From Deltaproteobacteria bacterium (lineage in GTDB: Bacteria > Desulfobacterota > Desulfobacteria > Desulfobacterales > Desulfosarcinaceae): a DNA stretch of 64,000 bases. This document shows positions 1 to 64,000 of this stretch, piece by piece. Both the position numbers and the translations under genes were made by a program. The notes under the pieces were generated by a model. It did not search any database, was not told where the DNA came from, and saw only the letters and a list, made by a program, of their open reading frames with translations. The stretch lies in assembly GCA_021824175.1 (NCBI GenBank), contig JAKALP010000010.1, positions 1-64,000 on the forward strand. Reading direction: 5' to 3'. Each line of letters begins with the position of its first letter. Position 1 is the stretch's first letter.

Positions 1-475
1 TGCCGATGCCTTTAAAACCCATACAATAAAATGAAGCGCGGCGACTGCTTCCAATTGCTTTGAAAATATTGCGCGCTCTTCAATCTAAACTGAAAATTTG
101 GTTCCATTTATTTTGGAAATCAACACCAGGTCGCCCTCCACGAATCGGGGCAGGGTCACGGCGCGCAGCATATTCAAAGCGGTTTGACAGGCCATGGCGG
201 TCAGACTCTTGCCGATTTTTACGCTGGGAACGCCTATAGCAGACGCCACGAAAATGGATCGGGCAGGAGCGCCATGTTTCTTGGAGGGGGATTTGCCAGC
301 AGGAAACGATGACCCGATAGATGAGAGGGCGGGGCCATTTTTCCTTCAACGCCCGGACAGGACCGCCCTGGATGAATACGGGATGAACCGCCCAAGGTCC
401 GTCGCGGCTATCCCGTATCATCCTTGGAAAAACCAGTTCGGTGCCTGAAATGCTTCTTCTACTCCAGTGCTGAAT
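1..475. other. no supported gene; possible decayed coding remnant
   Basis: I see no convincing gene here. On the minus strand a frame ending at the stop at 85-87 reads like a protein C-terminus of about 75 residues back to an in-frame stop, but it has no start codon with a ribosome-binding site. Only a 36-residue part (85-195) begins with ATG. It may be the tail of a decayed gene, or chance. Nothing in it matched a family I recognise. Confidence 0.3.
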
Positions 476-2176
476 CTATTCGACCGCTCCGGTCAGCCAT
501 GGCGGCAAGACCGCGGAGAGTTCGAGCAGCGGCGCCCAGAAAAGGCACTTATGGTCGGAGACAAAGCCGCTGGCCATGGCCGGCACCGGCGGCACCAGCG
601 ACATGACGCTGTCATTGCCGGCAATGTAAGACGACCAGACCGGCATTCCAGCTCGATTCGGATTGCCGCTGCGGGCAAATTGCGCCCAATAGCTTTTCAT
701 CATGTCCGCCAGCTGTTGCTGGCCGGCGTCCAACACGGCTGTGCCCAGATCGTATTCGTAACCCTGCACCTGGGGAAAAATGTACGGCAATTCACTGCCG
801 TGGGTGGCGCCATAGGAGAAACTGCTAATGGGCGGCAGATACACCTGGGGCGCGTTCTCGTCACGGAATTCATACACGTAGGTGTCGACCTGCTTGGAGA
901 GCGCGAACTCTATGATATAGCCCATACAGCTCAATCCGGAGTCGCCGAACAGAGTGGCGAAGGCCAGATCGGGATTGGCATAGGCGCTGGCCGGATAGAC
1001 GCCGAGCACCATGGGTTTGGCAATGGGGCCATACACATTCTTGATGACTTCGGGATAAGCATCCGCTGTAATCGGGCCGCCGGCCAGATCATAGCTGTAG
1101 GCGATAAACATGCGCCCCTCGTCATGATTGGTGCCGATCATGACCGGCACCCGGTTGAACGAACCGTCGCGGATCGCCAGTAAGGGCTGTTTGGGCAGAA
1201 TATCGCCGCCAAGGTGCGGTCCCCACATGAGCAGCGACTGGATGGAGGTTCCAGTGGCGGTATCTTGAGCCGCCAGCAGTTGCGCCACCGTCAGCTTTCG
1301 CAGGCAGCCGGCCGCCGCCAGCGTGCACCCCATGCTCTTGGCCAATTTGGCGCCGGCGAGATCGGCATCGTTCTGGCTGGGCCAGGCCAGGCGGAAGCTC
1401 CCGCTCTCGACAATGGCGCGCTGGAACAGGCCGGCTGCCGTGGGCGAGGCCAGATGGGTGAGAATACTCAAGCCGCCGGCCGATTCGCCGGCCACGGTCA
1501 CATTGCGCGGGTCACCGCCAAAGGCCTGGATATTATCCTGGACCCAGCGCAGCGCCAATTGCTGGTCCATCAGACCATAATTGCCGGAGCTGTTATCCGT
1601 GGCCTCCCGATCCAGGGCCGGGTGCGCAAAGAAGCCGAAGATACCGAGGCGGTAGTTAATGGTGACGACAATCAGGTTGCCGGCCAGGGCCAGGTCCACG
1701 CCATCGTAGTCCGCGCCCTGTCCGGTGATGAAATCGCCGCCGTGAATCCACACAAATACCGGCAGCAACTGCTTGCTGGTCTGCGGCGCGTAGATATTCA
1801 GGGATAGACAATCTTCGTTGCAGCTGGCCGGTCCAAAAAAATTGGGCGACTGCGGACAAGCCGGGCCAGGCCGCGACGCATCGCGCACAACACTCCACGG
1901 TTGCGGCGCCTGGGGCGGCCGCCAACGCAGGGGGCCGGACGGCGCCGCGGCGTATGGAATTCCCAAGAACTCTCGAACCGTGCCATTGATCACGCCTTGC
2001 ACCGGGCCCGAGCGGGTCCAGACCACGGGTCCGCTGGAAGCACCCGCCCAGAGCGCTGGTGGCGATATCCAGCCCGACACCATCAATCCAAGACCCACCG
2101 CTGCGACCACCCCGAAGGCGGCCAGGCGGCGCCCCACCGGGCGACCTGATCCATTAAAAATCGAATTGAACCGCAT
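476..2176 (-). CDS. secreted type B carboxylesterase
   Basis: Carboxylesterase family (alpha/beta hydrolase, COesterase), which hydrolyses ester bonds of small or lipid-like substrates. The nucleophile elbow GESAGG is near residue 231, the acid in GTNHDEG near 352 and the histidine in GATHGSE near 458, so the catalytic triad is complete; the oxyanion-hole HGG motif (WIHGGDF) also lies upstream. A hydrophobic segment at about residues 18-45 looks like a signal peptide or anchor, so the enzyme probably acts outside the cytoplasm. I start it at 2176 rather than at the longer in-frame ATG at 2296, because a purine-rich GAGAGGGGGA sits just before 2176. Length of 566 aa is normal for the family. 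It stands alone, with the AraC-type regulator upstream in the same direction. The true substrate cannot be told. Confidence 0.9.
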   Translation of the reverse strand: MRFNSIFNGSGRPVGRRLAAFGVVAAVGLGLMVSGWISPPALWAGASSGPVVWTRSGPVQGVINGTVREFLGIPYAAAPSGPLRWRPPQAPQPWSVVRDASRPGPACPQSPNFFGPASCNEDCLSLNIYAPQTSKQLLPVFVWIHGGDFITGQGADYDGVDLALAGNLIVVTINYRLGIFGFFAHPALDREATDNSSGNYGLMDQQLALRWVQDNIQAFGGDPRNVTVAGESAGGLSILTHLASPTAAGLFQRAIVESGSFRLAWPSQNDADLAGAKLAKSMGCTLAAAGCLRKLTVAQLLAAQDTATGTSIQSLLMWGPHLGGDILPKQPLLAIRDGSFNRVPVMIGTNHDEGRMFIAYSYDLAGGPITADAYPEVIKNVYGPIAKPMVLGVYPASAYANPDLAFATLFGDSGLSCMGYIIEFALSKQVDTYVYEFRDENAPQVYLPPISSFSYGATHGSELPYIFPQVQGYEYDLGTAVLDAGQQQLADMMKSYWAQFARSGNPNRAGMPVWSSYIAGNDSVMSLVPPVPAMASGFVSDHKCLFWAPLLELSAVLPPWLTGAVE

Positions 2177-2333
2177 AACATCCCCCTCTCGTTGTATTCC
2201 GCCTAACGTCTGCCGATGCGCGCTTTGCAACAGAGATTGCCCATCGGCTATCACCGCTGCGATCAAAGCGCATCGCCCATTGGGCCTGATGGCCAAAACA
2301 GGGCCAAGTCTATCGAGGCAGGAGGCTATAGTC

Positions 2334-2356
2334 TTCCGGAAAAAATGTTTCCGGAA
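2334..2356. promoter_or_regulatory. 9-bp inverted repeat upstream of esterase
   Basis: A perfect inverted repeat with TTCCGGAAA at 2334-2342 and TTTCCGGAA at 2348-2356, 5-nt loop, in the spacer between the AraC-type regulator and the esterase gene. It lies about 160 nt before the esterase start. It could be an operator or the stem of a regulator-gene terminator; no T-run follows it on either strand, which favours an operator weakly. Confidence 0.35.
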
Positions 2357-2423
2357 TGAAAAAAGGTCCGAAATCGCGATCCGGACTCACTTTCCGATGC
2401 GCGGCATGAATCGGCGGGGGAGT

Positions 2424-3521
2424 TTAGGCGGCCAGATCTTTTCTAAATCTGGCGGGCGAGGTGCCGGTAAATTTTTTGAAAGCATCATGAAATGTAGATG
2501 AGGACTGAAACCCGACCTCATAACAAATGTGCTTGATGCTCAAGTCCGGTTGGGTTTCTAAAAGCCGTTTGGCTTCTTCGATACGAAATTTGTTGATAAA
2601 GTTTCGGAAGTCGCTTTCCATGACGGCATTCATGAACTGCGAAAATTTTGAGGTCGACAAAGATAAATATTTGGCCATTACCTCCAAAGAGATGTTTTCA
2701 TCGCGAAACACTTTTTCTTCGTGCATCAAATTCAACAAGCGTTCCTTTAGAGAAGCAATATCCACCTCTTTTAACCAATCGCCGGACTGGCCTTTCTGGC
2801 CGCGCTGGGATCGCTCTTTCCAGTGCAATGCAATTTGATTGATGGTGGAATAGCACATGGCCAGCATGAGGAAAAAAAAACCGAATTCGCCAAGAAAAAT
2901 AAAGGTCATCGGCTTAAAGGCCATGACCACGTCAAAGGTCAGCGCGGCAAAAAGCACCACCATGCCGCTCATCATGGCAATGATCTCTTTTTTCTCGCCC
3001 TTAACGCCCCAAACGGCGATATGCAAAAAATAATAGAAAATGGACAGAAACAGGAAAGCATATAAAGCAATCACCACCGCGCCGGCATCGCCCCGCAGAC
3101 GCGGAATGGAAGCATTGAAAATTCCAATGGAACCGGCGATAGAGTCATAGACGACGAACACATGCTTGCCGCCAAAAAGGACCGCCAGGGCGAACATTCC
3201 AAAAATGGCGTAAAAATATTTCATGATCCATTGCTGCTCATTCTTCACGTAATGGCTCAAGAATCCGGCAATGGAAATGGCGATGAGGGCAATCAAGGCA
3301 TGGGCCATGCGCAGCCAGAAATAGAGGCCGGCAGCGGTTGGGGCGGTGTACATGCCTAACCGTGTTAAATTATAAACTGCATATAAAAAGCAACTCACGA
3401 TAAACCACATGACATGGCGGGATCGCAGGTGGGGAATCCAGCAGTAGGATAGCAGGAAATAGGCGCCTATCGCGATATAGATGCCGCTAAAAATGAGTAC
3501 CGGCGCGACAATTACCAGCAT
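2424..3521 (-). CDS. AraC-family regulator with multi-pass membrane sensor domain
   Basis: The C-terminal 100 residues form an AraC-type double helix-turn-helix (ISLEVMAKYLSLSTSKFSQF and the second helix pair in the IKHICYEVGFQSSSTFHDAFKK region), typical of DNA-binding transcription activators. The N-terminal 210 residues contain about seven hydrophobic segments, so the protein is probably an inner-membrane sensor fused to a DNA-binding domain, a layout seen in some environmental AraC proteins. The start at 3521 follows GGAAGAGAG; the frame stays open another 80 codons upstream, but those codons look non-coding and lack a ribosome-binding site. Length is 365 aa. The downstream esterase is the nearest candidate target, by position only. 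Confidence 0.85.
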   Translation of the reverse strand: MLVIVAPVLIFSGIYIAIGAYFLLSYCWIPHLRSRHVMWFIVSCFLYAVYNLTRLGMYTAPTAAGLYFWLRMAHALIALIAISIAGFLSHYVKNEQQWIMKYFYAIFGMFALAVLFGGKHVFVVYDSIAGSIGIFNASIPRLRGDAGAVVIALYAFLFLSIFYYFLHIAVWGVKGEKKEIIAMMSGMVVLFAALTFDVVMAFKPMTFIFLGEFGFFFLMLAMCYSTINQIALHWKERSQRGQKGQSGDWLKEVDIASLKERLLNLMHEEKVFRDENISLEVMAKYLSLSTSKFSQFMNAVMESDFRNFINKFRIEEAKRLLETQPDLSIKHICYEVGFQSSSTFHDAFKKFTGTSPARFRKDLAA

Positions 3522-3741
3522 GGTCCAATCTCTCTTCCAGACAGATGCCCGTTGCGGATCAGGAAGCCTGAATGTTGATATTATTGTCCCATGCAACATA
3601 CATATCAAGGTCAATCTTCCGAAATAAAAAGGAGAGTGATTCCGATTTTCCGGCCGAACGGCCGGGCTTTGGATTTGTGACTTGTTCCGATGGGAAATTA
3701 CACTCGGTTCTAAACAAAGAGAAGTTGGAAATGGACCGCTT

Positions 3742-4431
3742 TTACTCCGTGCCGGCCTCATCCTTTTGCCGGACCGCTTCCAGGATCAGCCCGGTCAATT
3801 CGCGCTGGATGCCTTTGGCAATGGGCCGATCCGGCGGGCGCCGGAAGTTGATGGTGGGGTTTTCCAGATTGATCAATTTGATGGCCGCGGGTTCCCCTTT
3901 GAGCTCGCCGAATACAGCGTGGTGCAACACGCCGCCCTTGAAGTAGAAAAAGCCTTTGGGGTTGCCGGGCGATTGCACCTCGCAAATGCAGGTTTTTTGT
4001 TCCATCTCCACCATCTGTAAAAAGCTGACCACGGAGATGCCCGACAGGCTGCCGCCCGGATCATTTTCATCCTTTTTCAAGGCATCGAGGACGATATCGG
4101 CCAGTTGATTGGCTTTAAAGGGTTTTTTGATGAATTGCAGAATGCTGGATTGGATTTTTTCGAGAATCTTGGGCGTGCCGTGGGCCGACATCACGATGCA
4201 GGGGATGCCGGGGTAGTATTTGTGGGTATAGGCCAGCAGGCCCAGCCCGTCCACGCGGGGCATCTGAAGATCGGTGACCAGCAGATCCACCGTCTGATTT
4301 TTCAAGACCTCAATGGCTTCCAGGCCGTCCTTGGCCGTGAGCGTGCGGAACTTGTCCTGGTAGGATTGGAAAAACTCCTCAATATAGTTGATCAGCATCA
4401 CGCTATCATCGACAACCAATATGGTATCCAT
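3742..4431 (-). CDS. response regulator with PATAN (DUF4388) domain
   Basis: Residues 1-120 are a CheY-like receiver with the acidic pair D8-D9, phospho-acceptor D54 (LVTDLQMP), the switch Ser in VMSAHG and Lys in IKKPF. Residues 130-229 match the PATAN/DUF4388 pattern, in which a short hydrophobic helix is followed by a strand-rich stretch (GFFYFKGGVLHHAVFGELKGEPAA split over strands). PATAN proteins in related bacteria act in surface motility and phosphorelay output, probably through protein contacts and not DNA. Last gene of a leftward operon, 22 nt after a paralogue of equal length; the two are similar along their whole length, so they look like a tandem duplication. Confidence 0.88.
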   Translation of the reverse strand: MDTILVVDDSVMLINYIEEFFQSYQDKFRTLTAKDGLEAIEVLKNQTVDLLVTDLQMPRVDGLGLLAYTHKYYPGIPCIVMSAHGTPKILEKIQSSILQFIKKPFKANQLADIVLDALKKDENDPGGSLSGISVVSFLQMVEMEQKTCICEVQSPGNPKGFFYFKGGVLHHAVFGELKGEPAAIKLINLENPTINFRRPPDRPIAKGIQRELTGLILEAVRQKDEAGTE

Positions 4432-4453
4432 GGTCTCTACCCTAAAAGCGCCG

Positions 4454-5110
4454 CTAATGAGCTGGCACCAATTCCGACAGCTTGCGGCGGATCAGCCTGG
4501 GGATATTCTGGTTGGGCAGGCTGGCATATTTGATCACCGGCTCTTTCAGGCCCAACAACTTGCGCGCGGCCGCTTCGCCCGTAATATCGCCCTGTTTGGC
4601 GTTGTAAAGGACGCCGTTCCTGAAAATAAGATAGCCCTTACCCATCTTGGGTGAAGAGACCTCACAAACGCATGATAGACGCTCGCTCTCCACCAGGTTC
4701 AAAAAGCCCGCCACGGAGACGCCCTTGAGCTTGCCGCCGAAGGTCTCCTTGCGGTCGAGCACCGAAAGAATAATTTCGGCCAGCTGCTGGATCTTAAACG
4801 GTTTTTCAATATACTGGATGGACTCGCCGGCCAAACGGTGTTTCAGCGCCTCCGAGCACACATCGGTCATGACAACGCAGGCCGTGTCTTGATAGTTCTT
4901 GGCAAGATACCCCATCAGGACCAGACCATTGACCTTGGGCATTCGAATCTCCGTAATCACCGCGGCATAGGTCTCCTTTTGCAGCGCCAGGATCGCCTCC
5001 AGCCCGTTGGTGACCGTGATCACTTCAAAATCGCTGCGATACTTATCCAGACTATCGGCCAGAATCATCAGAAGTTGAGCATCTTCATCCGCGATGAGCA
5101 CCTTGTCCAT
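4454..5110 (-). CDS. response-regulator-like PATAN protein with Asp-to-Glu receiver site
   Basis: Same architecture as the gene at 3742-4431: receiver (1-120) plus PATAN/DUF4388 (130-218). The residue aligned with the phospho-acceptor Asp is Glu54 (VITEIRMP, codon GAG), while other receiver residues remain (acidic D8-E9-D10, Thr in VVMTDV, Lys in IEKPF). Glu at this site often mimics the phosphorylated state in receivers, so this copy may be constitutively active or serve as an unphosphorylated partner; that is inference. I start it at 5110, behind AAGGAGTG, and not at the in-frame ATG 11 codons upstream. Spacing is 71 nt from the preceding Hpt gene and 22 nt to the next gene. Confidence 0.85.
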   Translation of the reverse strand: MDKVLIADEDAQLLMILADSLDKYRSDFEVITVTNGLEAILALQKETYAAVITEIRMPKVNGLVLMGYLAKNYQDTACVVMTDVCSEALKHRLAGESIQYIEKPFKIQQLAEIILSVLDRKETFGGKLKGVSVAGFLNLVESERLSCVCEVSSPKMGKGYLIFRNGVLYNAKQGDITGEAAARKLLGLKEPVIKYASLPNQNIPRLIRRKLSELVPAH

Positions 5111-5181
5111 GATCCGCTCACTCCTTAAACGATTCGATCCCACATCTTTTCAAATGGCCTAAACCCGCGTCGCGTGTTCAT

Positions 5182-6663
5182 TTAGGCGGCCTTCAGGTTC
5201 AGCGCAATGCCGTCCAGCAACAGGCCCAAAAACTGGGTGATGATGCCGATGGCATCGCTGAACTCCGCTTCACCGATTTCAACCAGCATGACGCCGTGGA
5301 TCTCCTGCCGGCCCTTGATGGCCAGGGCGACCCACGGGTTCAAAGCGTTGGCGCCGATCCGCAGTGTTTCGCCGTAATTGATGTGCGCCATCATGCGGCC
5401 TGACCTCTGGACTTGTTCCAGGGCCCTGATCTCCGTCAGGCCAAAGCGCTGGTCCGCAAGATCCGTGAAACCGCTGCTTTGGGCCGCGCACAGAAACTCC
5501 TGCCGGGCGGGCTGGTATAAAAAGGCCGCGGCCCGCACCGTATCCAGCTCGGACGCCAGGACATCGACCACTATCTGGCACAGCCTCAGCGGGTCCTTTT
5601 CCTGCATCAAGTTCATTTCAACGTGGTGCAGAGTGGAGAGATGGCTATTCTGCTTCAATAAAATGGCAGCCATGTCATCCAGGGCCTTGTGCTGTTCCGT
5701 CACTTTCTGATGAAGGCCGGCCGCATGCAGCATCATGGCGGCAAATTGGGTGATGAACTGATACAGCTCGATTTCACTCTTTTCCTTGAGATCCAGAATC
5801 AGCAACCCCAGCACCGTAGTCTTCAACTTAATGGGAAAAATGACCGGCGACGCATATTCGGGCAAGGTGGTCTGAAGGGTGGTCGATCCGGGGGGCCAAT
5901 AGATCAGTTGTTCGTGTAAAATCCGCTGCAGAAACTCCGAATCCGAAGGTTTGAAAGCGCGGCGCGCCTCCATTTCCACCCGCTTGCCGTCCCGAGCGGT
6001 TTCGATGATCTGCTCGTTTGGATCGATCAGCCATAGGCTGTGGCGCGGCGGACCGATGTGCTCCTGGATCTGCCGGGACAAGACCTCGGCCAAGGTTTCC
6101 GGGTCGGTAAGATGGATCGAAGAGAAGATGAGGTGCTTTAGGGCCGATAGCTGTTGGTAGCCCTCGCGATAGATCTTCAACAGCTCATCCACCTCGGAGG
6201 AGGGCGCCGCCGTGGGCTCGGCGGGTTGGCCTTCTGCTTCAAGGCCGGCGCCGGACTTGAATCTTTCCACTTTTGCCATCAGTTGGCGATCATCGATGGC
6301 CGTAAAATCGTTGTTTTCGGCCTTATCAATAATCACCGCGATGGCATCCAAGCCCTCGTACATCAGAGTCACGGCGGCGGGGCTGAGGTTAATGGCGCCT
6401 TTTTTGACTTCGCGCATGCTCATTTCAAAGGCCTTGGCAATGGTTCCCAGTTGATTCAAACCCACAAAACCGGAAGAGCCCTTGATGGTGTGGAATCCCC
6501 GCGTGATGGTATCGATCATGGCCTCGTCCTTGAAATCCTGATCGAGCTGGATGAGGCACAAATTCAAATGATCGATAATCTCGCGCGCTTCCTGAATGAC
6601 CTTGCCCATGAGCTGGGCGCGCAGGTCCTCATCGACCTTAGGCGGAATCTGTGTTGCGGGCAT
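5182..6663 (-). CDS. Hpt phosphotransfer protein with GAF-like sensor domains
   Basis: Residues 15-120 form a histidine phosphotransfer (Hpt, CheA P1-like) four-helix bundle with phospho-site H58 in the motif FHTIKGSSGF. Residues about 165-320 and 340-490 look like two GAF-type ligand-binding domains joined by a helical linker. There is no histidine-kinase ATPase domain, so the protein can pass or hold a phosphoryl group but not generate one. It would take phosphate from a kinase elsewhere and exchange it with the CheY-like proteins of the same operon. GGAGGAAAGC precedes the start. Length is 493 aa. GAF ligands cannot be predicted from the sequence. Confidence 0.85.
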   Translation of the reverse strand: MPATQIPPKVDEDLRAQLMGKVIQEAREIIDHLNLCLIQLDQDFKDEAMIDTITRGFHTIKGSSGFVGLNQLGTIAKAFEMSMREVKKGAINLSPAAVTLMYEGLDAIAVIIDKAENNDFTAIDDRQLMAKVERFKSGAGLEAEGQPAEPTAAPSSEVDELLKIYREGYQQLSALKHLIFSSIHLTDPETLAEVLSRQIQEHIGPPRHSLWLIDPNEQIIETARDGKRVEMEARRAFKPSDSEFLQRILHEQLIYWPPGSTTLQTTLPEYASPVIFPIKLKTTVLGLLILDLKEKSEIELYQFITQFAAMMLHAAGLHQKVTEQHKALDDMAAILLKQNSHLSTLHHVEMNLMQEKDPLRLCQIVVDVLASELDTVRAAAFLYQPARQEFLCAAQSSGFTDLADQRFGLTEIRALEQVQRSGRMMAHINYGETLRIGANALNPWVALAIKGRQEIHGVMLVEIGEAEFSDAIGIITQFLGLLLDGIALNLKAA

Positions 6664-6732
6664 GGGTTGCTTTCCTCCGGATATTTGGGCCAGATGCGGG
6701 CCGGTCGTTTAGCGCCTGGGGATTGGCCCCGA

Positions 6733-7104
6733 TCAACTCCCCTGTAAAACAGCCTCCAGTGCGCTGACCAATTGGGCGGGGGCGAACGGTTTGACGATAT
6801 ATTTGGCCGCGCCCAGGGCAAAGGCGCGCTCCTTATCTTCATTCTGACCCTCCGCGCTCAGAATCACCACCGGAATCGTGGCATAAGCCGTTTCGGCCTT
6901 TATTTTTTGCAAGAATTCCAGACCATTCATTCGGGGCATATTGATGTCCAGGATAATGGCCGCCACCGGCTCTTGCTTCAGCAGTTCCAGGGCGGCCAGG
7001 CCGTCCTCGGCTTGAATGGACTCAAATCCTTTGGCTTTGAGCGCAAATTGAACCCATTTACGGGTGTTGTCCGAATCGTCAACAGACAAGATTTTCTTGC
7101 TCAT
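6733..7104 (-). CDS. CheY-like single-domain response regulator
   Basis: A complete receiver of 123 aa: acidic pair D9-D10, phospho-acceptor D53 (ILDINMP), Ser in VILSAEG and Lys in IVKPF. There is no output domain, so it acts by protein contact or as a phosphate shuttle. It is the first gene of the leftward four-gene operon (CheY, Hpt-GAF, two receiver-PATAN proteins), with a strong AAGGAGG before the ATG. The following gene starts 69 nt downstream. Confidence 0.9.
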   Translation of the reverse strand: MSKKILSVDDSDNTRKWVQFALKAKGFESIQAEDGLAALELLKQEPVAAIILDINMPRMNGLEFLQKIKAETAYATIPVVILSAEGQNEDKERAFALGAAKYIVKPFAPAQLVSALEAVLQGS

Positions 7105-7421
7105 GCGGCCTCCTTTGACCCATGAATGGTCAAATCCATTATTGGCCGGCGCCGACTAAAACTTGACCGGAATTGATGCAGAGGCGGGAGATCGCGGACC
7201 TTTTCAGCCGGGTCAGCCCGTCAGGCTAAGAGGCTGCGGCTTAAGGCTTAAAGGCCGTTCGCAAATCCCGGAATTCAAAAATTTCAAAAGCTTTCTGATC
7301 CCGGACCGTTGCGCACTTTAATCAGAAGGCCAGGCTTAAAACCTTACATTTTGGCTAAATATTTCGCCAGTTCTGCCGATAACGGTTTTATAACCTTCTA
7401 ACCCGAGAAAGCAGGTGAAAT
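7105..7421. other. divergent intergenic region, no gene seen
   Basis: This 317-nt spacer separates the leftward phosphorelay operon from the rightward gene at 7422, so it should hold promoters for both. The right half is AT-richer than its surroundings. I found no convincing paired -35/-10 boxes, no long hairpin and no repeat of the family common elsewhere in the window. Confidence 0.5.
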
Positions 7422-7979
7422 ATGGACGACAAAAAGGTCAAAGGCTCCATGCTGATTGATTTCGTGCGGATGATCCGGAGTTTTAAGAACCTTGATTGGA
7501 ACAAATATTTGAAACCTGAAGATTGGGAGATCATCAACTCGATTGTACTGGCGGCCAAGTGGTACCCTCTAGACACTTATGCCCGATGTTCCAATGCGGC
7601 CTTTCAGCTGCTGGCCAAGGGCAGCCTTGATGGGGCCCGCGCCAACGGCCAGCGGATGGCCAAACAACTCTTTGAAACCACATATAAATCCATGGTGCAG
7701 GGCAAGGACCCGGCCCAGGACCTGCGGCAATTCGTCAGCACCTATGGGACCTTTTTCAATTTCAGCCTGCTCAAATTTGAGAGCGTCGGTCCCAAGCATG
7801 TCAAAATCCATCATGACTATGATACCCAAGACAAAGGCAACGTCCCATATTGCCATCAGATGATGGGCTTGTTCGAAACCCTGGTTCAAATGACCGGCGG
7901 TAAAAACGGCAAGGTGGAGTTAAGCGCCAAACAATGGGAAAGGGCGCCGATGACCACCTTCAACATTACTTGGGAATAG
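7422..7979 (+). CDS. conserved hypothetical protein, possible DUF2378-like
   Basis: A soluble 185-aa protein without signal peptide or membrane segment. The ATG follows AGGTGA. The layout is a helical N-terminal half (DWNKYLKPEDWEIINSI, then a WYPLDTYARCSNAAFQLLAKGS stretch) and a strand-rich C-terminal half ending in TTFNITWE. This is loosely like the DUF2378/TIGR02265 family of small proteins abundant in myxobacteria, which is related to ligand-binding V4R/HNOB folds, but I cannot confirm it. It is divergent from the phosphorelay operon, so it could be co-regulated with it. Function unknown. Confidence 0.7.
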   Translation: MDDKKVKGSMLIDFVRMIRSFKNLDWNKYLKPEDWEIINSIVLAAKWYPLDTYARCSNAAFQLLAKGSLDGARANGQRMAKQLFETTYKSMVQGKDPAQDLRQFVSTYGTFFNFSLLKFESVGPKHVKIHHDYDTQDKGNVPYCHQMMGLFETLVQMTGGKNGKVELSAKQWERAPMTTFNITWE

Positions 7980-8117
7980 CGCCATCGGCGGCCCAGATTT
8001 TTGAATTCGATTTTGCCTTCCACGTTCCCGGAGAAGACAAGGTGGCTCGCGCTGGATCGTCTATGGCTTGAAGGTGATTTGCGCGGGGAGGCTAAATAAC
8101 GAGGCCGGTCCTTTGAT

Positions 8118-8813
8118 TCAGGCGGTCATCTTGCTCTGTTGCTCTTTGACCACCTCCATGAAGGCCCGGAAAAGAACGACCGTGACGAACTGGGCCAGGA
8201 AAGACCAAAGGGTGATGATCAGCATGCGCAGGACGAGGTTGTCGGCAATGGATTGGGTCAGGACGTCCAAAACCACGAGAATCAGAAACAAGGGGACATA
8301 AGTCAACAGCATCAAAAGAATGATCGGGCCGAAATGGCCTCGGGTGGCCGACATGCTTCTCTCAACAGCCTTCAACGGGTGCAGCCGGAAGAGCACCAAA
8401 TAAAATTCGGCAAACACCAAGCGCACCCAAAGCCAGATCCCTGGCGCCACCATCAGCGTGAAACCAAAAAAAATCAGCAGGGAAGTGAATAGTTTCAAGG
8501 TCAGCAGCGGTCCCCATTGGGGCAGCCCGGCAGTGATCAATTGGCTGTTGGTCGGCTGCTCGTTGCTGGCGCGCCGGGCCATGAGCTGAATCAACGCAAT
8601 GGTGTAGATGGGATAGACCGCCAGATTACCGGCCAGCGCGATTAAAGTGGAAACCGGCTCCGAAGGATAGATCGCTTCCACCACCATTTGAAAAACCCCG
8701 GTCACGAAAAGAAAAGGCAGGCAGAGGATCGCGATCTGCCGGAAGTGCCGGGTGAAAAACTCATACGAGTCGGTCAGGATCAATTGAATTTTAGGGGCAA
8801 GGGAACTTGGCAT
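8118..8813 (-). CDS. YciC-like six-helix inner-membrane protein
   Basis: A 231-aa polytopic membrane protein with about six hydrophobic helices. An amphipathic, proline-containing segment (PGIWLWVRLVFAEF) sits between helices three and four and is followed by LHPLKAVERSM. That pattern (short N-terminal helix, then repeated membrane helices with a GIWLWVRL-type motif) is typical of the YciC/UPF0259 and glycerophosphoryl-diester-phosphodiesterase-membrane-like families, whose function is poorly known. It is convergent with the gene at 7422. The frame is unbroken and the length is normal. Confidence 0.75.
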   Translation of the reverse strand: MPSSLAPKIQLILTDSYEFFTRHFRQIAILCLPFLFVTGVFQMVVEAIYPSEPVSTLIALAGNLAVYPIYTIALIQLMARRASNEQPTNSQLITAGLPQWGPLLTLKLFTSLLIFFGFTLMVAPGIWLWVRLVFAEFYLVLFRLHPLKAVERSMSATRGHFGPIILLMLLTYVPLFLILVVLDVLTQSIADNLVLRMLIITLWSFLAQFVTVVLFRAFMEVVKEQQSKMTA

Positions 8814-8903
8814 AACTAATTTCCAGGTCGAAGTTGATGAGGCTGTGTATCACGCTTTGGCGGGTTAGAAAAGCAGGGGCGGCAAATCATCCAATCAAAT
8901 ATC

Positions 8904-9041
8904 TTGCGTTGCGCCGTAGCGCCGTTGCGCGACACCAATTAGGCTGCTGCCTTTACTATGAGTCACTCAACCGACCACTAATAAAGGTTAGAAGCGGGAA
9001 ATTTATTTAATTCCACGCAACGACGCAACGGCGCAACGCAA
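8904..9041. repeat. paired inverted 8-nt word arrays
   Basis: Left arm 8904-8931 is built of units like CGTTGCGC; right arm 9014-9041 is built of the complementary units GCGCAACG. They pair at 25 of 28 positions across an 82-nt AT-rich interior with no gene. It lies in the 439-nt spacer between the YciC-like gene and the P-type ATPase gene, which holds no coding sequence. Same style as the other word arrays in this window. Confidence 0.8.
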
Positions 9042-9102
9042 ACTAAGTCTTCTATTTGGTTATACGGATCGCTTCAGCTATCCTGATTTGAATAAAGCAA
9101 TC

Positions 9103-9160
9103 TCTCGCAAAGACGCAGAGAACGCAAAGAAACAATCAACATCTTGGCGCCTTTGCGAGA
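9103..9160. repeat. inverted word-array hairpin
   Basis: Left arm 9103-9120 and right arm 9143-9160 pair at 15 of 18 positions, with outer ten positions perfect (TCTCGCAAAG against CTTTGCGAGA). The left side continues with degenerate CGCAAAGA-type words. No gene inside. Confidence 0.7.
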
Positions 9161-9182
9161 CAAATAGTACGCTACTTTCTCG

Positions 9183-9203
9183 TTCCCACGCTCCGCGTGG
9201 GAA
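9183..9203. repeat. REP-like short palindrome
   Basis: A perfect 9-bp hairpin, TTCCCACGC and GCGTGGGAA around a 3-nt loop, located 50 nt beyond the stop of the P-type ATPase gene. The same palindrome with a GCTC loop is a widespread extragenic repeat in proteobacteria. It may also help end transcription, though no T-run follows. Confidence 0.65.
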
Positions 9204-9252
9204 TGCATATCCGGTGTCCATGAGGCTCCCATGCAGAGCGCGGCTGGTTGAA

Positions 9253-11661
9253 TCAGCTGCGACCGCCCCGCCGGACCAGCCGCAGGGTGTTGCCGATTAC
9301 GGTCAGGCTGCTCAGCAGCATGGCCGTGACCGCCACCAGGGGGCTGAGCAGGCCGGCCATGGCAATGGGGATGCTCACCAGATTGTAGACTACGGCCCCC
9401 CGGAGGTTCTGGCGCACGGTGCGATCCACCTGCCGGGCCCACTGGAAGAAATCGAGCAATTGGGCCGGGTGGGCGCGCATCAGGGTCACGGCGGCCGCGT
9501 GCTGGGCCAGGGGCGAGCCGCTGTGCACGGCCGCGGCCAAATCGGCCCGGCTCAAGGCCGGAGCGTCATTGATGCCGTCGCCCACCATGACCACGCGCCG
9601 GCCGCCCGCTTGCAAACGGCGGATATACTCGGCTTTGTCATTGGGCAGCAGCCGGCCGGAAGCATGGCCAATGCCGATCCGGCGGGCCACGCAGAGCGTT
9701 GTCTTCTCATCATCGCCGGAAATCAGATGAGGGGTCAGGCCGCATTGTTCAAAACGCGCCACGGTCTCGGCCATGGCCGCGCGCAGCTCATCGCCAAAAT
9801 AAAAGATCGCCCAGATTTGACCATCCACGCTCAATACGACTTCGGATAAAGATGCATCCGGCGCAGCCGCATCGGGTGCGGCGGTCTCCGGAGCCGCAAA
9901 ACGACGGCTGCCGATCCGGAGCTCCTTTTCTTCCCATTGGCCGCGGATTCCCTCGGCCTGCGCTTGCACCGACGCGACGTTTTTGGGCTCCATGCCTTGT
10001 CGCCGACCATAAGCGATAATGGCCCGGGCAATGGTATGGTCCACGCCGGCCTCCAATCCCATGGCCAACGCGACCGCTTCCTCTTCGGACCGGCCGGCTT
10101 GGGGCACGACCCGTTCGACGGACCAGCGGCCCAGGGTCACGGTGCCGGTCTTGTCCAACACGATGTGGTCCGGGTGCGCGGCCTGCTCAAAGGCGTTGAA
10201 ATCCTTGACCAGGATGCCGCGCCGGGCCGCGCCCGAAATTCCGGCGATGCGGGCCAGGGGAATGGCGATGCCCAGGGCGCAGGGACAAGCGATCACCAGC
10301 ACCGTGACGGCCCGCACCAGGCTCTGGTCCAGGGTGAGCCCCAGCGCAAAGCCCACAAGACCGGTGAGGGCCGCCAGGCCGGCCATCAACGGCACAAACC
10401 AGGCCAGCAGGCGATCGCCGCGGGTTTCAAGCATCGTCTTCCGGGAGAGGCTCTCCTGGACCACGGCGATCATTTGCCCCAGCAAAGACTCGGCCCCCAC
10501 TTGTTGGGCCTGCACGTAAAGCGCGCCGCTGACCAGACGGCCGCCGCTGAGGACGGCATCACCGGTTTGGACCCCCACCGGCCGCGGCTCGCCGGTGATG
10601 GCCGACAGATCCAGCAAACCCTCTCCGTGCATGATGCGGCCGTCGGCCGGCACGACTTCTTCGGCCGCCACCTGGAATTCTTCGCCAGGTTTAAGCTGGG
10701 CCAGGGCCACATAGTGGCCCTGGGGCCATTCGGCGCTGCAGCGGCGCACCTTGGCGGGCTGCAAGGAGAGAAATCCCTCCAGCTCCCGGCCCACCCGCTG
10801 CTTGGCCTGACTCTCCAGGCGTTTGCCCAGCAGCAGTAAAGTAATCAGCATGGCGCAAGTATCGAAGTAAAGATGAAGGCTGCCCGCCCACCAGTTGGCC
10901 AAACTGTAGACATAGGCGCTGCCCGCGCCCAGCACAATCAAGGCCTCCATGCCCGGTGCGCCGTGCCGCACGCCGGACCAGGCCTTGCGCGCAATGGGAC
11001 CGCCGCCGTAGAGCATTACGGCCGTGGCCATCAGCATGATGGGCCAGGAGATGTCGCCGATGCCTTCGGTGCCGATGGTCGTAAAAAAGCCGGCGTAAAG
11101 GGCCCAGGAGAGCATCATGATGTTGGCCGAAAGCAGCGCGCACAGGGCCAGACGGACAAACTCGCGCCGCGAGCCGCGTTCGCCGGCCGTTTCCCAGCGC
11201 TCCGCGGCCACCGTATATCCCAGGCGCGCCACGGTCTGCCGGATCTCGTCGGGCCGCACCTTGGCCGGATCAAAGCGGCAACGCAATCGGTCGGTGGCGA
11301 AATCGCAGCGCGCCGCATGCACGCCGGCCACCCGGTCCAGGGCCGCGCTGATCACCCAGGCGCAGGCCGGGCACCACATGCCCTCGATGCGTTCATCGAA
11401 CAGCAGTAAGGGATCCTTGGATGGCAGTACTTCATTCAGCGTCGCGGTACTGCGCGTGGGGGCAGTAGCCACGACATCAGCCGCCGAAGCCGGCACCACG
11501 CCGGCGGCCAAACAGCGGCGATAGAGATCGGTCTCTTTAAAGCGCGAGGGGTCGGGCGCATCGGCCGCGGCCATGAGCATGGCAAAGACCATGCGGCAGC
11601 CGGCGCAGCAGAAGTGATAGGTCCGGCCGCCGTAGTCGTCGGTAAAGCGCTGGGAGCGCAC
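9253..11661 (-). CDS. heavy-metal (copper-type) P1B ATPase
   Basis: Cation-pumping ATPase of the inner membrane. In order it has an N-terminal FCCAGC metal-binding region (PF12156 type), an HMA domain with the CPAC motif near residue 95, eight or so membrane helices, TGEP in the actuator domain, the intramembrane CPC motif near 462, the phosphorylation motif DKTGT near 502 and the hinge GDGINDAP near 694. CPC plus the FCCAGC head is the CcoI/FixI subtype, which supplies copper for cytochrome oxidase assembly. The first in-frame start codon is GTG at 11661, but it cuts off half of the expected paired-cysteine motif: in-frame codons upstream (11662-11682) encode CDLCGLP, the usual beginning. 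The frame stays open to the stop at 11731-11733 without ATG, GTG or TTG. The real start may be a rare ATC near 11706 behind an AAAAAGGA, or a base is wrong. Confidence 0.92.
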   Translation of the reverse strand: MRSQRFTDDYGGRTYHFCCAGCRMVFAMLMAAADAPDPSRFKETDLYRRCLAAGVVPASAADVVATAPTRSTATLNEVLPSKDPLLLFDERIEGMWCPACAWVISAALDRVAGVHAARCDFATDRLRCRFDPAKVRPDEIRQTVARLGYTVAAERWETAGERGSRREFVRLALCALLSANIMMLSWALYAGFFTTIGTEGIGDISWPIMLMATAVMLYGGGPIARKAWSGVRHGAPGMEALIVLGAGSAYVYSLANWWAGSLHLYFDTCAMLITLLLLGKRLESQAKQRVGRELEGFLSLQPAKVRRCSAEWPQGHYVALAQLKPGEEFQVAAEEVVPADGRIMHGEGLLDLSAITGEPRPVGVQTGDAVLSGGRLVSGALYVQAQQVGAESLLGQMIAVVQESLSRKTMLETRGDRLLAWFVPLMAGLAALTGLVGFALGLTLDQSLVRAVTVLVIACPCALGIAIPLARIAGISGAARRGILVKDFNAFEQAAHPDHIVLDKTGTVTLGRWSVERVVPQAGRSEEEAVALAMGLEAGVDHTIARAIIAYGRRQGMEPKNVASVQAQAEGIRGQWEEKELRIGSRRFAAPETAAPDAAAPDASLSEVVLSVDGQIWAIFYFGDELRAAMAETVARFEQCGLTPHLISGDDEKTTLCVARRIGIGHASGRLLPNDKAEYIRRLQAGGRRVVMVGDGINDAPALSRADLAAAVHSGSPLAQHAAAVTLMRAHPAQLLDFFQWARQVDRTVRQNLRGAVVYNLVSIPIAMAGLLSPLVAVTAMLLSSLTVIGNTLRLVRRGGRS

Positions 11662-11733
11662 CGGCAGGCCGCACAGGTCACAACAGATGACGGAAGACGC
11701 TTCGATTCTGTAATTCCTTTTTAAATCATCTCA

Positions 11734-11793
11734 ACCACAGAGGGCACAGAGAACACAGAGTATAAATGTGTTTGTCTCGGTGCCCTCTATGGT
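11734..11793. repeat. inverted 9-nt word arrays
   Basis: Left arm 11734-11752 consists of CACAGAGGG-type words; right arm 11775-11793 pairs with it at 17 of 19 positions. It sits in the spacer upstream of the P-type ATPase gene, next to a second such pair at 11840. Confidence 0.75.
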
Positions 11794-11839
11794 AGTAATC
11801 CAACATAGACCCGCAAGCATTTGAGAGCCATGCGCCTAT

Positions 11840-11903
11840 CATCCGTGCCATCCGTGTGATCCGTGGTCAAATTTTACCACGGATGACACGAATTACACGG
11901 ATG
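11840..11903. repeat. inverted 9-nt word arrays (ATCCGTG type)
   Basis: Left arm 11840-11867 is three 9-nt words beginning ATCCGTG; right arm 11876-11903 pairs at 24 of 28 positions, leaving a loop of only 8 nt. The element can form a long hairpin. Together with the pair at 11734 it fills most of the 338-nt spacer 11662-11999, in which I see no gene. Confidence 0.8.
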
Positions 11904-11999
11904 AATAAAATCGTGGATAGACGACCGCTCAATGCTGCCTTATGGTTTTTACTTCCTTGGTACTCTCGGCATTACCGACGAAATCGATCCGATCAGTCG

Positions 12000-12602
12000 C
12001 TATTCCGGCTTGGGAAAACTCTCCAGGTGCGGCTGAATGGCCTTGCCCAGCCAGGCAATGGTCTGGCCCAGCATCTTCATGTTGGTCAGCCCTTCGCCGT
12101 CCTGGTTGACTTCGCCCTTTTCGCGGCCGATGCCCAGATTCCAGTAGGTGGCGCCGGGCACGATCATCTGGGACATCAGAAACATGTGATTGATCGTGTC
12201 AAAGACATGGGTGGCGCCGGCCCGCCGCACGGCCACCACGGCCGCGCCGATCTTGCCGCGCAGGGCCCGGCCGTTGGCCAGCCCCACCATGCCCGAGCGG
12301 TCAATAACCGCCTTGAGGTCGGCCGAAACATCGGTGAAATAGGTGGGCGAACCGTAGATCAAGGCATCGGCCCGCACGACCTTCTCCATGACCTCGTTGA
12401 AACCGTCGTCTTTCACCGCACAGCGCAGATCCTTGTTCTCCCAGCACTTGTAGCAGGCGATGCAGCCGCGGATTCGCTTGCCACCCACCTGCACCAGCTC
12501 GGTTTGCCAGCCCGCCGCGCTGAGCGGTTCCAGCACCAGTTTAAGAAGAGTTTCGGTATTGCCGCCCTTGCGAGGGCTGCCGTTGACTGCCAATGCGAAC
12601 AT
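12000..12602 (-). CDS. iron-sulfur flavoprotein (NADPH-dependent FMN reductase family)
   Basis: Flavodoxin-like fold: NGSPRKGGNT at residues 8-17 is the phosphate-binding loop for FMN, followed by YGSPTYFTDVSADLK. A compact cysteine cluster, CIACYKCWENKDLRC around residues 47-61, fits the CX2CX2CX4-7C 4Fe-4S signature of iron-sulfur flavoproteins, which carry electrons in anaerobes. Length 200 aa is typical. A strong AGAGGAGG precedes the ATG. The downstream neighbour on the same strand to the left is the P-type ATPase, separated by repeats, so it is probably its own transcript. The redox partner is unknown. Confidence 0.88.
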   Translation of the reverse strand: MFALAVNGSPRKGGNTETLLKLVLEPLSAAGWQTELVQVGGKRIRGCIACYKCWENKDLRCAVKDDGFNEVMEKVVRADALIYGSPTYFTDVSADLKAVIDRSGMVGLANGRALRGKIGAAVVAVRRAGATHVFDTINHMFLMSQMIVPGATYWNLGIGREKGEVNQDGEGLTNMKMLGQTIAWLGKAIQPHLESFPKPE

Positions 12603-12679
12603 GGTGCCTCCTCTCTTACGATATCCGTTTTACTTTCTTTTTCGCGGTTATGCAGCTAACACAAGTTAAACAATAAGTT

Positions 12680-12737
12680 TCTCGCAAAGATAATAAAAAA
12701 TCTTCACCTCTTGGCGTGCTTGGCGTCCTTTGCGAGA
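12680..12737. repeat. inverted word-array hairpin
   Basis: Ten-base perfect arms, TCTCGCAAAG at 12680-12689 and its complement at 12728-12737, with partly paired GGCGT-type words inside. Same outer words as the element at 9103. The 318-nt spacer 12603-12920 holds this and the 12841 element and no gene. Confidence 0.65.
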
Positions 12738-12840
12738 TTGATTTCATGCAACTCAGGTTATCTTACGCTACCGGCATAGAGCGTATTGCAGAATACCTCT
12801 TACTTGGTTTTTAAGTGCATAACCGTATTCTTTTTTGTCT

Positions 12841-12895
12841 CGCACAAAGCCACGAAGATATCTTCATAGTCTTCGTCGCTTCGTGGCTTTGTGCG
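12841..12895. repeat. inverted word-array hairpin, 17-bp perfect stem
   Basis: Perfect 17-nt arms at 12841-12857 and 12879-12895 (CGCACAAAGCCACGAAG and complement) with a 21-nt loop. It lies just beyond the stop of the MoeA-like gene, so it could also act as a transcription end. The outer words match those of the element at 41916. Confidence 0.75.
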
Positions 12896-12920
12896 GGATC
12901 CATTTGTGGTGCTCATTATC

Positions 12921-13979
12921 TTATTCTCCCGCCTTGCCAAAGGAGCAGGCCGGGTAGCGGCATTCCGCGCAGTCGCGGCACAGGCCGCCGTGGGCCAGCA
13001 GGGCCAGGTCGCGCTTGGCCGGAGCTTCGCCGGCCAGCAGGCGCGGAAGTATAAGATCAAAGACCGTCGTCTCGTGGTAGAGGGCGCAGGCCGGAATGCC
13101 GGCAATGGGAAGATCGCCTTTATAAGCGAGCTGGAACATGGCGCCGGGCAAGACCGCCGAGCTGTAGTAGGCGCGCTCCACGCCCGCGTCCCGGACCGCC
13201 AGGCGGGTGACGTCATCGGGGTCCACGGACATGCCGCCGGTGGTAATGATGAGGTCCGTGGGCTTGGCGAAGAATTCCTTCAATTTTGCGGCAATGGCTT
13301 CACGGTCGTCGGGCAGGATCGCCGTCTCCACCAGCTCGGAGCCGTACTGCGCCATTTTCTTGCGCACAATGGCCTCGAATTTGTCTTCGATCAGGCCGTT
13401 GAAGATTTCACTGCCCGTGACAATGAGCCGGGCTTTACTTCTTTTATACGGCTTGATGGTAAAAATGGGTCCGCTGCCGATGAGCAGCTGCTTGGCCTCG
13501 TCCAGGGCTTGGCGGCTGATGAGCAGGGGAATGGCGCGCGTGCCGGCGATCTTCTGCCCTTGGCTCACCGGGGTATTGGTGTGCAGAGAGGCGCACATCA
13601 CATCGTCGTGCAAATTGAACTGGACCAAACTCTCCACGTTGACTTTGAGCAGGCCCTCATGGGCCGCGGTCAGCGCCAGTTTGCCTTCCCTGGGGGTCTC
13701 TTCATGCGCGATGCCCGCTCCGGCCAGCAACGGCGCCAGTTCGCGCACGGCATCATCTTCGTGCACCCAGCGGTCATCATGCTCCAGCACATATAAGTGG
13801 CGCTTGCCCAGTTTCATCAAATGACAGATATCCTTTTCTTCGATGATCTGGCCGCGCCGGAAAGCCACGCCCTTGAACTCTCCAGGACGGATCTCGGTGA
13901 TGTCGTGGGCCAGAGTGAACCCGGCGGCTTCTTCAACTTTGATCTTTTTAAGGGGCGGGGATGGATTCATACTACTCAT
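12921..13979 (-). CDS. MoeA-like molybdopterin-binding protein with C-terminal Cys cluster
   Basis: The middle third carries the MoCF-biosynthesis/MoeA molybdopterin-binding fold: RLIVTGSEIFNG near residue 190, then DLIITTGGMSVDPDDVT near 245, the loop that binds the pterin. The N-terminal part resembles MoeA domains I-II in reduced form. The last 20 residues have an extra cluster, CRDCAECRYPAC, that standard MoeA lacks and that could bind Fe-S or zinc. At 352 aa it is shorter than MoeA (about 400). The start overlaps the end of the FmdE-like gene by 8 nt, so the two are translationally coupled; this pairing is common in sulfate reducers and archaea, where it is thought to handle molybdenum or tungsten cofactor delivery. 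Confidence 0.85.
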   Translation of the reverse strand: MSSMNPSPPLKKIKVEEAAGFTLAHDITEIRPGEFKGVAFRRGQIIEEKDICHLMKLGKRHLYVLEHDDRWVHEDDAVRELAPLLAGAGIAHEETPREGKLALTAAHEGLLKVNVESLVQFNLHDDVMCASLHTNTPVSQGQKIAGTRAIPLLISRQALDEAKQLLIGSGPIFTIKPYKRSKARLIVTGSEIFNGLIEDKFEAIVRKKMAQYGSELVETAILPDDREAIAAKLKEFFAKPTDLIITTGGMSVDPDDVTRLAVRDAGVERAYYSSAVLPGAMFQLAYKGDLPIAGIPACALYHETTVFDLILPRLLAGEAPAKRDLALLAHGGLCRDCAECRYPACSFGKAGE

Positions 13980-14589
13980 CCTGTTCTACGGATATTCGCA
14001 CCGGCGCCCGGTAGTACGCCTGGCCGGCGCAGTAATGACAAAGCGCCTCGCCCTGGGCGTGGATCTCGCGGCCATCCCGGATCATGGCCCCGCAGCGGGC
14101 GCACGGGGTTTTAAAGGCGGAGGGGCCGGGGCGATCCTGGGCGGCCAGCTCCACCGCTACTTCATAGACATCGAAAAGCACCTTCAAGGGCATGCGTTTA
14201 TACGCTTCCAGTTGCTGCGCCTCTTTGGTCGCCAGGTGCGGCGCATATTCATGGGCCGCTTCCCGGGCCGCTTCGGTGGAAACAATGCGAACGGCGCGGC
14301 CGGTTTCCAGATTGACGAAGGTGGCGGCCATGATGCCGTAATCCTTGAATTTGAGCGAACGCCGGCCGAGTTTGGCGCCGGTCACATACGCAATGGCGTC
14401 GGTGGCGCAGCGGTCGATCTCCACATAAACGATCAGCTTTTTGATGTCCCGGCCGGCGCGCGGGTTCTCCAGCCCGATCAGCTTCAATCCCAGCATGGCC
14501 ATGCGCACGCCGATCACCTGGCCGGCGCACAGATGGCCGTGCTCTTGGGCCGAACCTTGCAGCAGGGTTTCAAAATCGGGCAACGCCAT
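13972..14589 (-). CDS. FmdE-family protein with zinc-ribbon tail
   Basis: Related to formylmethanofuran dehydrogenase subunit E. The N-terminal domain holds the conserved HGHLCAGQVIGVRMA motif (residues 17-31) and the VEIDRCATDAIAYVTG stretch near 55-70. The C-terminal tail has two CXXC pairs (CARCG near 165 and CHYC near 185), a TraR/zinc-ribbon arrangement. In organisms without methanogenesis FmdE-like proteins are linked to molybdopterin enzymes and probably help cofactor insertion. First gene of the coupled pair with the MoeA-like gene, and adjacent to the nap cluster, whose catalytic subunit needs a molybdopterin; a link is plausible but not shown. Confidence 0.88.
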   Translation of the reverse strand: MALPDFETLLQGSAQEHGHLCAGQVIGVRMAMLGLKLIGLENPRAGRDIKKLIVYVEIDRCATDAIAYVTGAKLGRRSLKFKDYGIMAATFVNLETGRAVRIVSTEAAREAAHEYAPHLATKEAQQLEAYKRMPLKVLFDVYEVAVELAAQDRPGPSAFKTPCARCGAMIRDGREIHAQGEALCHYCAGQAYYRAPVRISVEQDE

Positions 14590-14738
14590 CGTAGTTCACC
14601 CACCAATAACAACCAATACATGTGAACAATAATATACAAACGTCATTCGCATAGGATGGATTATAGCAGGAATCCAAAGCGGGTTGCCACCACGAAATAA
14701 TCTCTCGCACAACGGGGCTTTAAGGCGTTTGGCCGGGG

Positions 14739-15956
14739 TCAATGCACGGGGCTCTTTTCCTCAATCACCAGGGCCGGCCGCACCAGGACGGTCACCACGA
14801 AAATCCCGATGGCAAAAACCCCGGCGGTCACACCCAGCTCCACCAGGCTGGGGGAGTAGGAGACCACTTCACCCAGGGGCGAGGGCACCAGACCGGGCAC
14901 GATCAGTCCCATGCCTTTTTCGATCCAGATGCCGATAAACAGCATGATGCAGGCCGGCAGCAGCACCTGGGGTTTGTTGCCGCCCGGATTGAAGGCCAGG
15001 ATCAGGGTGCCGCTCACGTTCAAGGCAATGGCGCTCCAGATCCAGGGCACCAGGGCGTCGTGACCCTTGAGGCCGAAGAAGAGATAGGTGGCCGACAGGC
15101 TGTGGTGGGTGGGGAAGTAAAACTCCTTGAAGATTTCCGAAAAGAGCATGATCAGGTTGACAATGGCCGAAATCACGATGATCAGCCGCAATTTGTTGAA
15201 GGTATTGACCGGAATTCTAAAAGAAGTATTGGCATGCACGGCCACCAGCACGGTGGTGATCAGGGCCGGGCCGGCCGCAAAGGCCGAGGCCAAAAAGCGC
15301 GGGCCCATCATGGGGTTGTTCCAGAAGGCGCGCGCCGGCAGCCCTTCGTACAGGAAGGCCGTGACCATATGGATGGCAAAGGCCCAGAAGATCGAGAGAA
15401 ACACGAAGGGTCGGTACTTTCGGGGGTCGGGCTGGCGGCCGTGAAACTGGCAGAAGAGAATATAGGCCGGCACCAGCAAATTGAGGGCCAGATAGCCGTT
15501 GAGCACGATAATGTCCCAGGAGAGCAGCGACGAGGGCCAGTTCAGAATGCCGATGCCCGGCGCCAAATGCCAGGCTTTGTAAGGCCGGCCGAGATCCACA
15601 AAAACAAACAGCATGCACATCACCAGCGCGCCCACGGCCACGCCTTCGCCGATGATCACCACCCGGTGCAGATCCTTGTCCTTGAAGATATAGGCCGGCA
15701 GGATCAGCATCACGGCCGCGGCCGCCACGCCCACCAGAAAAGTAAAGTTGGAGATGTAAAAGCCCCAGCTCACGATGTTGGACATGTTGGTGGCGGCCAA
15801 TCCCAGGCCGAGCTGTTTGAAATAGGCGTAAATGCCGATCATCCCGGTGGCCAGCAGACAACAAAAGAAGATCTGGTAGCCCACGCCGCCGGAGAGGTTG
15901 ATGGTGATGCCGTTTTTTATGAAGTCGATTACTTCTCTGGTGAGTGATTTCTTCAT
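14739..15956 (-). CDS. NrfD/polysulfide-reductase-type quinol-oxidising membrane subunit
   Basis: A 405-aa integral membrane protein with about ten helices, matching the NrfD/PsrC/HybB family. Family members exchange electrons between the quinone pool and a periplasmic 4Fe-4S subunit without heme. Here the partner is the Tat-exported ferredoxin-type protein encoded 400 nt upstream. I start it at 15956; the frame stays open 26 codons further, but those run through an 8-nt word array and read as repeats. No strong ribosome-binding site is visible before 15956. As last gene of the leftward nap cluster it would feed menaquinol electrons toward NapA, replacing NapH or NapC. Confidence 0.88.
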   Translation of the reverse strand: MKKSLTREVIDFIKNGITINLSGGVGYQIFFCCLLATGMIGIYAYFKQLGLGLAATNMSNIVSWGFYISNFTFLVGVAAAAVMLILPAYIFKDKDLHRVVIIGEGVAVGALVMCMLFVFVDLGRPYKAWHLAPGIGILNWPSSLLSWDIIVLNGYLALNLLVPAYILFCQFHGRQPDPRKYRPFVFLSIFWAFAIHMVTAFLYEGLPARAFWNNPMMGPRFLASAFAAGPALITTVLVAVHANTSFRIPVNTFNKLRLIIVISAIVNLIMLFSEIFKEFYFPTHHSLSATYLFFGLKGHDALVPWIWSAIALNVSGTLILAFNPGGNKPQVLLPACIMLFIGIWIEKGMGLIVPGLVPSPLGEVVSYSPSLVELGVTAGVFAIGIFVVTVLVRPALVIEEKSPVH

Positions 15957-15961
15957 ATTAT

Positions 15962-16016
15962 CCGTTGCCCGTTTGCCCGTTAGCCCGTTTGCCCGTTGGT
16001 CCGTGTGCCCGTCAAA
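15962..16016. repeat. tandem array of 8-nt words (CCGTTTGC type)
   Basis: Seven units of 7-8 nt: CCGTTGC, CCGTTTGC, CCGTTAGC, CCGTTTGC, CCGTTGGT, CCGTGTGC and CCGTCAAA, running directly into the start region of the NrfD gene. The 8-nt period with drifting sequence is the same style as the array at 16200 but a different word. Confidence 0.85.
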
Positions 16017-16199
16017 CACCTTAATTTTTTCCATCAGGTGTTTGATCCCGCCGGGCTTTGGCGGGGTTGGCCCGTGGTCGCTAACTCCAATTATTGCGGC
16101 TTAAAGAAACTGGATTCCCGCCTTCGCGGGAATGACGTCAAGAAGCACCGGGCCAAATCCTGCAGGCATTTCAAGCTTAATCATTTCTCCCTCATTCCC

Positions 16200-16351
16200 G
16201 CAGTCCCTTTGCCCCTCTGTGCCTATGTGCCTTTGCACCTTTGTGGCTCAACCACTCAGTCCCTCAGCCCCTTTGCGCCTTTGTCCCTTTGTGCCTTTGT
16301 GCCTCAGCCACTTTGTCCCTCAGTCCCTTAGTCCCTTTGCCCCTTTGCCCT
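16200..16351. repeat. tandem array of 19 degenerate 8-nt words (TTTGTGCC type)
   Basis: An uninterrupted run of nineteen 8-nt units in perfect 8-nt register, for example TTTGCCCC, TCTGTGCC, TATGTGCC, TTTGCACC, TCAGTCCC, TTTGCGCC, TTTGTCCC. Most units end in CC or C and begin with T. It fills the spacer between the 4Fe-4S gene (stop at 16360) and the NrfD gene, inside what should be one operon. The reverse-complement word appears in the arms around the four-helix-bundle gene at 21111-21607. Confidence 0.9.
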
Positions 16352-16359
16352 TCCCCCCA

Positions 16360-17313
16360 TCAATCCACAAAAAACCAAAACTTAGGCTCCGTCCCCAAAT
16401 CCTCCTTCAATCGGAAGACTTTCTTATGCTTGAGCACAAAGCGGATTTCGCTGTCCGGGTCCAGCAGGTTGCCGAAGACCCGCGCGCCCGTGGGGCAGGC
16501 CGCGGCGCAGGCCGGCAGCTGGCCGTCGCGGCTGCGCTGGATGCAGAAGGTGCACTTCTCCATCATGCCCCGGCTGCGCAGGCGGTTGCCCAGGTAGTGC
16601 TGCTTGAGGGTAATCTCTTCCTTGGGCACATAGGGCTCGTTCCAATTGAAGCGCCGGCCCCAGTAAGGGCAGGCCGCCATGCAGTAGCGGCAACCAATGC
16701 ACCAGTCGTAATCCACCACCACGATGCCGTCGGGCTCCATCCAGGTGGCTTTGGTGGGACAGGCCTTGACGCAGGGCGCATTCTGGCAGTGGAAGCATTG
16801 GATGCCCATGTAGAAATGGCCGTTGACCGGCACTTCGTGGAAGTATTGGCCATTGCCCGACTCGGGGCTCATCTGGCCCGGTTCCAATTCAAAGATGCGG
16901 ATGTATTGGGTTTTGGATTTGCGGTCCAGGTTGTTCTCCCGCACGCAGGCCTGCACGCACTCCATGAATCCTTCGCAGCGCGTCAGGTTGAAGGCATAGC
17001 CGAAGAGCACCTCTTTGACTGGTTCGGCGGCGCTGATGTGGATATCGATGCCCCGGCGCAGCTTGGCCAATTGCTCCAGGCGTTGGACCGTGGCCTCTTT
17101 TTCCAGGGGCGTCATGAGGCGGTAGTTCTTCTTGAAGAACTCCTGCCACTGCAGGCCGAAGCGCCCCCCTGGCTCACAGCCCGTGAGGGCCGCGGTGCCG
17201 CACAGGGCCGCAAGCTGGAGCGCGCCTTTGAGAAAGTCGCGCCGGCCGCGGGTCTTATCGGCGTCTGGTGATTCCGAAAGAGTCGTTGAACAAGATGGTT
17301 GCAAGGGTTTCAT
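16360..17313 (-). CDS. Tat-exported 4Fe-4S ferredoxin subunit (NrfC/DsrO type)
   Basis: 317 aa with a twin-arginine signal (GRRDFLKGA near residues 23-31) followed by a hydrophobic stretch and a GC pair, so it is exported folded to the periplasm. Four cysteine groups follow: CEGFMECVQAC, CFHCQNAPCVKACP, CIGCRYCMAACP and CTFCIQRS...CAAACP. This is the usual four-cluster electron-wire arrangement of NrfC/DmsB-like proteins. It would relay electrons from the NrfD membrane subunit to the tetraheme cytochromes and NapA. It starts 11 nt after the upstream tetraheme gene ends, so the two are clearly in one operon. Confidence 0.9.
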   Translation of the reverse strand: MKPLQPSCSTTLSESPDADKTRGRRDFLKGALQLAALCGTAALTGCEPGGRFGLQWQEFFKKNYRLMTPLEKEATVQRLEQLAKLRRGIDIHISAAEPVKEVLFGYAFNLTRCEGFMECVQACVRENNLDRKSKTQYIRIFELEPGQMSPESGNGQYFHEVPVNGHFYMGIQCFHCQNAPCVKACPTKATWMEPDGIVVVDYDWCIGCRYCMAACPYWGRRFNWNEPYVPKEEITLKQHYLGNRLRSRGMMEKCTFCIQRSRDGQLPACAAACPTGARVFGNLLDPDSEIRFVLKHKKVFRLKEDLGTEPKFWFFVD

Positions 17314-17324
17314 GGCGCGTCCTG

Positions 17325-17957
17325 TTAGGGTTCATCCAAAGGCAAAGAGTAAGTGGCGGGCCAGCGTTTCTTGAACACGGGTGAATGGGGGTTGTGGCAA
17401 GAAGTACAGTTGGCCACCACCCGCTGGCCGGCCCAATGGTCGAGGCGCTTGCCGTGGGCCCCGCCGATCCAATCGCTTTTCTGCCGGAAATGGCATTGGC
17501 CGCACAGCTCGTAGACATGATCCATATCAATGGTGACGCCCTTTTCGGTCTCGAACTGGTCGCGCGGATTGTCCTTGTGGCACGTAAAGCACGACAGCGG
17601 CTTGGCGCCGCCATGGTCCAGCACAATGTCACCGTGGGCCACGGCCGCCGCGTTTTCCGCCGTGACCGTGCGGCCGTCGTGGCACTGGCTGCACTTGAAG
17701 CGGGTCACTTTGTCTTTGCGCGTCTGGGTCCAAAAGGGCCGGCCATTATAGGTTTCGTGGACCTGGGTAATGTCGGCGGGCAAAGCGCCGGCAATGGTGG
17801 CGGCCAGAGGATCATGCCACGGCCCCATGGCCTGCTGGAATAGGGCTTTGACCCCCTCCTCATGGCCGCAAAAACCATCGATGGCCAATCCGATCAAGGC
17901 CATCCACGCTACGGCCACAATGAAGCCCAGGCGAAGGTAAGAAGAATTGTTTTTCAT
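17325..17957 (-). CDS. tetraheme cytochrome c subunit
   Basis: 210 aa with an N-terminal signal-anchor (RLGFIVAVAWMALIGLAI) and four CXXCH heme c motifs: CSQCH, CFTCH, CGQCH and CTSCH. It is a periplasmic multiheme electron carrier. I start it at 17957, where GAGG lies 5 nt upstream, and not at the longer frame, which runs through a repeat element. It sits between the other tetraheme protein and the 4Fe-4S subunit of the nap cluster, so it probably passes electrons between them. It is not a NapC homologue by layout, nor the two-heme NapB. Confidence 0.88.
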   Translation of the reverse strand: MKNNSSYLRLGFIVAVAWMALIGLAIDGFCGHEEGVKALFQQAMGPWHDPLAATIAGALPADITQVHETYNGRPFWTQTRKDKVTRFKCSQCHDGRTVTAENAAAVAHGDIVLDHGGAKPLSCFTCHKDNPRDQFETEKGVTIDMDHVYELCGQCHFRQKSDWIGGAHGKRLDHWAGQRVVANCTSCHNPHSPVFKKRWPATYSLPLDEP

Positions 17958-17984
17958 GCAGCCTCGATGTTCTATCCTGGGAAA

Positions 17985-18045
17985 ACGAATATCGAATTCG
18001 GCATTTTGCTGTTCCTTGTTCGATATTCGATATTCAATTAAGTTA
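17985..18045 (-). mobile_element. gene-less remnant of a four-helix-bundle-type element
   Basis: Read on the minus strand, 18045-17997 is identical at 47 of 49 positions to 22261-22309, the left end of the decayed four-helix-bundle element, and includes the same AAGGAACAGC leader and ATGCCGAA start of its gene. Directly after that codon stretch comes a complementary right-arm word, TTCGATATTCG, at about 17986-17996. So the two ends are joined with the gene body missing. It lies in the 127-nt spacer between the two tetraheme cytochrome genes. Confidence 0.75.
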
Positions 18046-18084
18046 GCGCTTATAAGGTTTATCCCCGGCCAGCGGCTTCCATTG

Positions 18085-18759
18085 CTACTTCGTCGGCCTT
18101 TCAAATACTCCCGGAAACTGATCCGGCACGTGGCACTGCCGGCAGTTGCCCCGGGAGGCGTGCGTGGTCCGGATGCCTTCCACGGCCGCGGGCCCCACAT
18201 GGCAGGCAATGCAATTCTCCCGCATTTGCAATCCATGGGCCATGGGCGGCGGCGCGCCGGGCAGATAGGCCCGTCCCAGTTTGGGCGGCGGCACGCTCAG
18301 CCACAGGTTTTCCACGAACAGGGGAACATCGGCCTGGGGCACATGGCACTGGCGGCACTCGCTCTTCTCCGGATGGGGCGTCAGCGGCGTGTGGCGCTGG
18401 AATTCGGGCGCAAAGCCCCCCTTTTCATGGCAGGCCAGGCAGGTCAGGGCCGCGCCGTTTTCATCCACCATCTTGTGAGGAATTATCGGCGGCGCGCCCA
18501 GGTATTGACGCCGGGAGTAGTATTCGGCCAACGTCCGCTGGGGCGAGGCCGCATTCAGGTAAGCCTGGCTGATGCGGTTGTAGCTGTCGAACAGGGCCGC
18601 GCCATTGTAATCAAAGGTCATTTTGGACGCGGCGATGGTGCTCGGCTGCTTTTCGGGGGGCGCCGAGAGCGCCGAGTAGACCAGCAACGGCAGCAGAAGA
18701 AGACAGATGCCCACGCCCACGGGGAAGATCTTTCCCAATTGCTTCTTTGGATGGTCCAT
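18085..18759 (-). CDS. membrane-anchored tetraheme cytochrome c subunit
   Basis: 224 aa. One N-terminal hydrophobic segment (residues 12-32) anchors or exports it; four heme c motifs follow: CLACH, CRQCH, CIACH and CRQCH. The stretch after the anchor (FDYNGAALFDSYNR, PPIIPHKM) resembles the NapB small subunit, which normally carries two hemes, so this may be an enlarged NapB-type partner of NapA. The ATG overlaps the napA stop codon (TGATG), so the two are translationally coupled. The alternative upstream in-frame start inside napA is unlikely. Confidence 0.85.
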   Translation of the reverse strand: MDHPKKQLGKIFPVGVGICLLLLPLLVYSALSAPPEKQPSTIAASKMTFDYNGAALFDSYNRISQAYLNAASPQRTLAEYYSRRQYLGAPPIIPHKMVDENGAALTCLACHEKGGFAPEFQRHTPLTPHPEKSECRQCHVPQADVPLFVENLWLSVPPPKLGRAYLPGAPPPMAHGLQMRENCIACHVGPAAVEGIRTTHASRGNCRQCHVPDQFPGVFERPTK

Positions 18760-21074
18760 CAGGCTCTCTCCACTTTGACGGCGCATTTCTTGTAATCGGG
18801 TTGTTTGGAAATGGGGCAGAAGGCATCCAGGGTCACTTCGTTAATCAAATACTTCTCATCGAAGAAGGGCACGAAAACCATGCCCCTGGGCGGATTGCCG
18901 CGGCCCTCGATGCTGGCCTTCATGATGATGGAACCCCGGCGTGAAGTAATCTTGACCTTGCCGCCGTTGACGATGCCCAGATCGGCGGCATCGTCGGGGT
19001 GGATCTCCACATAGGATTCGGGCATGGCCTTGTGCAGGATGGGCACCCGGCGAGTCATGGAGCCGGTGTGCCAATGCTCCAGCACGCGGCCGGTGTTGAG
19101 CCAGAAGGGGTATTCGCTGTCGGGCGATTCGGCGGCCGGCTCATAGGGCCTGATCCAGATCCAGGCCTTTTTGTCCGGTTTGCCGTAGAAGTCAAAATCA
19201 TCGCCCTTGGCGGCTGGGTCGTACTTGGGGTTGTAGCGCCATTTGGTCTCCTGGCCGTTTACAAAGGGCCACTGCACGCCAGGGCGCTCCTTGAGCACCG
19301 TGTAGGGCGCCATGCGGTGCTTGGGGTTGTCGTGAAAGCGGGTGTACTCGTTCCAGATCTCTTCGATGTACTTCTCGCGGGGCCAGGGGAATTGCTTCTC
19401 GAAGCCCAGGCGCCGGGCCACTTCGATCAGCTGCCAGGTGTTGCACATGGCCTCGCCGGGCGGAGGCACGATGCGCTCATTGTGCTGGGTTCTTCTCTCC
19501 GAATTACCGAAAAATCCTTCGCGCTCGATCCACAGGGCCGAGGGCAGGATCACATCGGCCACATCGGCCGTGGGCGTGGGATAGATTTCGGAGACCACCA
19601 CGAAACGATCTTCCTTGAGCGCGCCGTTGCGGTAGCGGGTCAGGTTGGGCATGGTGACCATGGGGTTGGTGACCTGAATCCACATGAAGCGGATGTCGCC
19701 CCGGTCCAGGGCCCGGAACATCTCCACGGTGTGGTAGGTGGGCTTGGGATCGATGTTGGTGACCGGCACGTTCCAGATTTCGGCCGCCATCTTGCGGTCT
19801 TCTTCGTTCATCACCACGCCGTGGGGCAGGGCGTGGGTCAGGGTGCCCACCTCGCGTACGGTGCCGCAGGCGCTGGGCTGGCCGGTCAGCGAAAAGGGAC
19901 TGTTGCCGGGCGTAGCAATCTTGCCGGTCAGCAGATGGATGTTGTAGACCAGATTGTTGATCCAGGTGCCGCGGGTGTGCTGGTTCATGCCCATGCACCA
20001 GAAAGAAGTAATCTTCTTGCCCGGATCGCCATACAGGGCCGCCAGGTAGCGGATATCCTTGGCCGGCACGCCGGAAATCTTCTCCACGTTTTCGGGCGTG
20101 TACTCCTTCAGGAAGTTCTTATACTCTTCAAGGCTGGAATTCTCCTCCTTGTCGTTGAAAGTAAAATGATCTTCGGTGCCGTAGCCGATGTGGGTCAGCC
20201 CCTTGTGGAAGGAGACATGCTTTTTCACGAAATCCCAGTTGACCCAATCGTTGTGGAAAAGCTCGTAGCAGATGGCGTTGGCCACGGCCAGATCGGTCTG
20301 GGGTTTGAAGAGAATGGATTTGTCGGCAGCTTGACTGGAGCGGGTGGTGCGGGTGGCGAAATCGATGATCTTGACGTGGGTGCGGCTCTTGCGGTTGGCG
20401 ATCATGCGGGAGAAGAGCACCGGGTGCATTTCGGCCATGTTGTTGCCCCAGGTGACATAGACATCGGCGTGATCGATGTCGTCATAGCAGCCCATGGGCT
20501 CGTCCAGTCCGAAGCTGGTCATAAAGCCGGTCACCGCGCTGGCCATGCACAGCCGGGCATTGGCCTCCACATTATTGGTGCCGATGCAGCCCTTGAAGAA
20601 TTTGGAGGCCGCATAGCCGTCGGCAATGGACCACTGGCCCGAGCCGTAAATGGCCACGCTGTCCTTGCCCTTGGCGGCGATGGTCTCCTTGAGCTTGGCG
20701 GCCACCAGATCCAGGGCTTCCTGGATGGGCACGGGCTCGAGCTTGCCGTTTTTGCGCACCAAGGCCTGCTTGAAGCGGTCCTTGCCGTAGAGGATCTGCA
20801 CCGAGTGATACCCCTTGACGCAGCAAAGCCCCTTGTTCACCGTGCAGTTGGGGTCGCCCTTGACGGCCACGGCCCGTTCGCCGGACACTCCGACCAACAG
20901 CCCGCAGCCGGTGCCGCAGAAACGGCAGGGGGTTTTCTTCCATTCAATACTGCCGGCCATGGAGTCATCGCTTTGCCAGGCGCCGAAGGTGATTCCTGGA
21001 AAGAGCGAGGCGGCCGCCAGCGCGGCGCTGTTTAAGGCCATGGCTTTGATGAAGTCGCGTCGGTTGATTGTCAT
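18759..21074 (-). CDS. napA: periplasmic nitrate reductase catalytic subunit NapA
   Basis: A molybdopterin (bis-MGD) oxidoreductase of 771 aa that reduces nitrate to nitrite in the periplasm. The Tat signal is [10 protein letters not shown] (residues 4-13). The 4Fe-4S site is CRFCGTGC (50-57) with a further Cys near 84. The molybdenum Cys lies in ARLCMASAV near residue 175. [18 protein letters not shown] is a hallmark of the nitrate reductase branch rather than formate dehydrogenase or arsenate reductase. napD lies upstream in the same direction but is separated by an inserted four-helix-bundle cassette. AAAAAGGAGC precedes the ATG. Downstream cytochromes, 4Fe-4S and NrfD proteins form its electron path. 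Confidence 0.93.
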
Positions 21075-21094
21075 GCGGGGCTCCTTTTTGGAAA

Positions 21095-21151
21095 GGGACT
21101 AAGGGACAAAGGGGCAAAGGCACAAAGGCACAAAGGAACTGAGGCACAGAG
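21095..21151. repeat. left arm: tandem 8-nt words (GGCACAAA type)
   Basis: Seven 8-nt units, from GGGACTAA, GGGACAAA, GGGGCAAA and GGCACAAA (twice) to GGAACTGA and GGCACAGA. The last 41 nt (21111-21151) pair with 21567-21607. The array ends about 20 nt upstream of the napA ribosome-binding site. Confidence 0.85.
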
Positions 21152-21607
21152 CCTTTTGCCGCCATTAGCATTTATCGATTTTGCTGATCATGCTGCTCAA
21201 CATTCTTTCAATTTCCCTGCTTTTGTCATAGAACTCGGCAAAACTTTTCTCAGGCAAAAATTGTAGGTTCTTAGATATTTCCAATTGTGTTTGAATTTCG
21301 AATATCGACCCCATGGCAATTTGTAAAAACCTTAGATAGTCCTTGGTCGATTTTCTCCCATACCCCTCGGCGATATTGCTTGGGATGGAAATTGCCGATC
21401 GTTTTATCTGCGCCGTTAATCCGAACAGCTCTTCTTTTGGAAACGATTTGAGAACACTATAAATCTCTGTGACAAATTGTACTGCTTTCTGCCAAACGAT
21501 GAGATCCCTATATGTTTTAGGCATGATACCTTACCCTTACTCTTCTCAGCCATTTCACCGCTCTTCCTCTGTGCCTCTGTCCCTTTGCGCCTTTGTGCCT
21601 TTGCCCC
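21111..21607. mobile_element. four-helix-bundle gene cassette with 41-nt terminal inverted repeats
   Basis: A 497-bp unit bounded by inverted repeats 21111-21151 and 21567-21607 (38 of 41 positions complementary; 39 of 43 if extended by two). The only gene inside is the four-helix-bundle gene at 21165-21524. Intervening sequences in 23S rRNA genes share this build: terminal complementary ends around a four-helix-bundle (S23) gene. Here it sits between napD and napA, which elsewhere are normally adjacent, so it looks inserted. No target-site duplication was obvious by eye. Confidence 0.8.
21165..21524 (-). CDS. four-helix-bundle protein (S23/Avd-like)
   Basis: 119 aa, entirely helical, matching the four-helix-bundle family first known from 23S rRNA intervening sequences: YRDLIVWQKAVQFVTEIY at the start, then FGLTAQIKRSAISIPSNIAEGYGR, the family signature, and a C-terminal helix with RMLSSMISK. 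Relatives include Avd, the accessory protein of diversity-generating retroelements, which binds reverse transcriptase and RNA. No reverse transcriptase or template repeat is visible here. AAGG lies 6 nt before the ATG. Its role in this cassette is unknown; transposition without its own nuclease is implied by the flanking repeats but not explained. Confidence 0.9.
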   Translation of the reverse strand: MPKTYRDLIVWQKAVQFVTEIYSVLKSFPKEELFGLTAQIKRSAISIPSNIAEGYGRKSTKDYLRFLQIAMGSIFEIQTQLEISKNLQFLPEKSFAEFYDKSREIERMLSSMISKIDKC

Positions 21608-21838
21608 TCAACCATCCCGATGCCCAAACGTCATACTAAGCGACTGCAACGCGGGCAGGGCCTTGAGCCGATCTTGCAGGAGCCGCTCGGTCTCTTCATC
21701 GGGGGTGTCGGTGACCAGCAGCAGTACCTCCTGCTGGTCGGCGGGAATTACTTCGCACTGCTCCAGGGCGCTGAGGGCTTTAAAAAGCATCTGCTTGCCC
21801 CCTGTTACCGGGTACGCCAAATAGCTGAAGACGGGCAT
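21608..21838 (-). CDS. napD: NapD-type maturation chaperone
   Basis: A small soluble protein of 76 aa with the two-strand, two-helix layout of NapD (LEQCEVIPADQQEVLLLVTD and a following helix). NapD binds the Tat signal of NapA and holds it back until the cofactor is loaded. It is the first gene of the nap cluster, with AAGGAGC before its ATG. The short length and divergent sequence leave some doubt, but position before napA supports it. Its stop codon directly abuts the right arm of the four-helix-bundle cassette. Confidence 0.75.
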   Translation of the reverse strand: MPVFSYLAYPVTGGKQMLFKALSALEQCEVIPADQQEVLLLVTDTPDEETERLLQDRLKALPALQSLSMTFGHRDG

Positions 21839-22260
21839 GGGCGCTCCTTGCGGATTTCAATTCAAACGCTGAGATGGGATTACGGTGTTGCTTAACAAAT
21901 CAGACAGGCGGTTCTGAGAACTTCCGGCTCGATGAGGATTGAGCTCTATTTAAGACAACCTTTGAAGCCGCCGTCAAGGGATTTGTGCTTAATGAGTATA
22001 AGTCACGTGTTGCCTATCGGCGCTTTCTCAATCGTACTCGTACGCGTACTCGTACTCGAAATGGCCGGAAGAACTCCTTCGAGCGCGCGTACGAGTGCCG
22101 CTTCGCTGAGTACGAGTACGGAAATGTCGGCCTCGTATCTATGCTGCGAGCAGCGGTTGTGACTCACACCTGTGCTTAAACGTCATGCATCATGCCGCCA
22201 GGCAGCCCAAAAGCAATTGACTTAAGTCAAGAGGTCCGGTGGGCGATGACGCATAAGCGC
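21839..22260. repeat. nap upstream region with inverted hexamer words
   Basis: No gene is seen in this stretch, which must hold the nap promoter. It contains a run of ACTCGT-type 6-nt words at 22033-22059 and complementary words at 22090-22120; arms 22033-22043 and 22110-22120 are perfect over 11 nt. The short frames that cross it are made of the repeats themselves. Confidence 0.6.
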
Positions 22261-22439
22261 TAACCTAATTGAATATCGAACATCGAACAAGGAACAGCAA
22301 AATGCCGAAGGAACTTAGACAGTATGATCTTGAGGAACGGCTGATGGATGTTGCCGTACGTATTATCCAAACCTCTATATGGCATTACCAAAACAAAAAA
22401 CTTTGTTATTCGATATTTATTGTTCAATATTCGATATTC
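22261..22439 (+). mobile_element. decayed four-helix-bundle element
   Basis: Left end 22261-22309 is shared (47/49) with the remnant at 17997-18045. Arms 22271-22290 and 22420-22439 pair at 18 of 20 positions and are made of TATCGAACA/TTCGATATT words. Inside is only the beginning of a four-helix-bundle gene. I read this as a cassette of a second sequence type that has lost most of its gene. Confidence 0.7.
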
Positions 22440-22469
22440 TTTTTTCAACAGAACCTATTTGTCTATTAA
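22302..22469 (+). pseudogene. truncated four-helix-bundle gene
   Basis: The ATG follows AAGGAACAGC, which is itself part of the repeat arm. The first 24 codons give QYDLEERLMDVAVRIIQ, the usual opening of a large four-helix-bundle subfamily (DLEERL.DFAVRII). Then the similarity stops and the frame runs through the right arm to a stop at 22469. A normal member is about 115-125 aa, so roughly 90 residues are missing. It is not a close paralogue of the intact protein at 21165. Confidence 0.7.
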
Positions 22470-22534
22470 GGCTATCGCTTACTGGCGCGATGGAGCCCCC
22501 TTGGCGCGTCCGGCCATTGGGGGCATCATCAATT

Positions 22535-25500
22535 TTATTCCAAGGTGTAATGGCAAACCACCAGGACGTCATCCAGCGGTGCGACATCGGTTTTACTACC
22601 GGAAAGGTTCAGGTCGAGATGCTCCGCATCCGTTTCCAGGGTGACTCCGCTCCAGGCAGGATCGGTGCGATGTTTTTTCAGCCGGCCGATGGGATCGCCC
22701 ACCACCAGCGGGATGCCGCTCAACGCGGGCCAGGCGGTCAAGACCTGATCTTCTTTGGGCGACCAGAGGAAATCCAGGCGGTTGATGGTAATGGCATGAC
22801 CGTGGAACACAAAGGGCCAGCGGTCGCGGCCGAGCGTGAAGGTTTGAGAAGTATTATTATCTTCCGGCCCGCCATTTAAAAAGCGGTGCCACTCGCCGGA
22901 AAATTCGTGCTTCAGGCTGAAAAACCGCAGCAGGCCGGTGGTCTGGCTGGCGGAAACAATGGCGTTGACGGCCGCTTTCAAACTCTCCATGGCATCCAGC
23001 TTAAACTGGCCGCTGTCTTCCCTGGCGGTGTACTTCAGGTGCAGGACCACATCCGAAATGGTGTTGTAATCAAAGGACCTGAAATCGTTGGGCAGCTCGA
23101 TGTGCCAGGTGCTGATGGCGCCGGCGCCTTCAAAGGGCAGAAAGCGTTCGTCCCTGAAATTGAGTTCGAACATGCCGCTGTCGTTCTGACCGTGGCTGAC
23201 GGCAATGGATTGGATCGTGCCCTGGCTGTCGACAAAACGATCATCGTCTATGGACAGCCCCTGTGAATCGACGGCGCGCGCGTAGCCGCCGGCGCCGACC
23301 CGCGCCGTGCGCCGGTAACTGTGGCTCTTCAGCCGCAGGGTGCAATTGAGACTGGTGTACGGCCCGACCACGCACGGGATGGTGAGGCTGACCGATTTGA
23401 GGCGCCGGAAGTAATGGCCGGGAAAATCCATGTCAAAGAGGGGTTCGGGAATCGACACATCACAGGCACCGGTCTCCTTCAATTGGATCAAAGCCAGGGG
23501 GTCCAGCAGCCACAGCGACACCTGCTTGGTGATTTCCAGCTCGCGGCGGTTGCCCTCCAGGTAAGCCATCTCCAGGCGCTTGAGATCGAAGTGCAAGCGC
23601 TCGCCGGCCAGCAATCCTTTTTTGAGGCTGTCCCAATAGCCGAACTGGATAACGCTGGAGTCTGCCAATCCCAGTTCATGGCGATAGGCGCGCTCGGCGC
23701 GCTTGGCCAGCTCCTGCACCAGTTGGTAGGTGCGGAAATACAGCAGGCTCAGTTGCGCGCCCATCCAGCGGTAGAGTTCCTGATTGGTGAATTTGGCGTG
23801 CATGAAGTCGTCGATCTGCTGGGCGTTGTCGATTTGCTTCTTGAGATGGTCAAGTTCCTGGGCCGCAATGGCCTGGCGGATCTCGGCCGCGGCGATCTGC
23901 TTGTCGATTTGCTGCAGGTCGCGCAGGGCCAGGTTGGCCTGGAAGATCCAATCATCGCGGCGGCGCTGGTAGCCGGCAATGATGGCATTTTTAGTGGCAT
24001 TGGCGTTGATGTAGGCCGAGACCGCATTCAAAGTTCCGGCAATGGCGTTGAGGCCATGGCCGACGCTCTGGGCGACCTTGAACACCGTGCCGGTGGGGTC
24101 AAAGTAAGCGCCCACCGCAAAGGCCACCCCCGCGCCGGCGCTGACAATCCCCGAAGCCAGGGCCATATCCCGGGCCGTGCCCAGATTGTCGAGTTGGCCC
24201 TTTTCGGTCTGACTGATGCCCAGGCCGCTGGCCTCGGCGTCCAGTCCGGACTTGGCCAAGCTAAGGGGAATGGGCTCCAGGCTGACGGCCACGCCGGGCT
24301 GGGGCACGCTGATGTCGCTGCGGCCCAGCAGCAATTGATAATGGCGATAGCGCTCCTCGGCCGTGCGCCGCGATTCCGCCAGGCCTTCGGTGTTGAGCCG
24401 GGCCTCTTCGATCTGGTTTTGCTTGATCTGCTCGGTCAGGCGCAGCAGTCCAATCTCATGTACAGAGCGCAGCAGGGCCAATGCTTCGGCATCCTGCTTC
24501 TCCAGGGCGGCCAGCAGCGCGGCCCCCAGGTTTTTGAGTTCGGCGCAGGCCTCCACGGCTTTGGGCAGGATCACGTTAAAGCGGTACGCCGGCAAAGGCG
24601 CGGCCAGATCGGCCAGAACCGTGTCCAGATCCAGCCCGGCGGCCGCGGCCTTGACCAGCAGGGCCGGGTCAATGGGCGGCTCGAACAGCGGCAGGCGGCG
24701 CTCGATGCCCTCGATGTTCATGCAGTGGCGGATCTTGAAGAGCCGGTCATCCACGGTATCCCAGAGAGCTTCGATGCCGCCGTTGGGAGGCACACAGAAG
24801 TAAAGTCCCTGCAGGGGATTGGCGATGGGCGAGTCGGAAGTATTGCCATTGGCATTCCAGGAGGGGTCCCATTGGTTCGGAAAGAGCGGGGTGGCGGCCG
24901 CCAAATCTTCCAGGGCCACCCAGGCATTGGAGAGTTCGTCGAGTTTTGAAACGGTATGGGCCAGCTCCAGATAGCTGTGGGGCGAGCGCCCGCAACTTGG
25001 AACCGAGGCGGGTCGCGGCCCCAGGATGCGCGCGGCCAGCACGTAAAGCTGCATGGCCTCGTTGATGGTTTCCAGGGTGTCGCGCCGGAAGAGTTGGTCG
25101 CCCCAGGCCATCAGATTTTGGATGTATTTGATCACCACGGCCCATTGGTAAGCGCGGATGCGGAAACGCGCAATCAGATGGGGTTTAAAAGGATCGTCCT
25201 TCCAGGCCGCGATCTCATCGCGCAGAGCCTGCAGCCCGGTCTGGGTGTCGTCGCCGGCGTCGCGGGCCAATTCTTCCAGCAGGGATTCAATGTCCTGGCC
25301 CTGGCCGGCCTGGCGGAAGGGCGGAAAGCGCCAGTAGCGTATGGCCTCATTTTTCTCCGGGTCGTTGGTGGTGGGATCAAAGATGGTGTGGAACCAGCGC
25401 TGGGCCTCCTCGAAGCGCTGGGCCGCGCTCAACTGGGTGGCGATCAGGAGCGGTGCGTGGAAGAATACTTCCCATTCATAACTTCCGGCCGGACGACCGT

Positions 25501-28500
25501 ACTCAAAAGAGATCGACAGGTCCTTGGCCGTCAGGTTCATATCCAGACAGCTCAGGTGGGAAGTATCCAGGGGAATGGCGGGAGTAGATGTGGGCGTCCT
25601 CGGTACCGGCAGGTGGTCGAGCTCGATGCCGGAAGGATCGGCGCGATCGAAATTTCTGATTCCAGAAAAAATCCAGTCCTGGCCCGCGGGCACCACGCGG
25701 GCTTTGAGCTGGTGCCACAGGAAGAAAAACCGGAAGCGGTCATCGGCATAAGCCTGGTTGACGAAGTCATCGCCGGAAACCGGCTGGGTGGCCGGCATGA
25801 AATAACGTCCCGCCGCGGCGCTGAGATAGCCCCTGACCGGTCCCGAGCTGTAGGCCATTAACTGCCGGTGGCCTGAACGAAAGTACTCCCAGTCCATATA
25901 GGGCTTTTCCAGATCGCCGGCAGACAAACTGGTGCCCACCACCGAAAAATCGTCATAGATGATGAATCCCGGCAGGGGGTGTAGTACAATCAATCGGTTT
26001 TCGGCAGGCGCGGGATAATTGCTCTCCGGCTTGACCGTAAAGACCAGATCGTTTTCATAAGTGCCGCTGAGCATGGCGCTGATATCAATGGTCAGGGATT
26101 GGGAGGGCTCGCTGTGATAGCGGGGATCGCCCTGCACCGTGATGAGGAGCTGGGTGAAGTGCGGCCAGGGAATGGCTTTGGTGTCGAGACCGAAGACCCA
26201 GGGCAGTTGCTCATAGGGCGAGACTTCAAATTCATTCAGCCGGGTCAGCGAAGTAAGTCCGGGGTATATGTATGGACCGACTTTAAACTCAAAGGCGGCC
26301 AACACTACGACCTGGGGAATCCAGGCCCCGCCGGCGCGGCCCCTGGGCTCGGCGTAAAACGTGTGACCGGCTTGATCCACGAATTTCTCCAGCACGCGCA
26401 CGCGCGCCTGCAACGTCTGCCAGCGGGGCGGGTCGCTGGCGTTGTACTTCTGGGTGATGGTCAAGCCGCCGCTGGCCGGCGCCAGGGTCAGTGTGACGCC
26501 AAGGTCCGCGGCATAACAGGAAACATGCATGCCGTCGCGGCCCTGATCCGTGAAGGGGTTCAGGTTGAATACGCAGGTGGTGGCTTCATCCTTGTTGGGC
26601 ACGATGGGCGTGGTCACGGCTTGCTTGGAGCGATTGACATTGGACCATCCTTGCTTGGTTTTGCGGCGCACCGCCATCTGGACTTTCCAGTTGGTTTTGT
26701 TCTCATCCGGCGCGATCTCCGCGTAGGCCAGATGAACAAATCCAGCCAGCTTGAAGACAAAGACGTGTTCGCTGTCGACCGTGCCGTCAATGCTTTCCCA
26801 GGGAGTCCAGGAAAAGGCGCCGTTGCGCATCGTCAGTTGGCGATGGTAATGGTGGGCAGGCGAACCGTCGTCCCGGGCCACGATTTGAATGACCCGATCC
26901 CAATAGCCCGGCTGCATGGGATAGGAAGCATTCGTCAATTTTTCTTCCCACAGGGCTACCACGGTCAGGCGCGCGATTTCAGCGGCTTTTTCCAGATAGC
27001 CCCGGAAGGCGTCGCGGCAGGCCTCGTGGTCCAGGTTCTCCTGCATCAGATCCGATTCAAAGGCGCGGAAGATTTCGCTTTTGTCATCGCGCAAATCCGG
27101 TTCGATCCAGTTTTCGGGAAAAAGAAATACTTTGCGGTTGGCTTCCCACACCCGGTAGTTCTTCATCCAACGCCAGTGCGTGGTGTTGATATCGCCGGGC
27201 GCCACGGCAATGGGGGCCTGGCTTTCGAGGTTGAGCAAACAGCGCTGGATAAAGAGCTGGACCGCGCTGATGGCCTGCTTGACGCGCGAGGTGCGCATGC
27301 ACGGTTCCATTTTGACATCCATGAGAAAGTAGTCGAGCAGGGCGTTTTCATCGCTCAGCCCGTCGCGCCATTGCAGATAGCTGACCAGGGCGTCGCGCTG
27401 GCGCACCCGCAGTTGATCGGAGATCGGCTGCAAGCGCTTGGGCAGGGTTTCGGCGTCAAATTGGGCCATGAAGAGTTTGCGCGCCGCCATGGCGTCGGCC
27501 GCGCTGGGGGCTTGGGCCAGCAACCCCTGGATGACGGCGACATTGGTGCCGAGCAGGCGCAGCAGATTCAAAAACTCCACCAGACCGCGCAGATCGCACG
27601 GGGCGCAGGCCGGAGCAGTAAACCGCAGATGGAGAAAATCGCAGGCAGCTTGAACCTCGGAAGTCTTCAGTTGGTAGGCTTGAGCCAGCACCAGGGCGAT
27701 ATCATTAAGAGTAGTAGCAGAGTGGCGCTGGAAGATATCCGTGATCGCCTGCAGTGTGCCGGCGCCACCGGCCACCCTATCCTTGAGCTGGATCAACTCC
27801 ACCAGAGCCAGCCAGGCGCCGATGGGCACGGGTGGCTCTTGTGCGGCCGCGGGCAGCTGGTTGAAATTGAGCACCTCCCAGGCCCCGCCATCGATCCAGG
27901 CCAGTTGGGTGGAGATCAAACCTGAACCGCGCAGCAGCCGGGCAACTTTATCCAAACGGAGAAGAGTGCGGATCTGGTCGCTGAATTGGGCGGGGTCCAG
28001 GGCTTGGGCGGCATCCGAGGCCAACAGGGCCGGGTCTAGAAGAACTTCCAGGGCCGCGCGTTGGGTGCCAGGCTGGGAAGACATTCGAATATGATCGAGC
28101 AAGTACCGCATGACCGGCGCTTCCAGACCCAGCAGGGAGCTCAGGTGCGAGACCAATAGCTCGGCAAGCGGGTCTGGCCCAGGGGCCGTGCCCTGGGATG
28201 GATCGTCCGTGGGTGGGGCGCTGCGTTGCAGCAGATCCCGGAGTTCAACCAGGGATGCGAGCGTGCGCGCCTCCGCATCTTCGAATTCTCCCCGCAATTC
28301 ATGGCGCAACAGGTAGTAAAGTTCATCTAGGCCTATGCCGGATTGCCGGGCGCCATCCAGTTGCTCGGCAAAGGTCAACAGGGCTTGGGCCCGGGCCGTG
28401 AAATCGGCCTGGGCCAAGGGATTGCCAAGCAAGCCGATCCAGCCCAACAGGTCGGCCGGGCTGAGGCGCAGGCCGCGGCCCAGGGTGACGAGGCCGAAGA

Positions 28501-31500
28501 GCCGCGTTACATTGGCCAGCGTCAACTCATCGGCCATGGCCAGCGGGCTTTGGGGGGCCACTATTTGTTCCACATCCGCGGGTGATATGCCCAGGGCCGC
28601 TGATAGAAAATGAGTATGGTCCGACAGTTTCTGAATCGGCTGGGTGGCGAGATAGTTCAGTTCCGTGCCCGCGGTATTGAGACCAAACAGGCTAAAATCG
28701 GCGCTGGGCCGCAGGGCATTGCGCTGGAACCGGCCCTGGTAAAGGGACGGCAGAGACGGTTCACCCTCTTGGGTATGATCGATCCAGGGATTAACTTCCA
28801 TGTGTCCGAGCAAGGCGGCGATGTGGAGCATCGGCTGATTGAGCCGGGCGCGCAGGCGGGCCGCCAGAGAGAACGGCTGGCGCTGCCAAAGGCCGGCCGC
28901 GCTGGTGATGCCCAGGGCCGCGAGCACGCTGTTGAGCTCGCGCATGGACCAGCCCGTGCCGCGCCACAGGCGCGTGAAGGCGTGAATCCAAGCCAATTGA
29001 TGGGCGTCGCTGGTCTCAAACCACATCTTGGCCGGGTGGCACTCGCCTTCGGGCAAAATGGCGGTCCAGGCCGCGGGGCCGGTCTGACGAATATCCAGCA
29101 ATTGGCGATAGCTCAGACCGGAGTGCCGCAGCACCAGGCCCACCCACTGCAATACAGTCAGCCAATCGCCGCTGTGCACTTGGCCCAGACTATCCGTGAC
29201 GCGGTTGTTGTTCTGGCGCAGGCCCCACGCCTGCCAGGGCTGGACATTGGCCAGGGCCAGATCGGCCGGGCTGAAACCGAGTACTTCGCAGCAATAAAGA
29301 TTCGAAGTGCGATCCACGCCGGCCATCTCCATCAGCTTCTGGCGCGGCACCCCCAGTTCGCGCAAGCAGGCGCGGATCTCTTCGGTCCACAGATCCAGCG
29401 GCAGGGTCCAGGGGAAGATCGCCTGGCGCAGTATTTCGTAAGCCGCCGGGTTGCGGTTTTCGGGCACAGCGACCAGATCGGTCTGGATGGAAGAGCTGCG
29501 GTAGATCAACGACAATACTGCCAGCATGGCCTCGGAAATAGCCAGGGTCATGAGTTCATACTCGATGCGCAACGTCCACATGTCCGTGGCGGCATCGTGG
29601 GTTTTGTCATAGGGCAACGCCGGCAGCCCCAAGAGGGCCAGCACCGCTTTTACTTCCTGGGGCCGCAGCCGCCGGTCGTTGCTGAGCCAGGAAGCAATCA
29701 ACGGCAAGGCTTTGGCCGGCACCGGATCTTCATGCAGTACTTCACCTTCCAGGGTGCTCCAGCGCAACACTGCTTTGGGGCGACCTTCGATGATCTGGAG
29801 GCGAATGGCGGCCGTAAAGTCAATTCGGCGAGCCACGCTGAACTCAATCAGGTCGGAGGAGAGCGGAGCCGCGGCCTTTTTCACCGCCAGCGCCAGCGTG
29901 AAGCCAAGTTTTTGTAACTGCTGCCACAGTTTGCTGGCCACGTGGGCTTCCCCCAGCGGGGGCGGCAATTCGCCTTTTTTCAACCATTCTTCGATGGTGT
30001 CGGCATCGACCTTGAGGTCGCCGATGGGAATCATTTGCCAGGAAGATTTGGGTACGGCGGCCCACACCAGTTTGGGAAGATAAGCGGCCACCCATTGCCG
30101 GGCCCCGTCGTCCAGCTTGAAGATCGGGGGCAGTTGTCCCAGGGTTTGAATGATGGTGGCGGGGTCAAGATGCGCTCCCAATGAAATCGCCAGCAGAGGC
30201 CAGTAATCGGTCAGCGGCGCGGCCGTCAGGTTTTCTCCGATGGTGATGGCCGTGGCTTGCAGGGCCGCGCGAATGGCCGCGGGAACCTGATGCTGGGCAA
30301 GCTCGGCCAGGATCTGAGCCGATTCGGCCGTGGAGACTTTGCGGACCGTGGGCAGGGCCACCGTGTTCTCCAATATCTCCAGCACCAGATCGATGTAAGG
30401 AATTTCAATATTGGTGTTCTCGCAGGTCAGCAGTAAATTGGCCAAGTCCGGCCGCCGCCGGAACAGAGCCAGAAAGGGCCGGGTGGTAGGGCTGGATTGG
30501 CTTGAAATCGGCACCGCCTTGCCGGACTGTTCCAGAAAGTGCAGCAGGTCAGCCAGATAAGCGGCCGGGCCCAGCACCGATTGACAATGGCGGCAGGCGC
30601 AGTAATCCAAATCGCCGAAGAGCGCGCGCAGGTTGGGATAGCGATTGAGAAAATCCGCGCCGGCCAAAGGGCGCGGCAGAGCCGGAATCTGATGGCCATT
30701 GAACTGAGGCGAGAAGCGCGCGCTCAACGCCAAAGCGGTGGTCGCCGTCTCCTGGGCCGTGGCGTGAATCGCCAGAATGGCTTCTTCTTCCAGTTGGCCG
30801 GACAGACTCCCGGTGAGAAGCGCGCTGCCAGCGCGCACAATGGCGTGGGCCGAATCAAAGCCCGCGTTAAGCAAGGCCGCGGCCGCCTCCAGGGTGCCGG
30901 CCAGGGGCAGCATGCGTTGCAACTTTTTCAGCGCGGCGCTCAATTCAGGCGACTTTACGCCGACCCGCGCCAGAAACGCTTCGGCTCGTTCGGCGCGGAT
31001 ATCAAAGTCGGGATGGTCGCTGAGCATTTGGATGAATTGCTCGCGGGGAAGATCCTGGATTTCAATTGCACCGGTTGATAGGCGCGTCCCCAGCATTGCC
31101 ATGGGAAAGCGCCGCTCTACTTGGTTTTCCAACTCAAAGGCGTAGGCCACTTCCGAAAGTCCGCTGCCCGGAGGTGCGCCATGGGTCAAGGCCAGATCCA
31201 GCCACTGCCGGCGCGCAAGCTTGGCCAGGTAAGCCGCGGAGGCTGGCGCGGAAGTATTGCGCAGGCCTTGCAGCGCGGCCATTAACGCGCCATGGCCCTG
31301 GGTGATCTCGCTTAAGGCCAGCGTGCGCTGCAGGGCCGGCATGCGGCCCGCATAGCCGCCGGCGCTGGCCTGCTGCCACAGCATCGCGCTATGGCCGTGT
31401 TGACTAAAATCAAGGGCAAAGGCGGTTCGTTCTTCCTGATCGAGGGATTCCTCGGCCGGCAGGGTAGCCAGCACATCTCCCAGGGAAGATGGCTGTCCGG

Positions 31501-32413
31501 CTTGGGCTGGTTCTAAAAGCGCTTCAGCCCTAAGCCGCGGCAGAGTCTGCACCAAAATGTGATCGATTTCTTCGAGGGGGAGCGGTTGAATCAGGTTGAG
31601 CGCTTCGGCGCGCTTGACCGCCCCGATAATCTTGGTGCGATCCAGGCCGAGCAGCACGGCCGGATCAATGGATATCTCCTGGCAGAGCAGGCCGTAATAA
31701 AAGGTGGCCAGCGCCGAATTCCCGGCGGCCTGTTTCTGACTTTGGGCCAGCCACTCGATGCGGCGGGCATCGATGCCGGTCTTTTTAGCGAGAAAGCCGG
31801 CCTGGACCGGTGTCAGGCCCGGCAGGCCCAGCTTGTCCCGCAGCAAAGGCTGCAAGGTCTTCGCAAACCGTTGCAACTCCGGCTGCGCAGCCACGGTGAG
31901 CACAAAATCCTTGATCACTTCCTGACCGGCGTTGAATATCACATCCGAGAACTGCAACGCCTTTTCTTCCTGGAAAAGACCGACCACCAGGTCGGCGGCG
32001 GTTTTGGCGCCCAGTTGTTCTTTGGTATAGGTGATGGAGTAATTGCCCTGGGCATCGCTGACCGCCTGGCCCAGCAGCATATCTTCCGCGCCCAGATTGC
32101 GGTCAAAGGCCCGCGCAGTTATGCCACCGGCCAGCGCGCCGTCTTGTTTGCGGACCGCGCCGTGCACCACGAATTGGGGTCGATCGGTCCCCTGGGAAAG
32201 CAGTGCGGCCGTGACCTCATCCACTTCTCCGGTCGGTTTCAGACCGTGCTTTTGCTGAAAATCGATCACCGCCCGGCGGGTCGTCTTGCCGAAGTGCTTG
32301 GCCGATATCTCCGTTTCCAGGATCAAATAACCAAGGGATACAAGCACCTCGTGCAAAACACTGACGGTGGCGCGTTTCATGTGAAGCCTTAAAGGAAAAG
32401 CGATGGTCGGCAT
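22535..32413 (-). CDS. TcA-type subunit of an insecticidal toxin complex
   Basis: 3292 aa. In ABC toxin complexes TcA pentamers form the receptor-binding, membrane-piercing tube that injects the TcC effector. Seen in order: a peptidoglycan-binding-like head (about 10-75, FGKTTRRAVIDFQQKHGL), a beta-sandwich (80-175), the Tc signature CRHCQSVLGPAAYLADLLHFL near residue 600, long helical shell regions, a neuraminidase-like domain beginning near 1765, helical hairpins rich in heptads near 2700-2850 that would form the channel, and the TcB-binding end from about 2950. Length exceeds typical TcdA (about 2500), partly through the extra head. TAGGAG precedes the ATG. It follows the TcB-TcC fusion gene by 131 nt on the same strand, so they form one operon. 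Confidence 0.92.
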   Translation of the reverse strand: MPTIAFPLRLHMKRATVSVLHEVLVSLGYLILETEISAKHFGKTTRRAVIDFQQKHGLKPTGEVDEVTAALLSQGTDRPQFVVHGAVRKQDGALAGGITARAFDRNLGAEDMLLGQAVSDAQGNYSITYTKEQLGAKTAADLVVGLFQEEKALQFSDVIFNAGQEVIKDFVLTVAAQPELQRFAKTLQPLLRDKLGLPGLTPVQAGFLAKKTGIDARRIEWLAQSQKQAAGNSALATFYYGLLCQEISIDPAVLLGLDRTKIIGAVKRAEALNLIQPLPLEEIDHILVQTLPRLRAEALLEPAQAGQPSSLGDVLATLPAEESLDQEERTAFALDFSQHGHSAMLWQQASAGGYAGRMPALQRTLALSEITQGHGALMAALQGLRNTSAPASAAYLAKLARRQWLDLALTHGAPPGSGLSEVAYAFELENQVERRFPMAMLGTRLSTGAIEIQDLPREQFIQMLSDHPDFDIRAERAEAFLARVGVKSPELSAALKKLQRMLPLAGTLEAAAALLNAGFDSAHAIVRAGSALLTGSLSGQLEEEAILAIHATAQETATTALALSARFSPQFNGHQIPALPRPLAGADFLNRYPNLRALFGDLDYCACRHCQSVLGPAAYLADLLHFLEQSGKAVPISSQSSPTTRPFLALFRRRPDLANLLLTCENTNIEIPYIDLVLEILENTVALPTVRKVSTAESAQILAELAQHQVPAAIRAALQATAITIGENLTAAPLTDYWPLLAISLGAHLDPATIIQTLGQLPPIFKLDDGARQWVAAYLPKLVWAAVPKSSWQMIPIGDLKVDADTIEEWLKKGELPPPLGEAHVASKLWQQLQKLGFTLALAVKKAAAPLSSDLIEFSVARRIDFTAAIRLQIIEGRPKAVLRWSTLEGEVLHEDPVPAKALPLIASWLSNDRRLRPQEVKAVLALLGLPALPYDKTHDAATDMWTLRIEYELMTLAISEAMLAVLSLIYRSSSIQTDLVAVPENRNPAAYEILRQAIFPWTLPLDLWTEEIRACLRELGVPRQKLMEMAGVDRTSNLYCCEVLGFSPADLALANVQPWQAWGLRQNNNRVTDSLGQVHSGDWLTVLQWVGLVLRHSGLSYRQLLDIRQTGPAAWTAILPEGECHPAKMWFETSDAHQLAWIHAFTRLWRGTGWSMRELNSVLAALGITSAAGLWQRQPFSLAARLRARLNQPMLHIAALLGHMEVNPWIDHTQEGEPSLPSLYQGRFQRNALRPSADFSLFGLNTAGTELNYLATQPIQKLSDHTHFLSAALGISPADVEQIVAPQSPLAMADELTLANVTRLFGLVTLGRGLRLSPADLLGWIGLLGNPLAQADFTARAQALLTFAEQLDGARQSGIGLDELYYLLRHELRGEFEDAEARTLASLVELRDLLQRSAPPTDDPSQGTAPGPDPLAELLVSHLSSLLGLEAPVMRYLLDHIRMSSQPGTQRAALEVLLDPALLASDAAQALDPAQFSDQIRTLLRLDKVARLLRGSGLISTQLAWIDGGAWEVLNFNQLPAAAQEPPVPIGAWLALVELIQLKDRVAGGAGTLQAITDIFQRHSATTLNDIALVLAQAYQLKTSEVQAACDFLHLRFTAPACAPCDLRGLVEFLNLLRLLGTNVAVIQGLLAQAPSAADAMAARKLFMAQFDAETLPKRLQPISDQLRVRQRDALVSYLQWRDGLSDENALLDYFLMDVKMEPCMRTSRVKQAISAVQLFIQRCLLNLESQAPIAVAPGDINTTHWRWMKNYRVWEANRKVFLFPENWIEPDLRDDKSEIFRAFESDLMQENLDHEACRDAFRGYLEKAAEIARLTVVALWEEKLTNASYPMQPGYWDRVIQIVARDDGSPAHHYHRQLTMRNGAFSWTPWESIDGTVDSEHVFVFKLAGFVHLAYAEIAPDENKTNWKVQMAVRRKTKQGWSNVNRSKQAVTTPIVPNKDEATTCVFNLNPFTDQGRDGMHVSCYAADLGVTLTLAPASGGLTITQKYNASDPPRWQTLQARVRVLEKFVDQAGHTFYAEPRGRAGGAWIPQVVVLAAFEFKVGPYIYPGLTSLTRLNEFEVSPYEQLPWVFGLDTKAIPWPHFTQLLITVQGDPRYHSEPSQSLTIDISAMLSGTYENDLVFTVKPESNYPAPAENRLIVLHPLPGFIIYDDFSVVGTSLSAGDLEKPYMDWEYFRSGHRQLMAYSSGPVRGYLSAAAGRYFMPATQPVSGDDFVNQAYADDRFRFFFLWHQLKARVVPAGQDWIFSGIRNFDRADPSGIELDHLPVPRTPTSTPAIPLDTSHLSCLDMNLTAKDLSISFEYGRPAGSYEWEVFFHAPLLIATQLSAAQRFEEAQRWFHTIFDPTTNDPEKNEAIRYWRFPPFRQAGQGQDIESLLEELARDAGDDTQTGLQALRDEIAAWKDDPFKPHLIARFRIRAYQWAVVIKYIQNLMAWGDQLFRRDTLETINEAMQLYVLAARILGPRPASVPSCGRSPHSYLELAHTVSKLDELSNAWVALEDLAAATPLFPNQWDPSWNANGNTSDSPIANPLQGLYFCVPPNGGIEALWDTVDDRLFKIRHCMNIEGIERRLPLFEPPIDPALLVKAAAAGLDLDTVLADLAAPLPAYRFNVILPKAVEACAELKNLGAALLAALEKQDAEALALLRSVHEIGLLRLTEQIKQNQIEEARLNTEGLAESRRTAEERYRHYQLLLGRSDISVPQPGVAVSLEPIPLSLAKSGLDAEASGLGISQTEKGQLDNLGTARDMALASGIVSAGAGVAFAVGAYFDPTGTVFKVAQSVGHGLNAIAGTLNAVSAYINANATKNAIIAGYQRRRDDWIFQANLALRDLQQIDKQIAAAEIRQAIAAQELDHLKKQIDNAQQIDDFMHAKFTNQELYRWMGAQLSLLYFRTYQLVQELAKRAERAYRHELGLADSSVIQFGYWDSLKKGLLAGERLHFDLKRLEMAYLEGNRRELEITKQVSLWLLDPLALIQLKETGACDVSIPEPLFDMDFPGHYFRRLKSVSLTIPCVVGPYTSLNCTLRLKSHSYRRTARVGAGGYARAVDSQGLSIDDDRFVDSQGTIQSIAVSHGQNDSGMFELNFRDERFLPFEGAGAISTWHIELPNDFRSFDYNTISDVVLHLKYTAREDSGQFKLDAMESLKAAVNAIVSASQTTGLLRFFSLKHEFSGEWHRFLNGGPEDNNTSQTFTLGRDRWPFVFHGHAITINRLDFLWSPKEDQVLTAWPALSGIPLVVGDPIGRLKKHRTDPAWSGVTLETDAEHLDLNLSGSKTDVAPLDDVLVVCHYTLE

Positions 32414-32544
32414 AGCGGTCTCCTAATTGTGCGAGGGGTGGTTATGGCAAGCTTACTCAAAATACTCTTTTGGCCCAAACTCCTTGTCGGGATGACTTTT
32501 ATTCTTCTTTTGTTCTACCGGGCACTCCAGGTGCAAGCGCGCCT

Positions 32545-35500
32545 CTATTCGGCCCATAGCGCGAAAATCTTTCCCGCCTCCCAGAATTCTTTGCTGCCGC
32601 GCGGCTCGCTGGTACCCGGATAGGGGTCATCGATCGAGCCCGGACCGGTCGCCAGGACATGATGGCCCCAGGCGGACGATCCCATGTGAACCGTTTCGCC
32701 CGCTTTCAGGTGCTGGAGCACCTTGGCCACATCCACTATATCCGGATGAGTTTCAATCGTTTTGCCTTTGACGGTCTTGAGGATGAGCGTGGGGTGCCTC
32801 AAATCTTCGGCTTTGAAATGCTTTTCGGACATGCCCGTGAAGCGGGCCCATTCACTTTGGCTCGCAATAGCGCCGGCCCGAGCCGCAAACATGTCTACGA
32901 TGGTGGCGCGGTCCGGCGATCTCTCCGCGCCTGGAAATCCATATTCTCCTTTGGCAAAGACCGGCGCGACTTTAGGTTCGCCGCGCACGTTGGAGTAGGC
33001 TTTTTCGAACTCTCTGGCGCTCATATCCGGAGGAATCACTCCCAGCGATTTCAACATAAAAAAGTAGGAAGTATAAAAACACTGCATAAAGGTATCCCCG
33101 TGGGCGAGAAGTTGTTTGGAGGTAGCATAGCGAAATTTCCCACCCCCAACCTCATTGGTGGCCTTGGGGTTGCCGCCCGAAAATCGCTTGTAGTACTCCT
33201 TGACCAGCCAATCTCGGAATTCAGTGCTGCTTTTCAGCTCTTTCAGGGATTTACTGACATCGCCGTGGGTCTTTTTCAATATCTTATCAAACGTCTGCCG
33301 CGACAACGAAAGAAATTCATGCGATTCCTTATCTTTGAAACTCACCAATTTTTCCGTTACCGTAACACTGCTCATATCCTCGTAGAAAGAAATCTTAACT
33401 TTAACTTGATCTGTTTTGGGCTTGTCTTTGGGCGGATCGGTCTTCTTTTTGGCCTGGGTTCCTTTCTGATCATTATGACCGGTCGGGCAGTTTCGCCCAT
33501 ATTGGTACAGGTTGGGGCCGTCGATTAACAGCGCCGGGTCTGGGCTGACCCATCTGGCCAGCCAGGCGGCATAGGACCTTGCCCCGCAGTAATATAAGCC
33601 GCTCTCCTCGTCCCGCTCCTTGCCGGCGTACCGGTAGCGCTTGGCCGTGGTTTTGATTTGATGGTTCACGGCCCGGTAAGCAGTTGTGCCGTAGGGATGA
33701 TACTCTTCGTACGAAATGATGGCGGCCGAGTCATCCAGCGATAGGACCGCCGAGTCGAGATGGTTGGAATACTGATACTGGTAGCGGGGCCCGGCAGCCA
33801 GACCGCTGTCCGAAACAAGAACATCTTCCACCAGGAGCAGCGAACGCCCGCCATCCATGAGGTGCAGCGTTTCAATTTCTTCCACGGTCTGGGTCCCATT
33901 GAATTTGCGATAAATCTCCAATCCGCCAAGATAGATGCGTTCCCACTGTTTTAGGCCCGATTGCGATTCATTGACCTTGCGCGAGCGCTCTTTGGTGGAA
34001 TCATAATTGTAAAAGACTCGGCCGCCGCCCTGGAGATTGAGGCTTTGGATCATGTCGCGCCAATCCCATTGAACGAAATAGGCCGGCGCCACATTGGCAA
34101 GGTTGCGCAGATTGCCGCGCTGGTCATGCCGGTAAGTGGTCTTGTGGGTCGCGTTGCCGCCGGTCCAGTCCGGATCTCCCTCCCAGGTGCGCCCCAACCG
34201 ATTGCTGTGCGCGTCATATTCGTAGCGGCGTGTCCAGCCGCCGCCGTTGGCGGCGTGGCGCATGGCGCTGATGTTGCCGGCGCAATCATAGGTGTAGTAT
34301 TGCGTGTAATTGCGCAGGGCCTGGGGATCGACGGGAAGGGCCGCGGCCATGGGGTCGCTCTCGTACTGGCCCGGCGCGTCATTGCCCGCCATCATATTCT
34401 CCCGGCCGGTGGCCGAGATCAACCGATAGAGCGCATCGTAGACATATTGACTGCGCGGCTCGACCCGCTGGTTCCTGAAAAAAGCGGTCTCGTACGCTTG
34501 GTCTGAAATTTCAACGATGTTACCCGCAGCATCATAGGTGTAGTAGAGATCCTGCAACACTTTGTCATCTTTGAGGGGGTTAGCGTTGCCGGGAAATGGG
34601 GGATCATAGCCGGGGCGGGTGGTGCGCAGCTGACGGAGACGAAAGGTTTGGGTATCATAGGTATAGCGCGTGATGGTGCCGTTGCCGTACCGGACTTTTT
34701 CCCGCTGGCCTTTGGCATTGTAGGTTACTTCTTCTATCGGCGTTCGGCGCTGGCTTTCGGCGACCTCTTCATACCCTTCGGCGTTGTTGGTCTTCTCTTT
34801 CTTTACTGCTCTTACGACCAGTTGATCACTCTCCAGCAGGCCCCGGCGGTTGTAGATCGGCTCATACACCGCCACCCGGCTCTCCGGCCCCTGGTGCCAG
34901 TTGAATCGCCGGCTCACGCGGTTCAAGGCGTCATATTCAAGGGTTTGGATGAAATTCTCCGACTCCAACCCGGCGCTGGCGGATCCTTCTTGCCAGCCGA
35001 TCACCGGTGATTTGTAGTTGCTGGCCAGCCGGCGTTGAACTTCCCGGGGGTTCCCCTTGAAATCATAGGCCGCAAACATGATCATGCCGCTCTGGTCAAA
35101 GTGCTGATAGAGCTGCCCGCGCAAGTTCAGGGTTTGGGGATCAATGCCGCCGCTCATTTGCTCCCCATAAAAGAATTGTTCGATCAACTGGGGTTCATCG
35201 GCATTGATCGTCAACCATTGCGCCACCGGACGATGAAGAACGTCGTATTGGGTCAAAAAGCGGCGCGCTTCATGGGTCTCGGCGCCGGTTTCGTCGCTAC
35301 GCGTATTTTCTTCCCAGCCATCCATTGGCCTGCCGGCCGCGTCGCTCAATGTCCAACGGTCGCCCGCGTCCATGCTGTGCTGGTAGAGGAGGCGGCCCGC
35401 CAGGTCATAGCAGGCCATGGCGCCGGCTGGAATTTCTTCGCCGGAACCATCCGCCAGCAGCGGGAGAATATACTGCATGACCCGATTGCCCCTGGCATCA

Positions 35501-38500
35501 CGTATCCAGAGCGGCTGGCTGGCCGCATCGAGACGGGTGAAAGTCAAATACTGTTCGTCGCGAAAGTTTTCGCCATTAAAAGTATGGACCCCGCTGGGGT
35601 CTGGCACCCGATTATGAGAGATGTGGATGACTTCGCGGCCGAGGGTATCGAAGACTATCTGCTCCGTCGTGCCGGCGTGCCGCGCCGTTAACCAAGCCGA
35701 ACGGGTTTCGGCGGAAGCATCGGACGGCAAGGCCATTGCCGGGTCGGGCGCGCCGCGCTCTTGATACCACGCGCTTTGCAACACCGTGTCATTGGCATCC
35801 CAGCTTGTGGCTTGCCAGGGCGAGAAATCCACCCGGCTAAAGGTTCCATCGGGCGCTTCCGCGCGGATCAGCCGCCCGAGGGCATCGTAGTACATGTGCG
35901 GCGTGACTCCTGCTTCCACTGGCTCCTCGAAGCAATGGGTGGCGGAGAAGTAAGGCTCATATTGTTTGACCGGCTTGCCCTTGTTGTTGAAGATGGTCTT
36001 GCCGCTGGTCGCCCATCGCCAGGCCGTGCCGCCTTGGGCGGGTTCGGCCTGGGCTTTTTTGGCGATTAGCGCGGCCAGGCCGTCCGAATATTCAAAGCTG
36101 GTTTGCAGTGGGCTCTTTTGGCCGTCCGGCAACTGTGATTGATGTTTTTCCCGCAAAATACTACAGGCGGAAGAAGGATGGCTGTTCCAATGGATTACAT
36201 CGTCCGCCGCGCGCGTTTCACCAAAGTAGTAAAGATAGCGCGCCGTGGCCGGGCCGAGAAATCTTCGGGCCTCTTCTTCCTGGTACTCTTGGGTGAAAAG
36301 CTGGATAAGGGCGTCCGGGCCGGGATTGGCCATGCTCTCATCAAAGCCCTCCAGGCGGTCGCCTTCGTCTGCCTTGCCTTTTACCGCCATGGCCGCGGGC
36401 ATGCCGAGAACATCAAAACAGACTTCGGAAAGATTGGCATTCATGTCTTTGATGCGGCGCGGCCCCATGGTCCGGAAATCAAACTGTTCAATGCGTACGG
36501 TGTTGCCCGCGGGATCGGTGATGGATTGGGCAAAGAGCTCGTAGAAATCAAATTGAACCACGGTGTCATGGCCAAAGGGATCGGAATAATGCGCGGGAAG
36601 ATAAAAATGCCGCTGGGCATCCGGCCCGAACCCGGCAATGCCGGAGCGCAGCCAGTACTGGCCGGCTGTCTCCGGGCCAAGGGCAGCCAGCAGGGCCGCG
36701 CCGCTGAGATAGCCGCTGAGGGCCGGATCAGACAGGCGGCTTGAGACTTCCAGGCTGAGCTTGTTTTGAAAAATATCGGCCAGCAACCCATCGGTCAGCG
36801 CCAGTTGATAAGTTTCGTAGACCAACCCGAGACGATTGAGCCGCCCAAAAGATAGCGGAGCATTCAAATTTTCATGGAAGTAAAGAGTCCTGGTCTCTTC
36901 CATCAGACGTTTACGGGCCGTCGCCACCGTATCATCGGGGATGTGATGGGACGAAATCTGCGTCACCGCTGTGACTAGCTGGGGGTCCGCGCCTACATAA
37001 AAATCGCTGAGCGCATAACCGCGCAGCTGTGCAAGGGAATAGTAGCAATCGTCCGGCTGAATCCCGCTGAGTTCATAACTCCTGGTCTGGCAGGGCATGG
37101 GCAGGCGATGGTGGTCCTCACTGTCCACCTCATCGTCGGTAAAGCGATATTCCGCATAGGTCAGGTGGCCTTTGCCCTGGACATCATTGATCAGCGCCAC
37201 CTCTTCCGGTTTCAACGCAGCGTCGCTATATGAATTGGTCCGCGCATAGACCGCGGCCACGGACTGTAGAACATGACCGTAATCATCGATACGCAGGTTC
37301 AGCGTATGGGCGATGCGGGGATCGGGATTTACTTCGGCTGAGCGCAAATCCAATTCGTAATGATAAGTGATGGCTTCGCTTTCGGTGACCTGAAAGATGG
37401 CGTGGCGGTTGGATGCCAAGGGCTGTAACCTTCGGATATCGCAGTTATGGAAGGCGGTGGAAAATAGTTTGGCCGGAACTTCTCTTCCCGCGGTCAGGGC
37501 ATCGATATCCAGCTCAAATACTTCCTGCCGCAGCATCATGCCCTTGCAGGCGCGCAGAGCTTCGCGCTGTTCTTGCGCCGTGAGCTCGGCGCCCTCCAGG
37601 TCCGGCTCGGGCAACCGGTGCTCGGTGAAGCCGGGCGGAGAGAAGTATTCGTGCTGGAATTGCGACAGGATGCGTTCCTGGTCGGCAAACGCGCCGGTGT
37701 GAAACCAGGTGACGGTCTTGACCGGCGGCTGAAAGAGTTTATGGTCGTCGGTGATATAAGGGCTGGCGCTATTGCCCTGGGCAAAGGCGCCGTAATCCTC
37801 CACATCGATCTGCTCCACCCGGCCAAAGCCGCGAAACTCGCGCTCAATGCCGTCAAAATAGCCGTGATGGTAACTAAAAGAAGAAGAAAAACTCGTGGCG
37901 CGCCATTTATCGCGGATCGTGATCTTTTCGACCACATGCACCGGAAAGGGCAGGCGCGTGACCCAGGGCCGGCCGCTCTGTTTGTCGCGCAAGTAGTACT
38001 TGGTGGAAGGCGCATATTGAACGCGTGTTTCCGCGCCCAGGTTGTTCTTGACTTTGGTCAGCAGGTGCGGCTTGTCTTCCATCAACGCAAGGTAGCGCAT
38101 GGGGCTGCGTCCGGAGGCTGGCAACGGCGACGACCAGGCCAGGCAGGCCGTCCCATTGCCCAAAAGGTCAACGACCTGGATGGAAGACAAATCGTCCACG
38201 GCCGGAAAGGCCGCCAAGGAAAGCGGCGCGCTCCAACCATTGCCGGATTGATTGAAGTAAAGGCGCGGGCCCTCGGCGTGAAGATAAATGATGTCCATGG
38301 TGCCCGAGCCGTCAATGTCGGCCAGCCGGATGCGCCGCTGGTCGAAAAGGTCGGGCGCCTCGAACCATGGTGAGTGGTCCATGGTCACCTTGGCGCCAAA
38401 GCGGCCATAGCCCAGGTTGGGCCAATAGCATACCTCGCCGTTGCGGATGCGCACCAGATCGGTCAATCCGTCGCCGGAAAGGTCGGCCAGATAGATGGAT

Positions 38501-40338
38501 TGGGTGCCGTCGGCCAGGAGCAGCCGGGGGCCTTTTTCTTCATCCAGGGCCTGGACCACGCGGTTGGCCGGGCCAAAGCCCTCCTCGGCCAGGGAAGCAT
38601 GCCAGACCAAGGCATCCTCTTCGGTGATGAGCACATCGGCATGGCCGTCGCCATCCAGATCCACTAGGCGCAGATTGGGATCGCTCAGATCGCGGTTAAG
38701 GCGGGAAGTAAAGGCGCGAAACGGTTGCCAGCCCTCTTCTTCATCGTGCTCGTACAGGCCCGCCATGGGGCCGTTCAACACCACCAGATCAGGCTGGCCG
38801 TCGCCGGCCAGATCCATGAATTGGGCCGCGGTTGCGGCCAGGGATAGATTAGGTTTTGCGGCCACCCGCTCCAGGGGAGAAAATCTTGCGCCTTGACTTC
38901 CCAGGGGGCTGAGATTGCGCTTGTAATACCAGGCTCCGGCCTGTTCCGTAAAAATACCGGCAAGGCCCTCGCCATGCAGATCGAGCCATTGATAAGTGGC
39001 GCCATCCAGGCCGGCCGGTAGATTTTCCAGGCTGGCGGCTTCTACTTCCATCATGGTCTGTTGTACTTGCGGCTGGCTGTATTCGAATTCCAGCGGCGGC
39101 AGGGATCTGCTGAGGTATGTCCCGGTGCTGGTTTGTTGATAGCCTTTCTGAACCGCTTGGAGAAGAAAAGAGTAAATCGGATTGCGGGCGGCGTGGGGCT
39201 CATGTTCATACAAGTAAGTGAAATCCGTTGAGCGCACCAGCCCGTCATAGCCGCTCTGGCCAGTGGGCAGGTCGGGAATATGGTGGAACATCAGGACCCG
39301 CTGGCACAAGCGGCAGGTGCGCACCTCAAAGCCCGCGCGACAGGCGGAGAAGGGATCGGGCCGGACCGTCCAACCCAGGGCCGGGTCCTCCTGGGATTGC
39401 GGCGTCTCCAGGTCATGTTCGCCATAATCAAAGACTACTTCGAACATCCAGCCGGCCCCGGCGCGCACCTCCGGGCTGAGGAACGGCGGACGCTGAGCAT
39501 CATTTCCCAGCAAGGAAAGACGATTGCCGTATTGAATTTGCTTTAGATAGCGATTGGCGCGGCGGCCGGGCGCATCTGCCGGGCCGCGATTGCGTTCATG
39601 GGCCTGGGAGAGATCGAGGCCGGCGCCGTCTTCGGGCTTATAGGTGTAAATGACGCCATTGCCTTTGTCGTCGCGGGTTTCGCAAATCAACCAGCTGAAG
39701 ATCTTCCGGGAATCGCCGGGATCAGTGATGCGGGAATTTTCGTCCAGGCCGTAGATGGTGAGGACATTGTCGCGGGAGATGGAGCGCCAGTGAACCTCGC
39801 GCGGGTCATCGGCCCTGGTCCAGCGTTCGATGCGGGCAAAAAGCCCTTCGATGCGCGGGCGATAGTTCCGGATGCGGTATTCATGGCCGTTGACGCTGCG
39901 CGACCCGTCGTATACGCGCGGTTGCCCGCCTTGCAACACCCAATGGCCGGCCGCGTCCTTTTCAAACTCCGGCACCAGGTCTTCGGCGCCGGAAAGAAGA
40001 AAAACGTCGCTGTCGGGCATCCGGCCCTGACCATCCAGATAGCGCGGCAGACCCTTGTCGGTCTTACGGGTGACGCGGGGCAGCGCCAAGTCCCAGCCGA
40101 AACCAAACGGGCCGTTGCCGGCGCCGGAATCATAAGACAGGGAAAGCTGGGGACCGAACCCGGAGCGGCCGGGGCTGGTGGCAATGGGGAGCGTCAGGGC
40201 GCCGGTGCCGGTGACCGGGTTGGCGGCGAACTTCTCGCCCATGCCGCGGATGGCCCCGCCACCTTTGGGAAGCGCAATGGGCGGCGTGGTGACGGTTTGC
40301 GGGCCCCCCTTGTTTACTTCCGGAGTACTATTTTTCAT
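32545..40338 (-). CDS. TcB-TcC fusion with variable C-terminal toxin domain
   Basis: 2597 aa. The N-terminal 330 residues are the SpvB domain (GTGALTLPIATSPGRSGFGP). VCBS-like repeats (DLDGDGHADV, DLSGDGLTDL, DIDGSGTMDI) lie at about 560-700, then TcdB middle domains, then RHS/YD repeats. The RHS core ends near residue 2266 with YAGKERDEESGLYYCGARSY and SPDPALLIDGPNLYQYGRN. In TcB-TcC proteins the RHS shell encloses the toxic C-terminus, which is self-cleaved after this core. The remaining 300 residues are unlike any Tc effector I know: a Lys-rich linker, then FMQCFYTSYFFMLKSLG near 2419 and SSAWGHHVLATG near 2560, a Cys-His layout of papain/C39-type peptidases. The start directly follows the OmpA gene stop (TAGATG), so it is translationally coupled. 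Confidence 0.92.
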   Translation of the reverse strand: MKNSTPEVNKGGPQTVTTPPIALPKGGGAIRGMGEKFAANPVTGTGALTLPIATSPGRSGFGPQLSLSYDSGAGNGPFGFGWDLALPRVTRKTDKGLPRYLDGQGRMPDSDVFLLSGAEDLVPEFEKDAAGHWVLQGGQPRVYDGSRSVNGHEYRIRNYRPRIEGLFARIERWTRADDPREVHWRSISRDNVLTIYGLDENSRITDPGDSRKIFSWLICETRDDKGNGVIYTYKPEDGAGLDLSQAHERNRGPADAPGRRANRYLKQIQYGNRLSLLGNDAQRPPFLSPEVRAGAGWMFEVVFDYGEHDLETPQSQEDPALGWTVRPDPFSACRAGFEVRTCRLCQRVLMFHHIPDLPTGQSGYDGLVRSTDFTYLYEHEPHAARNPIYSFLLQAVQKGYQQTSTGTYLSRSLPPLEFEYSQPQVQQTMMEVEAASLENLPAGLDGATYQWLDLHGEGLAGIFTEQAGAWYYKRNLSPLGSQGARFSPLERVAAKPNLSLAATAAQFMDLAGDGQPDLVVLNGPMAGLYEHDEEEGWQPFRAFTSRLNRDLSDPNLRLVDLDGDGHADVLITEEDALVWHASLAEEGFGPANRVVQALDEEKGPRLLLADGTQSIYLADLSGDGLTDLVRIRNGEVCYWPNLGYGRFGAKVTMDHSPWFEAPDLFDQRRIRLADIDGSGTMDIIYLHAEGPRLYFNQSGNGWSAPLSLAAFPAVDDLSSIQVVDLLGNGTACLAWSSPLPASGRSPMRYLALMEDKPHLLTKVKNNLGAETRVQYAPSTKYYLRDKQSGRPWVTRLPFPVHVVEKITIRDKWRATSFSSSFSYHHGYFDGIEREFRGFGRVEQIDVEDYGAFAQGNSASPYITDDHKLFQPPVKTVTWFHTGAFADQERILSQFQHEYFSPPGFTEHRLPEPDLEGAELTAQEQREALRACKGMMLRQEVFELDIDALTAGREVPAKLFSTAFHNCDIRRLQPLASNRHAIFQVTESEAITYHYELDLRSAEVNPDPRIAHTLNLRIDDYGHVLQSVAAVYARTNSYSDAALKPEEVALINDVQGKGHLTYAEYRFTDDEVDSEDHHRLPMPCQTRSYELSGIQPDDCYYSLAQLRGYALSDFYVGADPQLVTAVTQISSHHIPDDTVATARKRLMEETRTLYFHENLNAPLSFGRLNRLGLVYETYQLALTDGLLADIFQNKLSLEVSSRLSDPALSGYLSGAALLAALGPETAGQYWLRSGIAGFGPDAQRHFYLPAHYSDPFGHDTVVQFDFYELFAQSITDPAGNTVRIEQFDFRTMGPRRIKDMNANLSEVCFDVLGMPAAMAVKGKADEGDRLEGFDESMANPGPDALIQLFTQEYQEEEARRFLGPATARYLYYFGETRAADDVIHWNSHPSSACSILREKHQSQLPDGQKSPLQTSFEYSDGLAALIAKKAQAEPAQGGTAWRWATSGKTIFNNKGKPVKQYEPYFSATHCFEEPVEAGVTPHMYYDALGRLIRAEAPDGTFSRVDFSPWQATSWDANDTVLQSAWYQERGAPDPAMALPSDASAETRSAWLTARHAGTTEQIVFDTLGREVIHISHNRVPDPSGVHTFNGENFRDEQYLTFTRLDAASQPLWIRDARGNRVMQYILPLLADGSGEEIPAGAMACYDLAGRLLYQHSMDAGDRWTLSDAAGRPMDGWEENTRSDETGAETHEARRFLTQYDVLHRPVAQWLTINADEPQLIEQFFYGEQMSGGIDPQTLNLRGQLYQHFDQSGMIMFAAYDFKGNPREVQRRLASNYKSPVIGWQEGSASAGLESENFIQTLEYDALNRVSRRFNWHQGPESRVAVYEPIYNRRGLLESDQLVVRAVKKEKTNNAEGYEEVAESQRRTPIEEVTYNAKGQREKVRYGNGTITRYTYDTQTFRLRQLRTTRPGYDPPFPGNANPLKDDKVLQDLYYTYDAAGNIVEISDQAYETAFFRNQRVEPRSQYVYDALYRLISATGRENMMAGNDAPGQYESDPMAAALPVDPQALRNYTQYYTYDCAGNISAMRHAANGGGWTRRYEYDAHSNRLGRTWEGDPDWTGGNATHKTTYRHDQRGNLRNLANVAPAYFVQWDWRDMIQSLNLQGGGRVFYNYDSTKERSRKVNESQSGLKQWERIYLGGLEIYRKFNGTQTVEEIETLHLMDGGRSLLLVEDVLVSDSGLAAGPRYQYQYSNHLDSAVLSLDDSAAIISYEEYHPYGTTAYRAVNHQIKTTAKRYRYAGKERDEESGLYYCGARSYAAWLARWVSPDPALLIDGPNLYQYGRNCPTGHNDQKGTQAKKKTDPPKDKPKTDQVKVKISFYEDMSSVTVTEKLVSFKDKESHEFLSLSRQTFDKILKKTHGDVSKSLKELKSSTEFRDWLVKEYYKRFSGGNPKATNEVGGGKFRYATSKQLLAHGDTFMQCFYTSYFFMLKSLGVIPPDMSAREFEKAYSNVRGEPKVAPVFAKGEYGFPGAERSPDRATIVDMFAARAGAIASQSEWARFTGMSEKHFKAEDLRHPTLILKTVKGKTIETHPDIVDVAKVLQHLKAGETVHMGSSAWGHHVLATGPGSIDDPYPGTSEPRGSKEFWEAGKIFALWAE

Positions 40339-41799
40339 CTACTTCTTCTGGGGCTTGATGATCACATCGATGCGCCGGTTCTGGGCGCGGCCTTCGGGCG
40401 TTTCGTTGGCTGCGATGGGGCGGGAAAAGCCATACCCCTCGGCCTTGATCTTGTTGGCTGACAGGGTGCCGTTGGTCACCAAATACTGCTTCACGGCTTC
40501 GGCCCGCTCTTGGGACAGGGCCTGGTTCTTCTCGGCCGTGCCCTGGTTATCGGTGTGGCCTTCAATGGTCACTTCGGGTTGGCCAAAGGTGCGGATGGCT
40601 TTTTGGACTTTGGTCAGCAGGGGATAACTCTCCGGCGGCACCTCGGACTTACCCACGGGAAATTGGATGCCTTTGAGGCGGATCACCAGGGTATCGAGCT
40701 GTTTGTAGACCTCGGCCTCGTCCGGTTTAAAATCTTTTTGAACGGCCACGAAGAGTTGATTGAATTTCTTCTCGGCGGCCAAACGATCTTTATCATACTT
40801 GGCCTGCTGGGAAGTACCCTCCAATTCGGAGATGCGGGCGTTGAGGGACTGGATCAATTTATCCTTCTCTGCCACCTGCTTGGCCGTGGCTTGCAGTTCG
40901 GTCACGCCGGCCGTAATGGCGCTGGTTTGCTCCTTGAAGGAGAGATTGCGCTGATCCGGGGCTTCCAGGCGGGTGTTGATCTCGGACAGAAATGACTCGA
41001 TCAATAAGCTGACCGCTTCGGGCGTCATCGCTTTGATCTGCTCGCTGGCCTGACCAATGGCCAGGGCCCGTTGGGTCATGAATTTGGCTTGGTCGGCCTG
41101 CTTCTGAATGGCCTCTTTTTCATAACGATGACCGGCGATGAAGGACTCGGCCTGGGAAATGGCGCCCTGGGCATCGGCAAAGGCTTGGGGGGCGATCTTG
41201 GGCACCTTCATCTCTTCGGCCCTTTGCATGAGCTGGCGGGCCTCGCCCAACGCCTCCTGGGTAATGGCCCGCAGTTCCAGGGCGCGAAAGCGGTCGCTCA
41301 CGGCCTTGCGGTTGGCGCGGGCCGATTCAAAGTTGCTGTCTTCCATGGCCCGGGTCAATTTCAGAAAAGCCTCTTCGGCATCGGCATAATCCGAGGTAAA
41401 TTGCTGGGCGTTGACCGCCCGGGCCGCGTTGCGGCTCACAATGGCTTCATCGAGCTGATCCTTGCAGCGGATGGCGACTACGCCGGCCTGGGCCAGCTCG
41501 GCCCGGCCTCGGCCGATATTATCCAGGATTTCGGATAACGCCGCCCCTTGCTCCAGGCCCTTTTTGGCCTTGGCCTGGGAAGTTTCAGCGCGCTTGAACC
41601 AGGTGGGCGACAACACATCCAACTGATCCTCGCGGGCATCGTCGATACTCTGGCCCAGCTGAGCGATCATCTCAGAGGGATTGCCGGACTTGTCCACCGG
41701 CTCCACCGGCAGGCGGGCGCCGCAGCCGCACAGAAGCAATGCGCCGGCCGCAAGCAAAGTAAAAGCAATCCACTTCCCTGGGTTATGTCTCTTGGGCAT
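40339..41799 (-). CDS. OmpA-family peptidoglycan-binding lipoprotein
   Basis: 486 aa. A lipoprotein signal ends in LLLCGCGA (cysteine near residue 25). The middle is long, helical and coiled-coil-like (about 60-350), with a DUF4398-type stretch of Ala-rich helices. The last 110 residues are the OmpA domain that holds the cell wall: IQFPVGKSEVPPES, then EGHTDNQGTAEKNQALSQERA and the NRRIDV end. I start at 41799 behind GGGAGGTG, three codons inside the longest frame. Its stop touches the start of the TcB-TcC gene, so it is probably the first gene of the toxin operon and might help the toxin cross or dock at the envelope; that role is inference. Confidence 0.9.
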   Translation of the reverse strand: MPKRHNPGKWIAFTLLAAGALLLCGCGARLPVEPVDKSGNPSEMIAQLGQSIDDAREDQLDVLSPTWFKRAETSQAKAKKGLEQGAALSEILDNIGRGRAELAQAGVVAIRCKDQLDEAIVSRNAARAVNAQQFTSDYADAEEAFLKLTRAMEDSNFESARANRKAVSDRFRALELRAITQEALGEARQLMQRAEEMKVPKIAPQAFADAQGAISQAESFIAGHRYEKEAIQKQADQAKFMTQRALAIGQASEQIKAMTPEAVSLLIESFLSEINTRLEAPDQRNLSFKEQTSAITAGVTELQATAKQVAEKDKLIQSLNARISELEGTSQQAKYDKDRLAAEKKFNQLFVAVQKDFKPDEAEVYKQLDTLVIRLKGIQFPVGKSEVPPESYPLLTKVQKAIRTFGQPEVTIEGHTDNQGTAEKNQALSQERAEAVKQYLVTNGTLSANKIKAEGYGFSRPIAANETPEGRAQNRRIDVIIKPQKK

Positions 41800-41915
41800 G
41801 GAGAGCACCTCCCTGGTTTGGTATGACTGAAACGGCTTATGCGTTTATGGGTTATTTGGATGCATGAACTGTGGCTCAAAACAAAGGCAAAAGTCAATAT
41901 CTTCCATTCAAAACA

Positions 41916-42021
41916 ATTCTCGCACAAAGCTGCAATCCCCAGCGCCAGCGCTGTGCGAGCCACAAAGATGATTTTGAGATCGCTGGTACTCCTTTGTGGC
42001 TTTATGGCTTTGTGCGAGAAT
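41916..42021. repeat. inverted word-array element
   Basis: Perfect 15-nt outer arms, 41916-41930 and 42007-42021 (ATTCTCGCACAAAGC and complement), with further inverted GCCACAAAG words inside. It lies between the binding-protein gene and the OmpA gene, both read leftward, so it could separate the transcripts. The outer word equals that of the 12841 element. Confidence 0.75.
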
Positions 42022-42043
42022 CAAAAAATAACCGCGGCGGCAG

Positions 42044-42862
42044 TTAAGGCAGCTCGGTTATCCAATTCGGATTTTCGATCCATTTGAGTTTCATTGCTTC
42101 CAGACCGCCCGATTCGCTCATAATACCAATGAAGTTATCCATCCAGTTGAGCAGGTGGGAATCGCCAGCCGGCAGGGCAATGCCCAGGGGTTCATAGGTG
42201 AAACGGGAGATCACGGTGATCAAACCGGCTTTGGGATTTCGTACGGCGGCCACGATGCAGGCGTGATAATCGCTGACCATGGCATCGACTTTATCGGCCA
42301 GCACCAGAGCCACGCCATCATCGTATTTATCCACGGGCGTATATTTGGCCAGGGGCATGAGTTCTTTCACCAGCTGCTCGCTGGTGGAGCCGGCCAGGGC
42401 CGTGAAGTGGAATTTGGCTGAGTTCAGCTCCTTGGGGTTGGTGATCTTGGCAATGGCGGCGGCCTTGGTGAGATAGGATTTGCCGGTAATATGATAAGGG
42501 CCGGCAAAGGCCACCTTGAGGTTGCGATCCGGAGTGATGGTCATGCCCGAGATGACCATGTCCACTTCTCCTTTTTCCAGGGCCGGCAGCAGGTCCGCGA
42601 AATTCTTGGTGACCAGCTTGAGTTCCACGCCCATGGCGCCGGCAATGGCCTGGGCCAGGTCAACATCCAGCCCGGCGGGCACGCCTTTTTTGGTCATCAT
42701 GTTCAGGGGCGGCATATTGGCGGCCGTGCCCACGATAACCGCCTTGCGCTCCTGAATTTTCGTCAGGGTTGGAGAAGGCTTGCCGACCGTGACCAAATTG
42801 GCGCAGCTGACGGCAAAGATCATGACACAAGAGACAAGAATAAGAAGCGGGGTTTTTTTCAT
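42044..42862 (-). CDS. ABC-transporter substrate-binding lipoprotein (family 3)
   Basis: 272 aa with a lipoprotein signal (FAVSCANLV; cysteine near residue 20) and the bacterial extracellular solute-binding protein family 3 fold: GTAANMPPLNM near the start of the domain, DVDLAQAIAGAMGVELKLV, then DMVISGMTITPDRN. Such proteins bind polar amino acids or related molecules for uptake, or act as periplasmic sensors. No permease or ATPase gene is next to it, so it is an orphan or works with a distant transporter. CGGAGAG precedes the ATG. Confidence 0.9.
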   Translation of the reverse strand: MKKTPLLILVSCVMIFAVSCANLVTVGKPSPTLTKIQERKAVIVGTAANMPPLNMMTKKGVPAGLDVDLAQAIAGAMGVELKLVTKNFADLLPALEKGEVDMVISGMTITPDRNLKVAFAGPYHITGKSYLTKAAAIAKITNPKELNSAKFHFTALAGSTSEQLVKELMPLAKYTPVDKYDDGVALVLADKVDAMVSDYHACIVAAVRNPKAGLITVISRFTYEPLGIALPAGDSHLLNWMDNFIGIMSESGGLEAMKLKWIENPNWITELP

Positions 42863-43038
42863 GGGTGCTCTCCGTTGGGTTGGAATTAGGGTGGTTGTCG
42901 AAATTGGCTGATACGTCAGCCGGTCTTGCGCCGGCCCGTCAAATGTGGCTCAAAACCAGGTTGGAAGTCAATATCTGATCGTCGTTATTACCTTATGTCG
43001 TGCTCTTGCATACTGCGCGGAAACCATTAAGGATAAGA

Positions 43039-43389
43039 CTATGCATTCAGATTTAGTATTAATTTCAACCCGGCCTCAACTTCTTCCATCTTGGTTTTTG
43101 AAAGGCTGCCGACTTTTTCCCGAAGACTGCTTTTATCGACCGATTTTACTTGGGTGACGTTGACCACACACTGTTTCGGTAAGTTGGCTTCGCCTTTTTG
43201 CAGGGTCACATTTCCGGGCAATTCACCGAATTTTAGAGTCGATGTGATCGCCAGCATAACGACCGTGCTGATGTTACTGTCGTTCAAGGCATCGTTTTGA
43301 ATGACCAGACCGGGCCTGATGCCAAAAGGTTCCGATCCTTTGCCCGGTGAGAAGTTGACCCAATAAATGCTGCCGCGCCGAATCACCAT
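43039..43389 (-). CDS. mazF: MazF/PemK-family mRNA interferase toxin
   Basis: 116 aa. RRGSIYWVNFSPGKGSEPFGIRPGLVIQND is the PemK/MazF N-terminal signature, with the basic and Gly-rich residues that shape the RNA-cutting site; LPKQCVVNVTQVKSVDKSSL is the second conserved strand set. MazF cleaves mRNA at short sequences and stops growth when the antitoxin is lost. The ATG lies inside the end of the antitoxin gene (7-nt overlap), the usual arrangement for coupled translation. The longer upstream frame is not a likely start. Confidence 0.88.
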   Translation of the reverse strand: MVIRRGSIYWVNFSPGKGSEPFGIRPGLVIQNDALNDSNISTVVMLAITSTLKFGELPGNVTLQKGEANLPKQCVVNVTQVKSVDKSSLREKVGSLSKTKMEEVEAGLKLILNLNA

Positions 43390-43637
43390 TCTTGGCCGCC
43401 TGGGTTGCCGGTGCCCTCGAACCATTTGGCGGTATCCAGCTGCTCTTTCTGCAGGGACTCGTCTGAAAAGACCCTGTCATATGCATTTTTCAAGAACTGA
43501 TTCTTTTCCGCCATGATCTTTTCCTTTAATGCGGAGGTGATATAGCCGCTTCTTGTCAAGCCTTTTTCCTTGCTGATCTTATCGATGTAGACAATCAAAT
43601 TTTTGGGTATGGTGATGGCCACCTTTTGAGTGTTCAT
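43383..43637 (-). CDS. ribbon-helix-helix antitoxin
   Basis: 84 aa. The first 45 residues form a ribbon-helix-helix DNA-binding fold (VAITIPKNLIVYIDKISKEKGLTRSGYITSAL), followed by an acidic, disordered tail that would wrap the toxin. It neutralises the MazF-like partner encoded next and represses the operon. AGGAGG precedes the ATG by 8 nt, and a perfect palindrome lies between the start and the promoter. Confidence 0.88.
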   Translation of the reverse strand: MNTQKVAITIPKNLIVYIDKISKEKGLTRSGYITSALKEKIMAEKNQFLKNAYDRVFSDESLQKEQLDTAKWFEGTGNPGGQEW

Positions 43638-43653
43638 GGCTTTAACCTCCTGT

Positions 43654-43675
43654 GGTATGACATATTAGTCATACC
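43654..43675. promoter_or_regulatory. palindromic operator of the toxin-antitoxin operon
   Basis: GGTATGAC at 43654-43661 and GTCATACC at 43668-43675 form a perfect 8-bp inverted repeat around a 6-nt AT spacer, 17 nt upstream of the antitoxin ATG. Spacing and position suit binding of a ribbon-helix-helix dimer pair for autorepression. Confidence 0.75.
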
Positions 43676-43679
43676 CAAT

Positions 43680-43709
43680 TGTATACCATGCCTGGCTCCT
43701 GATTGGCAA
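43680..43709 (-). promoter_or_regulatory. candidate sigma70 promoter for toxin-antitoxin operon
   Basis: On the minus strand TTGCCA (43709-43704) and TATACA (43685-43680) are separated by 18 nt. The predicted start of transcription falls inside the palindromic operator. Confidence 0.5.
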
Positions 43710-43780
43710 CACCTTGTGAGAAGAACTGTAACAACGCTGCAAAGCTTCGCTCGTTAAACACGTTGCGTGAGAACGCACAT

Positions 43781-43816
43781 CCTCTGCGCGCCTCCGCGCG
43801 CTCCGCGGCCTTTGCG
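43781..43816. repeat. four 9-nt words (GCCTCCGCG type)
   Basis: CCTCTGCGC, GCCTCCGCG, CGCTCCGCG and GCCTTTGCG in 9-nt register, between nadB and the toxin gene pair. The inverted partner arm is not clear here, so it may be a half element. Confidence 0.65.
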
Positions 43817-43886
43817 TTAAAACAGAAACAAAAGCAACATCGCCATTGATCGAAGGTTTGAGAAGGTTACTTAAGGGCTTCATGCA

Positions 43887-45533
43887 TTAGCCCACAAACT
43901 GCCGCCGCAGCACGGTGTCCTTCAACCAGCGGCGGTCGTCGCGTTTGGGGTATTGCAGATTGTAGTGCAGGCCGCGGCTCTCTTTGCGGTGGCGGGCGCA
44001 TTTGATGATCAGTTCGGCCACGGTGGCGATGTTGCGCAGTTCGATGAGATCGGGCACCACCTTGAAGTGCCAGTAGTAATCGTGGATCTCGCTCTGAATG
44101 GTTTCAATGCGGCGCTGGGCGCGCTCCAGGCGCTTGTCCGAGCGCACGATGCCCACGTAATTCCACATCAGGCGCCGGATTTCGTCCCAGTTGTGGGTCA
44201 CCACGATCATTTCGTCGCTGTCAATGGTGCCCACGTCATCCCAGGCCGGCGGCTGGGGCAGGGGATTGAACAGGTTGGCCTTGAGCTGGGTGATCACGGC
44301 CTGGGCCGCGCTGTCGGCATACACCAGGGCTTCGAGCAGTGAGTTGCTGGCCAGGCGGTTGGCCCCGTGCAGGCCCGTGCAGGCGGTTTCGCCCACGGCG
44401 TAGAGATTCTGGATGTCGGTGAGGCCGTACATGTCGGTCACCACGCCGCCGCACATGTAGTGGGCCGCCGGCACCACGGGGATGGGCTGGCGGGTCATGT
44501 CGATGCCCAGGCTCAGGCATTTGGCATGGATGTTGGGAAAGCGCTCCCGGATCATATCGGCCGGCTGATGGGTGATATCCAGGAAAACCGATTCATCGCC
44601 GCTTTTCTTCAGCTCGGTATCAATGGCCCGGGCCACCACGTCGCGGCAGGCCAGATCTTTTTGGGGATCATAATCGGCCATGAAGGCGCGCCCCTGGCGG
44701 TCAATGAGGATTCCGCCCTCGCCGCGCACGGCCTCGGAGATCAGAAAGTTCTTGGCCAGGGGATGATAGAGGCAAGTGGGGTGAAACTGCACAAACTCCA
44801 GATTGGCCACGGTGGCGCCGGCCCGGTAGGCCATGGCAATGCCGTCGCCCGAAGCGATATCGGGATTGCTGGTGTAGAGATAGACCTTGCCCGCGCCGCC
44901 CGTGGCCAACAGCGTAATATGGGCCGCGAAGGTCTTGACCCGGTTGCTGCCGCGCTCCAGCACATAGGCCCCGCAGCAGAAATCTTCATGAGTCGTGGTG
45001 ACCAGACCCCGCTTGATGCGGGTGGACTGGGTGATCAGATCAATGGCAATGTGGTTTTCAAACAACTGGATATTGGGATGGCTGCGCACCAGGTCCAGCA
45101 GCACTTGTTCCACTTCCCGGCCGGTCAGATCGTGGGCGTGAACAATGCGGTTGTGGGAGTGGCCGCCCTCGCGGCCTAAGTCCAATGGGGGCGGAGCGCC
45201 GTTCTTGCTGCGCTGCTCCTGGCGCAAGTTAAAGCGCACCCCCAGCTGGATCAGTTCATTGATGCGCGCCGGTCCGGCTTTGACCACCATTTCCACCACA
45301 TCGGCGTTGCATAAGCCATCGCCGGAAGACAGCGTATCCTGGATGTGCAGATCAAAAGTGTCCGTGGCGCCGAACACCGAGGCAATGCCGCCCTGGGCCA
45401 GGTTGGTGTTGCTCTCCATGGCCTCTTTCTTGGTGACCAGAGCCACGCTGCCGTGTTCGGCCACTTTCAAAGCGAACATCAGGCCAGCCACGCCGGAGCC
45501 GATAACGAGAATGTCGGTTTGGATATCGGGCAT
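43887..45533 (-). CDS. nadB: L-aspartate oxidase
   Basis: First enzyme of de novo NAD synthesis: oxidises aspartate to iminoaspartate for NadA. 548 aa of the FAD-dependent succinate dehydrogenase/fumarate reductase flavoprotein family. The FAD-binding GSGVAGLMFA is at residues 12-21; NLAQGGIASVFG, the covalent-flavin-free variant motif, is near 43-54; HSHNRIVHAHDLTGREVE and PAAHYMCGGVVTDMYG, both typical of NadB, follow. The C-terminal helical domain is complete. Stands alone; no nadA or nadC is in the window. Confidence 0.93.
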   Translation of the reverse strand: MPDIQTDILVIGSGVAGLMFALKVAEHGSVALVTKKEAMESNTNLAQGGIASVFGATDTFDLHIQDTLSSGDGLCNADVVEMVVKAGPARINELIQLGVRFNLRQEQRSKNGAPPPLDLGREGGHSHNRIVHAHDLTGREVEQVLLDLVRSHPNIQLFENHIAIDLITQSTRIKRGLVTTTHEDFCCGAYVLERGSNRVKTFAAHITLLATGGAGKVYLYTSNPDIASGDGIAMAYRAGATVANLEFVQFHPTCLYHPLAKNFLISEAVRGEGGILIDRQGRAFMADYDPQKDLACRDVVARAIDTELKKSGDESVFLDITHQPADMIRERFPNIHAKCLSLGIDMTRQPIPVVPAAHYMCGGVVTDMYGLTDIQNLYAVGETACTGLHGANRLASNSLLEALVYADSAAQAVITQLKANLFNPLPQPPAWDDVGTIDSDEMIVVTHNWDEIRRLMWNYVGIVRSDKRLERAQRRIETIQSEIHDYYWHFKVVPDLIELRNIATVAELIIKCARHRKESRGLHYNLQYPKRDDRRWLKDTVLRRQFVG

Positions 45534-45630
45534 TTTCTATTTCTTCGGTTTTAAGCCTTAATTTTAAAGCATAAAGTTAAGGAATTCTACCTATAGCTTT
45601 AAACTTTGCTACTTTAAACTTTAAACTCTA

Positions 45631-46293
45631 CTACAACAACCCTGTCCGTCTTTTGGGCTTCTTCATCACCCAGCCGGTAATGAATCCGATGATCACCAGT
45701 CCACCGCCGTAGAGAAAGCCTTCAATGAGCTGGCTGCTCGCCAACTTATTGAGCTGGTTTTCAAACTGCTCGGATTTTTCCCTGGTTTCCTGGAGCTCCT
45801 TTTGATTCTTCTGATACTCCGCTTTGAATTTGAGAAATTCGGCGGACTCCTTTTTCAGGTTTTCATAGGCCGCTTCCGCCTTTTGCAACGCATCATGGGT
45901 CTGATTCCGGTCGCCGCTCACGCTTTTATTCTCCGCGCCCAGCTCGGCGAGCTTTTGCTGCAACTCCTTGTTCTGGCTGATGAGATCGGTATGCTTTTTC
46001 TCCAGCCGCTCCAATTTCATGGATGAAGGGGTCTCGGTGGTCAATTCCCTGTTCAGGGCAAAACCCTCCTTGCCATTGGAAAGGCGCACCTCGGACCACT
46101 CATCGCCCTGGTTGATCAGCTCCAGCTCGCGGCCGGCCGGCACCAGGGCAATAATCTTACGATCCGTGCCAGGACCGGTGCGCACCGCGATTTCGCAAAC
46201 ATCGGAGGCATATCTGATCTCAGCTTCGCCCATGGCAAAACAGATCAAAAGCCACAGCACCACCCAAATTGCAATTTTGGTTGCTTTTTTCAT
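45631..46293 (-). CDS. SH3-domain protein with C-terminal membrane anchor (TIGR04211 type)
   Basis: 220 aa. A signal peptide (KIAIWVVLWLLICFAMG) is followed by a bacterial SH3 domain (about 25-85, VCEIAVRTGPGTDRKIIALVPAGREL and GFALNRELTTETPS), then a coiled coil of about 90 residues, and a single C-terminal membrane helix (FLYGGGLVIIGFITGW) with a basic end. This is the YgiM/TIGR04211 layout; those proteins sit in the inner membrane with the SH3 domain in the periplasm and have been linked to envelope maintenance. Start at 46293 behind TAGGAGT. Confidence 0.88.
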   Translation of the reverse strand: MKKATKIAIWVVLWLLICFAMGEAEIRYASDVCEIAVRTGPGTDRKIIALVPAGRELELINQGDEWSEVRLSNGKEGFALNRELTTETPSSMKLERLEKKHTDLISQNKELQQKLAELGAENKSVSGDRNQTHDALQKAEAAYENLKKESAEFLKFKAEYQKNQKELQETREKSEQFENQLNKLASSQLIEGFLYGGGLVIIGFITGWVMKKPKRRTGLL

Positions 46294-46599
46294 GGCAGAT
46301 ACTCCTATGGTTCGGGGCTCACAACAGGAGGTCCCGTTTTGGGCCATGGCCCAAAGGGTTAAAGGTCAAGGGCGCATCGACACGCAGGGGCTGATGGCGA
46401 CGAACAAAACGCGATATTGAAAAGCAAGATCGAGGGACGATCGGCGCGTTATGCCCGAACAGTGTTCCGCCATAGAGCGATGGCAGCGGAACGGGGCGTA
46501 TTCTTTGATAAAAAACAGTGTCTGTCAATAATTTCTTTAAAATCAAAGCCGCCTATGATATTTTGTCTTTAATTCCAATATCAAAGGATCGATTAGGTA

Positions 46600-47058
46600 A
46601 TGGTCATTTACGATTTGCAATGCCCCCAGGGCCACCAGTTTGAAGGCTGGTTCGATGACGCCCAGGCCTATGAAAAACAACGCGCCCAAGGCCTGCTGAG
46701 CTGCCCGGTGTGCAATGCCTGCGACGTGGTGCGCGTGCCCTCCACCTTTGCCATCACCGGCGTCAAAAGCGGCGCGGTGCAGCCGCCCAAGCTGCGCTCG
46801 CCGGCCGAGGCCCAAATCATGACCCGGGCCGTCATGGAGTATGTGGAAAACCACTTCGACAACGTGGGCACCGAGTTTGCCAAGGAAGCCCTCAAAATCC
46901 ACTACGGCGCCGCCGAGCCGCGCAACATCCGCGGCGTCAGCACAACCCAGGAAGAGCAGACTCTGCGCCAGGAGGGAGTGGATTTTTTCAAATTCCCCAT
47001 ACCCGCCGATAGCGGCGACAAGCCCACGCCATCTTCTTCTGGCTCAGAATCCGAATGA
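46600..47058 (+). CDS. DUF1178 zinc-ribbon protein
   Basis: 152 aa. MVIYDLQCPQGHQFEGWF at the start and CPVCNACDVVRVPSTFAI further on are the two halves of the conserved DUF1178 (COG5319) head with Cys pairs suited to bind zinc; a helical middle follows and the tail is polar and disordered. Function unknown; the family is widespread in proteobacteria. Convergent with the ERCC4-type nuclease gene, 26 nt apart. Confidence 0.88.
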   Translation: MVIYDLQCPQGHQFEGWFDDAQAYEKQRAQGLLSCPVCNACDVVRVPSTFAITGVKSGAVQPPKLRSPAEAQIMTRAVMEYVENHFDNVGTEFAKEALKIHYGAAEPRNIRGVSTTQEEQTLRQEGVDFFKFPIPADSGDKPTPSSSGSESE

Positions 47059-47084
47059 TGCGGCCGTAAAAAGCCCACCGCGAA

Positions 47085-47756
47085 CTATTCTTTAAAGCCG
47101 TCAAAGGGAGTCTCCGGCTCACTCACGCTCCAGCGGATCTTTTGCGCGATTCCCGGACCAATGCCTGCCACGGCTTGCAGTTCTTCGAAAGAAGCGGTAA
47201 CCACGGCCTCAACGCTGCCGAACTTCTCCAGCAATCGCCGGGCCTTGGTGCGACCGATGCCGGGGATTCCTTGGAGGATATAGAGCTGGCGCCCCCGTTT
47301 GCTTCTGGGACGATGCCCAGGACGGGCCAGCCCCTCGGTGTCGATACGGGCGATCTGGCGCGCCGCGTAGACCATCAATTGCGCACTCTCCAGCGGGTCC
47401 ATAGATCTCAGCACCGGCAATCCCAATACCAACGAAGCGAAGATCAGGGCTCCCTGCATCGCCTCGCGGCGCATCTGAACGCCCGCCAGGTCCCTGGAGG
47501 TGCCCTCCAGAATCAGCACCCCCTTCAACTCCGATCCCGCCAGCCGAATGGCCTGGTTGAAAAAGCGGCCGTCGATAATGGAAAGCTGCAAGTCTCTAAG
47601 GCTCTTGCGCTCAAATATGAGGCGTTGGTCCACCTGATAATCGCCCAGGGGCAACGTCCGGATTTCAACAGCCACATCGGCCAAGCTTTTCAAATGGGCG
47701 ATAACGCCGCTTTGCTGCTCGCGGTGATCGGCGATGATGTGGATGGGGTGGAGCAT
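47085..47756 (-). CDS. ERCC4-type (XPF/MUS81-like) nuclease with helix-hairpin-helix tail
   Basis: 223 aa. An ERCC4 nuclease domain fills residues 1-130: IIADHREQQSGV at the start, GDYQVDQRLIFERKSLRDL with the catalytic ERKxxxD motif near 50-56, and GVLILEG. Tandem helix-hairpin-helix motifs (LQGIPGIGRTKARRLLEKFG and LQAVAGIGPGIAQKI) occupy 155-210 and bind DNA. Archaeal Hef and eukaryotic XPF use this pair to cut branched DNA. There is no helicase domain. Such stand-alone nucleases occur sparsely in bacteria, so transfer is possible. Neighbours give no pathway. Confidence 0.85.
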   Translation of the reverse strand: MLHPIHIIADHREQQSGVIAHLKSLADVAVEIRTLPLGDYQVDQRLIFERKSLRDLQLSIIDGRFFNQAIRLAGSELKGVLILEGTSRDLAGVQMRREAMQGALIFASLVLGLPVLRSMDPLESAQLMVYAARQIARIDTEGLARPGHRPRSKRGRQLYILQGIPGIGRTKARRLLEKFGSVEAVVTASFEELQAVAGIGPGIAQKIRWSVSEPETPFDGFKE

Positions 47757-47842
47757 AAAATCGGTTAAGATGCCCTATTAAATGTTTTGTTTTTTTAAAT
47801 GGAAAAGAACTCTTGCACTTAAATGTTGAGTATCATCAGCCC

Positions 47843-48490
47843 CTATCGCTGTGAGTCTTCATGGGCAAACCATTGGCGCAGTATTGAACGCAGTTTTTGA
47901 AAGGAGGCATCCTGGCAGCGGCTTAGGCTGACTTTTTCAGCCAGTTCTTTAAACAGTGTAGCGACTCGCGGCTTTCTCACTTGGCGCAGTGCGAGTTCAA
48001 AAGCTCTTTTGGGATCAGGTGGTTTTGAAATTAAGGCTGGCCAAGCATAAGCTTCCTCCAGATATGCTCTAAGGCTCCTCATGTTTCCGGACCAACCCAA
48101 CACGGAGGCGACCTGCCGAGAATCGGCCCACACCCATGCCTCAAGCTCAGGATCAATAATGATAACCGCAGCGTCCGCTTTTGGCCAACCATTGGCATAA
48201 AGCCTTGATTCGATTTCTGCTTCAAGTTCAATCCGAGGTCTTTGGTCTAAGCCGGAACCGTGGTGATCAAAACAGAGCAAGGCGTGTCGATGAGAAGATT
48301 GGGGCGCACGTAATAAATTTACGGCATCTTTACAACAACCGGCATCTCTTCCGGAATAGCGTAGCAGATCTTTAGCCGGATCGAAATTGACACGAATGCC
48401 CAAAGCTTGTTGGCGTTTGGCGAAAAGCGTTTTAAATGTATTTTCAGCATCCAGATCCGCAACCACCACAAAAAGGTCACGTTTGTTCAT
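47843..48490 (-). CDS. TOPRIM-like protein paired with AAA ATPase (MAD4/DUF4276-like)
   Basis: 215 aa, soluble. RDLFVVVADLDAENTF near the start, then HRHALLCFDHHG near 78-90 and AAVIIIDPELEAWVW near 112-126: acidic residues spaced like a TOPRIM metal site. The pattern recalls the MAD4 protein of the methylation-associated defence system and more distantly DUF4276. The start overlaps the stop of the AAA ATPase gene by 4 nt (ATGA), so the two are made together. I start it at 48490; the longer frame extends into the ATPase gene. No methyltransferase is nearby. Nuclease activity is inferred only. Confidence 0.7.
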   Translation of the reverse strand: MNKRDLFVVVADLDAENTFKTLFAKRQQALGIRVNFDPAKDLLRYSGRDAGCCKDAVNLLRAPQSSHRHALLCFDHHGSGLDQRPRIELEAEIESRLYANGWPKADAAVIIIDPELEAWVWADSRQVASVLGWSGNMRSLRAYLEEAYAWPALISKPPDPKRAFELALRQVRKPRVATLFKELAEKVSLSRCQDASFQKLRSILRQWFAHEDSQR

Positions 48491-49761
48491 CCGAGCACCC
48501 CCGAAGCATAAAGCTCGCTCAGATTTAGACTGCCTTTCCATTTCCGAAGCTCGGGGTGATCAGGGCCGGAAACGACATCGGTGGCCCCATTATCTGCCTT
48601 TTTAAAACATAGAACATCTTCGACTTGGGAACACCCGAGAATAACAGGCGAATGAGTCGCAAGTAGAATTTGGGCGCCATATACCGAACGCAGCGCTTGG
48701 AAGACTGTTTCCATGGCCATAGGATGAATGCCGTTTTCAGGCTCTTCGATCAAATAGATCCCTTCAAAATCTTTTAAGAAGGCCGGCAACGTCAGTGCCA
48801 GCATGCGTAGCGTGCCGTCCGAGGCGGTCCATGAGGGCACCTTAAGACCATCGCGATAAACGATTTGTAGAAAACGGTGCCTTGTGTCCGGAAGTTCAAC
48901 CGTGGTCACGTTTTGAATATCGGGCAGGGCTGTCTGTAACAAGGCGACCCATTGTTTATAGCGCTCATCATCGTTTTCCCTTAATTCGTGAATCACCCAG
49001 GGCAAATTACTTCCATCGGGCTTGAATAATCGGCCTTGTCCGGGCCTGCTGGCTTGGCGTAAAACCATACTATTTAACATTAATTTTTGGGTTCCATTAA
49101 TCAGAATTTCCCGTAACCAGGTGGATACCGGAAACTTGCGCTCATCATCGGGCATATTGGCCAAAGCGGATTTTCGTGGCCCTAACGGATAAGAGGGTGC
49201 CCATCCTCCTTTACCTTTCTTAGTTTGTGTCTCGGCATAATAGTTGTCGTTACCATTATATACTTTGCGCAATACCCGTTTCTTCCCGGCGCCGACTTTA
49301 ATGCCATGCATAATCGTACGGGGCGGGTCCACCGTCATCGGAAAAATCGCATGCTGTATCGGCTCCTGCGTGCGCAACTGTTTCTGCTCAAGAATCACTT
49401 GCTCATCAAAAATACTGATGGCATCGGTCTGTGAATCCAAACCGATGGAGATTTCATATCGAACATATTGGGGCGGCTGATCCTGATTCAACATGTCAGC
49501 GCGCGCCTTGGGAATTTCCAAGGCTACAGCCAGTTCGAATCTCCCGCCCTTTCCGAAAAAGAAAAGGTCATTGATGTCAGAGGCCCGAGATGTGACAGCA
49601 TCGTCCAGCCCCTGGGATAGCAAATCGCTCAAAAAAGCAGGCACATCCAGAAATGTGGTCTTGCCGCTGGCGTTCGGGCCGATCAATACCTGGAAGGTTT
49701 CCAAGGGCTGCCGGATATAACTCAAACAGCGATAATTCAGCGCTTCGATAAGCCGGATCAT
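48487..49761 (-). CDS. AAA-type ATPase of a putative two-gene defence unit
   Basis: 424 aa, of the SMC/OLD-like AAA_21 family. IRLIEALNYRCLSYIRQPL and the Walker A VLIGPNASGKTTFLD lie in the first 45 residues, a signature-like LPAFLKDF comes late, and the Walker B FEGIYLIEEPENGIHP near 340 with the following ILLATHSPVIL switch His. It has no TOPRIM domain of its own; the partner gene supplies one, as in defence modules where ATPase and nuclease are separate proteins. CAGGAGAAATT precedes the ATG at 49761. The pairing resembles MAD3-MAD4 of the methylation-associated defence system without its methyltransferase and kinase. Confidence 0.85.
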   Translation of the reverse strand: MIRLIEALNYRCLSYIRQPLETFQVLIGPNASGKTTFLDVPAFLSDLLSQGLDDAVTSRASDINDLFFFGKGGRFELAVALEIPKARADMLNQDQPPQYVRYEISIGLDSQTDAISIFDEQVILEQKQLRTQEPIQHAIFPMTVDPPRTIMHGIKVGAGKKRVLRKVYNGNDNYYAETQTKKGKGGWAPSYPLGPRKSALANMPDDERKFPVSTWLREILINGTQKLMLNSMVLRQASRPGQGRLFKPDGSNLPWVIHELRENDDERYKQWVALLQTALPDIQNVTTVELPDTRHRFLQIVYRDGLKVPSWTASDGTLRMLALTLPAFLKDFEGIYLIEEPENGIHPMAMETVFQALRSVYGAQILLATHSPVILGCSQVEDVLCFKKADNGATDVVSGPDHPELRKWKGSLNLSELYASGVLG

Positions 49762-49852
49762 AATTTCTCCTGGGTGATATTTGAAAACCCTTGTTCTTTT
49801 ATTATCTTTGCGCTGAACATTGGTCAACTTAACGATTCAATAAATCCATCCA

Positions 49853-52030
49853 TCAACCCTCTGCCTTCATCCGCCACGCCAGCAATGTTTGCCGTTGCCG
49901 GGGCTGGTCGGCCTCCACGGCCACGCGCACGGCTTTGGCCGAGCCCACCAGGATCACCATGTGGCGGGCGCGGGTCAGGGCCGTGTAGAGCAGGTTGCGC
50001 TGCAGCATGACGTAGTGCTGGGTCACCATGGGCAGAATGATCACCGGGTACTCCGAACCTTGGGATTTGTGCACCGAGATGGCGTAGGCCGGAGAAAGCT
50101 CGTCCAATTCCGCTTCATCGTAGATCACCCGGCGGCCGTCAAAATCCACGCTCAATTGCTTCTCTTCCAGATCCACGTCGCAGACAAAGCCGATTTCGCC
50201 GTTAAATACTTCTTTCTGGTAGTTGTTGCGCAGGTGCATCACCTTGTCGGTGAGATAAAAGCGTCCGCCCAGGGCCGTGCTGGTCTGCACGTTGGGATTG
50301 AGGGCCGTCTGGAGCATTTGATTGAGGTTCAGGGTACCGGCCACGCCTTTGTGCATGGGGGTCAACACCTGGGTCTGGCGGGCGATCTCCAGGCCCAATT
50401 GATGCGGCAAGCGCCGCGTGCACAAATCCACAATGGTGGCGGCCACGGCCTCAAGAGTATCCTGGGCGATGAAGCTGAACTCCTGCAAGGGCTCGTCCGG
50501 GCCGATGGGCGCCAATTCAGGCAGCTCGCCGCGCCGCACCTGGTGGGCCTTGGCCACGATGGGGCTTTGGGCTGCCTGACGAAATACTTCTTTCAGTTCA
50601 AAGGCCGGCAGGGCCTGGGATTCAATCAGATCGGACAGCACGCTGCCCGGCCCCACCGAGGGCAGTTGGAAGACATCGCCCACCAGGATCAGACCGGCCT
50701 GCAGGGGCAGGGCCTTGATCAAAGAGCCCATGAGCAGGGCATCCACCATGGAGGCCTCATCCACGATCAGGACTTCGGTTTCCAGGGGGTTGTCCTGATC
50801 ACGCTCGAAATGGCCTTCGCTGAGATTGTAGCCCAGCAGTTTGTGCAGGGTGGCGGCCGGACGGCCGGTGACCTCGGCCATGCGCCGGGCGGCGCGGCCC
50901 GTGGGCGCGGAGAGTAAATACTTCCGGCCGACCGCTTCAAAGACCGCGGCCATGGCCCGGATCAGGGTGGTTTTGCCGGTGCCGGGGCCGCCGGTGATGA
51001 TCACCACGCGGTGGTGAAAGAGGCTTTCCAAAGCCGCCAACTGCTCGGGCGAAAGATGGATGGCCAGCCGCCGCACCACGGTGGCCAGAATGTCGGCCGC
51101 ATCCACGGGCGCCGGTGGCATGGGGATTTGCTGCATGACCTGCAGACGTTGGGCAATGCTGGTCTCCGCCACATACAGCGCTTTGAGATAAACCGGGCTT
51201 GCGGGCGCTTCCGGACAAATTGTAATCGTACCTTCGGCGGCCAGGTGATCCAGGGCCTTGGCCACGGCTTCAAAATCCAGATTGAAGGCCGTGCTGCAGC
51301 GGTCCACCAGGGCTTGGCGGGGCACAAAGACATGCCCCTCTTCGCCGGCCTCTTCCAAAAGAAATTTGAGACAGGCCTGGGCCCGCTCGCAGTCGTCGAT
51401 GGGCAGGTCCGAGTGGCGCACCACGGCATCGGCGATGTAGAAGCCGATGCGCGCAATATCGGCGGCCACGCGGTAGGGATCATGCCGCAGGATCTCCAGA
51501 GCCTCGGCGCCATAGGTTTTATAGATGCGCGCGGCATAGGACGGTTTTACTTCGGCGGCCTGGAGAAAATCCATCAAGGCCCGCACCTGGTGATGGGCCT
51601 GCCAGGCCTCGGCGATACGCCGGGCTTTCTCCGCGCCGATGCCGTGGACTTCGGTCAAGCGCAGGGGTTCTTTTTCGATGACTGTCAGGGTTTCGGCCTG
51701 AAAGTGGGCCAGCAGCCGCTCGGCGGTCTTGGGGCCGATGCCTTTGATCAGACCAGAGAGGAGATAGCGCCGGATCTCTTCCACGCCCGCGGGCAGAAGA
51801 ACTTCAAAACGAAGTACTTCCAGTTGCTGGCCAAAGCGCGGATGCTGCTTCCACTGCCCTTGCAAGCGCAAGGTCTCGCCGGGCCGGGTTTCGGGCAGGT
51901 GGCCGAGCACCGTGATCAGACTGGCCTGCTCCTTGGGCCGGAACTTGGCGATGACAAAGTGGGTCTCGGCATTGCGAAAGGTGATGCGCTCAATCTGGCC
52001 TTCAAGGGTGGTTTGGGGTGCTTTGGTCAT
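49853..52030 (-). CDS. recD2: RecD2-type ATP-dependent DNA helicase
   Basis: 725 aa. An N-terminal OB-like domain (residues 1-90) and a helix-hairpin-helix region (about 90-210) precede the superfamily 1B helicase core: Walker A ITGGPGTGKTTLI near 350, Walker B VLIVDEASMVDALLM near 420, and the late motif YAISVHKSQGSEYP near 655. This is the RecD2 layout, found in bacteria lacking RecBCD, where it unwinds DNA 5' to 3' in repair. Complete and of normal length. Confidence 0.93.
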   Translation of the reverse strand: MTKAPQTTLEGQIERITFRNAETHFVIAKFRPKEQASLITVLGHLPETRPGETLRLQGQWKQHPRFGQQLEVLRFEVLLPAGVEEIRRYLLSGLIKGIGPKTAERLLAHFQAETLTVIEKEPLRLTEVHGIGAEKARRIAEAWQAHHQVRALMDFLQAAEVKPSYAARIYKTYGAEALEILRHDPYRVAADIARIGFYIADAVVRHSDLPIDDCERAQACLKFLLEEAGEEGHVFVPRQALVDRCSTAFNLDFEAVAKALDHLAAEGTITICPEAPASPVYLKALYVAETSIAQRLQVMQQIPMPPAPVDAADILATVVRRLAIHLSPEQLAALESLFHHRVVIITGGPGTGKTTLIRAMAAVFEAVGRKYLLSAPTGRAARRMAEVTGRPAATLHKLLGYNLSEGHFERDQDNPLETEVLIVDEASMVDALLMGSLIKALPLQAGLILVGDVFQLPSVGPGSVLSDLIESQALPAFELKEVFRQAAQSPIVAKAHQVRRGELPELAPIGPDEPLQEFSFIAQDTLEAVAATIVDLCTRRLPHQLGLEIARQTQVLTPMHKGVAGTLNLNQMLQTALNPNVQTSTALGGRFYLTDKVMHLRNNYQKEVFNGEIGFVCDVDLEEKQLSVDFDGRRVIYDEAELDELSPAYAISVHKSQGSEYPVIILPMVTQHYVMLQRNLLYTALTRARHMVILVGSAKAVRVAVEADQPRQRQTLLAWRMKAEG

Positions 52031-52112
52031 GAAGATACTTTTTGGCTAGGGGGCAAGCCAGGCCTGCAAACAGGGTGTGCTGACAAAAATAATTCGTGAA
52101 GATCGTTTTCAG

Positions 52113-52194
52113 GCGAAGCCGCGAAGGCGCGAAGATGGAAGTCAATCCCGGCAGATATTTGAAGTCTTTCTTTTTCGCGGCTTCGCGGCTTCGC
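52113..52194. repeat. inverted 8-nt word arrays (GCGAAGCC type)
   Basis: Arms 52113-52133 and 52174-52194 pair at 20 of 21 positions across a 40-nt AT-rich middle. Located between gmhB and recD2, which are read in the same direction. Confidence 0.8.
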
Positions 52195-52221
52195 GTGAGC
52201 CATGGTATCTCTCTTCGACGT

Positions 52222-52776
52222 TTATGCTTTCAGGATAATCCGGGCGGCGGCCAGAAGGTCCGAAACTACATAATCGGGTTGCACCTTAAGTTCCGCCAGC
52301 TTCTGCTCCGCGGCCGCGATGTCGCCGGTGCGCACCAGAATCGTTTGGCCGCAGCCGGCATTGCGGCCGCAAAGGATATCCTTGGCGTTATCTCCAATCA
52401 TCACCGTAGTGGAGAGATCGATTTCGTACTTCTTCTGGGCTTGAATAATCAGGCCGGGCTTGGGTTTGCGGCAATCGCAGCCGTCATCGGGGTGATGGGG
52501 GCAGAAGAAGATGTCGTGGATGCGACCGCCGGCCGCGGCCACGGCGGCGCGCAATTGGGCGTGGGTGTGGTCCAGCACCGTTTGGTCCACCCAGCCCCGG
52601 CCAATGATCGACTGATTGGTGATCACAATGAGATGATACCCGGCCTGGGTGAGCATCCGCAGCGCTTCCAGACTGTTGGGCAGAAATTCAAACTCATCCC
52701 AACTCTTGATGTAGTCGGGCGAATCGCGGTTGATCACGCCGTCGCGGTCGAGAAATACTACTTTGTCCAGCTTCAC
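52222..52776 (-). CDS. gmhB: D,D-heptose 1,7-bisphosphate phosphatase
   Basis: 184 aa HAD-family phosphatase that removes the 7-phosphate in ADP-heptose synthesis for lipopolysaccharide core. VVFLDRDGVINRD (7-19) is the catalytic aspartate motif, VITNQSIIGRG the second motif, CPHHPDDGCDCRKP the zinc-binding loop specific to GmhB, and MIGDNAKDI the last motif. Other heptose genes are not in the window. Confidence 0.93.
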   Translation of the reverse strand: MKLDKVVFLDRDGVINRDSPDYIKSWDEFEFLPNSLEALRMLTQAGYHLIVITNQSIIGRGWVDQTVLDHTHAQLRAAVAAAGGRIHDIFFCPHHPDDGCDCRKPKPGLIIQAQKKYEIDLSTTVMIGDNAKDILCGRNAGCGQTILVRTGDIAAAEQKLAELKVQPDYVVSDLLAAARIILKA

Positions 52777-52805
52777 GGGAATGCTTTAACCTCTGAAGTA
52801 TTAAT

Positions 52806-52897
52806 TCAACAAGGGCGCGAAGGATCGCGGAGGAGCAATAAAATGATTTTTTTATCTAAACCTCTGCGTCTCTCCGCGGCCTCCGCGCCTGCGTTGA
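52806..52897. repeat. inverted 9-nt word arrays
   Basis: Arms 52806-52834 and 52869-52897 pair imperfectly (outer TCAAC and inner GGCGCG, GCGGAG blocks), made of words such as GGCCTCCGC. Between the HerA-like gene and gmhB. Confidence 0.65.
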
Positions 52898-52910
52898 ATG
52901 CTATCTTTGA

Positions 52911-54410
52911 TTATCTTCTGCGCGAGCCGCCGAAGATGGCCCCCATCACCCCCCGGATGATCTGGCGGCCCAACTGGCTGCCGATGGCCCGGGCCGCGCT
53001 CTTGGCCATGGCCTCGCCCATGGATTGGCGCTGGGGCGCGCGGCCGCGCGCCATGCGTTCTTCTTTTTGACGCTGCATGGCGGCCTCGCGCTCGGCCTTG
53101 GCTTGGGCCTGCTGGGCTTGATCTTGGGCCGCGCGCGCTTTCAAAAGTTCAAAGGCCGATTCGCGGTCCACGGCCTGATCATACTTGCCTTTAATCGGCG
53201 AGCGCTGGATGAGGGTGGCGCGCTGCTCCGGGCTGATGGGCCCGATCTGTCCTTCGGGAGGCGCAATCAAGGTGCGCTGGACCGCCGTGGGCCGACCATC
53301 TTCGGCCAGCACCGACACCAGGGCTTCGCCCGTGCCGAGATTGAGCAGGGTTTCGGCGGTGTCAAAGGCCGGGTTGGCCACAAAACCGGCGGCCACGGCC
53401 TTGATGGTCCTCTGATCTTTGGGCGTAAAGGCCCGCAGGGCGTGCTGCACTTTCAAGCCCAGCTGGCCCAGGACATTATCCGGAATATCCAAGGGGCTCT
53501 GGGTGATGAAGTAAATGCCCACGCCCTTGGAACGGATCAGGCGCACCACCTGCTCGATCTTTTCCAGCAACGGCTTGGGCGCGCCGTTGAAGAGCAGATG
53601 GGCCTCATCAAAGAAGAGCACCAGCTTGGGCACCGGCTGGTCGCCCACCTCGGGCATTTGCTCGAAGAGTTCGGCCATCAGCCAAAGCAGAAAGGCGGCG
53701 TACACGCGCGGGGCTTGCTGGATGAGCCGGCCGGCCTCGAACAGGCTGACCACGCCCCGGCCGGAGAAATCGGTGTGCATCAAATCCGCCAGTTGCAGGG
53801 CCCGCTCACCCAAAAAGCGCTCGGCCCCTTGTTCTTCCAGTATCAGCAGGCGGCGCTGGATGGCGCCCACGCTGGCGGCCGTGATGTTGCCGTAGTCCGT
53901 GCCCAGCTCGGCGCCATGCTCGGCCATCCAGTTGAGCAGCGCGCGCAAATCCTTTAAATCCAGCAGCAGCAGGCCCTGGTCGTCGGCATAATCAAAGGCC
54001 GCGTAGATCACGCCGGTCTGGGTTTCGTTGAGCTCCAGCAGATGGCTGAGCAGCAGAGGCCCCATCTCCGACATGGTGGTGCGCACGGCATGGCCGTTTT
54101 GGCCATCCATATCCCAGAACAGGGCCGGGCAGGGCTGCTGGCGATAGTCGGGCAGGGCCATGGCGGCCAGGCGCTCATCGATTTTGGGATGGGGCTTGCC
54201 CGCGGCGGCCAGTCCGGAAAGATCGCCCTTGATGTCCGCGGCCCAGACCGGCACGCCCAGGCGCGAAAATCCTTCGGCCAACACTTGCAGGGTTACGGTT
54301 TTGCCCGTACCCGTGGCGCCGGCGATCAACCCGTGGCGGTTGCCCATGCGGCCGAGCTGGCTCACCAACTTGTCCTGGGCGCTGCCGATAATGATGGAGG
54401 TGGAAGTCAT
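52911..54410 (-). CDS. HerA-like ATPase (DUF853 family)
   Basis: 499 aa. Residues 1-45 carry the Walker A GLIAGATGTGKTVTLQ, and PKLVLFFDEAHLLFN near 265 is the Walker B. VWAADIKGDLSGLA and the C-terminal RRLP-free tail rich in Gln and Arg, ending in a glycine-rich helix (GSQLGRQIIRGVMGAIFG), match DUF853, a branch of HerA/FtsK-type motor ATPases. Family members are common in bacteria and their job is unclear, possibly DNA or protein translocation. AGGAGAA precedes the ATG. Divergent from the gene at 54554. Confidence 0.88.
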   Translation of the reverse strand: MTSTSIIIGSAQDKLVSQLGRMGNRHGLIAGATGTGKTVTLQVLAEGFSRLGVPVWAADIKGDLSGLAAAGKPHPKIDERLAAMALPDYRQQPCPALFWDMDGQNGHAVRTTMSEMGPLLLSHLLELNETQTGVIYAAFDYADDQGLLLLDLKDLRALLNWMAEHGAELGTDYGNITAASVGAIQRRLLILEEQGAERFLGERALQLADLMHTDFSGRGVVSLFEAGRLIQQAPRVYAAFLLWLMAELFEQMPEVGDQPVPKLVLFFDEAHLLFNGAPKPLLEKIEQVVRLIRSKGVGIYFITQSPLDIPDNVLGQLGLKVQHALRAFTPKDQRTIKAVAAGFVANPAFDTAETLLNLGTGEALVSVLAEDGRPTAVQRTLIAPPEGQIGPISPEQRATLIQRSPIKGKYDQAVDRESAFELLKARAAQDQAQQAQAKAEREAAMQRQKEERMARGRAPQRQSMGEAMAKSAARAIGSQLGRQIIRGVMGAIFGGSRRR

Positions 54411-54553
54411 ACTCTTCTCCTGGGAGAAAATCGTTGATTGATCCCACGGCGCCCCTTGCGCACCGTCACCGGTTCATACTATGAATTCATACTGGAAAAA
54501 ATGGCAAATGAAATTTGACAGAGATTGAAGTATCACTGGATCGGAGATGGCCG

Positions 54554-55102
54554 ATGAGCAAAAAACCGAAAAAAAATGCCCTGCCCCGAACCCTCAAAAA
54601 GAGATTACAAGAAAAACAGCGCGCTCAAAAGATCATCGATCGCAGCACCTCCGATTTGGTTGACAGAGTCTGTTCTTCCTCGCGACTCCCTGAATCGAAA
54701 ATTCTAAAAGGATTCCCAGGCCTGCGCAAAATGAGCGAAATCATTATTGAATACGCGGAGCCGATGTTACGTGCCGCAAGATCCTACATAGATCAGAAAA
54801 AGGCCATTGGCATAGCCATTGCCGTGTGGAATCTATCCCTGCTGCCGGAAGCCAAGCGCCGTAAAGAGCTCAGAAACCTTAAGACCGCCCTCATGGGATC
54901 GGATTGCCCTGCCGAAACTGCGCAGGGATTTGACAGCATCTGCAATTTTTTCCTGAATCGAAAGGCTGATCTGTTTCCTGAGGAAGATCGAGATGTGGTT
55001 GACTTTGAATGTGTCGAAACACCACGGGGTATACATCTCAATGTCGTTTCCGGGATACCGATGCGCGGTCTTTCAAAGAATTCTATCCTTTCTGAACCAT
55101 GA
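54554..55102 (+). CDS. hypothetical protein, basic N-terminus
   Basis: 182 aa, soluble, with a Lys/Arg-rich N-terminal 30 residues (SKKPKKNALPRTLKKRLQ) that could bind nucleic acid, and a helical middle (IIEYAEPMLRAARSYIDQKKAIGIAI). The frame opens 13 codons earlier, but GGAG upstream of 54554 favours this start. It ends 15 nt before uppP, so they may be co-transcribed. I do not recognise a family. Confidence 0.7.
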   Translation: MSKKPKKNALPRTLKKRLQEKQRAQKIIDRSTSDLVDRVCSSSRLPESKILKGFPGLRKMSEIIIEYAEPMLRAARSYIDQKKAIGIAIAVWNLSLLPEAKRRKELRNLKTALMGSDCPAETAQGFDSICNFFLNRKADLFPEEDRDVVDFECVETPRGIHLNVVSGIPMRGLSKNSILSEP

Positions 55103-55117
55103 TTAAAGGAGCCCCCA

Positions 55118-55912
55118 ATGCATACCTGGATTGCCATTATCATCCTTGGCATTATCGAAGGCATCACCGAATTTCTACCTATCTCTTCCACGGCCCATTT
55201 GCTCATTGCCGAGCACTGGCTGCCGCACCAGAGCGATCTGTTCAACATTGTGATTCAAAGCGGAGCGGTGCTGGCCGTGTTGCCGCTTTTTCCCCAACGG
55301 CTGCATCAATTCATCTTCCAATGGCGCGAACGTGAGACGCAGACCTATGCCGCCAAGCTCATGCTGGCTTTCGTCATCACGGGCGTGGGCGGATTGATAC
55401 TGGACAAGATGGGGTTCAAGCTGCCCGAAGAATTGGGGCCCGTGGCCTGGGCCATTTTCTTGGGTGGCGTGGCTTTCCTGGGAGTCGAAGGGTGGCTGCG
55501 AGGCCGAACCTTTCATGAATCGGTGACTTGGCAGATTGCGGTGGTCGTGGGGATCGGGCAGCTTATCGCGGCCGTGTTTCCAGGCGCCTCCCGTTCCGGC
55601 GCAACTATTTTGCTGATGCTGATCTTTGGATTGAGCCGCCCGGCAGCCACCGAGTTCTCCTTCCTGGTGGGCATCCCCACCATGCTGGCGGCCGGCGGCC
55701 TGAAAATTTTCAAGGCCCTGATCCATCCGACGGCCGGCGCCGCTTCGGAGGACTGGGCCCTGGTGGGGCTGGGGTTCATCGTATCGGCGGTGGTCTCCTT
55801 CATCGTGGTCAAATGGCTGCTCTCCTATGTGCGCTCCCACACCTTCATGCTTTTTGGATGGTACCGCATCGCGCTGGGCGGGGTGCTGTTTCTCATGCTT
55901 TTCCTGCACTGA
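55118..55912 (+). CDS. uppP: undecaprenyl-diphosphatase (bacitracin resistance protein)
   Basis: 264 aa inner-membrane enzyme that recycles the lipid carrier of cell-wall synthesis by removing one phosphate from undecaprenyl diphosphate. The two conserved active-site motifs are EGITEFLPISSTAH (14-27) and FPGASRSGAT near 155. About eight hydrophobic helices follow the family pattern. AAAGGAGC before the ATG. Confidence 0.95.
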   Translation: MHTWIAIIILGIIEGITEFLPISSTAHLLIAEHWLPHQSDLFNIVIQSGAVLAVLPLFPQRLHQFIFQWRERETQTYAAKLMLAFVITGVGGLILDKMGFKLPEELGPVAWAIFLGGVAFLGVEGWLRGRTFHESVTWQIAVVVGIGQLIAAVFPGASRSGATILLMLIFGLSRPAATEFSFLVGIPTMLAAGGLKIFKALIHPTAGAASEDWALVGLGFIVSAVVSFIVVKWLLSYVRSHTFMLFGWYRIALGGVLFLMLFLH

Positions 55913-56010
55913 AGGCATTGCTCCAGGCGCTTTCCCCTAATGGGAATGACGTTTTGTGCCGATGACACTTAAGCGTCATCGCGGCGACATTTCCTTTTCA
56001 GGGGGACACC

Positions 56011-56559
56011 ATGGATCAAATCAAACCTCACATCCTGATCGTGGATGATGTCTATATCAACCTGCATCTGCTCGACCATCTGCTGCGCCACCAGGGCTAC
56101 GACTTCTCCTTTGCCCAAAGCGGCGAGCAGGTGTTTGAAATCATGCGCCAGGAAAATATCGATCTGATTTTGCTGGATGTCATGCTGCCCGGCATAAACG
56201 GCTATGAGGTGTGCCGCAAACTCAAAGCCGAACCCCGCACCCAGGACATCCCGGTGATCTTTTTGACGGTCAAGACCGAAAAAGATGAAATCGTTCGCGG
56301 CTTTGAGAGCGGGGGCGTGGATTACGTCTCCAAGCCCTTCAACTCGGCCGAGCTGATCGCACGCATCCGCACCCACCTGGATTTGCGCGGGGCCCGGCAA
56401 ATGGCCCTGGAATTCGCGGACCGGCTGGCGGAGACCAATGAACGCCTCCTGCTGCAAAACGAACAGCTGCAAAAAGCTTCCCATGAGATCGAGTCATTAA
56501 AACATCTTCTGGCCCAATGCCCGGAGTGCAACGTCAAACTCACAGACGCCCAGTTGTAA
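56011..56559 (+). CDS. response regulator with coiled-coil tail
   Basis: 182 aa. Receiver domain 1-125 with acidic pair D12-D13, phospho-acceptor D56 (LILLDVMLP), Thr in VIFLTVK and Lys in VSKPF: complete and likely functional. The remaining 55 residues form a heptad-rich coil (ALEFADRLAETNERLLLQNEQLQKAS) and end with CPECNVKL. No DNA-binding or enzymatic output is present; it may recruit partners. No kinase is adjacent. Confidence 0.88.
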   Translation: MDQIKPHILIVDDVYINLHLLDHLLRHQGYDFSFAQSGEQVFEIMRQENIDLILLDVMLPGINGYEVCRKLKAEPRTQDIPVIFLTVKTEKDEIVRGFESGGVDYVSKPFNSAELIARIRTHLDLRGARQMALEFADRLAETNERLLLQNEQLQKASHEIESLKHLLAQCPECNVKLTDAQL

Positions 56560-56678
56560 TTCGCGACATGCTTTTATGGGAGGTGGCTAAATATTTTGAT
56601 ACCAAGATAATACCGCCCCTTTAGACATGGCGGCCCCATCGAGCACATAAATCCAAACCAATCAATTCGCGTGAGCCT

Positions 56679-57866
56679 TTAAGCTGATTGTTTTCCAAAG
56701 GCTTGAAGAATATTGAGAACCCCTGTTTGAAAGGTGGAGGGTTCGGGCAGCAGGCTGAGCACCAAAAATCCGTCGCGATGAAAATCATAAAAAAAACCGG
56801 GATGGACCAGAGTGTTGGCTTGGGCCAGCAGCTGGATCACCCGCTCTTCATCGCCCAGATGGTCGGCCACCTCGATAATCGCGTACCAGCCGCCTTCGCG
56901 CCGCAGCAGGCGGCTGTTGGACAAGCCGGCCACCTGGGCTCTCAGGATTTGTTCATTGTCTTGCAAGCGCTGGATGATCTGACTTTGAATGGCCGGCCGC
57001 AGGCCCAGCAGCGGCGCCACGGCGTACTGCACCGGCGCGGAAACCGGAAGATAAAAGTCCAGCAGGGATTCCAAGCGATGGCCGGCCTCCAGGGTGAGCC
57101 GCGCTTGTCCGGCCATGGCGATCCAGCCCAGTTTGATCTGGGGCAAGGCCAAAACTTTGGAAAAACCGTTGAGCACAAAGGTCAGGCACTGGGTGCGCCC
57201 CAGCACGCTCCCTAGCCTGTTGGAAGCCGAAGGATCGGCCGCAAAATCGGCAAATACTTCATCCACCACCAGGGCCAGATCGTGGCGGCGGCAAAGCTCA
57301 TCCAGGATCGACAATTCTTTTGGTTTGACATAGGAGCCGGTGGGATTGTTGGGGCTGACCACAAGGATGGCCCTGGTTTTGGGCGCGATGAGCGCCTCCA
57401 GCAGATCCAGATCTATCTGCCAGCCCTGCTCCGGATCGTAGCGCAAGGGATAGGCCACGGCCTGCAATCCTTCAAAGCGGGCCAGATAGGCCAGCAGGGG
57501 ATAGCCGGGCGAAGGAATCAACACTTCGTCGCCCCCATCGGCCAGCAGTTTGAAGAGCAAGCCATAGGCTTCGCTGGTACTGGCAGTCAAAAAGAGCTTC
57601 TCGGGGTCGATGGCGCACCCCTTCTCCTGGTAGTACTCGGCGATGGCCCGGCGCGCGCCGGGCCATCCCCTGGCATCGGGCTCATAGACCAGCGCGGCCG
57701 CCTGAGATAGAGCAGCCAATATGGCTTCATGGTCATACGCCAAGCCCACGCGGGTGGGATTGGACTGGGTCAGGTCAATAACGCTTTGACCGGCGGCCTT
57801 TTTTTGGGCCAGCAGGGTCGAAAGGGCATTGGGTTGGGCCTGCCAATCAAAGCGGTTTGAAAACAT
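56679..57866 (-). CDS. class I/II pyridoxal-phosphate aminotransferase
   Basis: 395 aa. Fold type I PLP enzyme: DLTQSNPTRVGL near the start, SPNNPTGSYV near 165, VVDEVFADF near 205 and the Schiff-base lysine in NGFSKVLALPQIKLGW near 235. It transfers amino groups between an amino acid and a keto acid; the exact substrate cannot be told. I start it at 57866 rather than 73 codons upstream, because the earlier part reads as non-coding. No clear ribosome-binding site is visible before this start. Confidence 0.88.
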   Translation of the reverse strand: MFSNRFDWQAQPNALSTLLAQKKAAGQSVIDLTQSNPTRVGLAYDHEAILAALSQAAALVYEPDARGWPGARRAIAEYYQEKGCAIDPEKLFLTASTSEAYGLLFKLLADGGDEVLIPSPGYPLLAYLARFEGLQAVAYPLRYDPEQGWQIDLDLLEALIAPKTRAILVVSPNNPTGSYVKPKELSILDELCRRHDLALVVDEVFADFAADPSASNRLGSVLGRTQCLTFVLNGFSKVLALPQIKLGWIAMAGQARLTLEAGHRLESLLDFYLPVSAPVQYAVAPLLGLRPAIQSQIIQRLQDNEQILRAQVAGLSNSRLLRREGGWYAIIEVADHLGDEERVIQLLAQANTLVHPGFFYDFHRDGFLVLSLLPEPSTFQTGVLNILQAFGKQSA

Positions 57867-58098
57867 GGCGGTAATTTCAAACAGAAGGTTGTAACCAAAG
57901 CACTCGTCCCACTGGCTATAGATCGTTATCCTTCCATAAGACAACCATTTTGTGGCCGTCAAGCCCGGCAGCCGGCCGGGAGCTTGTTTAGTATTGAGAC
58001 CCTCCGGGCAGCCTGATATAAGACCCAGTTTTTGGGAAATGAGGGTCCCAAATATTTTGGCGTACACGGTCAAAAAGAGAAGCATTCAGGAGGATGAG

Positions 58099-58674
58099 AT
58101 GAAAAAAGCGGCAATTTTGGCAATGGTGGTTTTACTGCTCACGGGGTACGGCGCCTCTGTTTGGGCGGCCGATTTTACCGGCAACGTAAATGTATTTGTG
58201 GGCAAAAAGTATCTGGATGATGACGATTGGGGCGACCTGGACCATCAAACCGAACTGGGCCTGAAGGTCGATTTTGCCCAGCGCCGGTGGCCCATCAATA
58301 TCGCCATCGACCTGCTGGGCTCCAGTGATTCCGAAACCATCGACGGCGTTAACTACGAAGGTAAAACCACCGAGTTTTGCGTGGGGGTTCGTAAAATCTT
58401 TCAAGTCGACAAGACAGGCCTCTTCAATCCGTATATCGGCGGTGGTCTGGCTTTCGTGCGCGCCGAATTGGAACAATCTTATCGTTCATATTATCAATCC
58501 GACGACGACACCAACCTGGGAATCTGGCTCAATGGGGGCATCTACTTTACCCTGAGCCAGCACTTCAACATCGGTCTGGATTTGCGCTATTCCAAGGCGG
58601 AGGTCACTCTTTTCGACACGCACGGCGAAGCCGGCGGCACCCACATCGGCCTTATCCTGGGCTATCACTGGTAG
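58099..58674 (+). CDS. outer-membrane beta-barrel protein (OmpW/OmpA-like)
   Basis: 191 aa. A signal peptide ends near residue 24 (GYGASVWAADF). The rest alternates polar and aromatic residues in beta strands, ends with GLILGYHW, and has the closing aromatic Trp expected for outer-membrane insertion. A barrel of about eight strands fits the size. CAGGAGGATGAG precedes the start. A strong hairpin follows at 58703. Confidence 0.85.
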   Translation: MKKAAILAMVVLLLTGYGASVWAADFTGNVNVFVGKKYLDDDDWGDLDHQTELGLKVDFAQRRWPINIAIDLLGSSDSETIDGVNYEGKTTEFCVGVRKIFQVDKTGLFNPYIGGGLAFVRAELEQSYRSYYQSDDDTNLGIWLNGGIYFTLSQHFNIGLDLRYSKAEVTLFDTHGEAGGTHIGLILGYHW

Positions 58675-58690
58675 ACTGCGGTACGCAAAA

Positions 58691-58945
58691 TTGAGCAAAA
58701 CAAAAGGCGGACGGGATAAAGCATTCATCCCATCCGCCTTTGCGTTTATATTCCGTGCGGATTCGCTAGGGCTGCCGGCGCTGACCCTGCCGGTCCCGAC
58801 ACACATCCTTTTTGATGACTTCATTGCCAGGCTGCAAATCGCTTTGACGGCGGGCCACAAGGTTAAACAAGTCTGGTCGGTGGGCGCTTTCAATGATGCC
58901 TCAGCCACCTTGGCCGCTGTCCTGATCGACATTCAACTCAGGTAA
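58691..58945 (+). other. doubtful small frame in a 611-nt spacer
   Basis: An 84-codon frame between the barrel gene and the small gene at 59286. It begins inside the terminator hairpin of the barrel gene and lacks a good ribosome-binding site, but a second terminator-like hairpin follows it at 58971. Apart from this doubtful frame, the spacer holds only the two hairpins and the promoter at 59159. Confidence 0.25.
58703..58741 (+). terminator. terminator hairpin after the barrel gene
   Basis: Arms 58703-58717 and 58727-58741 pair at 14 of 15 positions (AAAGGCGGACGGGAT and near complement) around a 9-nt loop, 29 nt after the stop codon, with TTT at the end of the stem. Confidence 0.75.
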
Positions 58946-58970
58946 ACGCCTCCCTGACTCACCCCAATCC

Positions 58971-59005
58971 AATCGCCCGACCGTCGATGCGACCGTCGGG
59001 CGATT
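58971..59005. terminator. terminator-like hairpin
   Basis: Perfect 11-bp arms AATCGCCCGAC (58971-58981) and GTCGGGCGATT (58995-59005) with a 13-nt loop. Followed by CATTATTTTG. Could end a short transcript or insulate the downstream promoter. Confidence 0.6.
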
Positions 59006-59158
59006 CATTATTTTGACAATGGCCAGAATTAGCAATTCCGAAACCCCGCAAACCGGAATTTTCATTTCTCATCAAAATTTTATAATATATCAAATGGTTA
59101 TCCAAACACAGATTGAAGTAACGACTTATTATTGATTGAAGAAGGAAGCTCCAATACG

Positions 59159-59187
59159 TGGACAACTTATTAACAGTCTGATATTAT
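59159..59187 (+). promoter_or_regulatory. candidate sigma70 promoter for the 59286 gene
   Basis: TGGACA (59159-59164) and TATTAT (59182-59187) with exactly 17 nt between, each one base off consensus. It predicts a leader of about 90 nt before the ATG at 59286. A perfect TATAAT also occurs at 59081-59086 but without a partner box. Confidence 0.5.
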
Positions 59188-59285
59188 GATATTTTTAGTG
59201 CGGCGGACGTGGCACATCTATTGCTTGAGCGGAAAGCAAGTGTTTTTACCGATGGGCCATCGTACGCTCGACGAGGAGGAGCATC

Positions 59286-59573
59286 ATGCAACGGGTTCAC
59301 ACGATCATGCGAATGGTAATGCTTTTGGCCGCGCTCTTTGTATTGATCGGCGCCCACACGGTTCTGGCCGCTGAAAAAACCCTGATCGGCAAGGTCAACG
59401 ATAACTTTCAGCTGGTCACCAGTGATCAGGTTTACGAAATCGCTGACACGGCCGAGGGCAATGACTTGGCGGAAAATCACGTCAGCGCCAAAGTTAAGGT
59501 TACCGGCACATTGGAAGAGCGCGACGGCATGAAGATCATCACCGTGATCTCATTCAAAGTGATCTCCGAATAA
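59286..59573 (+). CDS. small secreted protein, OB-fold-like
   Basis: 95 aa. A signal peptide (MLLAALFVLIGAHTVLAAE) leaves a mature part of about 66 residues made of strands: TLIGKVNDNFQLVTSD, VKVTGTLEERDGMKIITVISFKVI. This is the look of small periplasmic OB-fold proteins that appear in environmental proteobacteria without known function. GAGGAGGAGC before the ATG. First of three short genes read rightward. Confidence 0.75.
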   Translation: MQRVHTIMRMVMLLAALFVLIGAHTVLAAEKTLIGKVNDNFQLVTSDQVYEIADTAEGNDLAENHVSAKVKVTGTLEERDGMKIITVISFKVISE

Positions 59574-59714
59574 GCTGGTTTTTGTTGTCGCTCCGCGCTT
59601 GGCTATGCCGGAACCATCATTCTGCCTGTTGGGCAACTGTAACCCGCTAACAAACCAAAGCTACGGGCCACATCCCAAAGCACCCCCAGGCATTGGGCTT
59701 AAAGGAGCAGGCGT

Positions 59715-59969
59715 ATGCCCAGAAAAAAGTCTGACAGCGAGAACGAGACCCTCGTCGGCATCGTGACGCCGGTGCAGTGGGATGAAGAACATCAGGTCAC
59801 CGCCGTGGCGCTGAGCGCTACGGATGACCAAGAGTATTTTATCGAAAATGGCGATCAATTCATCGACTTGATTCAAAAATGCATTGAGGCCAACGGCAAG
59901 ATCCGTAGAGACAAGAAGCCGAGCCGCTCGATCACTATCCGGCGGTTCAGTGTCATTGAAAACTTCTAG
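59715..59969 (+). CDS. small hypothetical protein
   Basis: 84 aa, soluble and charged. Strands in the first half (LVGIVTPVQWDEEHQVTAVALSA) and a helix near 45-60; a basic stretch (IRRDKKPSRSITIRR) near the end. AAAGGAGC before the ATG; 20 nt before dksA, so probably in the same transcript. Not recognised. Confidence 0.7.
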   Translation: MPRKKSDSENETLVGIVTPVQWDEEHQVTAVALSATDDQEYFIENGDQFIDLIQKCIEANGKIRRDKKPSRSITIRRFSVIENF

Positions 59970-59989
59970 CACCGGCAGGTAGCGCAGCC

Positions 59990-60367
59990 ATGACCGAAAT
60001 CAATTCCAACGATGTGGATTTTTTCAAGGAATTACTCACGCAACAACTCAATGAATTGCTCTCCAATGCTGAAAAGACGGTTGGAACGATGGTGCACGAC
60101 GGCGAGTGGGCGGCCGACCCCGTGGATCAGGCCTCCATGGAAACAGACCGCGCCTACACCCTGCGCATCCGGGACCGGGAAAGCCATTTGATCAAGAAAA
60201 TCAACGCGGCTTTGACTAAAATCGAGGAAGGCTCCTTCGGTATCTGCGAAAACTGCGGTGAAGAGATCTCCCTGGCCCGCCTCAAGGTGCGGCCCGTCGC
60301 CTCCCATTGCATCCAGTGCAAAACCAAGATGGAAGCCTTTGAAAAGGTTTCAGGTCCTGAAGCCTAA
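59990..60367 (+). CDS. dksA: DksA/TraR-family RNA polymerase-binding regulator
   Basis: 125 aa. A coiled-coil helical hairpin with the acidic tip motif DPVDQAS (near 40-46), then a C4 zinc finger CENCGEEI...HCIQCK. DksA enters the polymerase secondary channel and, with ppGpp, adjusts rRNA and stress gene transcription. Length is shorter than E. coli DksA (151) and usual for deltaproteobacterial forms. Its stop overlaps the end of the convergent Kazal lipoprotein gene. Confidence 0.88.
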   Translation: MTEINSNDVDFFKELLTQQLNELLSNAEKTVGTMVHDGEWAADPVDQASMETDRAYTLRIRDRESHLIKKINAALTKIEEGSFGICENCGEEISLARLKVRPVASHCIQCKTKMEAFEKVSGPEA

Positions 60368-61245
60368 CGAGGCACGCACGCCGCGACGCAATCCTCACAA
60401 AATGGACATGACGAGGTCCCGCACGGCACGCAGGCGTGACCTTGCGGGCAGTCCCCATCCACCTTGCAGTTGGCTTGACCCCAAGGCAGACAAGTGGCCG
60501 GGTTGACGCAGCGATAACAGTTATTCTGGTAGGCTAAAATCTCATAATCCGAGCAGGCCGGTATCACCCTGTCGCAAAGCGGCGCCGTGCCGTCATCACA
60601 ACTTTCATCCCTGGGACCGGCCTCGCAATCGCCCTTGTGCGCCACGTTGACGCCATATCCGGCGGCCATGCAGGCATTGCCGTAGGTGCGGCCGTCGCAC
60701 CCGCAGATCGGGTCCACCACCTGGGGGCAGACATCCGGTTTGGCTTCGCACTGGCCGATGGCTTCGCACTGCCCATCTTTCTTCTTACAATAGGTTTTGC
60801 CACCCGTTGTGCTTAATGCGCAATCGGTGTTGTCAATACAATCACGGCCTGCCTTGCTGACGGAGACCGTAACCACGTAGTCGCGCGCATTGACTGGTTT
60901 GTTCAACGACCGCGGCGGCGTTAATTCCATCAAACGGATGGTGTAACCCAGCACCACGTTGGCCCGCGGTTCCTCACCAGTGTTGAGCACAAAACTCTCT
61001 TTCTGGCTGCCTTTCCAGAAGGTCAACTCCACCTCGGCGTTACCAGGCAGCAGGCAGAAATGCTCGATCGGGCAGCGCTCATCGCTGATCACCTTGTCGA
61101 AACGGATGCGGATGTTTTCAGTGCTGTTGGCCAGTGTTTCACGATAATTAAGTTGAAAGGGGGTTCCCAGCTGAAACTCCTGGGCCGGGTAGCAGGCAAA
61201 CACCAGCAGCCCCACCACCACAGATATGATGATTCTTCGAACCAT
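60364..61245 (-). CDS. lipoprotein with Kazal-type inhibitor and Cys-rich repeats
   Basis: 293 aa. A short lipoprotein signal ends at VFACYPA. Residues about 25-130 are a strand-rich domain with CPIEHFC. Then come cysteine-rich units: CIDNTDCALS...CKKKDGQCE, a Kazal domain (CPQVVDPICGCDGRTYGNACMAAGY near 165-190), and two more Cys-rich modules ending in CPFCEDCVAAC. Kazal domains block serine proteases; in bacteria they are found on cell-surface proteins of predatory or soil lineages. Start at 61245; the frame opens ten codons earlier. Confidence 0.82.
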   Translation of the reverse strand: MVRRIIISVVVGLLVFACYPAQEFQLGTPFQLNYRETLANSTENIRIRFDKVISDERCPIEHFCLLPGNAEVELTFWKGSQKESFVLNTGEEPRANVVLGYTIRLMELTPPRSLNKPVNARDYVVTVSVSKAGRDCIDNTDCALSTTGGKTYCKKKDGQCEAIGQCEAKPDVCPQVVDPICGCDGRTYGNACMAAGYGVNVAHKGDCEAGPRDESCDDGTAPLCDRVIPACSDYEILAYQNNCYRCVNPATCLPWGQANCKVDGDCPQGHACVPCGTSSCPFCEDCVAACVPR

Positions 61246-61517
61246 TTCGCTGTCCTCCTTCTCCTGGCGGAACAAGGATCTGGTCGTTATCTTGAAATTT
61301 TCTTGAGCCTAACCGGGGGAGTCTTCGTACAAGGTTCACTATTACAAGATGGCATCGTAGTGTCAAGCACCATGATCGCTTCGGAAAGTGGTTAACGATC
61401 CCGCCACTCGGTTGACCATCCCACAACCAGGGTTATCTTGGTCCCGATTAAGGATTTAAAATCACATCTGAAGATGAGAGGAACGATCCGCTCGCTCGGC
61501 TGAAAGGAAATAGTCTC

Positions 61518-62615
61518 ATGAGCCGCCGAAATTTTATCCGGAAAATCCTGGCCGGACTCAAAACCTTGGCTGTCTTGCAGTTGATGCCTGCATCGCCGGC
61601 AATGGCCGCCATCCAGCGCCCCGCCAATAACCCCCATTACACCCCACTAAATGGAAGCACTTTGCAGGCCCTGGCGGCCGCCAAAACGCATCATGGCCCG
61701 AATGGCCGGTTTATCAATCCCCTGGGCCGGCTTCAGCGCCGCTCTTTATGGGAAGTACTGCACTGGAAACTCTTCAGCGAGAACCAATTCAAGGACCACC
61801 TCGACCAACAGCCCATCACCCAGGTGCAAGTGGATTGGCCCCAGGTCAAGCGCAACAACGGGGTGTCGGTGACCTTCATCAAGCATGCCTCGGTACTGAT
61901 CAAAGACGGCGACCACACCATCATTGTCGATCCGGTGTTCAATGACATGCTCTGGTTCATTAAAGATTTTTCACCCCTGGCCTTTGACGTGCGCGAGCTG
62001 CCCCATCTGGATCACATTCTCATCACCCACGGCCATTATGACCATTTGAATAAAACCGCCCTGGCCGCCTTGGACCCCCGCACCCATGTGATCACGCCCT
62101 TGGGCTACGACGATATCTTCGCTGAATTGAAGATGAACCACCGCACCCAGCTCGACTGGTATGACCAATACACCGACGGCCATTGGGAGATCACCCTGCT
62201 GCCCTGCAACCACTGGACCATGCGCAACCCCATCACCGGCCCCAATCACTCTCTGTGGGGCTCGTATATGGTCAAAACCCCATCGGGCAAAACCATTTAC
62301 CTCTCGGGTGACACGGCCTACTTCGACGGCTTCAACGAGATCGGTTCCCAGTTCGACATCGACCTGGCCATCCTCAATCTGGGCGCCTACGAGCCGCGCT
62401 GGTTCATGGCCCCCAGCCACATGAACCCCGCCGAAACAGTCGAAGCCTTCAAACAGCTCAATGCCAAACAGTTAATGGTAGTCCACTGGGGCAGCTTCCG
62501 CCTCGGCGATGAACCGGTCCATTTTCCGCCCCAAGATTTACGGGTAGTACTTGAAGAAGAAAAATTGTTGGAGCGGTGGGTGGATATCCGGCATGGGCAG
62601 ACGCACTACTTATAG
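61518..62615 (+). CDS. Tat-exported metallo-beta-lactamase-fold hydrolase (NAPE-PLD-like)
   Basis: 365 aa. Twin-arginine signal SRRNFIRKILAG at the N-terminus with a hydrophobic core and a PAMA cleavage site. The metal site THGHYDHL near 170-178 gives the HxHxDH motif; NHWTMRNP, SGDTAYFDG and the late VVHWGSF supply further ligands. The order is that of UPF0173/NAPE-PLD-like enzymes, which hydrolyse phosphodiester or lipid-like substrates; here in the periplasm. Substrate unknown. Confidence 0.88.
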   Translation: MSRRNFIRKILAGLKTLAVLQLMPASPAMAAIQRPANNPHYTPLNGSTLQALAAAKTHHGPNGRFINPLGRLQRRSLWEVLHWKLFSENQFKDHLDQQPITQVQVDWPQVKRNNGVSVTFIKHASVLIKDGDHTIIVDPVFNDMLWFIKDFSPLAFDVRELPHLDHILITHGHYDHLNKTALAALDPRTHVITPLGYDDIFAELKMNHRTQLDWYDQYTDGHWEITLLPCNHWTMRNPITGPNHSLWGSYMVKTPSGKTIYLSGDTAYFDGFNEIGSQFDIDLAILNLGAYEPRWFMAPSHMNPAETVEAFKQLNAKQLMVVHWGSFRLGDEPVHFPPQDLRVVLEEEKLLERWVDIRHGQTHYL

Positions 62616-62756
62616 CAGGCTTATTGCTGCGGCGACCTCAAGGTACTCATCATAGGACTCCCTATAATAGTGCCGGGCATCTATGATTGAGAAATAGATT
62701 CCAATCGTATTGAATTCATCTCCATTGGGATCATATCAACGAAGTAAAGCTTAAGG

Positions 62757-62787
62757 CCCTCTCCCCCAACTCATTCGGGGGAGAGGG
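62757..62787. terminator. perfect 11-bp hairpin between convergent genes
   Basis: CCCTCTCCCCC (62757-62767) and GGGGGAGAGGG (62777-62787) around a 9-nt loop. It lies between the hydrolase gene and the convergent gene at 62816 and could end both transcripts. The same GC-rich core is a common extragenic repeat in proteobacteria. Confidence 0.65.
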
Positions 62788-62815
62788 CGGGGCAGGGGGG
62801 CTTTCCCTGGGTGAT

Positions 62816-64000
62816 TCAGACATTGTGCAGATCGTATCCGATGGTCAGGCGGATTTGCTGCCACTCTTTATCCATGAGAAGAAAATAGCCGAAGAGTTCG
62901 TATTTGTAGTCGGCCGGATCATTGGCCGGGTCATAGGGTAGGGTGAAGTGGGTGGCGTACATCAATCTTCCGAGAAACAGCCCTTGAGCAATTTGAACAA
63001 TCTCATCAATGCAGTAGCGATCGGGAATGACGGTCTTCAGCTTGGGCCAGCGGTAGTTAAATTGATAGACCTGCTTACCGGCGCTTTGCTTGCAGATGGA
63101 AACGCCAGGCCGGGCGATGAAGAAGAAATTCTTCACATCATAGCCCAATTGCTGCTTTTCTTCGATGGTGGCTTCTTCGCTCCAGATATCGGCGACGTTC
63201 ATCAGGCGGCCCACGAAACGCTCCTTAAGGGTGCGCAGCGATTGGGTGTTGGCGCCCCACATGGTGGGGGCCAGTCCGGTCTCATGGCCGTCGGTGATCT
63301 CCAGCAGTCTTTCTTTGCTGATGGGATCAAAACGCTTGCCGGTCCAGGTGGAAAAGGGCGCGCCCAGCCGGGTGTAGACCAAATTGAGGGTGTTGAGACC
63401 GAAGAGATCGAAGAATCCGGCCGAACGCCAACTGATCAAAGCACCATTGTAAAAACCCTCCATGGTCTGGGGCGCCGTCCCACGGTTGAAGAGTTCGGCC
63501 AACTGATCAAAATAGGGCGACTCATTGCGCAGATTGTCCTGCAGGGTATGGGCGCACGCCTTGAAGTAATGCAGCAGGGTGGGATGCTGTCCAATGGCGC
63601 GCCGTACCTGAATAAATGCTTTTTCATCGCAAATGGGCGACGCCGGTGTTTGCAGGGTCAAGGTGGAGAATTTGGGCTGGCTGACGATCGGCGATACCTG
63701 TGGTGCCTGCAGGCCGGGCGCATTGGGCGGGATCTCCAGGAAAGCAAAGAGCCGCCGCGCCTCGGCATGCCAGGCCGCATCCAGCAAAAGAAAATAACCG
63801 AAGTTACGGTAGTCATATTCCGCGGGCGGCCGCCGCGGGTCAAAATCGCCGATCAGCTTGCGAGTGGCGTAGCAAAGCTGACCCAGCAGCAATCCGGGCG
63901 ATATCTCCACCAGTTCATCGATAAGCCAGCAGTTAGGCACACGATTGCCCAGGGCCTTGTGGCGGTAATTGAGCTGGAATACGGGCCGGGGCGTCTCGGC
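62816..64000 (-). CDS. duplicated-domain protein of unknown function, cut by window edge
   Basis: At least 394 codons, running off the right end. Two copies of an approximately 70-residue unit are visible: VFQLNYRHKALGNRVPNCW then LIDELVEISPGLLLGQLCYAT and YRNFGYFLLLDAAWH; and near the C-terminus VYQFNYRWPKLKTVIPDRYC then IDEIVQIAQGLFLGRLMYAT and YELFGYFLLMDKEWQ. The middle (about residues 100-300) is different and helical. The unit looks soluble and may bind a hydrophobic ligand. I do not recognise the family; GTG at 63940 is not the true start because the similarity continues upstream. Confidence 0.75.
   Translation of the reverse strand, partial: AETPRPVFQLNYRHKALGNRVPNCWLIDELVEISPGLLLGQLCYATRKLIGDFDPRRPPAEYDYRNFGYFLLLDAAWHAEARRLFAFLEIPPNAPGLQAPQVSPIVSQPKFSTLTLQTPASPICDEKAFIQVRRAIGQHPTLLHYFKACAHTLQDNLRNESPYFDQLAELFNRGTAPQTMEGFYNGALISWRSAGFFDLFGLNTLNLVYTRLGAPFSTWTGKRFDPISKERLLEITDGHETGLAPTMWGANTQSLRTLKERFVGRLMNVADIWSEEATIEEKQQLGYDVKNFFFIARPGVSICKQSAGKQVYQFNYRWPKLKTVIPDRYCIDEIVQIAQGLFLGRLMYATHFTLPYDPANDPADYKYELFGYFLLMDKEWQQIRLTIGYDLHNV

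Follow-up and report, generated by a model that had tools for sequence, protein, structure and literature searches.

Between napD and napA of a Desulfosarcinaceae bacterium lies a small gene for an S23/Avd-like four-helix-bundle protein, enclosed by two inverted arrays of a tandem eight-nucleotide word, and word arrays of this kind flank genes of the same family (PF05635) in many phyla. The feature is best described as a putative mobile cassette, consisting of a word array, the S23 gene and the inverted word array. On the strength of sequence comparisons, we consider it reasonably probable that S23 is a word-specific binder of nucleic acid and that the cassette and the arrays are moved by an enzyme acting in trans. 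The confidences of the explanations weighed below overlap, and the reading of S23 as a regulator can hold alongside this preferred one.

The cassette between napD and napA

In the window (the whole stretch of 64,000 nt that was analysed), a repeat search finds two arms at 21110-21151 and 21567-21608 that are 42 nt long, 93% complementary and 415 nt apart; this agrees with an earlier sequence-only reading, which had described arms at 21111-21151 and 21567-21607 with 38 of 41 complementary positions. That the arms are built of tandem 8-nt words, as was also claimed, is borne out by TRF, which reports periods of 8 and 16 at 21092-21148 and 21566-21609. The left array (21092-21151), made of AAAGGCAC-type octamers, extends past the arm proper to about 21092; on the sense (minus) strand it is the 3' arm and stands downstream of the S23 stop codon. 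The right octamer array (21567-21608) is the 5' arm on the sense strand: it begins at the napD stop codon, which overlaps and abuts the first of the cassette's words, and ends 42 nt upstream of the S23 start codon. The flank-to-flank arm score of this locus is 69, compared with cross-locus means or medians of 16-21, and so exceeds what chance would give.

A single gene was placed between the arms (21165-21524, minus strand, 119 aa), consistent with the earlier claim that they enclose the S23/Avd-like gene alone. Its product, the window S23, matches PF05635 (E 1.8e-41, 141.1 bits against a cut-off of 33.8) and TIGR02436 (E 9e-40, 135.3 bits against a cut-off of 24). The four-helix-bundle fold is predicted from HMM matches and from a homologue of solved structure, the chain 2gsc, which is matched by the family profile A1 (E 5.7e-34) and is an assembly of five four-helix bundles according to the title of a paper cited in PMC10053308. 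The window S23 is basic (predicted pI 9.2), but this does not hold for the whole family (median pI 7.9).

Both neighbouring genes are also on the minus strand. The downstream neighbour napA (18759-21074) is above two NCBIfam NapA equivalog cut-offs; napD (21608-21838) matches Pfam NapD below the cut-off (E 1.5e-4, 22.2 bits against 28), and this call is backed by napD-like frames that precede napA at L232 and L233. Of the 39 other genomes searched, G008 (92%) and G014 (84%) alone have a NapA of more than 80% identity, and in both of them napA comes after a NapD-like frame with no cassette between: the distance from napD stop to napA start is 51 nt in G008 and 20 nt in G014, compared with 533 nt in the window. 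These short, gene-free junctions argue for an insertion at napD-napA, as the sequence-only reading had supposed when it proposed a comparison with an empty site, and the simplest reading is that the S23 cassette was inserted in the lineage of the host genome; since G008 and G014 are the only genomes with such a NapA, the comparison rests on two genomes. Neither of them carries the gene in place without arms, the arrangement that had been named as speaking against a cassette. When napD-napA is compared with G008 or G014, no target-site duplication is obvious, but the intergenic DNA of these two genomes has diverged too far for the comparison.

Further words and a very long reading frame are located elsewhere in the window. 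Just upstream of napD (22032-22110), TCGTAC/GTACGA six-nucleotide words are arranged in two short, opposed runs, an inverted word pair without a gene, and tandem-word arrays are present at 22407-22448 (TATTCGATATTC type) and at 45587-45634 (CTACCTAAAACTTTAAACTCTA type, resembling word 3 of the host genome, see below). Beside the nap region, a single ORF of 3292 aa occupies 22535-32413 on the minus strand.

Cassettes across the PF05635 family

PF05635 is present in at least 43 of the 60 genomes searched. To score arms, 200 nt from one flank of the gene were reverse-complemented and aligned with 200 nt from the other flank, with a threshold score of at least 30. The first set consisted of 92 PF05635 loci of related genomes (60 searched), taken from the upper part of the matches listed (32 given, 60 by place), with some places at contig ends passed over: inverted arms flank 66 of these loci, and swapped flanks reach the threshold in 2.3%. 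As controls from the same genomes, none of 30 ParE toxin genes and one of 94 pseudo-genes placed in the same loci had arms. In a second set of 77 named PF05635 loci from many phyla, from which L292, L303 and L310 had been left out (flank shorter than 80 nt), 49 have inverted arms (swapped flanks: 1.1%), including loci of Bacteroidota, Pseudomonadota, Bacillota, Planctomycetota, Acidobacteriota, Omnitrophota and candidate phyla; L284, the single archaeal locus whose flanks could be scored, reaches 29, just under the threshold. A third set comprised 12 cyanobacterial plasmid loci (of 15 listed of 34 records; L406/L411 and L410/L412 are near-copies), six of which have arms, two of the six between cas6 and cas4. 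S23 cassettes in this position are seen in CRISPR operons of Pseudanabaena and Anabaena plasmids (L401, 1498-1857; L405, 1492-1860); a cas6-S23-cas4 operon is present in Anabaena sp. 90. Clean GGGAACA arms are found on plasmids of Nostoc sp. C052 and N. edaphicum. Below the arm threshold are 26 of the 92 loci of the first set and 28 of the 77 of the second; the idea that arm-less S23 genes are rRNA intervening sequences (IVSs) was rejected, as none of 20 arm-poor named loci (score below 26) had an rRNA match.

The host genome has the same build elsewhere, which the sequence-only reading had proposed to search for: three PF05635 genes were found and all three have inverted tandem-word arms, each of another word (GTGCCTTT/AAAGGCAC, TTGCCCGT and AAGTTTAAAGTT type, respectively). 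Arm words are mostly 7-9 nt long. Word spacing is clear in 52 of the 66 armed loci of the first set (7 nt in 40, 8 nt in eight and 9 nt in four) and in 42 of the 49 of the second (7 nt in 33, 8 nt in eight and 9 nt in one). Read as 5' arm, the arms have more G than C at 65 of 66 and 42 of 49 loci of the two sets, respectively. The distance between the 5' arm and the S23 start codon is often no more than a few tens of nucleotides, and the 3' arm is near the stop codon. In one genome, three related S23 genes (L078, L101 and L104) lie within about 2.3 kb (G022:C1:4261067-4263385), each with GTGAACG-type arms.

The two arms of a cassette share a word and not a specially matched word order: for 23 inverted octamer pairs the within-pair scores sum to 1150, compared with 1134 +/- 47 when permuted, so that the window arms match each other no better than would two arrays of their word taken from different places in the host genome. 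The idea that the arms are, as a rule, exact copies of each other was therefore rejected, the within-pair match equalling the cross-pair match in these pairs; the own partner ranks first on at least one side for L057, L011, L022, L055, L065 and the window cassette.

The orientation of the S23 gene could be called for 64 of 114 cassettes: it runs with both neighbours in 45, against both in six and is mixed in 13. As the gene is usually in sense between host genes, S23 is probably expressed from host transcripts. The same preference for sense (45 vs 6) would suit an RNA-level intervening sequence as in 23S rRNA, with the arm stem trimmed from the host transcript by RNase III. In Coxiella, the 23S IVS contains an S23 ORF, and its terminal stem of 28 bp is cut by RNase III (PMC4990558). 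A fold that includes a long stem is likewise predicted for the RNA of the window cassette (-174.6 kcal/mol, z -6.6), although any inverted repeat would form a stem. The window cassette is outside rRNA, and no Rfam match was found in 20900-22500 at E up to 1. Mismatches in the sense stem show no bias of G-U over A-C (87 vs 80), and selection on an RNA stem was discarded on this count. We regard the trimmed-stem explanation as distinctly improbable.

Seven cassette pairs were aligned over the gene plus 400 nt to either side. In four pairs at different sites (L129/L126, L135/L132, L141/L139 and L156/L151; 84-89% identical), homology reaches at most 4 nt beyond the arms, and this stop at the arms identifies the cassette as the transmitted unit; L135 and L132 are about 10 kb apart in one contig, and the members of the other three pairs are in different genomes. 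The alignment of L082/L081 runs on upstream, so this site is shared; the homology of L139/L138 (79%) stops inside the 5' arm, and L071 (71%) aligns with the window cassette only over the gene and its 3' side. Thus, the arm-to-arm cassette is a unit that appears at unrelated sites. The four pairs have what characterises MITEs and foldback elements, namely terminal inverted repeats that bound a unit at unrelated sites; in the case of the window cassette itself, the closest relative has diverged too far for the unit ends to be seen.

S23 proteins that are related have a common word with the same polarity and, mostly, the same spacing (7, 8 or 9 nt), and unrelated ones do not. The word was compared among the 114 cassettes (L259 left out as a duplicate of L073), and the counted pairs of at least 50% identity all have outer flanks that do not align (31 pairs with aligning flanks left out). 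The word is shared in 21 of 22 pairs at unrelated sites with a protein identity of at least 70%, in 24 of 45 pairs at 60-70% and in 22 of 552 at 50-60%; among pairs below 50%, counted irrespective of their flanks, it is shared in 60 of 5,791. Among the 67 pairs of at least 60% identity the word polarity is the same in 45 and opposite in one. Spacing goes with the protein as well: when spacings of 7 are set aside, the nearest-neighbour agreement is 0.68 (permuted mean 0.15, maximum 0.52). Bacteroidota relatives of the window protein have octamer arms (L245, L246, L248, L250, L253 and L254; 54-63% identity); L247 and L249 (62-63%) and L252 are relatives, in the range of 58-63% identity, without arms at the threshold. 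The word thus follows the protein lineage, and arms and gene do not vary independently, the other outcome that had been named as speaking against a cassette.

A word that follows the protein could also be explained by co-inheritance only: the cassette would be moved by another system, and arms and gene would diverge together without the protein reading the word. At protein identities of at least 70%, arms are conserved in 20 and 18 of 22 pairs and spacers in 9/20 and 16/21, the downstream spacers (16/21) nearly as often as the arms (18/22); these figures indicate that the cassette descends as a unit and that the excess of words is moderate. At 60-70%, the arms exceed the spacers (20/45 on each side vs 8/39 and 4/28), which argues against co-inheritance only, but a cruder test on equal lengths of 30 nt has no excess of arms over spacers in this range (13 vs 14; 6 vs 2 above 70%). 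Words also persist while silent codon sites are near background (0.34-0.36 at 60-80% amino acid identity, background 0.29), and the dispersal of words tracks the presence of the gene, with exceptions (see below). Because the spacers are conserved as well, part of the link between word and protein is plain co-inheritance; that it is all of it seems to us unlikely.

A second gene family shares the flank style: in the same test, GxxExxY genes (PF13366, PD-(D/E)XK-type) have inverted flanks at 9 of 24 loci, the sample being those 24 of 30 fetched loci with the strongest matches (L189, L190, L191, L195, L198, L205, L207, L208 and L210; several of the flanks are word-like). Such partly word-like flanks around another gene, and the dispersal of words without genes, are what one would expect if words were a feature of the host genome and S23 genes landed in pre-existing arrays. 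Against this capture stands that S23 proteins less than 35% identical differ in word within one genome (1 of 59 pairs has a common word) and that related S23 proteins of different genomes have common words; we consider capture very improbable.

Word arrays without an S23 gene

Arrays without a gene are numerous mostly where the cognate S23 gene is present, with exceptions. Word 1, the octamer of the window cassette, has 211 matches in the host genome and three in ten congeners together. Apart from the host, only G047 (71%) of the 60 genomes has a protein of at least 50% identity to the window S23 (matches covering most of the protein), and its five octamer matches are all on the contig of its window-like S23 gene. 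Exceptions with word 1 in the absence of a close S23 gene are G050 (34 matches), G053 (27), G035 (19), G059 (15), G043 (12) and G032 (10). Word 2 has 243 matches in the host compared with 0-12 per congener, with a high reversed-pattern control (80). For word 3, all seven genomes that have a protein at least 60% identical to L003 reach at least 20 matches (20-480), compared with 4 of the 53 genomes that do not (Fisher 8.5e-7), and within the genus there are 66-480 matches with the gene and 0-13 without. This result is sensitive to the cut: G029 and G052 (56-58% identity) have six and 12 matches, and at a cut of 55% the count becomes seven of nine. Rich in word 3 without a close gene are G035 (112, reversed-pattern control 62), G047 (52), G059 (36) and G024 (25). 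That genomes holding the gene are peppered with gene-less copies of its word suggests that the S23 protein reads the word.

One of the array places sampled in the host genome is in the window, a gene-less array of the octamer family at 16201-16352. The idea that gene-less octamer copies are dead S23 cassettes was rejected, as their cargo is unrelated to the S23 gene in nine places compared. Eight octamer copies (L004, L033, L036, L039, L045, L050, L052 and L058) form a MITE-like family with outer inverted repeats of its own and the arrays inside, so that other elements may carry some of the arrays. Six copies of TTGCCCGT (word 2, with its S23 cassette on contig 10) are found at 15965-16012, at the 5' end of a 431-aa ORF (14739-16034), the true start of which may therefore lie further inside.

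The arrangement of the arrays bears on the possibility that S23 is a transcriptional or post-transcriptional regulator with the word arrays as its sites, the cassette being an autoregulated gene and the arrays multiplying via slippage, gene conversion and selection. Single arrays of word 1 are mostly in one orientation to transcription (18 vs 5 by a uniform method; 15 vs 2 in a first count), in line with a regulator, but this bias fails for the other three words (9 vs 13), and with a total of 27 vs 18 (p 0.23) it was dropped as evidence for RNA recognition. The S23 leader often contains the 5' arm, and binding proteins or regulators have been proposed for similar repeats: a TAACTGA-binding protein, possibly itself mobile (MacGregor 2015), and a putative global regulator for the paired tandem-word sites of Geobacter (PMC2700814). 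Inverted array pairs consist of the word followed by its reverse complement in 34 of 34 cases for four words, among the matches listed (the array places of words 2 and 3 were taken from among these matches, and some were already visible there as pairs). Regulation leaves this single polarity unexplained, as it does the homology that ends at the arms at unrelated sites. We therefore hold it to be a rather unlikely explanation, partly compatible with the preferred one of a word-binding S23 and a mover in trans.

Known systems and the proposed role of S23

The kinship to 23S IVS and Avd proteins that the sequence-only reading had pointed to stands at the level of the Pfam family. Like the 23S IVS (PMC4990558), the window cassette has a PF05635-type gene, an S23 ORF, between terminal inverted repeats; unlike it, the cassette is not inside a 23S rRNA gene and is located between protein genes, its arms consist of tandem words and the words are dispersed genome-wide. 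Avd of diversity-generating retroelements (DGRs) belongs to a homologous four-helix-bundle family (PMC10053308), but the window S23 adjoins napD and napA and not a reverse transcriptase, and its score with the Avd equivalog model is 31.9 bits against a cut-off of 80.

Closer in form are REPINs, described by Bertels and Rainey 2011 (PMC3116915), and their RAYT genes: here, too, a resident gene is flanked by its paired repeat, the repeats are dispersed as inverted doublets, several independent pairs of gene and repeat occur per genome and co-evolution has been proposed. The S23 cassette likewise has a gene flanked by its cognate repeat and dispersed inverted doublets, the repeat being an array of tandem 7-9-nt words, whereas REPs are short palindromes. 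RAYT is a tyrosine transposase (PMC3116915); the gene between the window arms belongs to PF05635 and not to the Y1 transposases, and S23 is a four-helix bundle without a recognised catalytic motif. A further difference is that the S23 cassette appears at unrelated sites. By the criteria tested, the window S23 is a member of PF05635 and neither a 23S IVS, nor an Avd equivalog, nor part of a RAYT system.

Two kinds of published repeats resemble the arrays. Geobacter metallireducens has paired sites of tandem 7-8-nt repeats in many copies, sorted into classes 1-3 and attributed to a putative global regulator; those of classes 1 and 2 are opposite-strand pairs at variable distance (PMC2700814). 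The main text of that paper assigns no protein to the sites and does not contain the term S23. TAACTGA heptamers are dispersed in Beggiatoaceae, Cyanobacteria and Bacteroidetes as tandem repeats with a patchy phylogenetic spread, and a putative binding protein, which may be a mobile element, has been proposed (PMC4679880); unlike S23 arms, these repeats are mostly direct and upstream of start codons, and the terms S23 and four helix are absent from the main text. The S23 arms of L300, L272 and L321 have TCAGTTA/G-type words, the reverse complement of TAACTGA-like words. In three genomes whose S23 arms hold TCAGTT words, the TAACTGA-type word has 3, 43 and 9 matches; of 12 other genomes, it is present in three (2, 8 and 105 matches) and absent from nine, including that of L305 (0 matches), the arm of which is partly similar. 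Four more papers mention GxxExxY, four-helix-bundle or IVS proteins and, in the text available, no word arms (PMC8934634, PMC8700078, PMC5524665 and PMC10910872).

We infer that the S23 cassette may work like a RAYT-REPIN pair in which the reader is non-catalytic. The four-helix-bundle protein, which is probably oligomeric, would bind tandem copies of its own word, as DNA or RNA, and a single protein would then have both the cassette and the gene-less arrays as its substrates, much as RAYT has REP sequences. No catalytic domain was found in the window cassette, and the strand transfer for cassette and arrays would for this reason be supplied by an enzyme encoded elsewhere. With the 5' arm in its own leader, the protein could also regulate itself.

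No report of a link between S23 and tandem words was found in the open-licence literature on the protein, on tandem words and on foldback elements, and the papers found give no role for PF05635 outside rRNA and DGRs. The author of PMC4679880 asked that the repeat-binding protein be identified and raised the possibility that this protein is the mobile element. Since each S23 lineage is paired with one word, there is now a candidate for such a repeat-binding protein, and the question becomes directly testable with a single small protein and a short oligonucleotide; the many independent pairs of protein and word are material for studying how a four-helix bundle could choose a sequence. Tentatively, and with somewhat less confidence than we have in a word-binding S23 as such, we suggest that PF05635 could be a large family of lineage-specific readers of tandem words (in DNA or RNA) that form, with their cassettes, a widespread class of selfish elements seeding arrays in many phyla. 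If true, this would account for the paired sites of Geobacter, for TAACTGA-type heptamers and possibly for the heptamer repeats of Cyanobacteria, the tandemly repeated STRR heptamers, and the intervening sequences of rRNA would gain a parent element.
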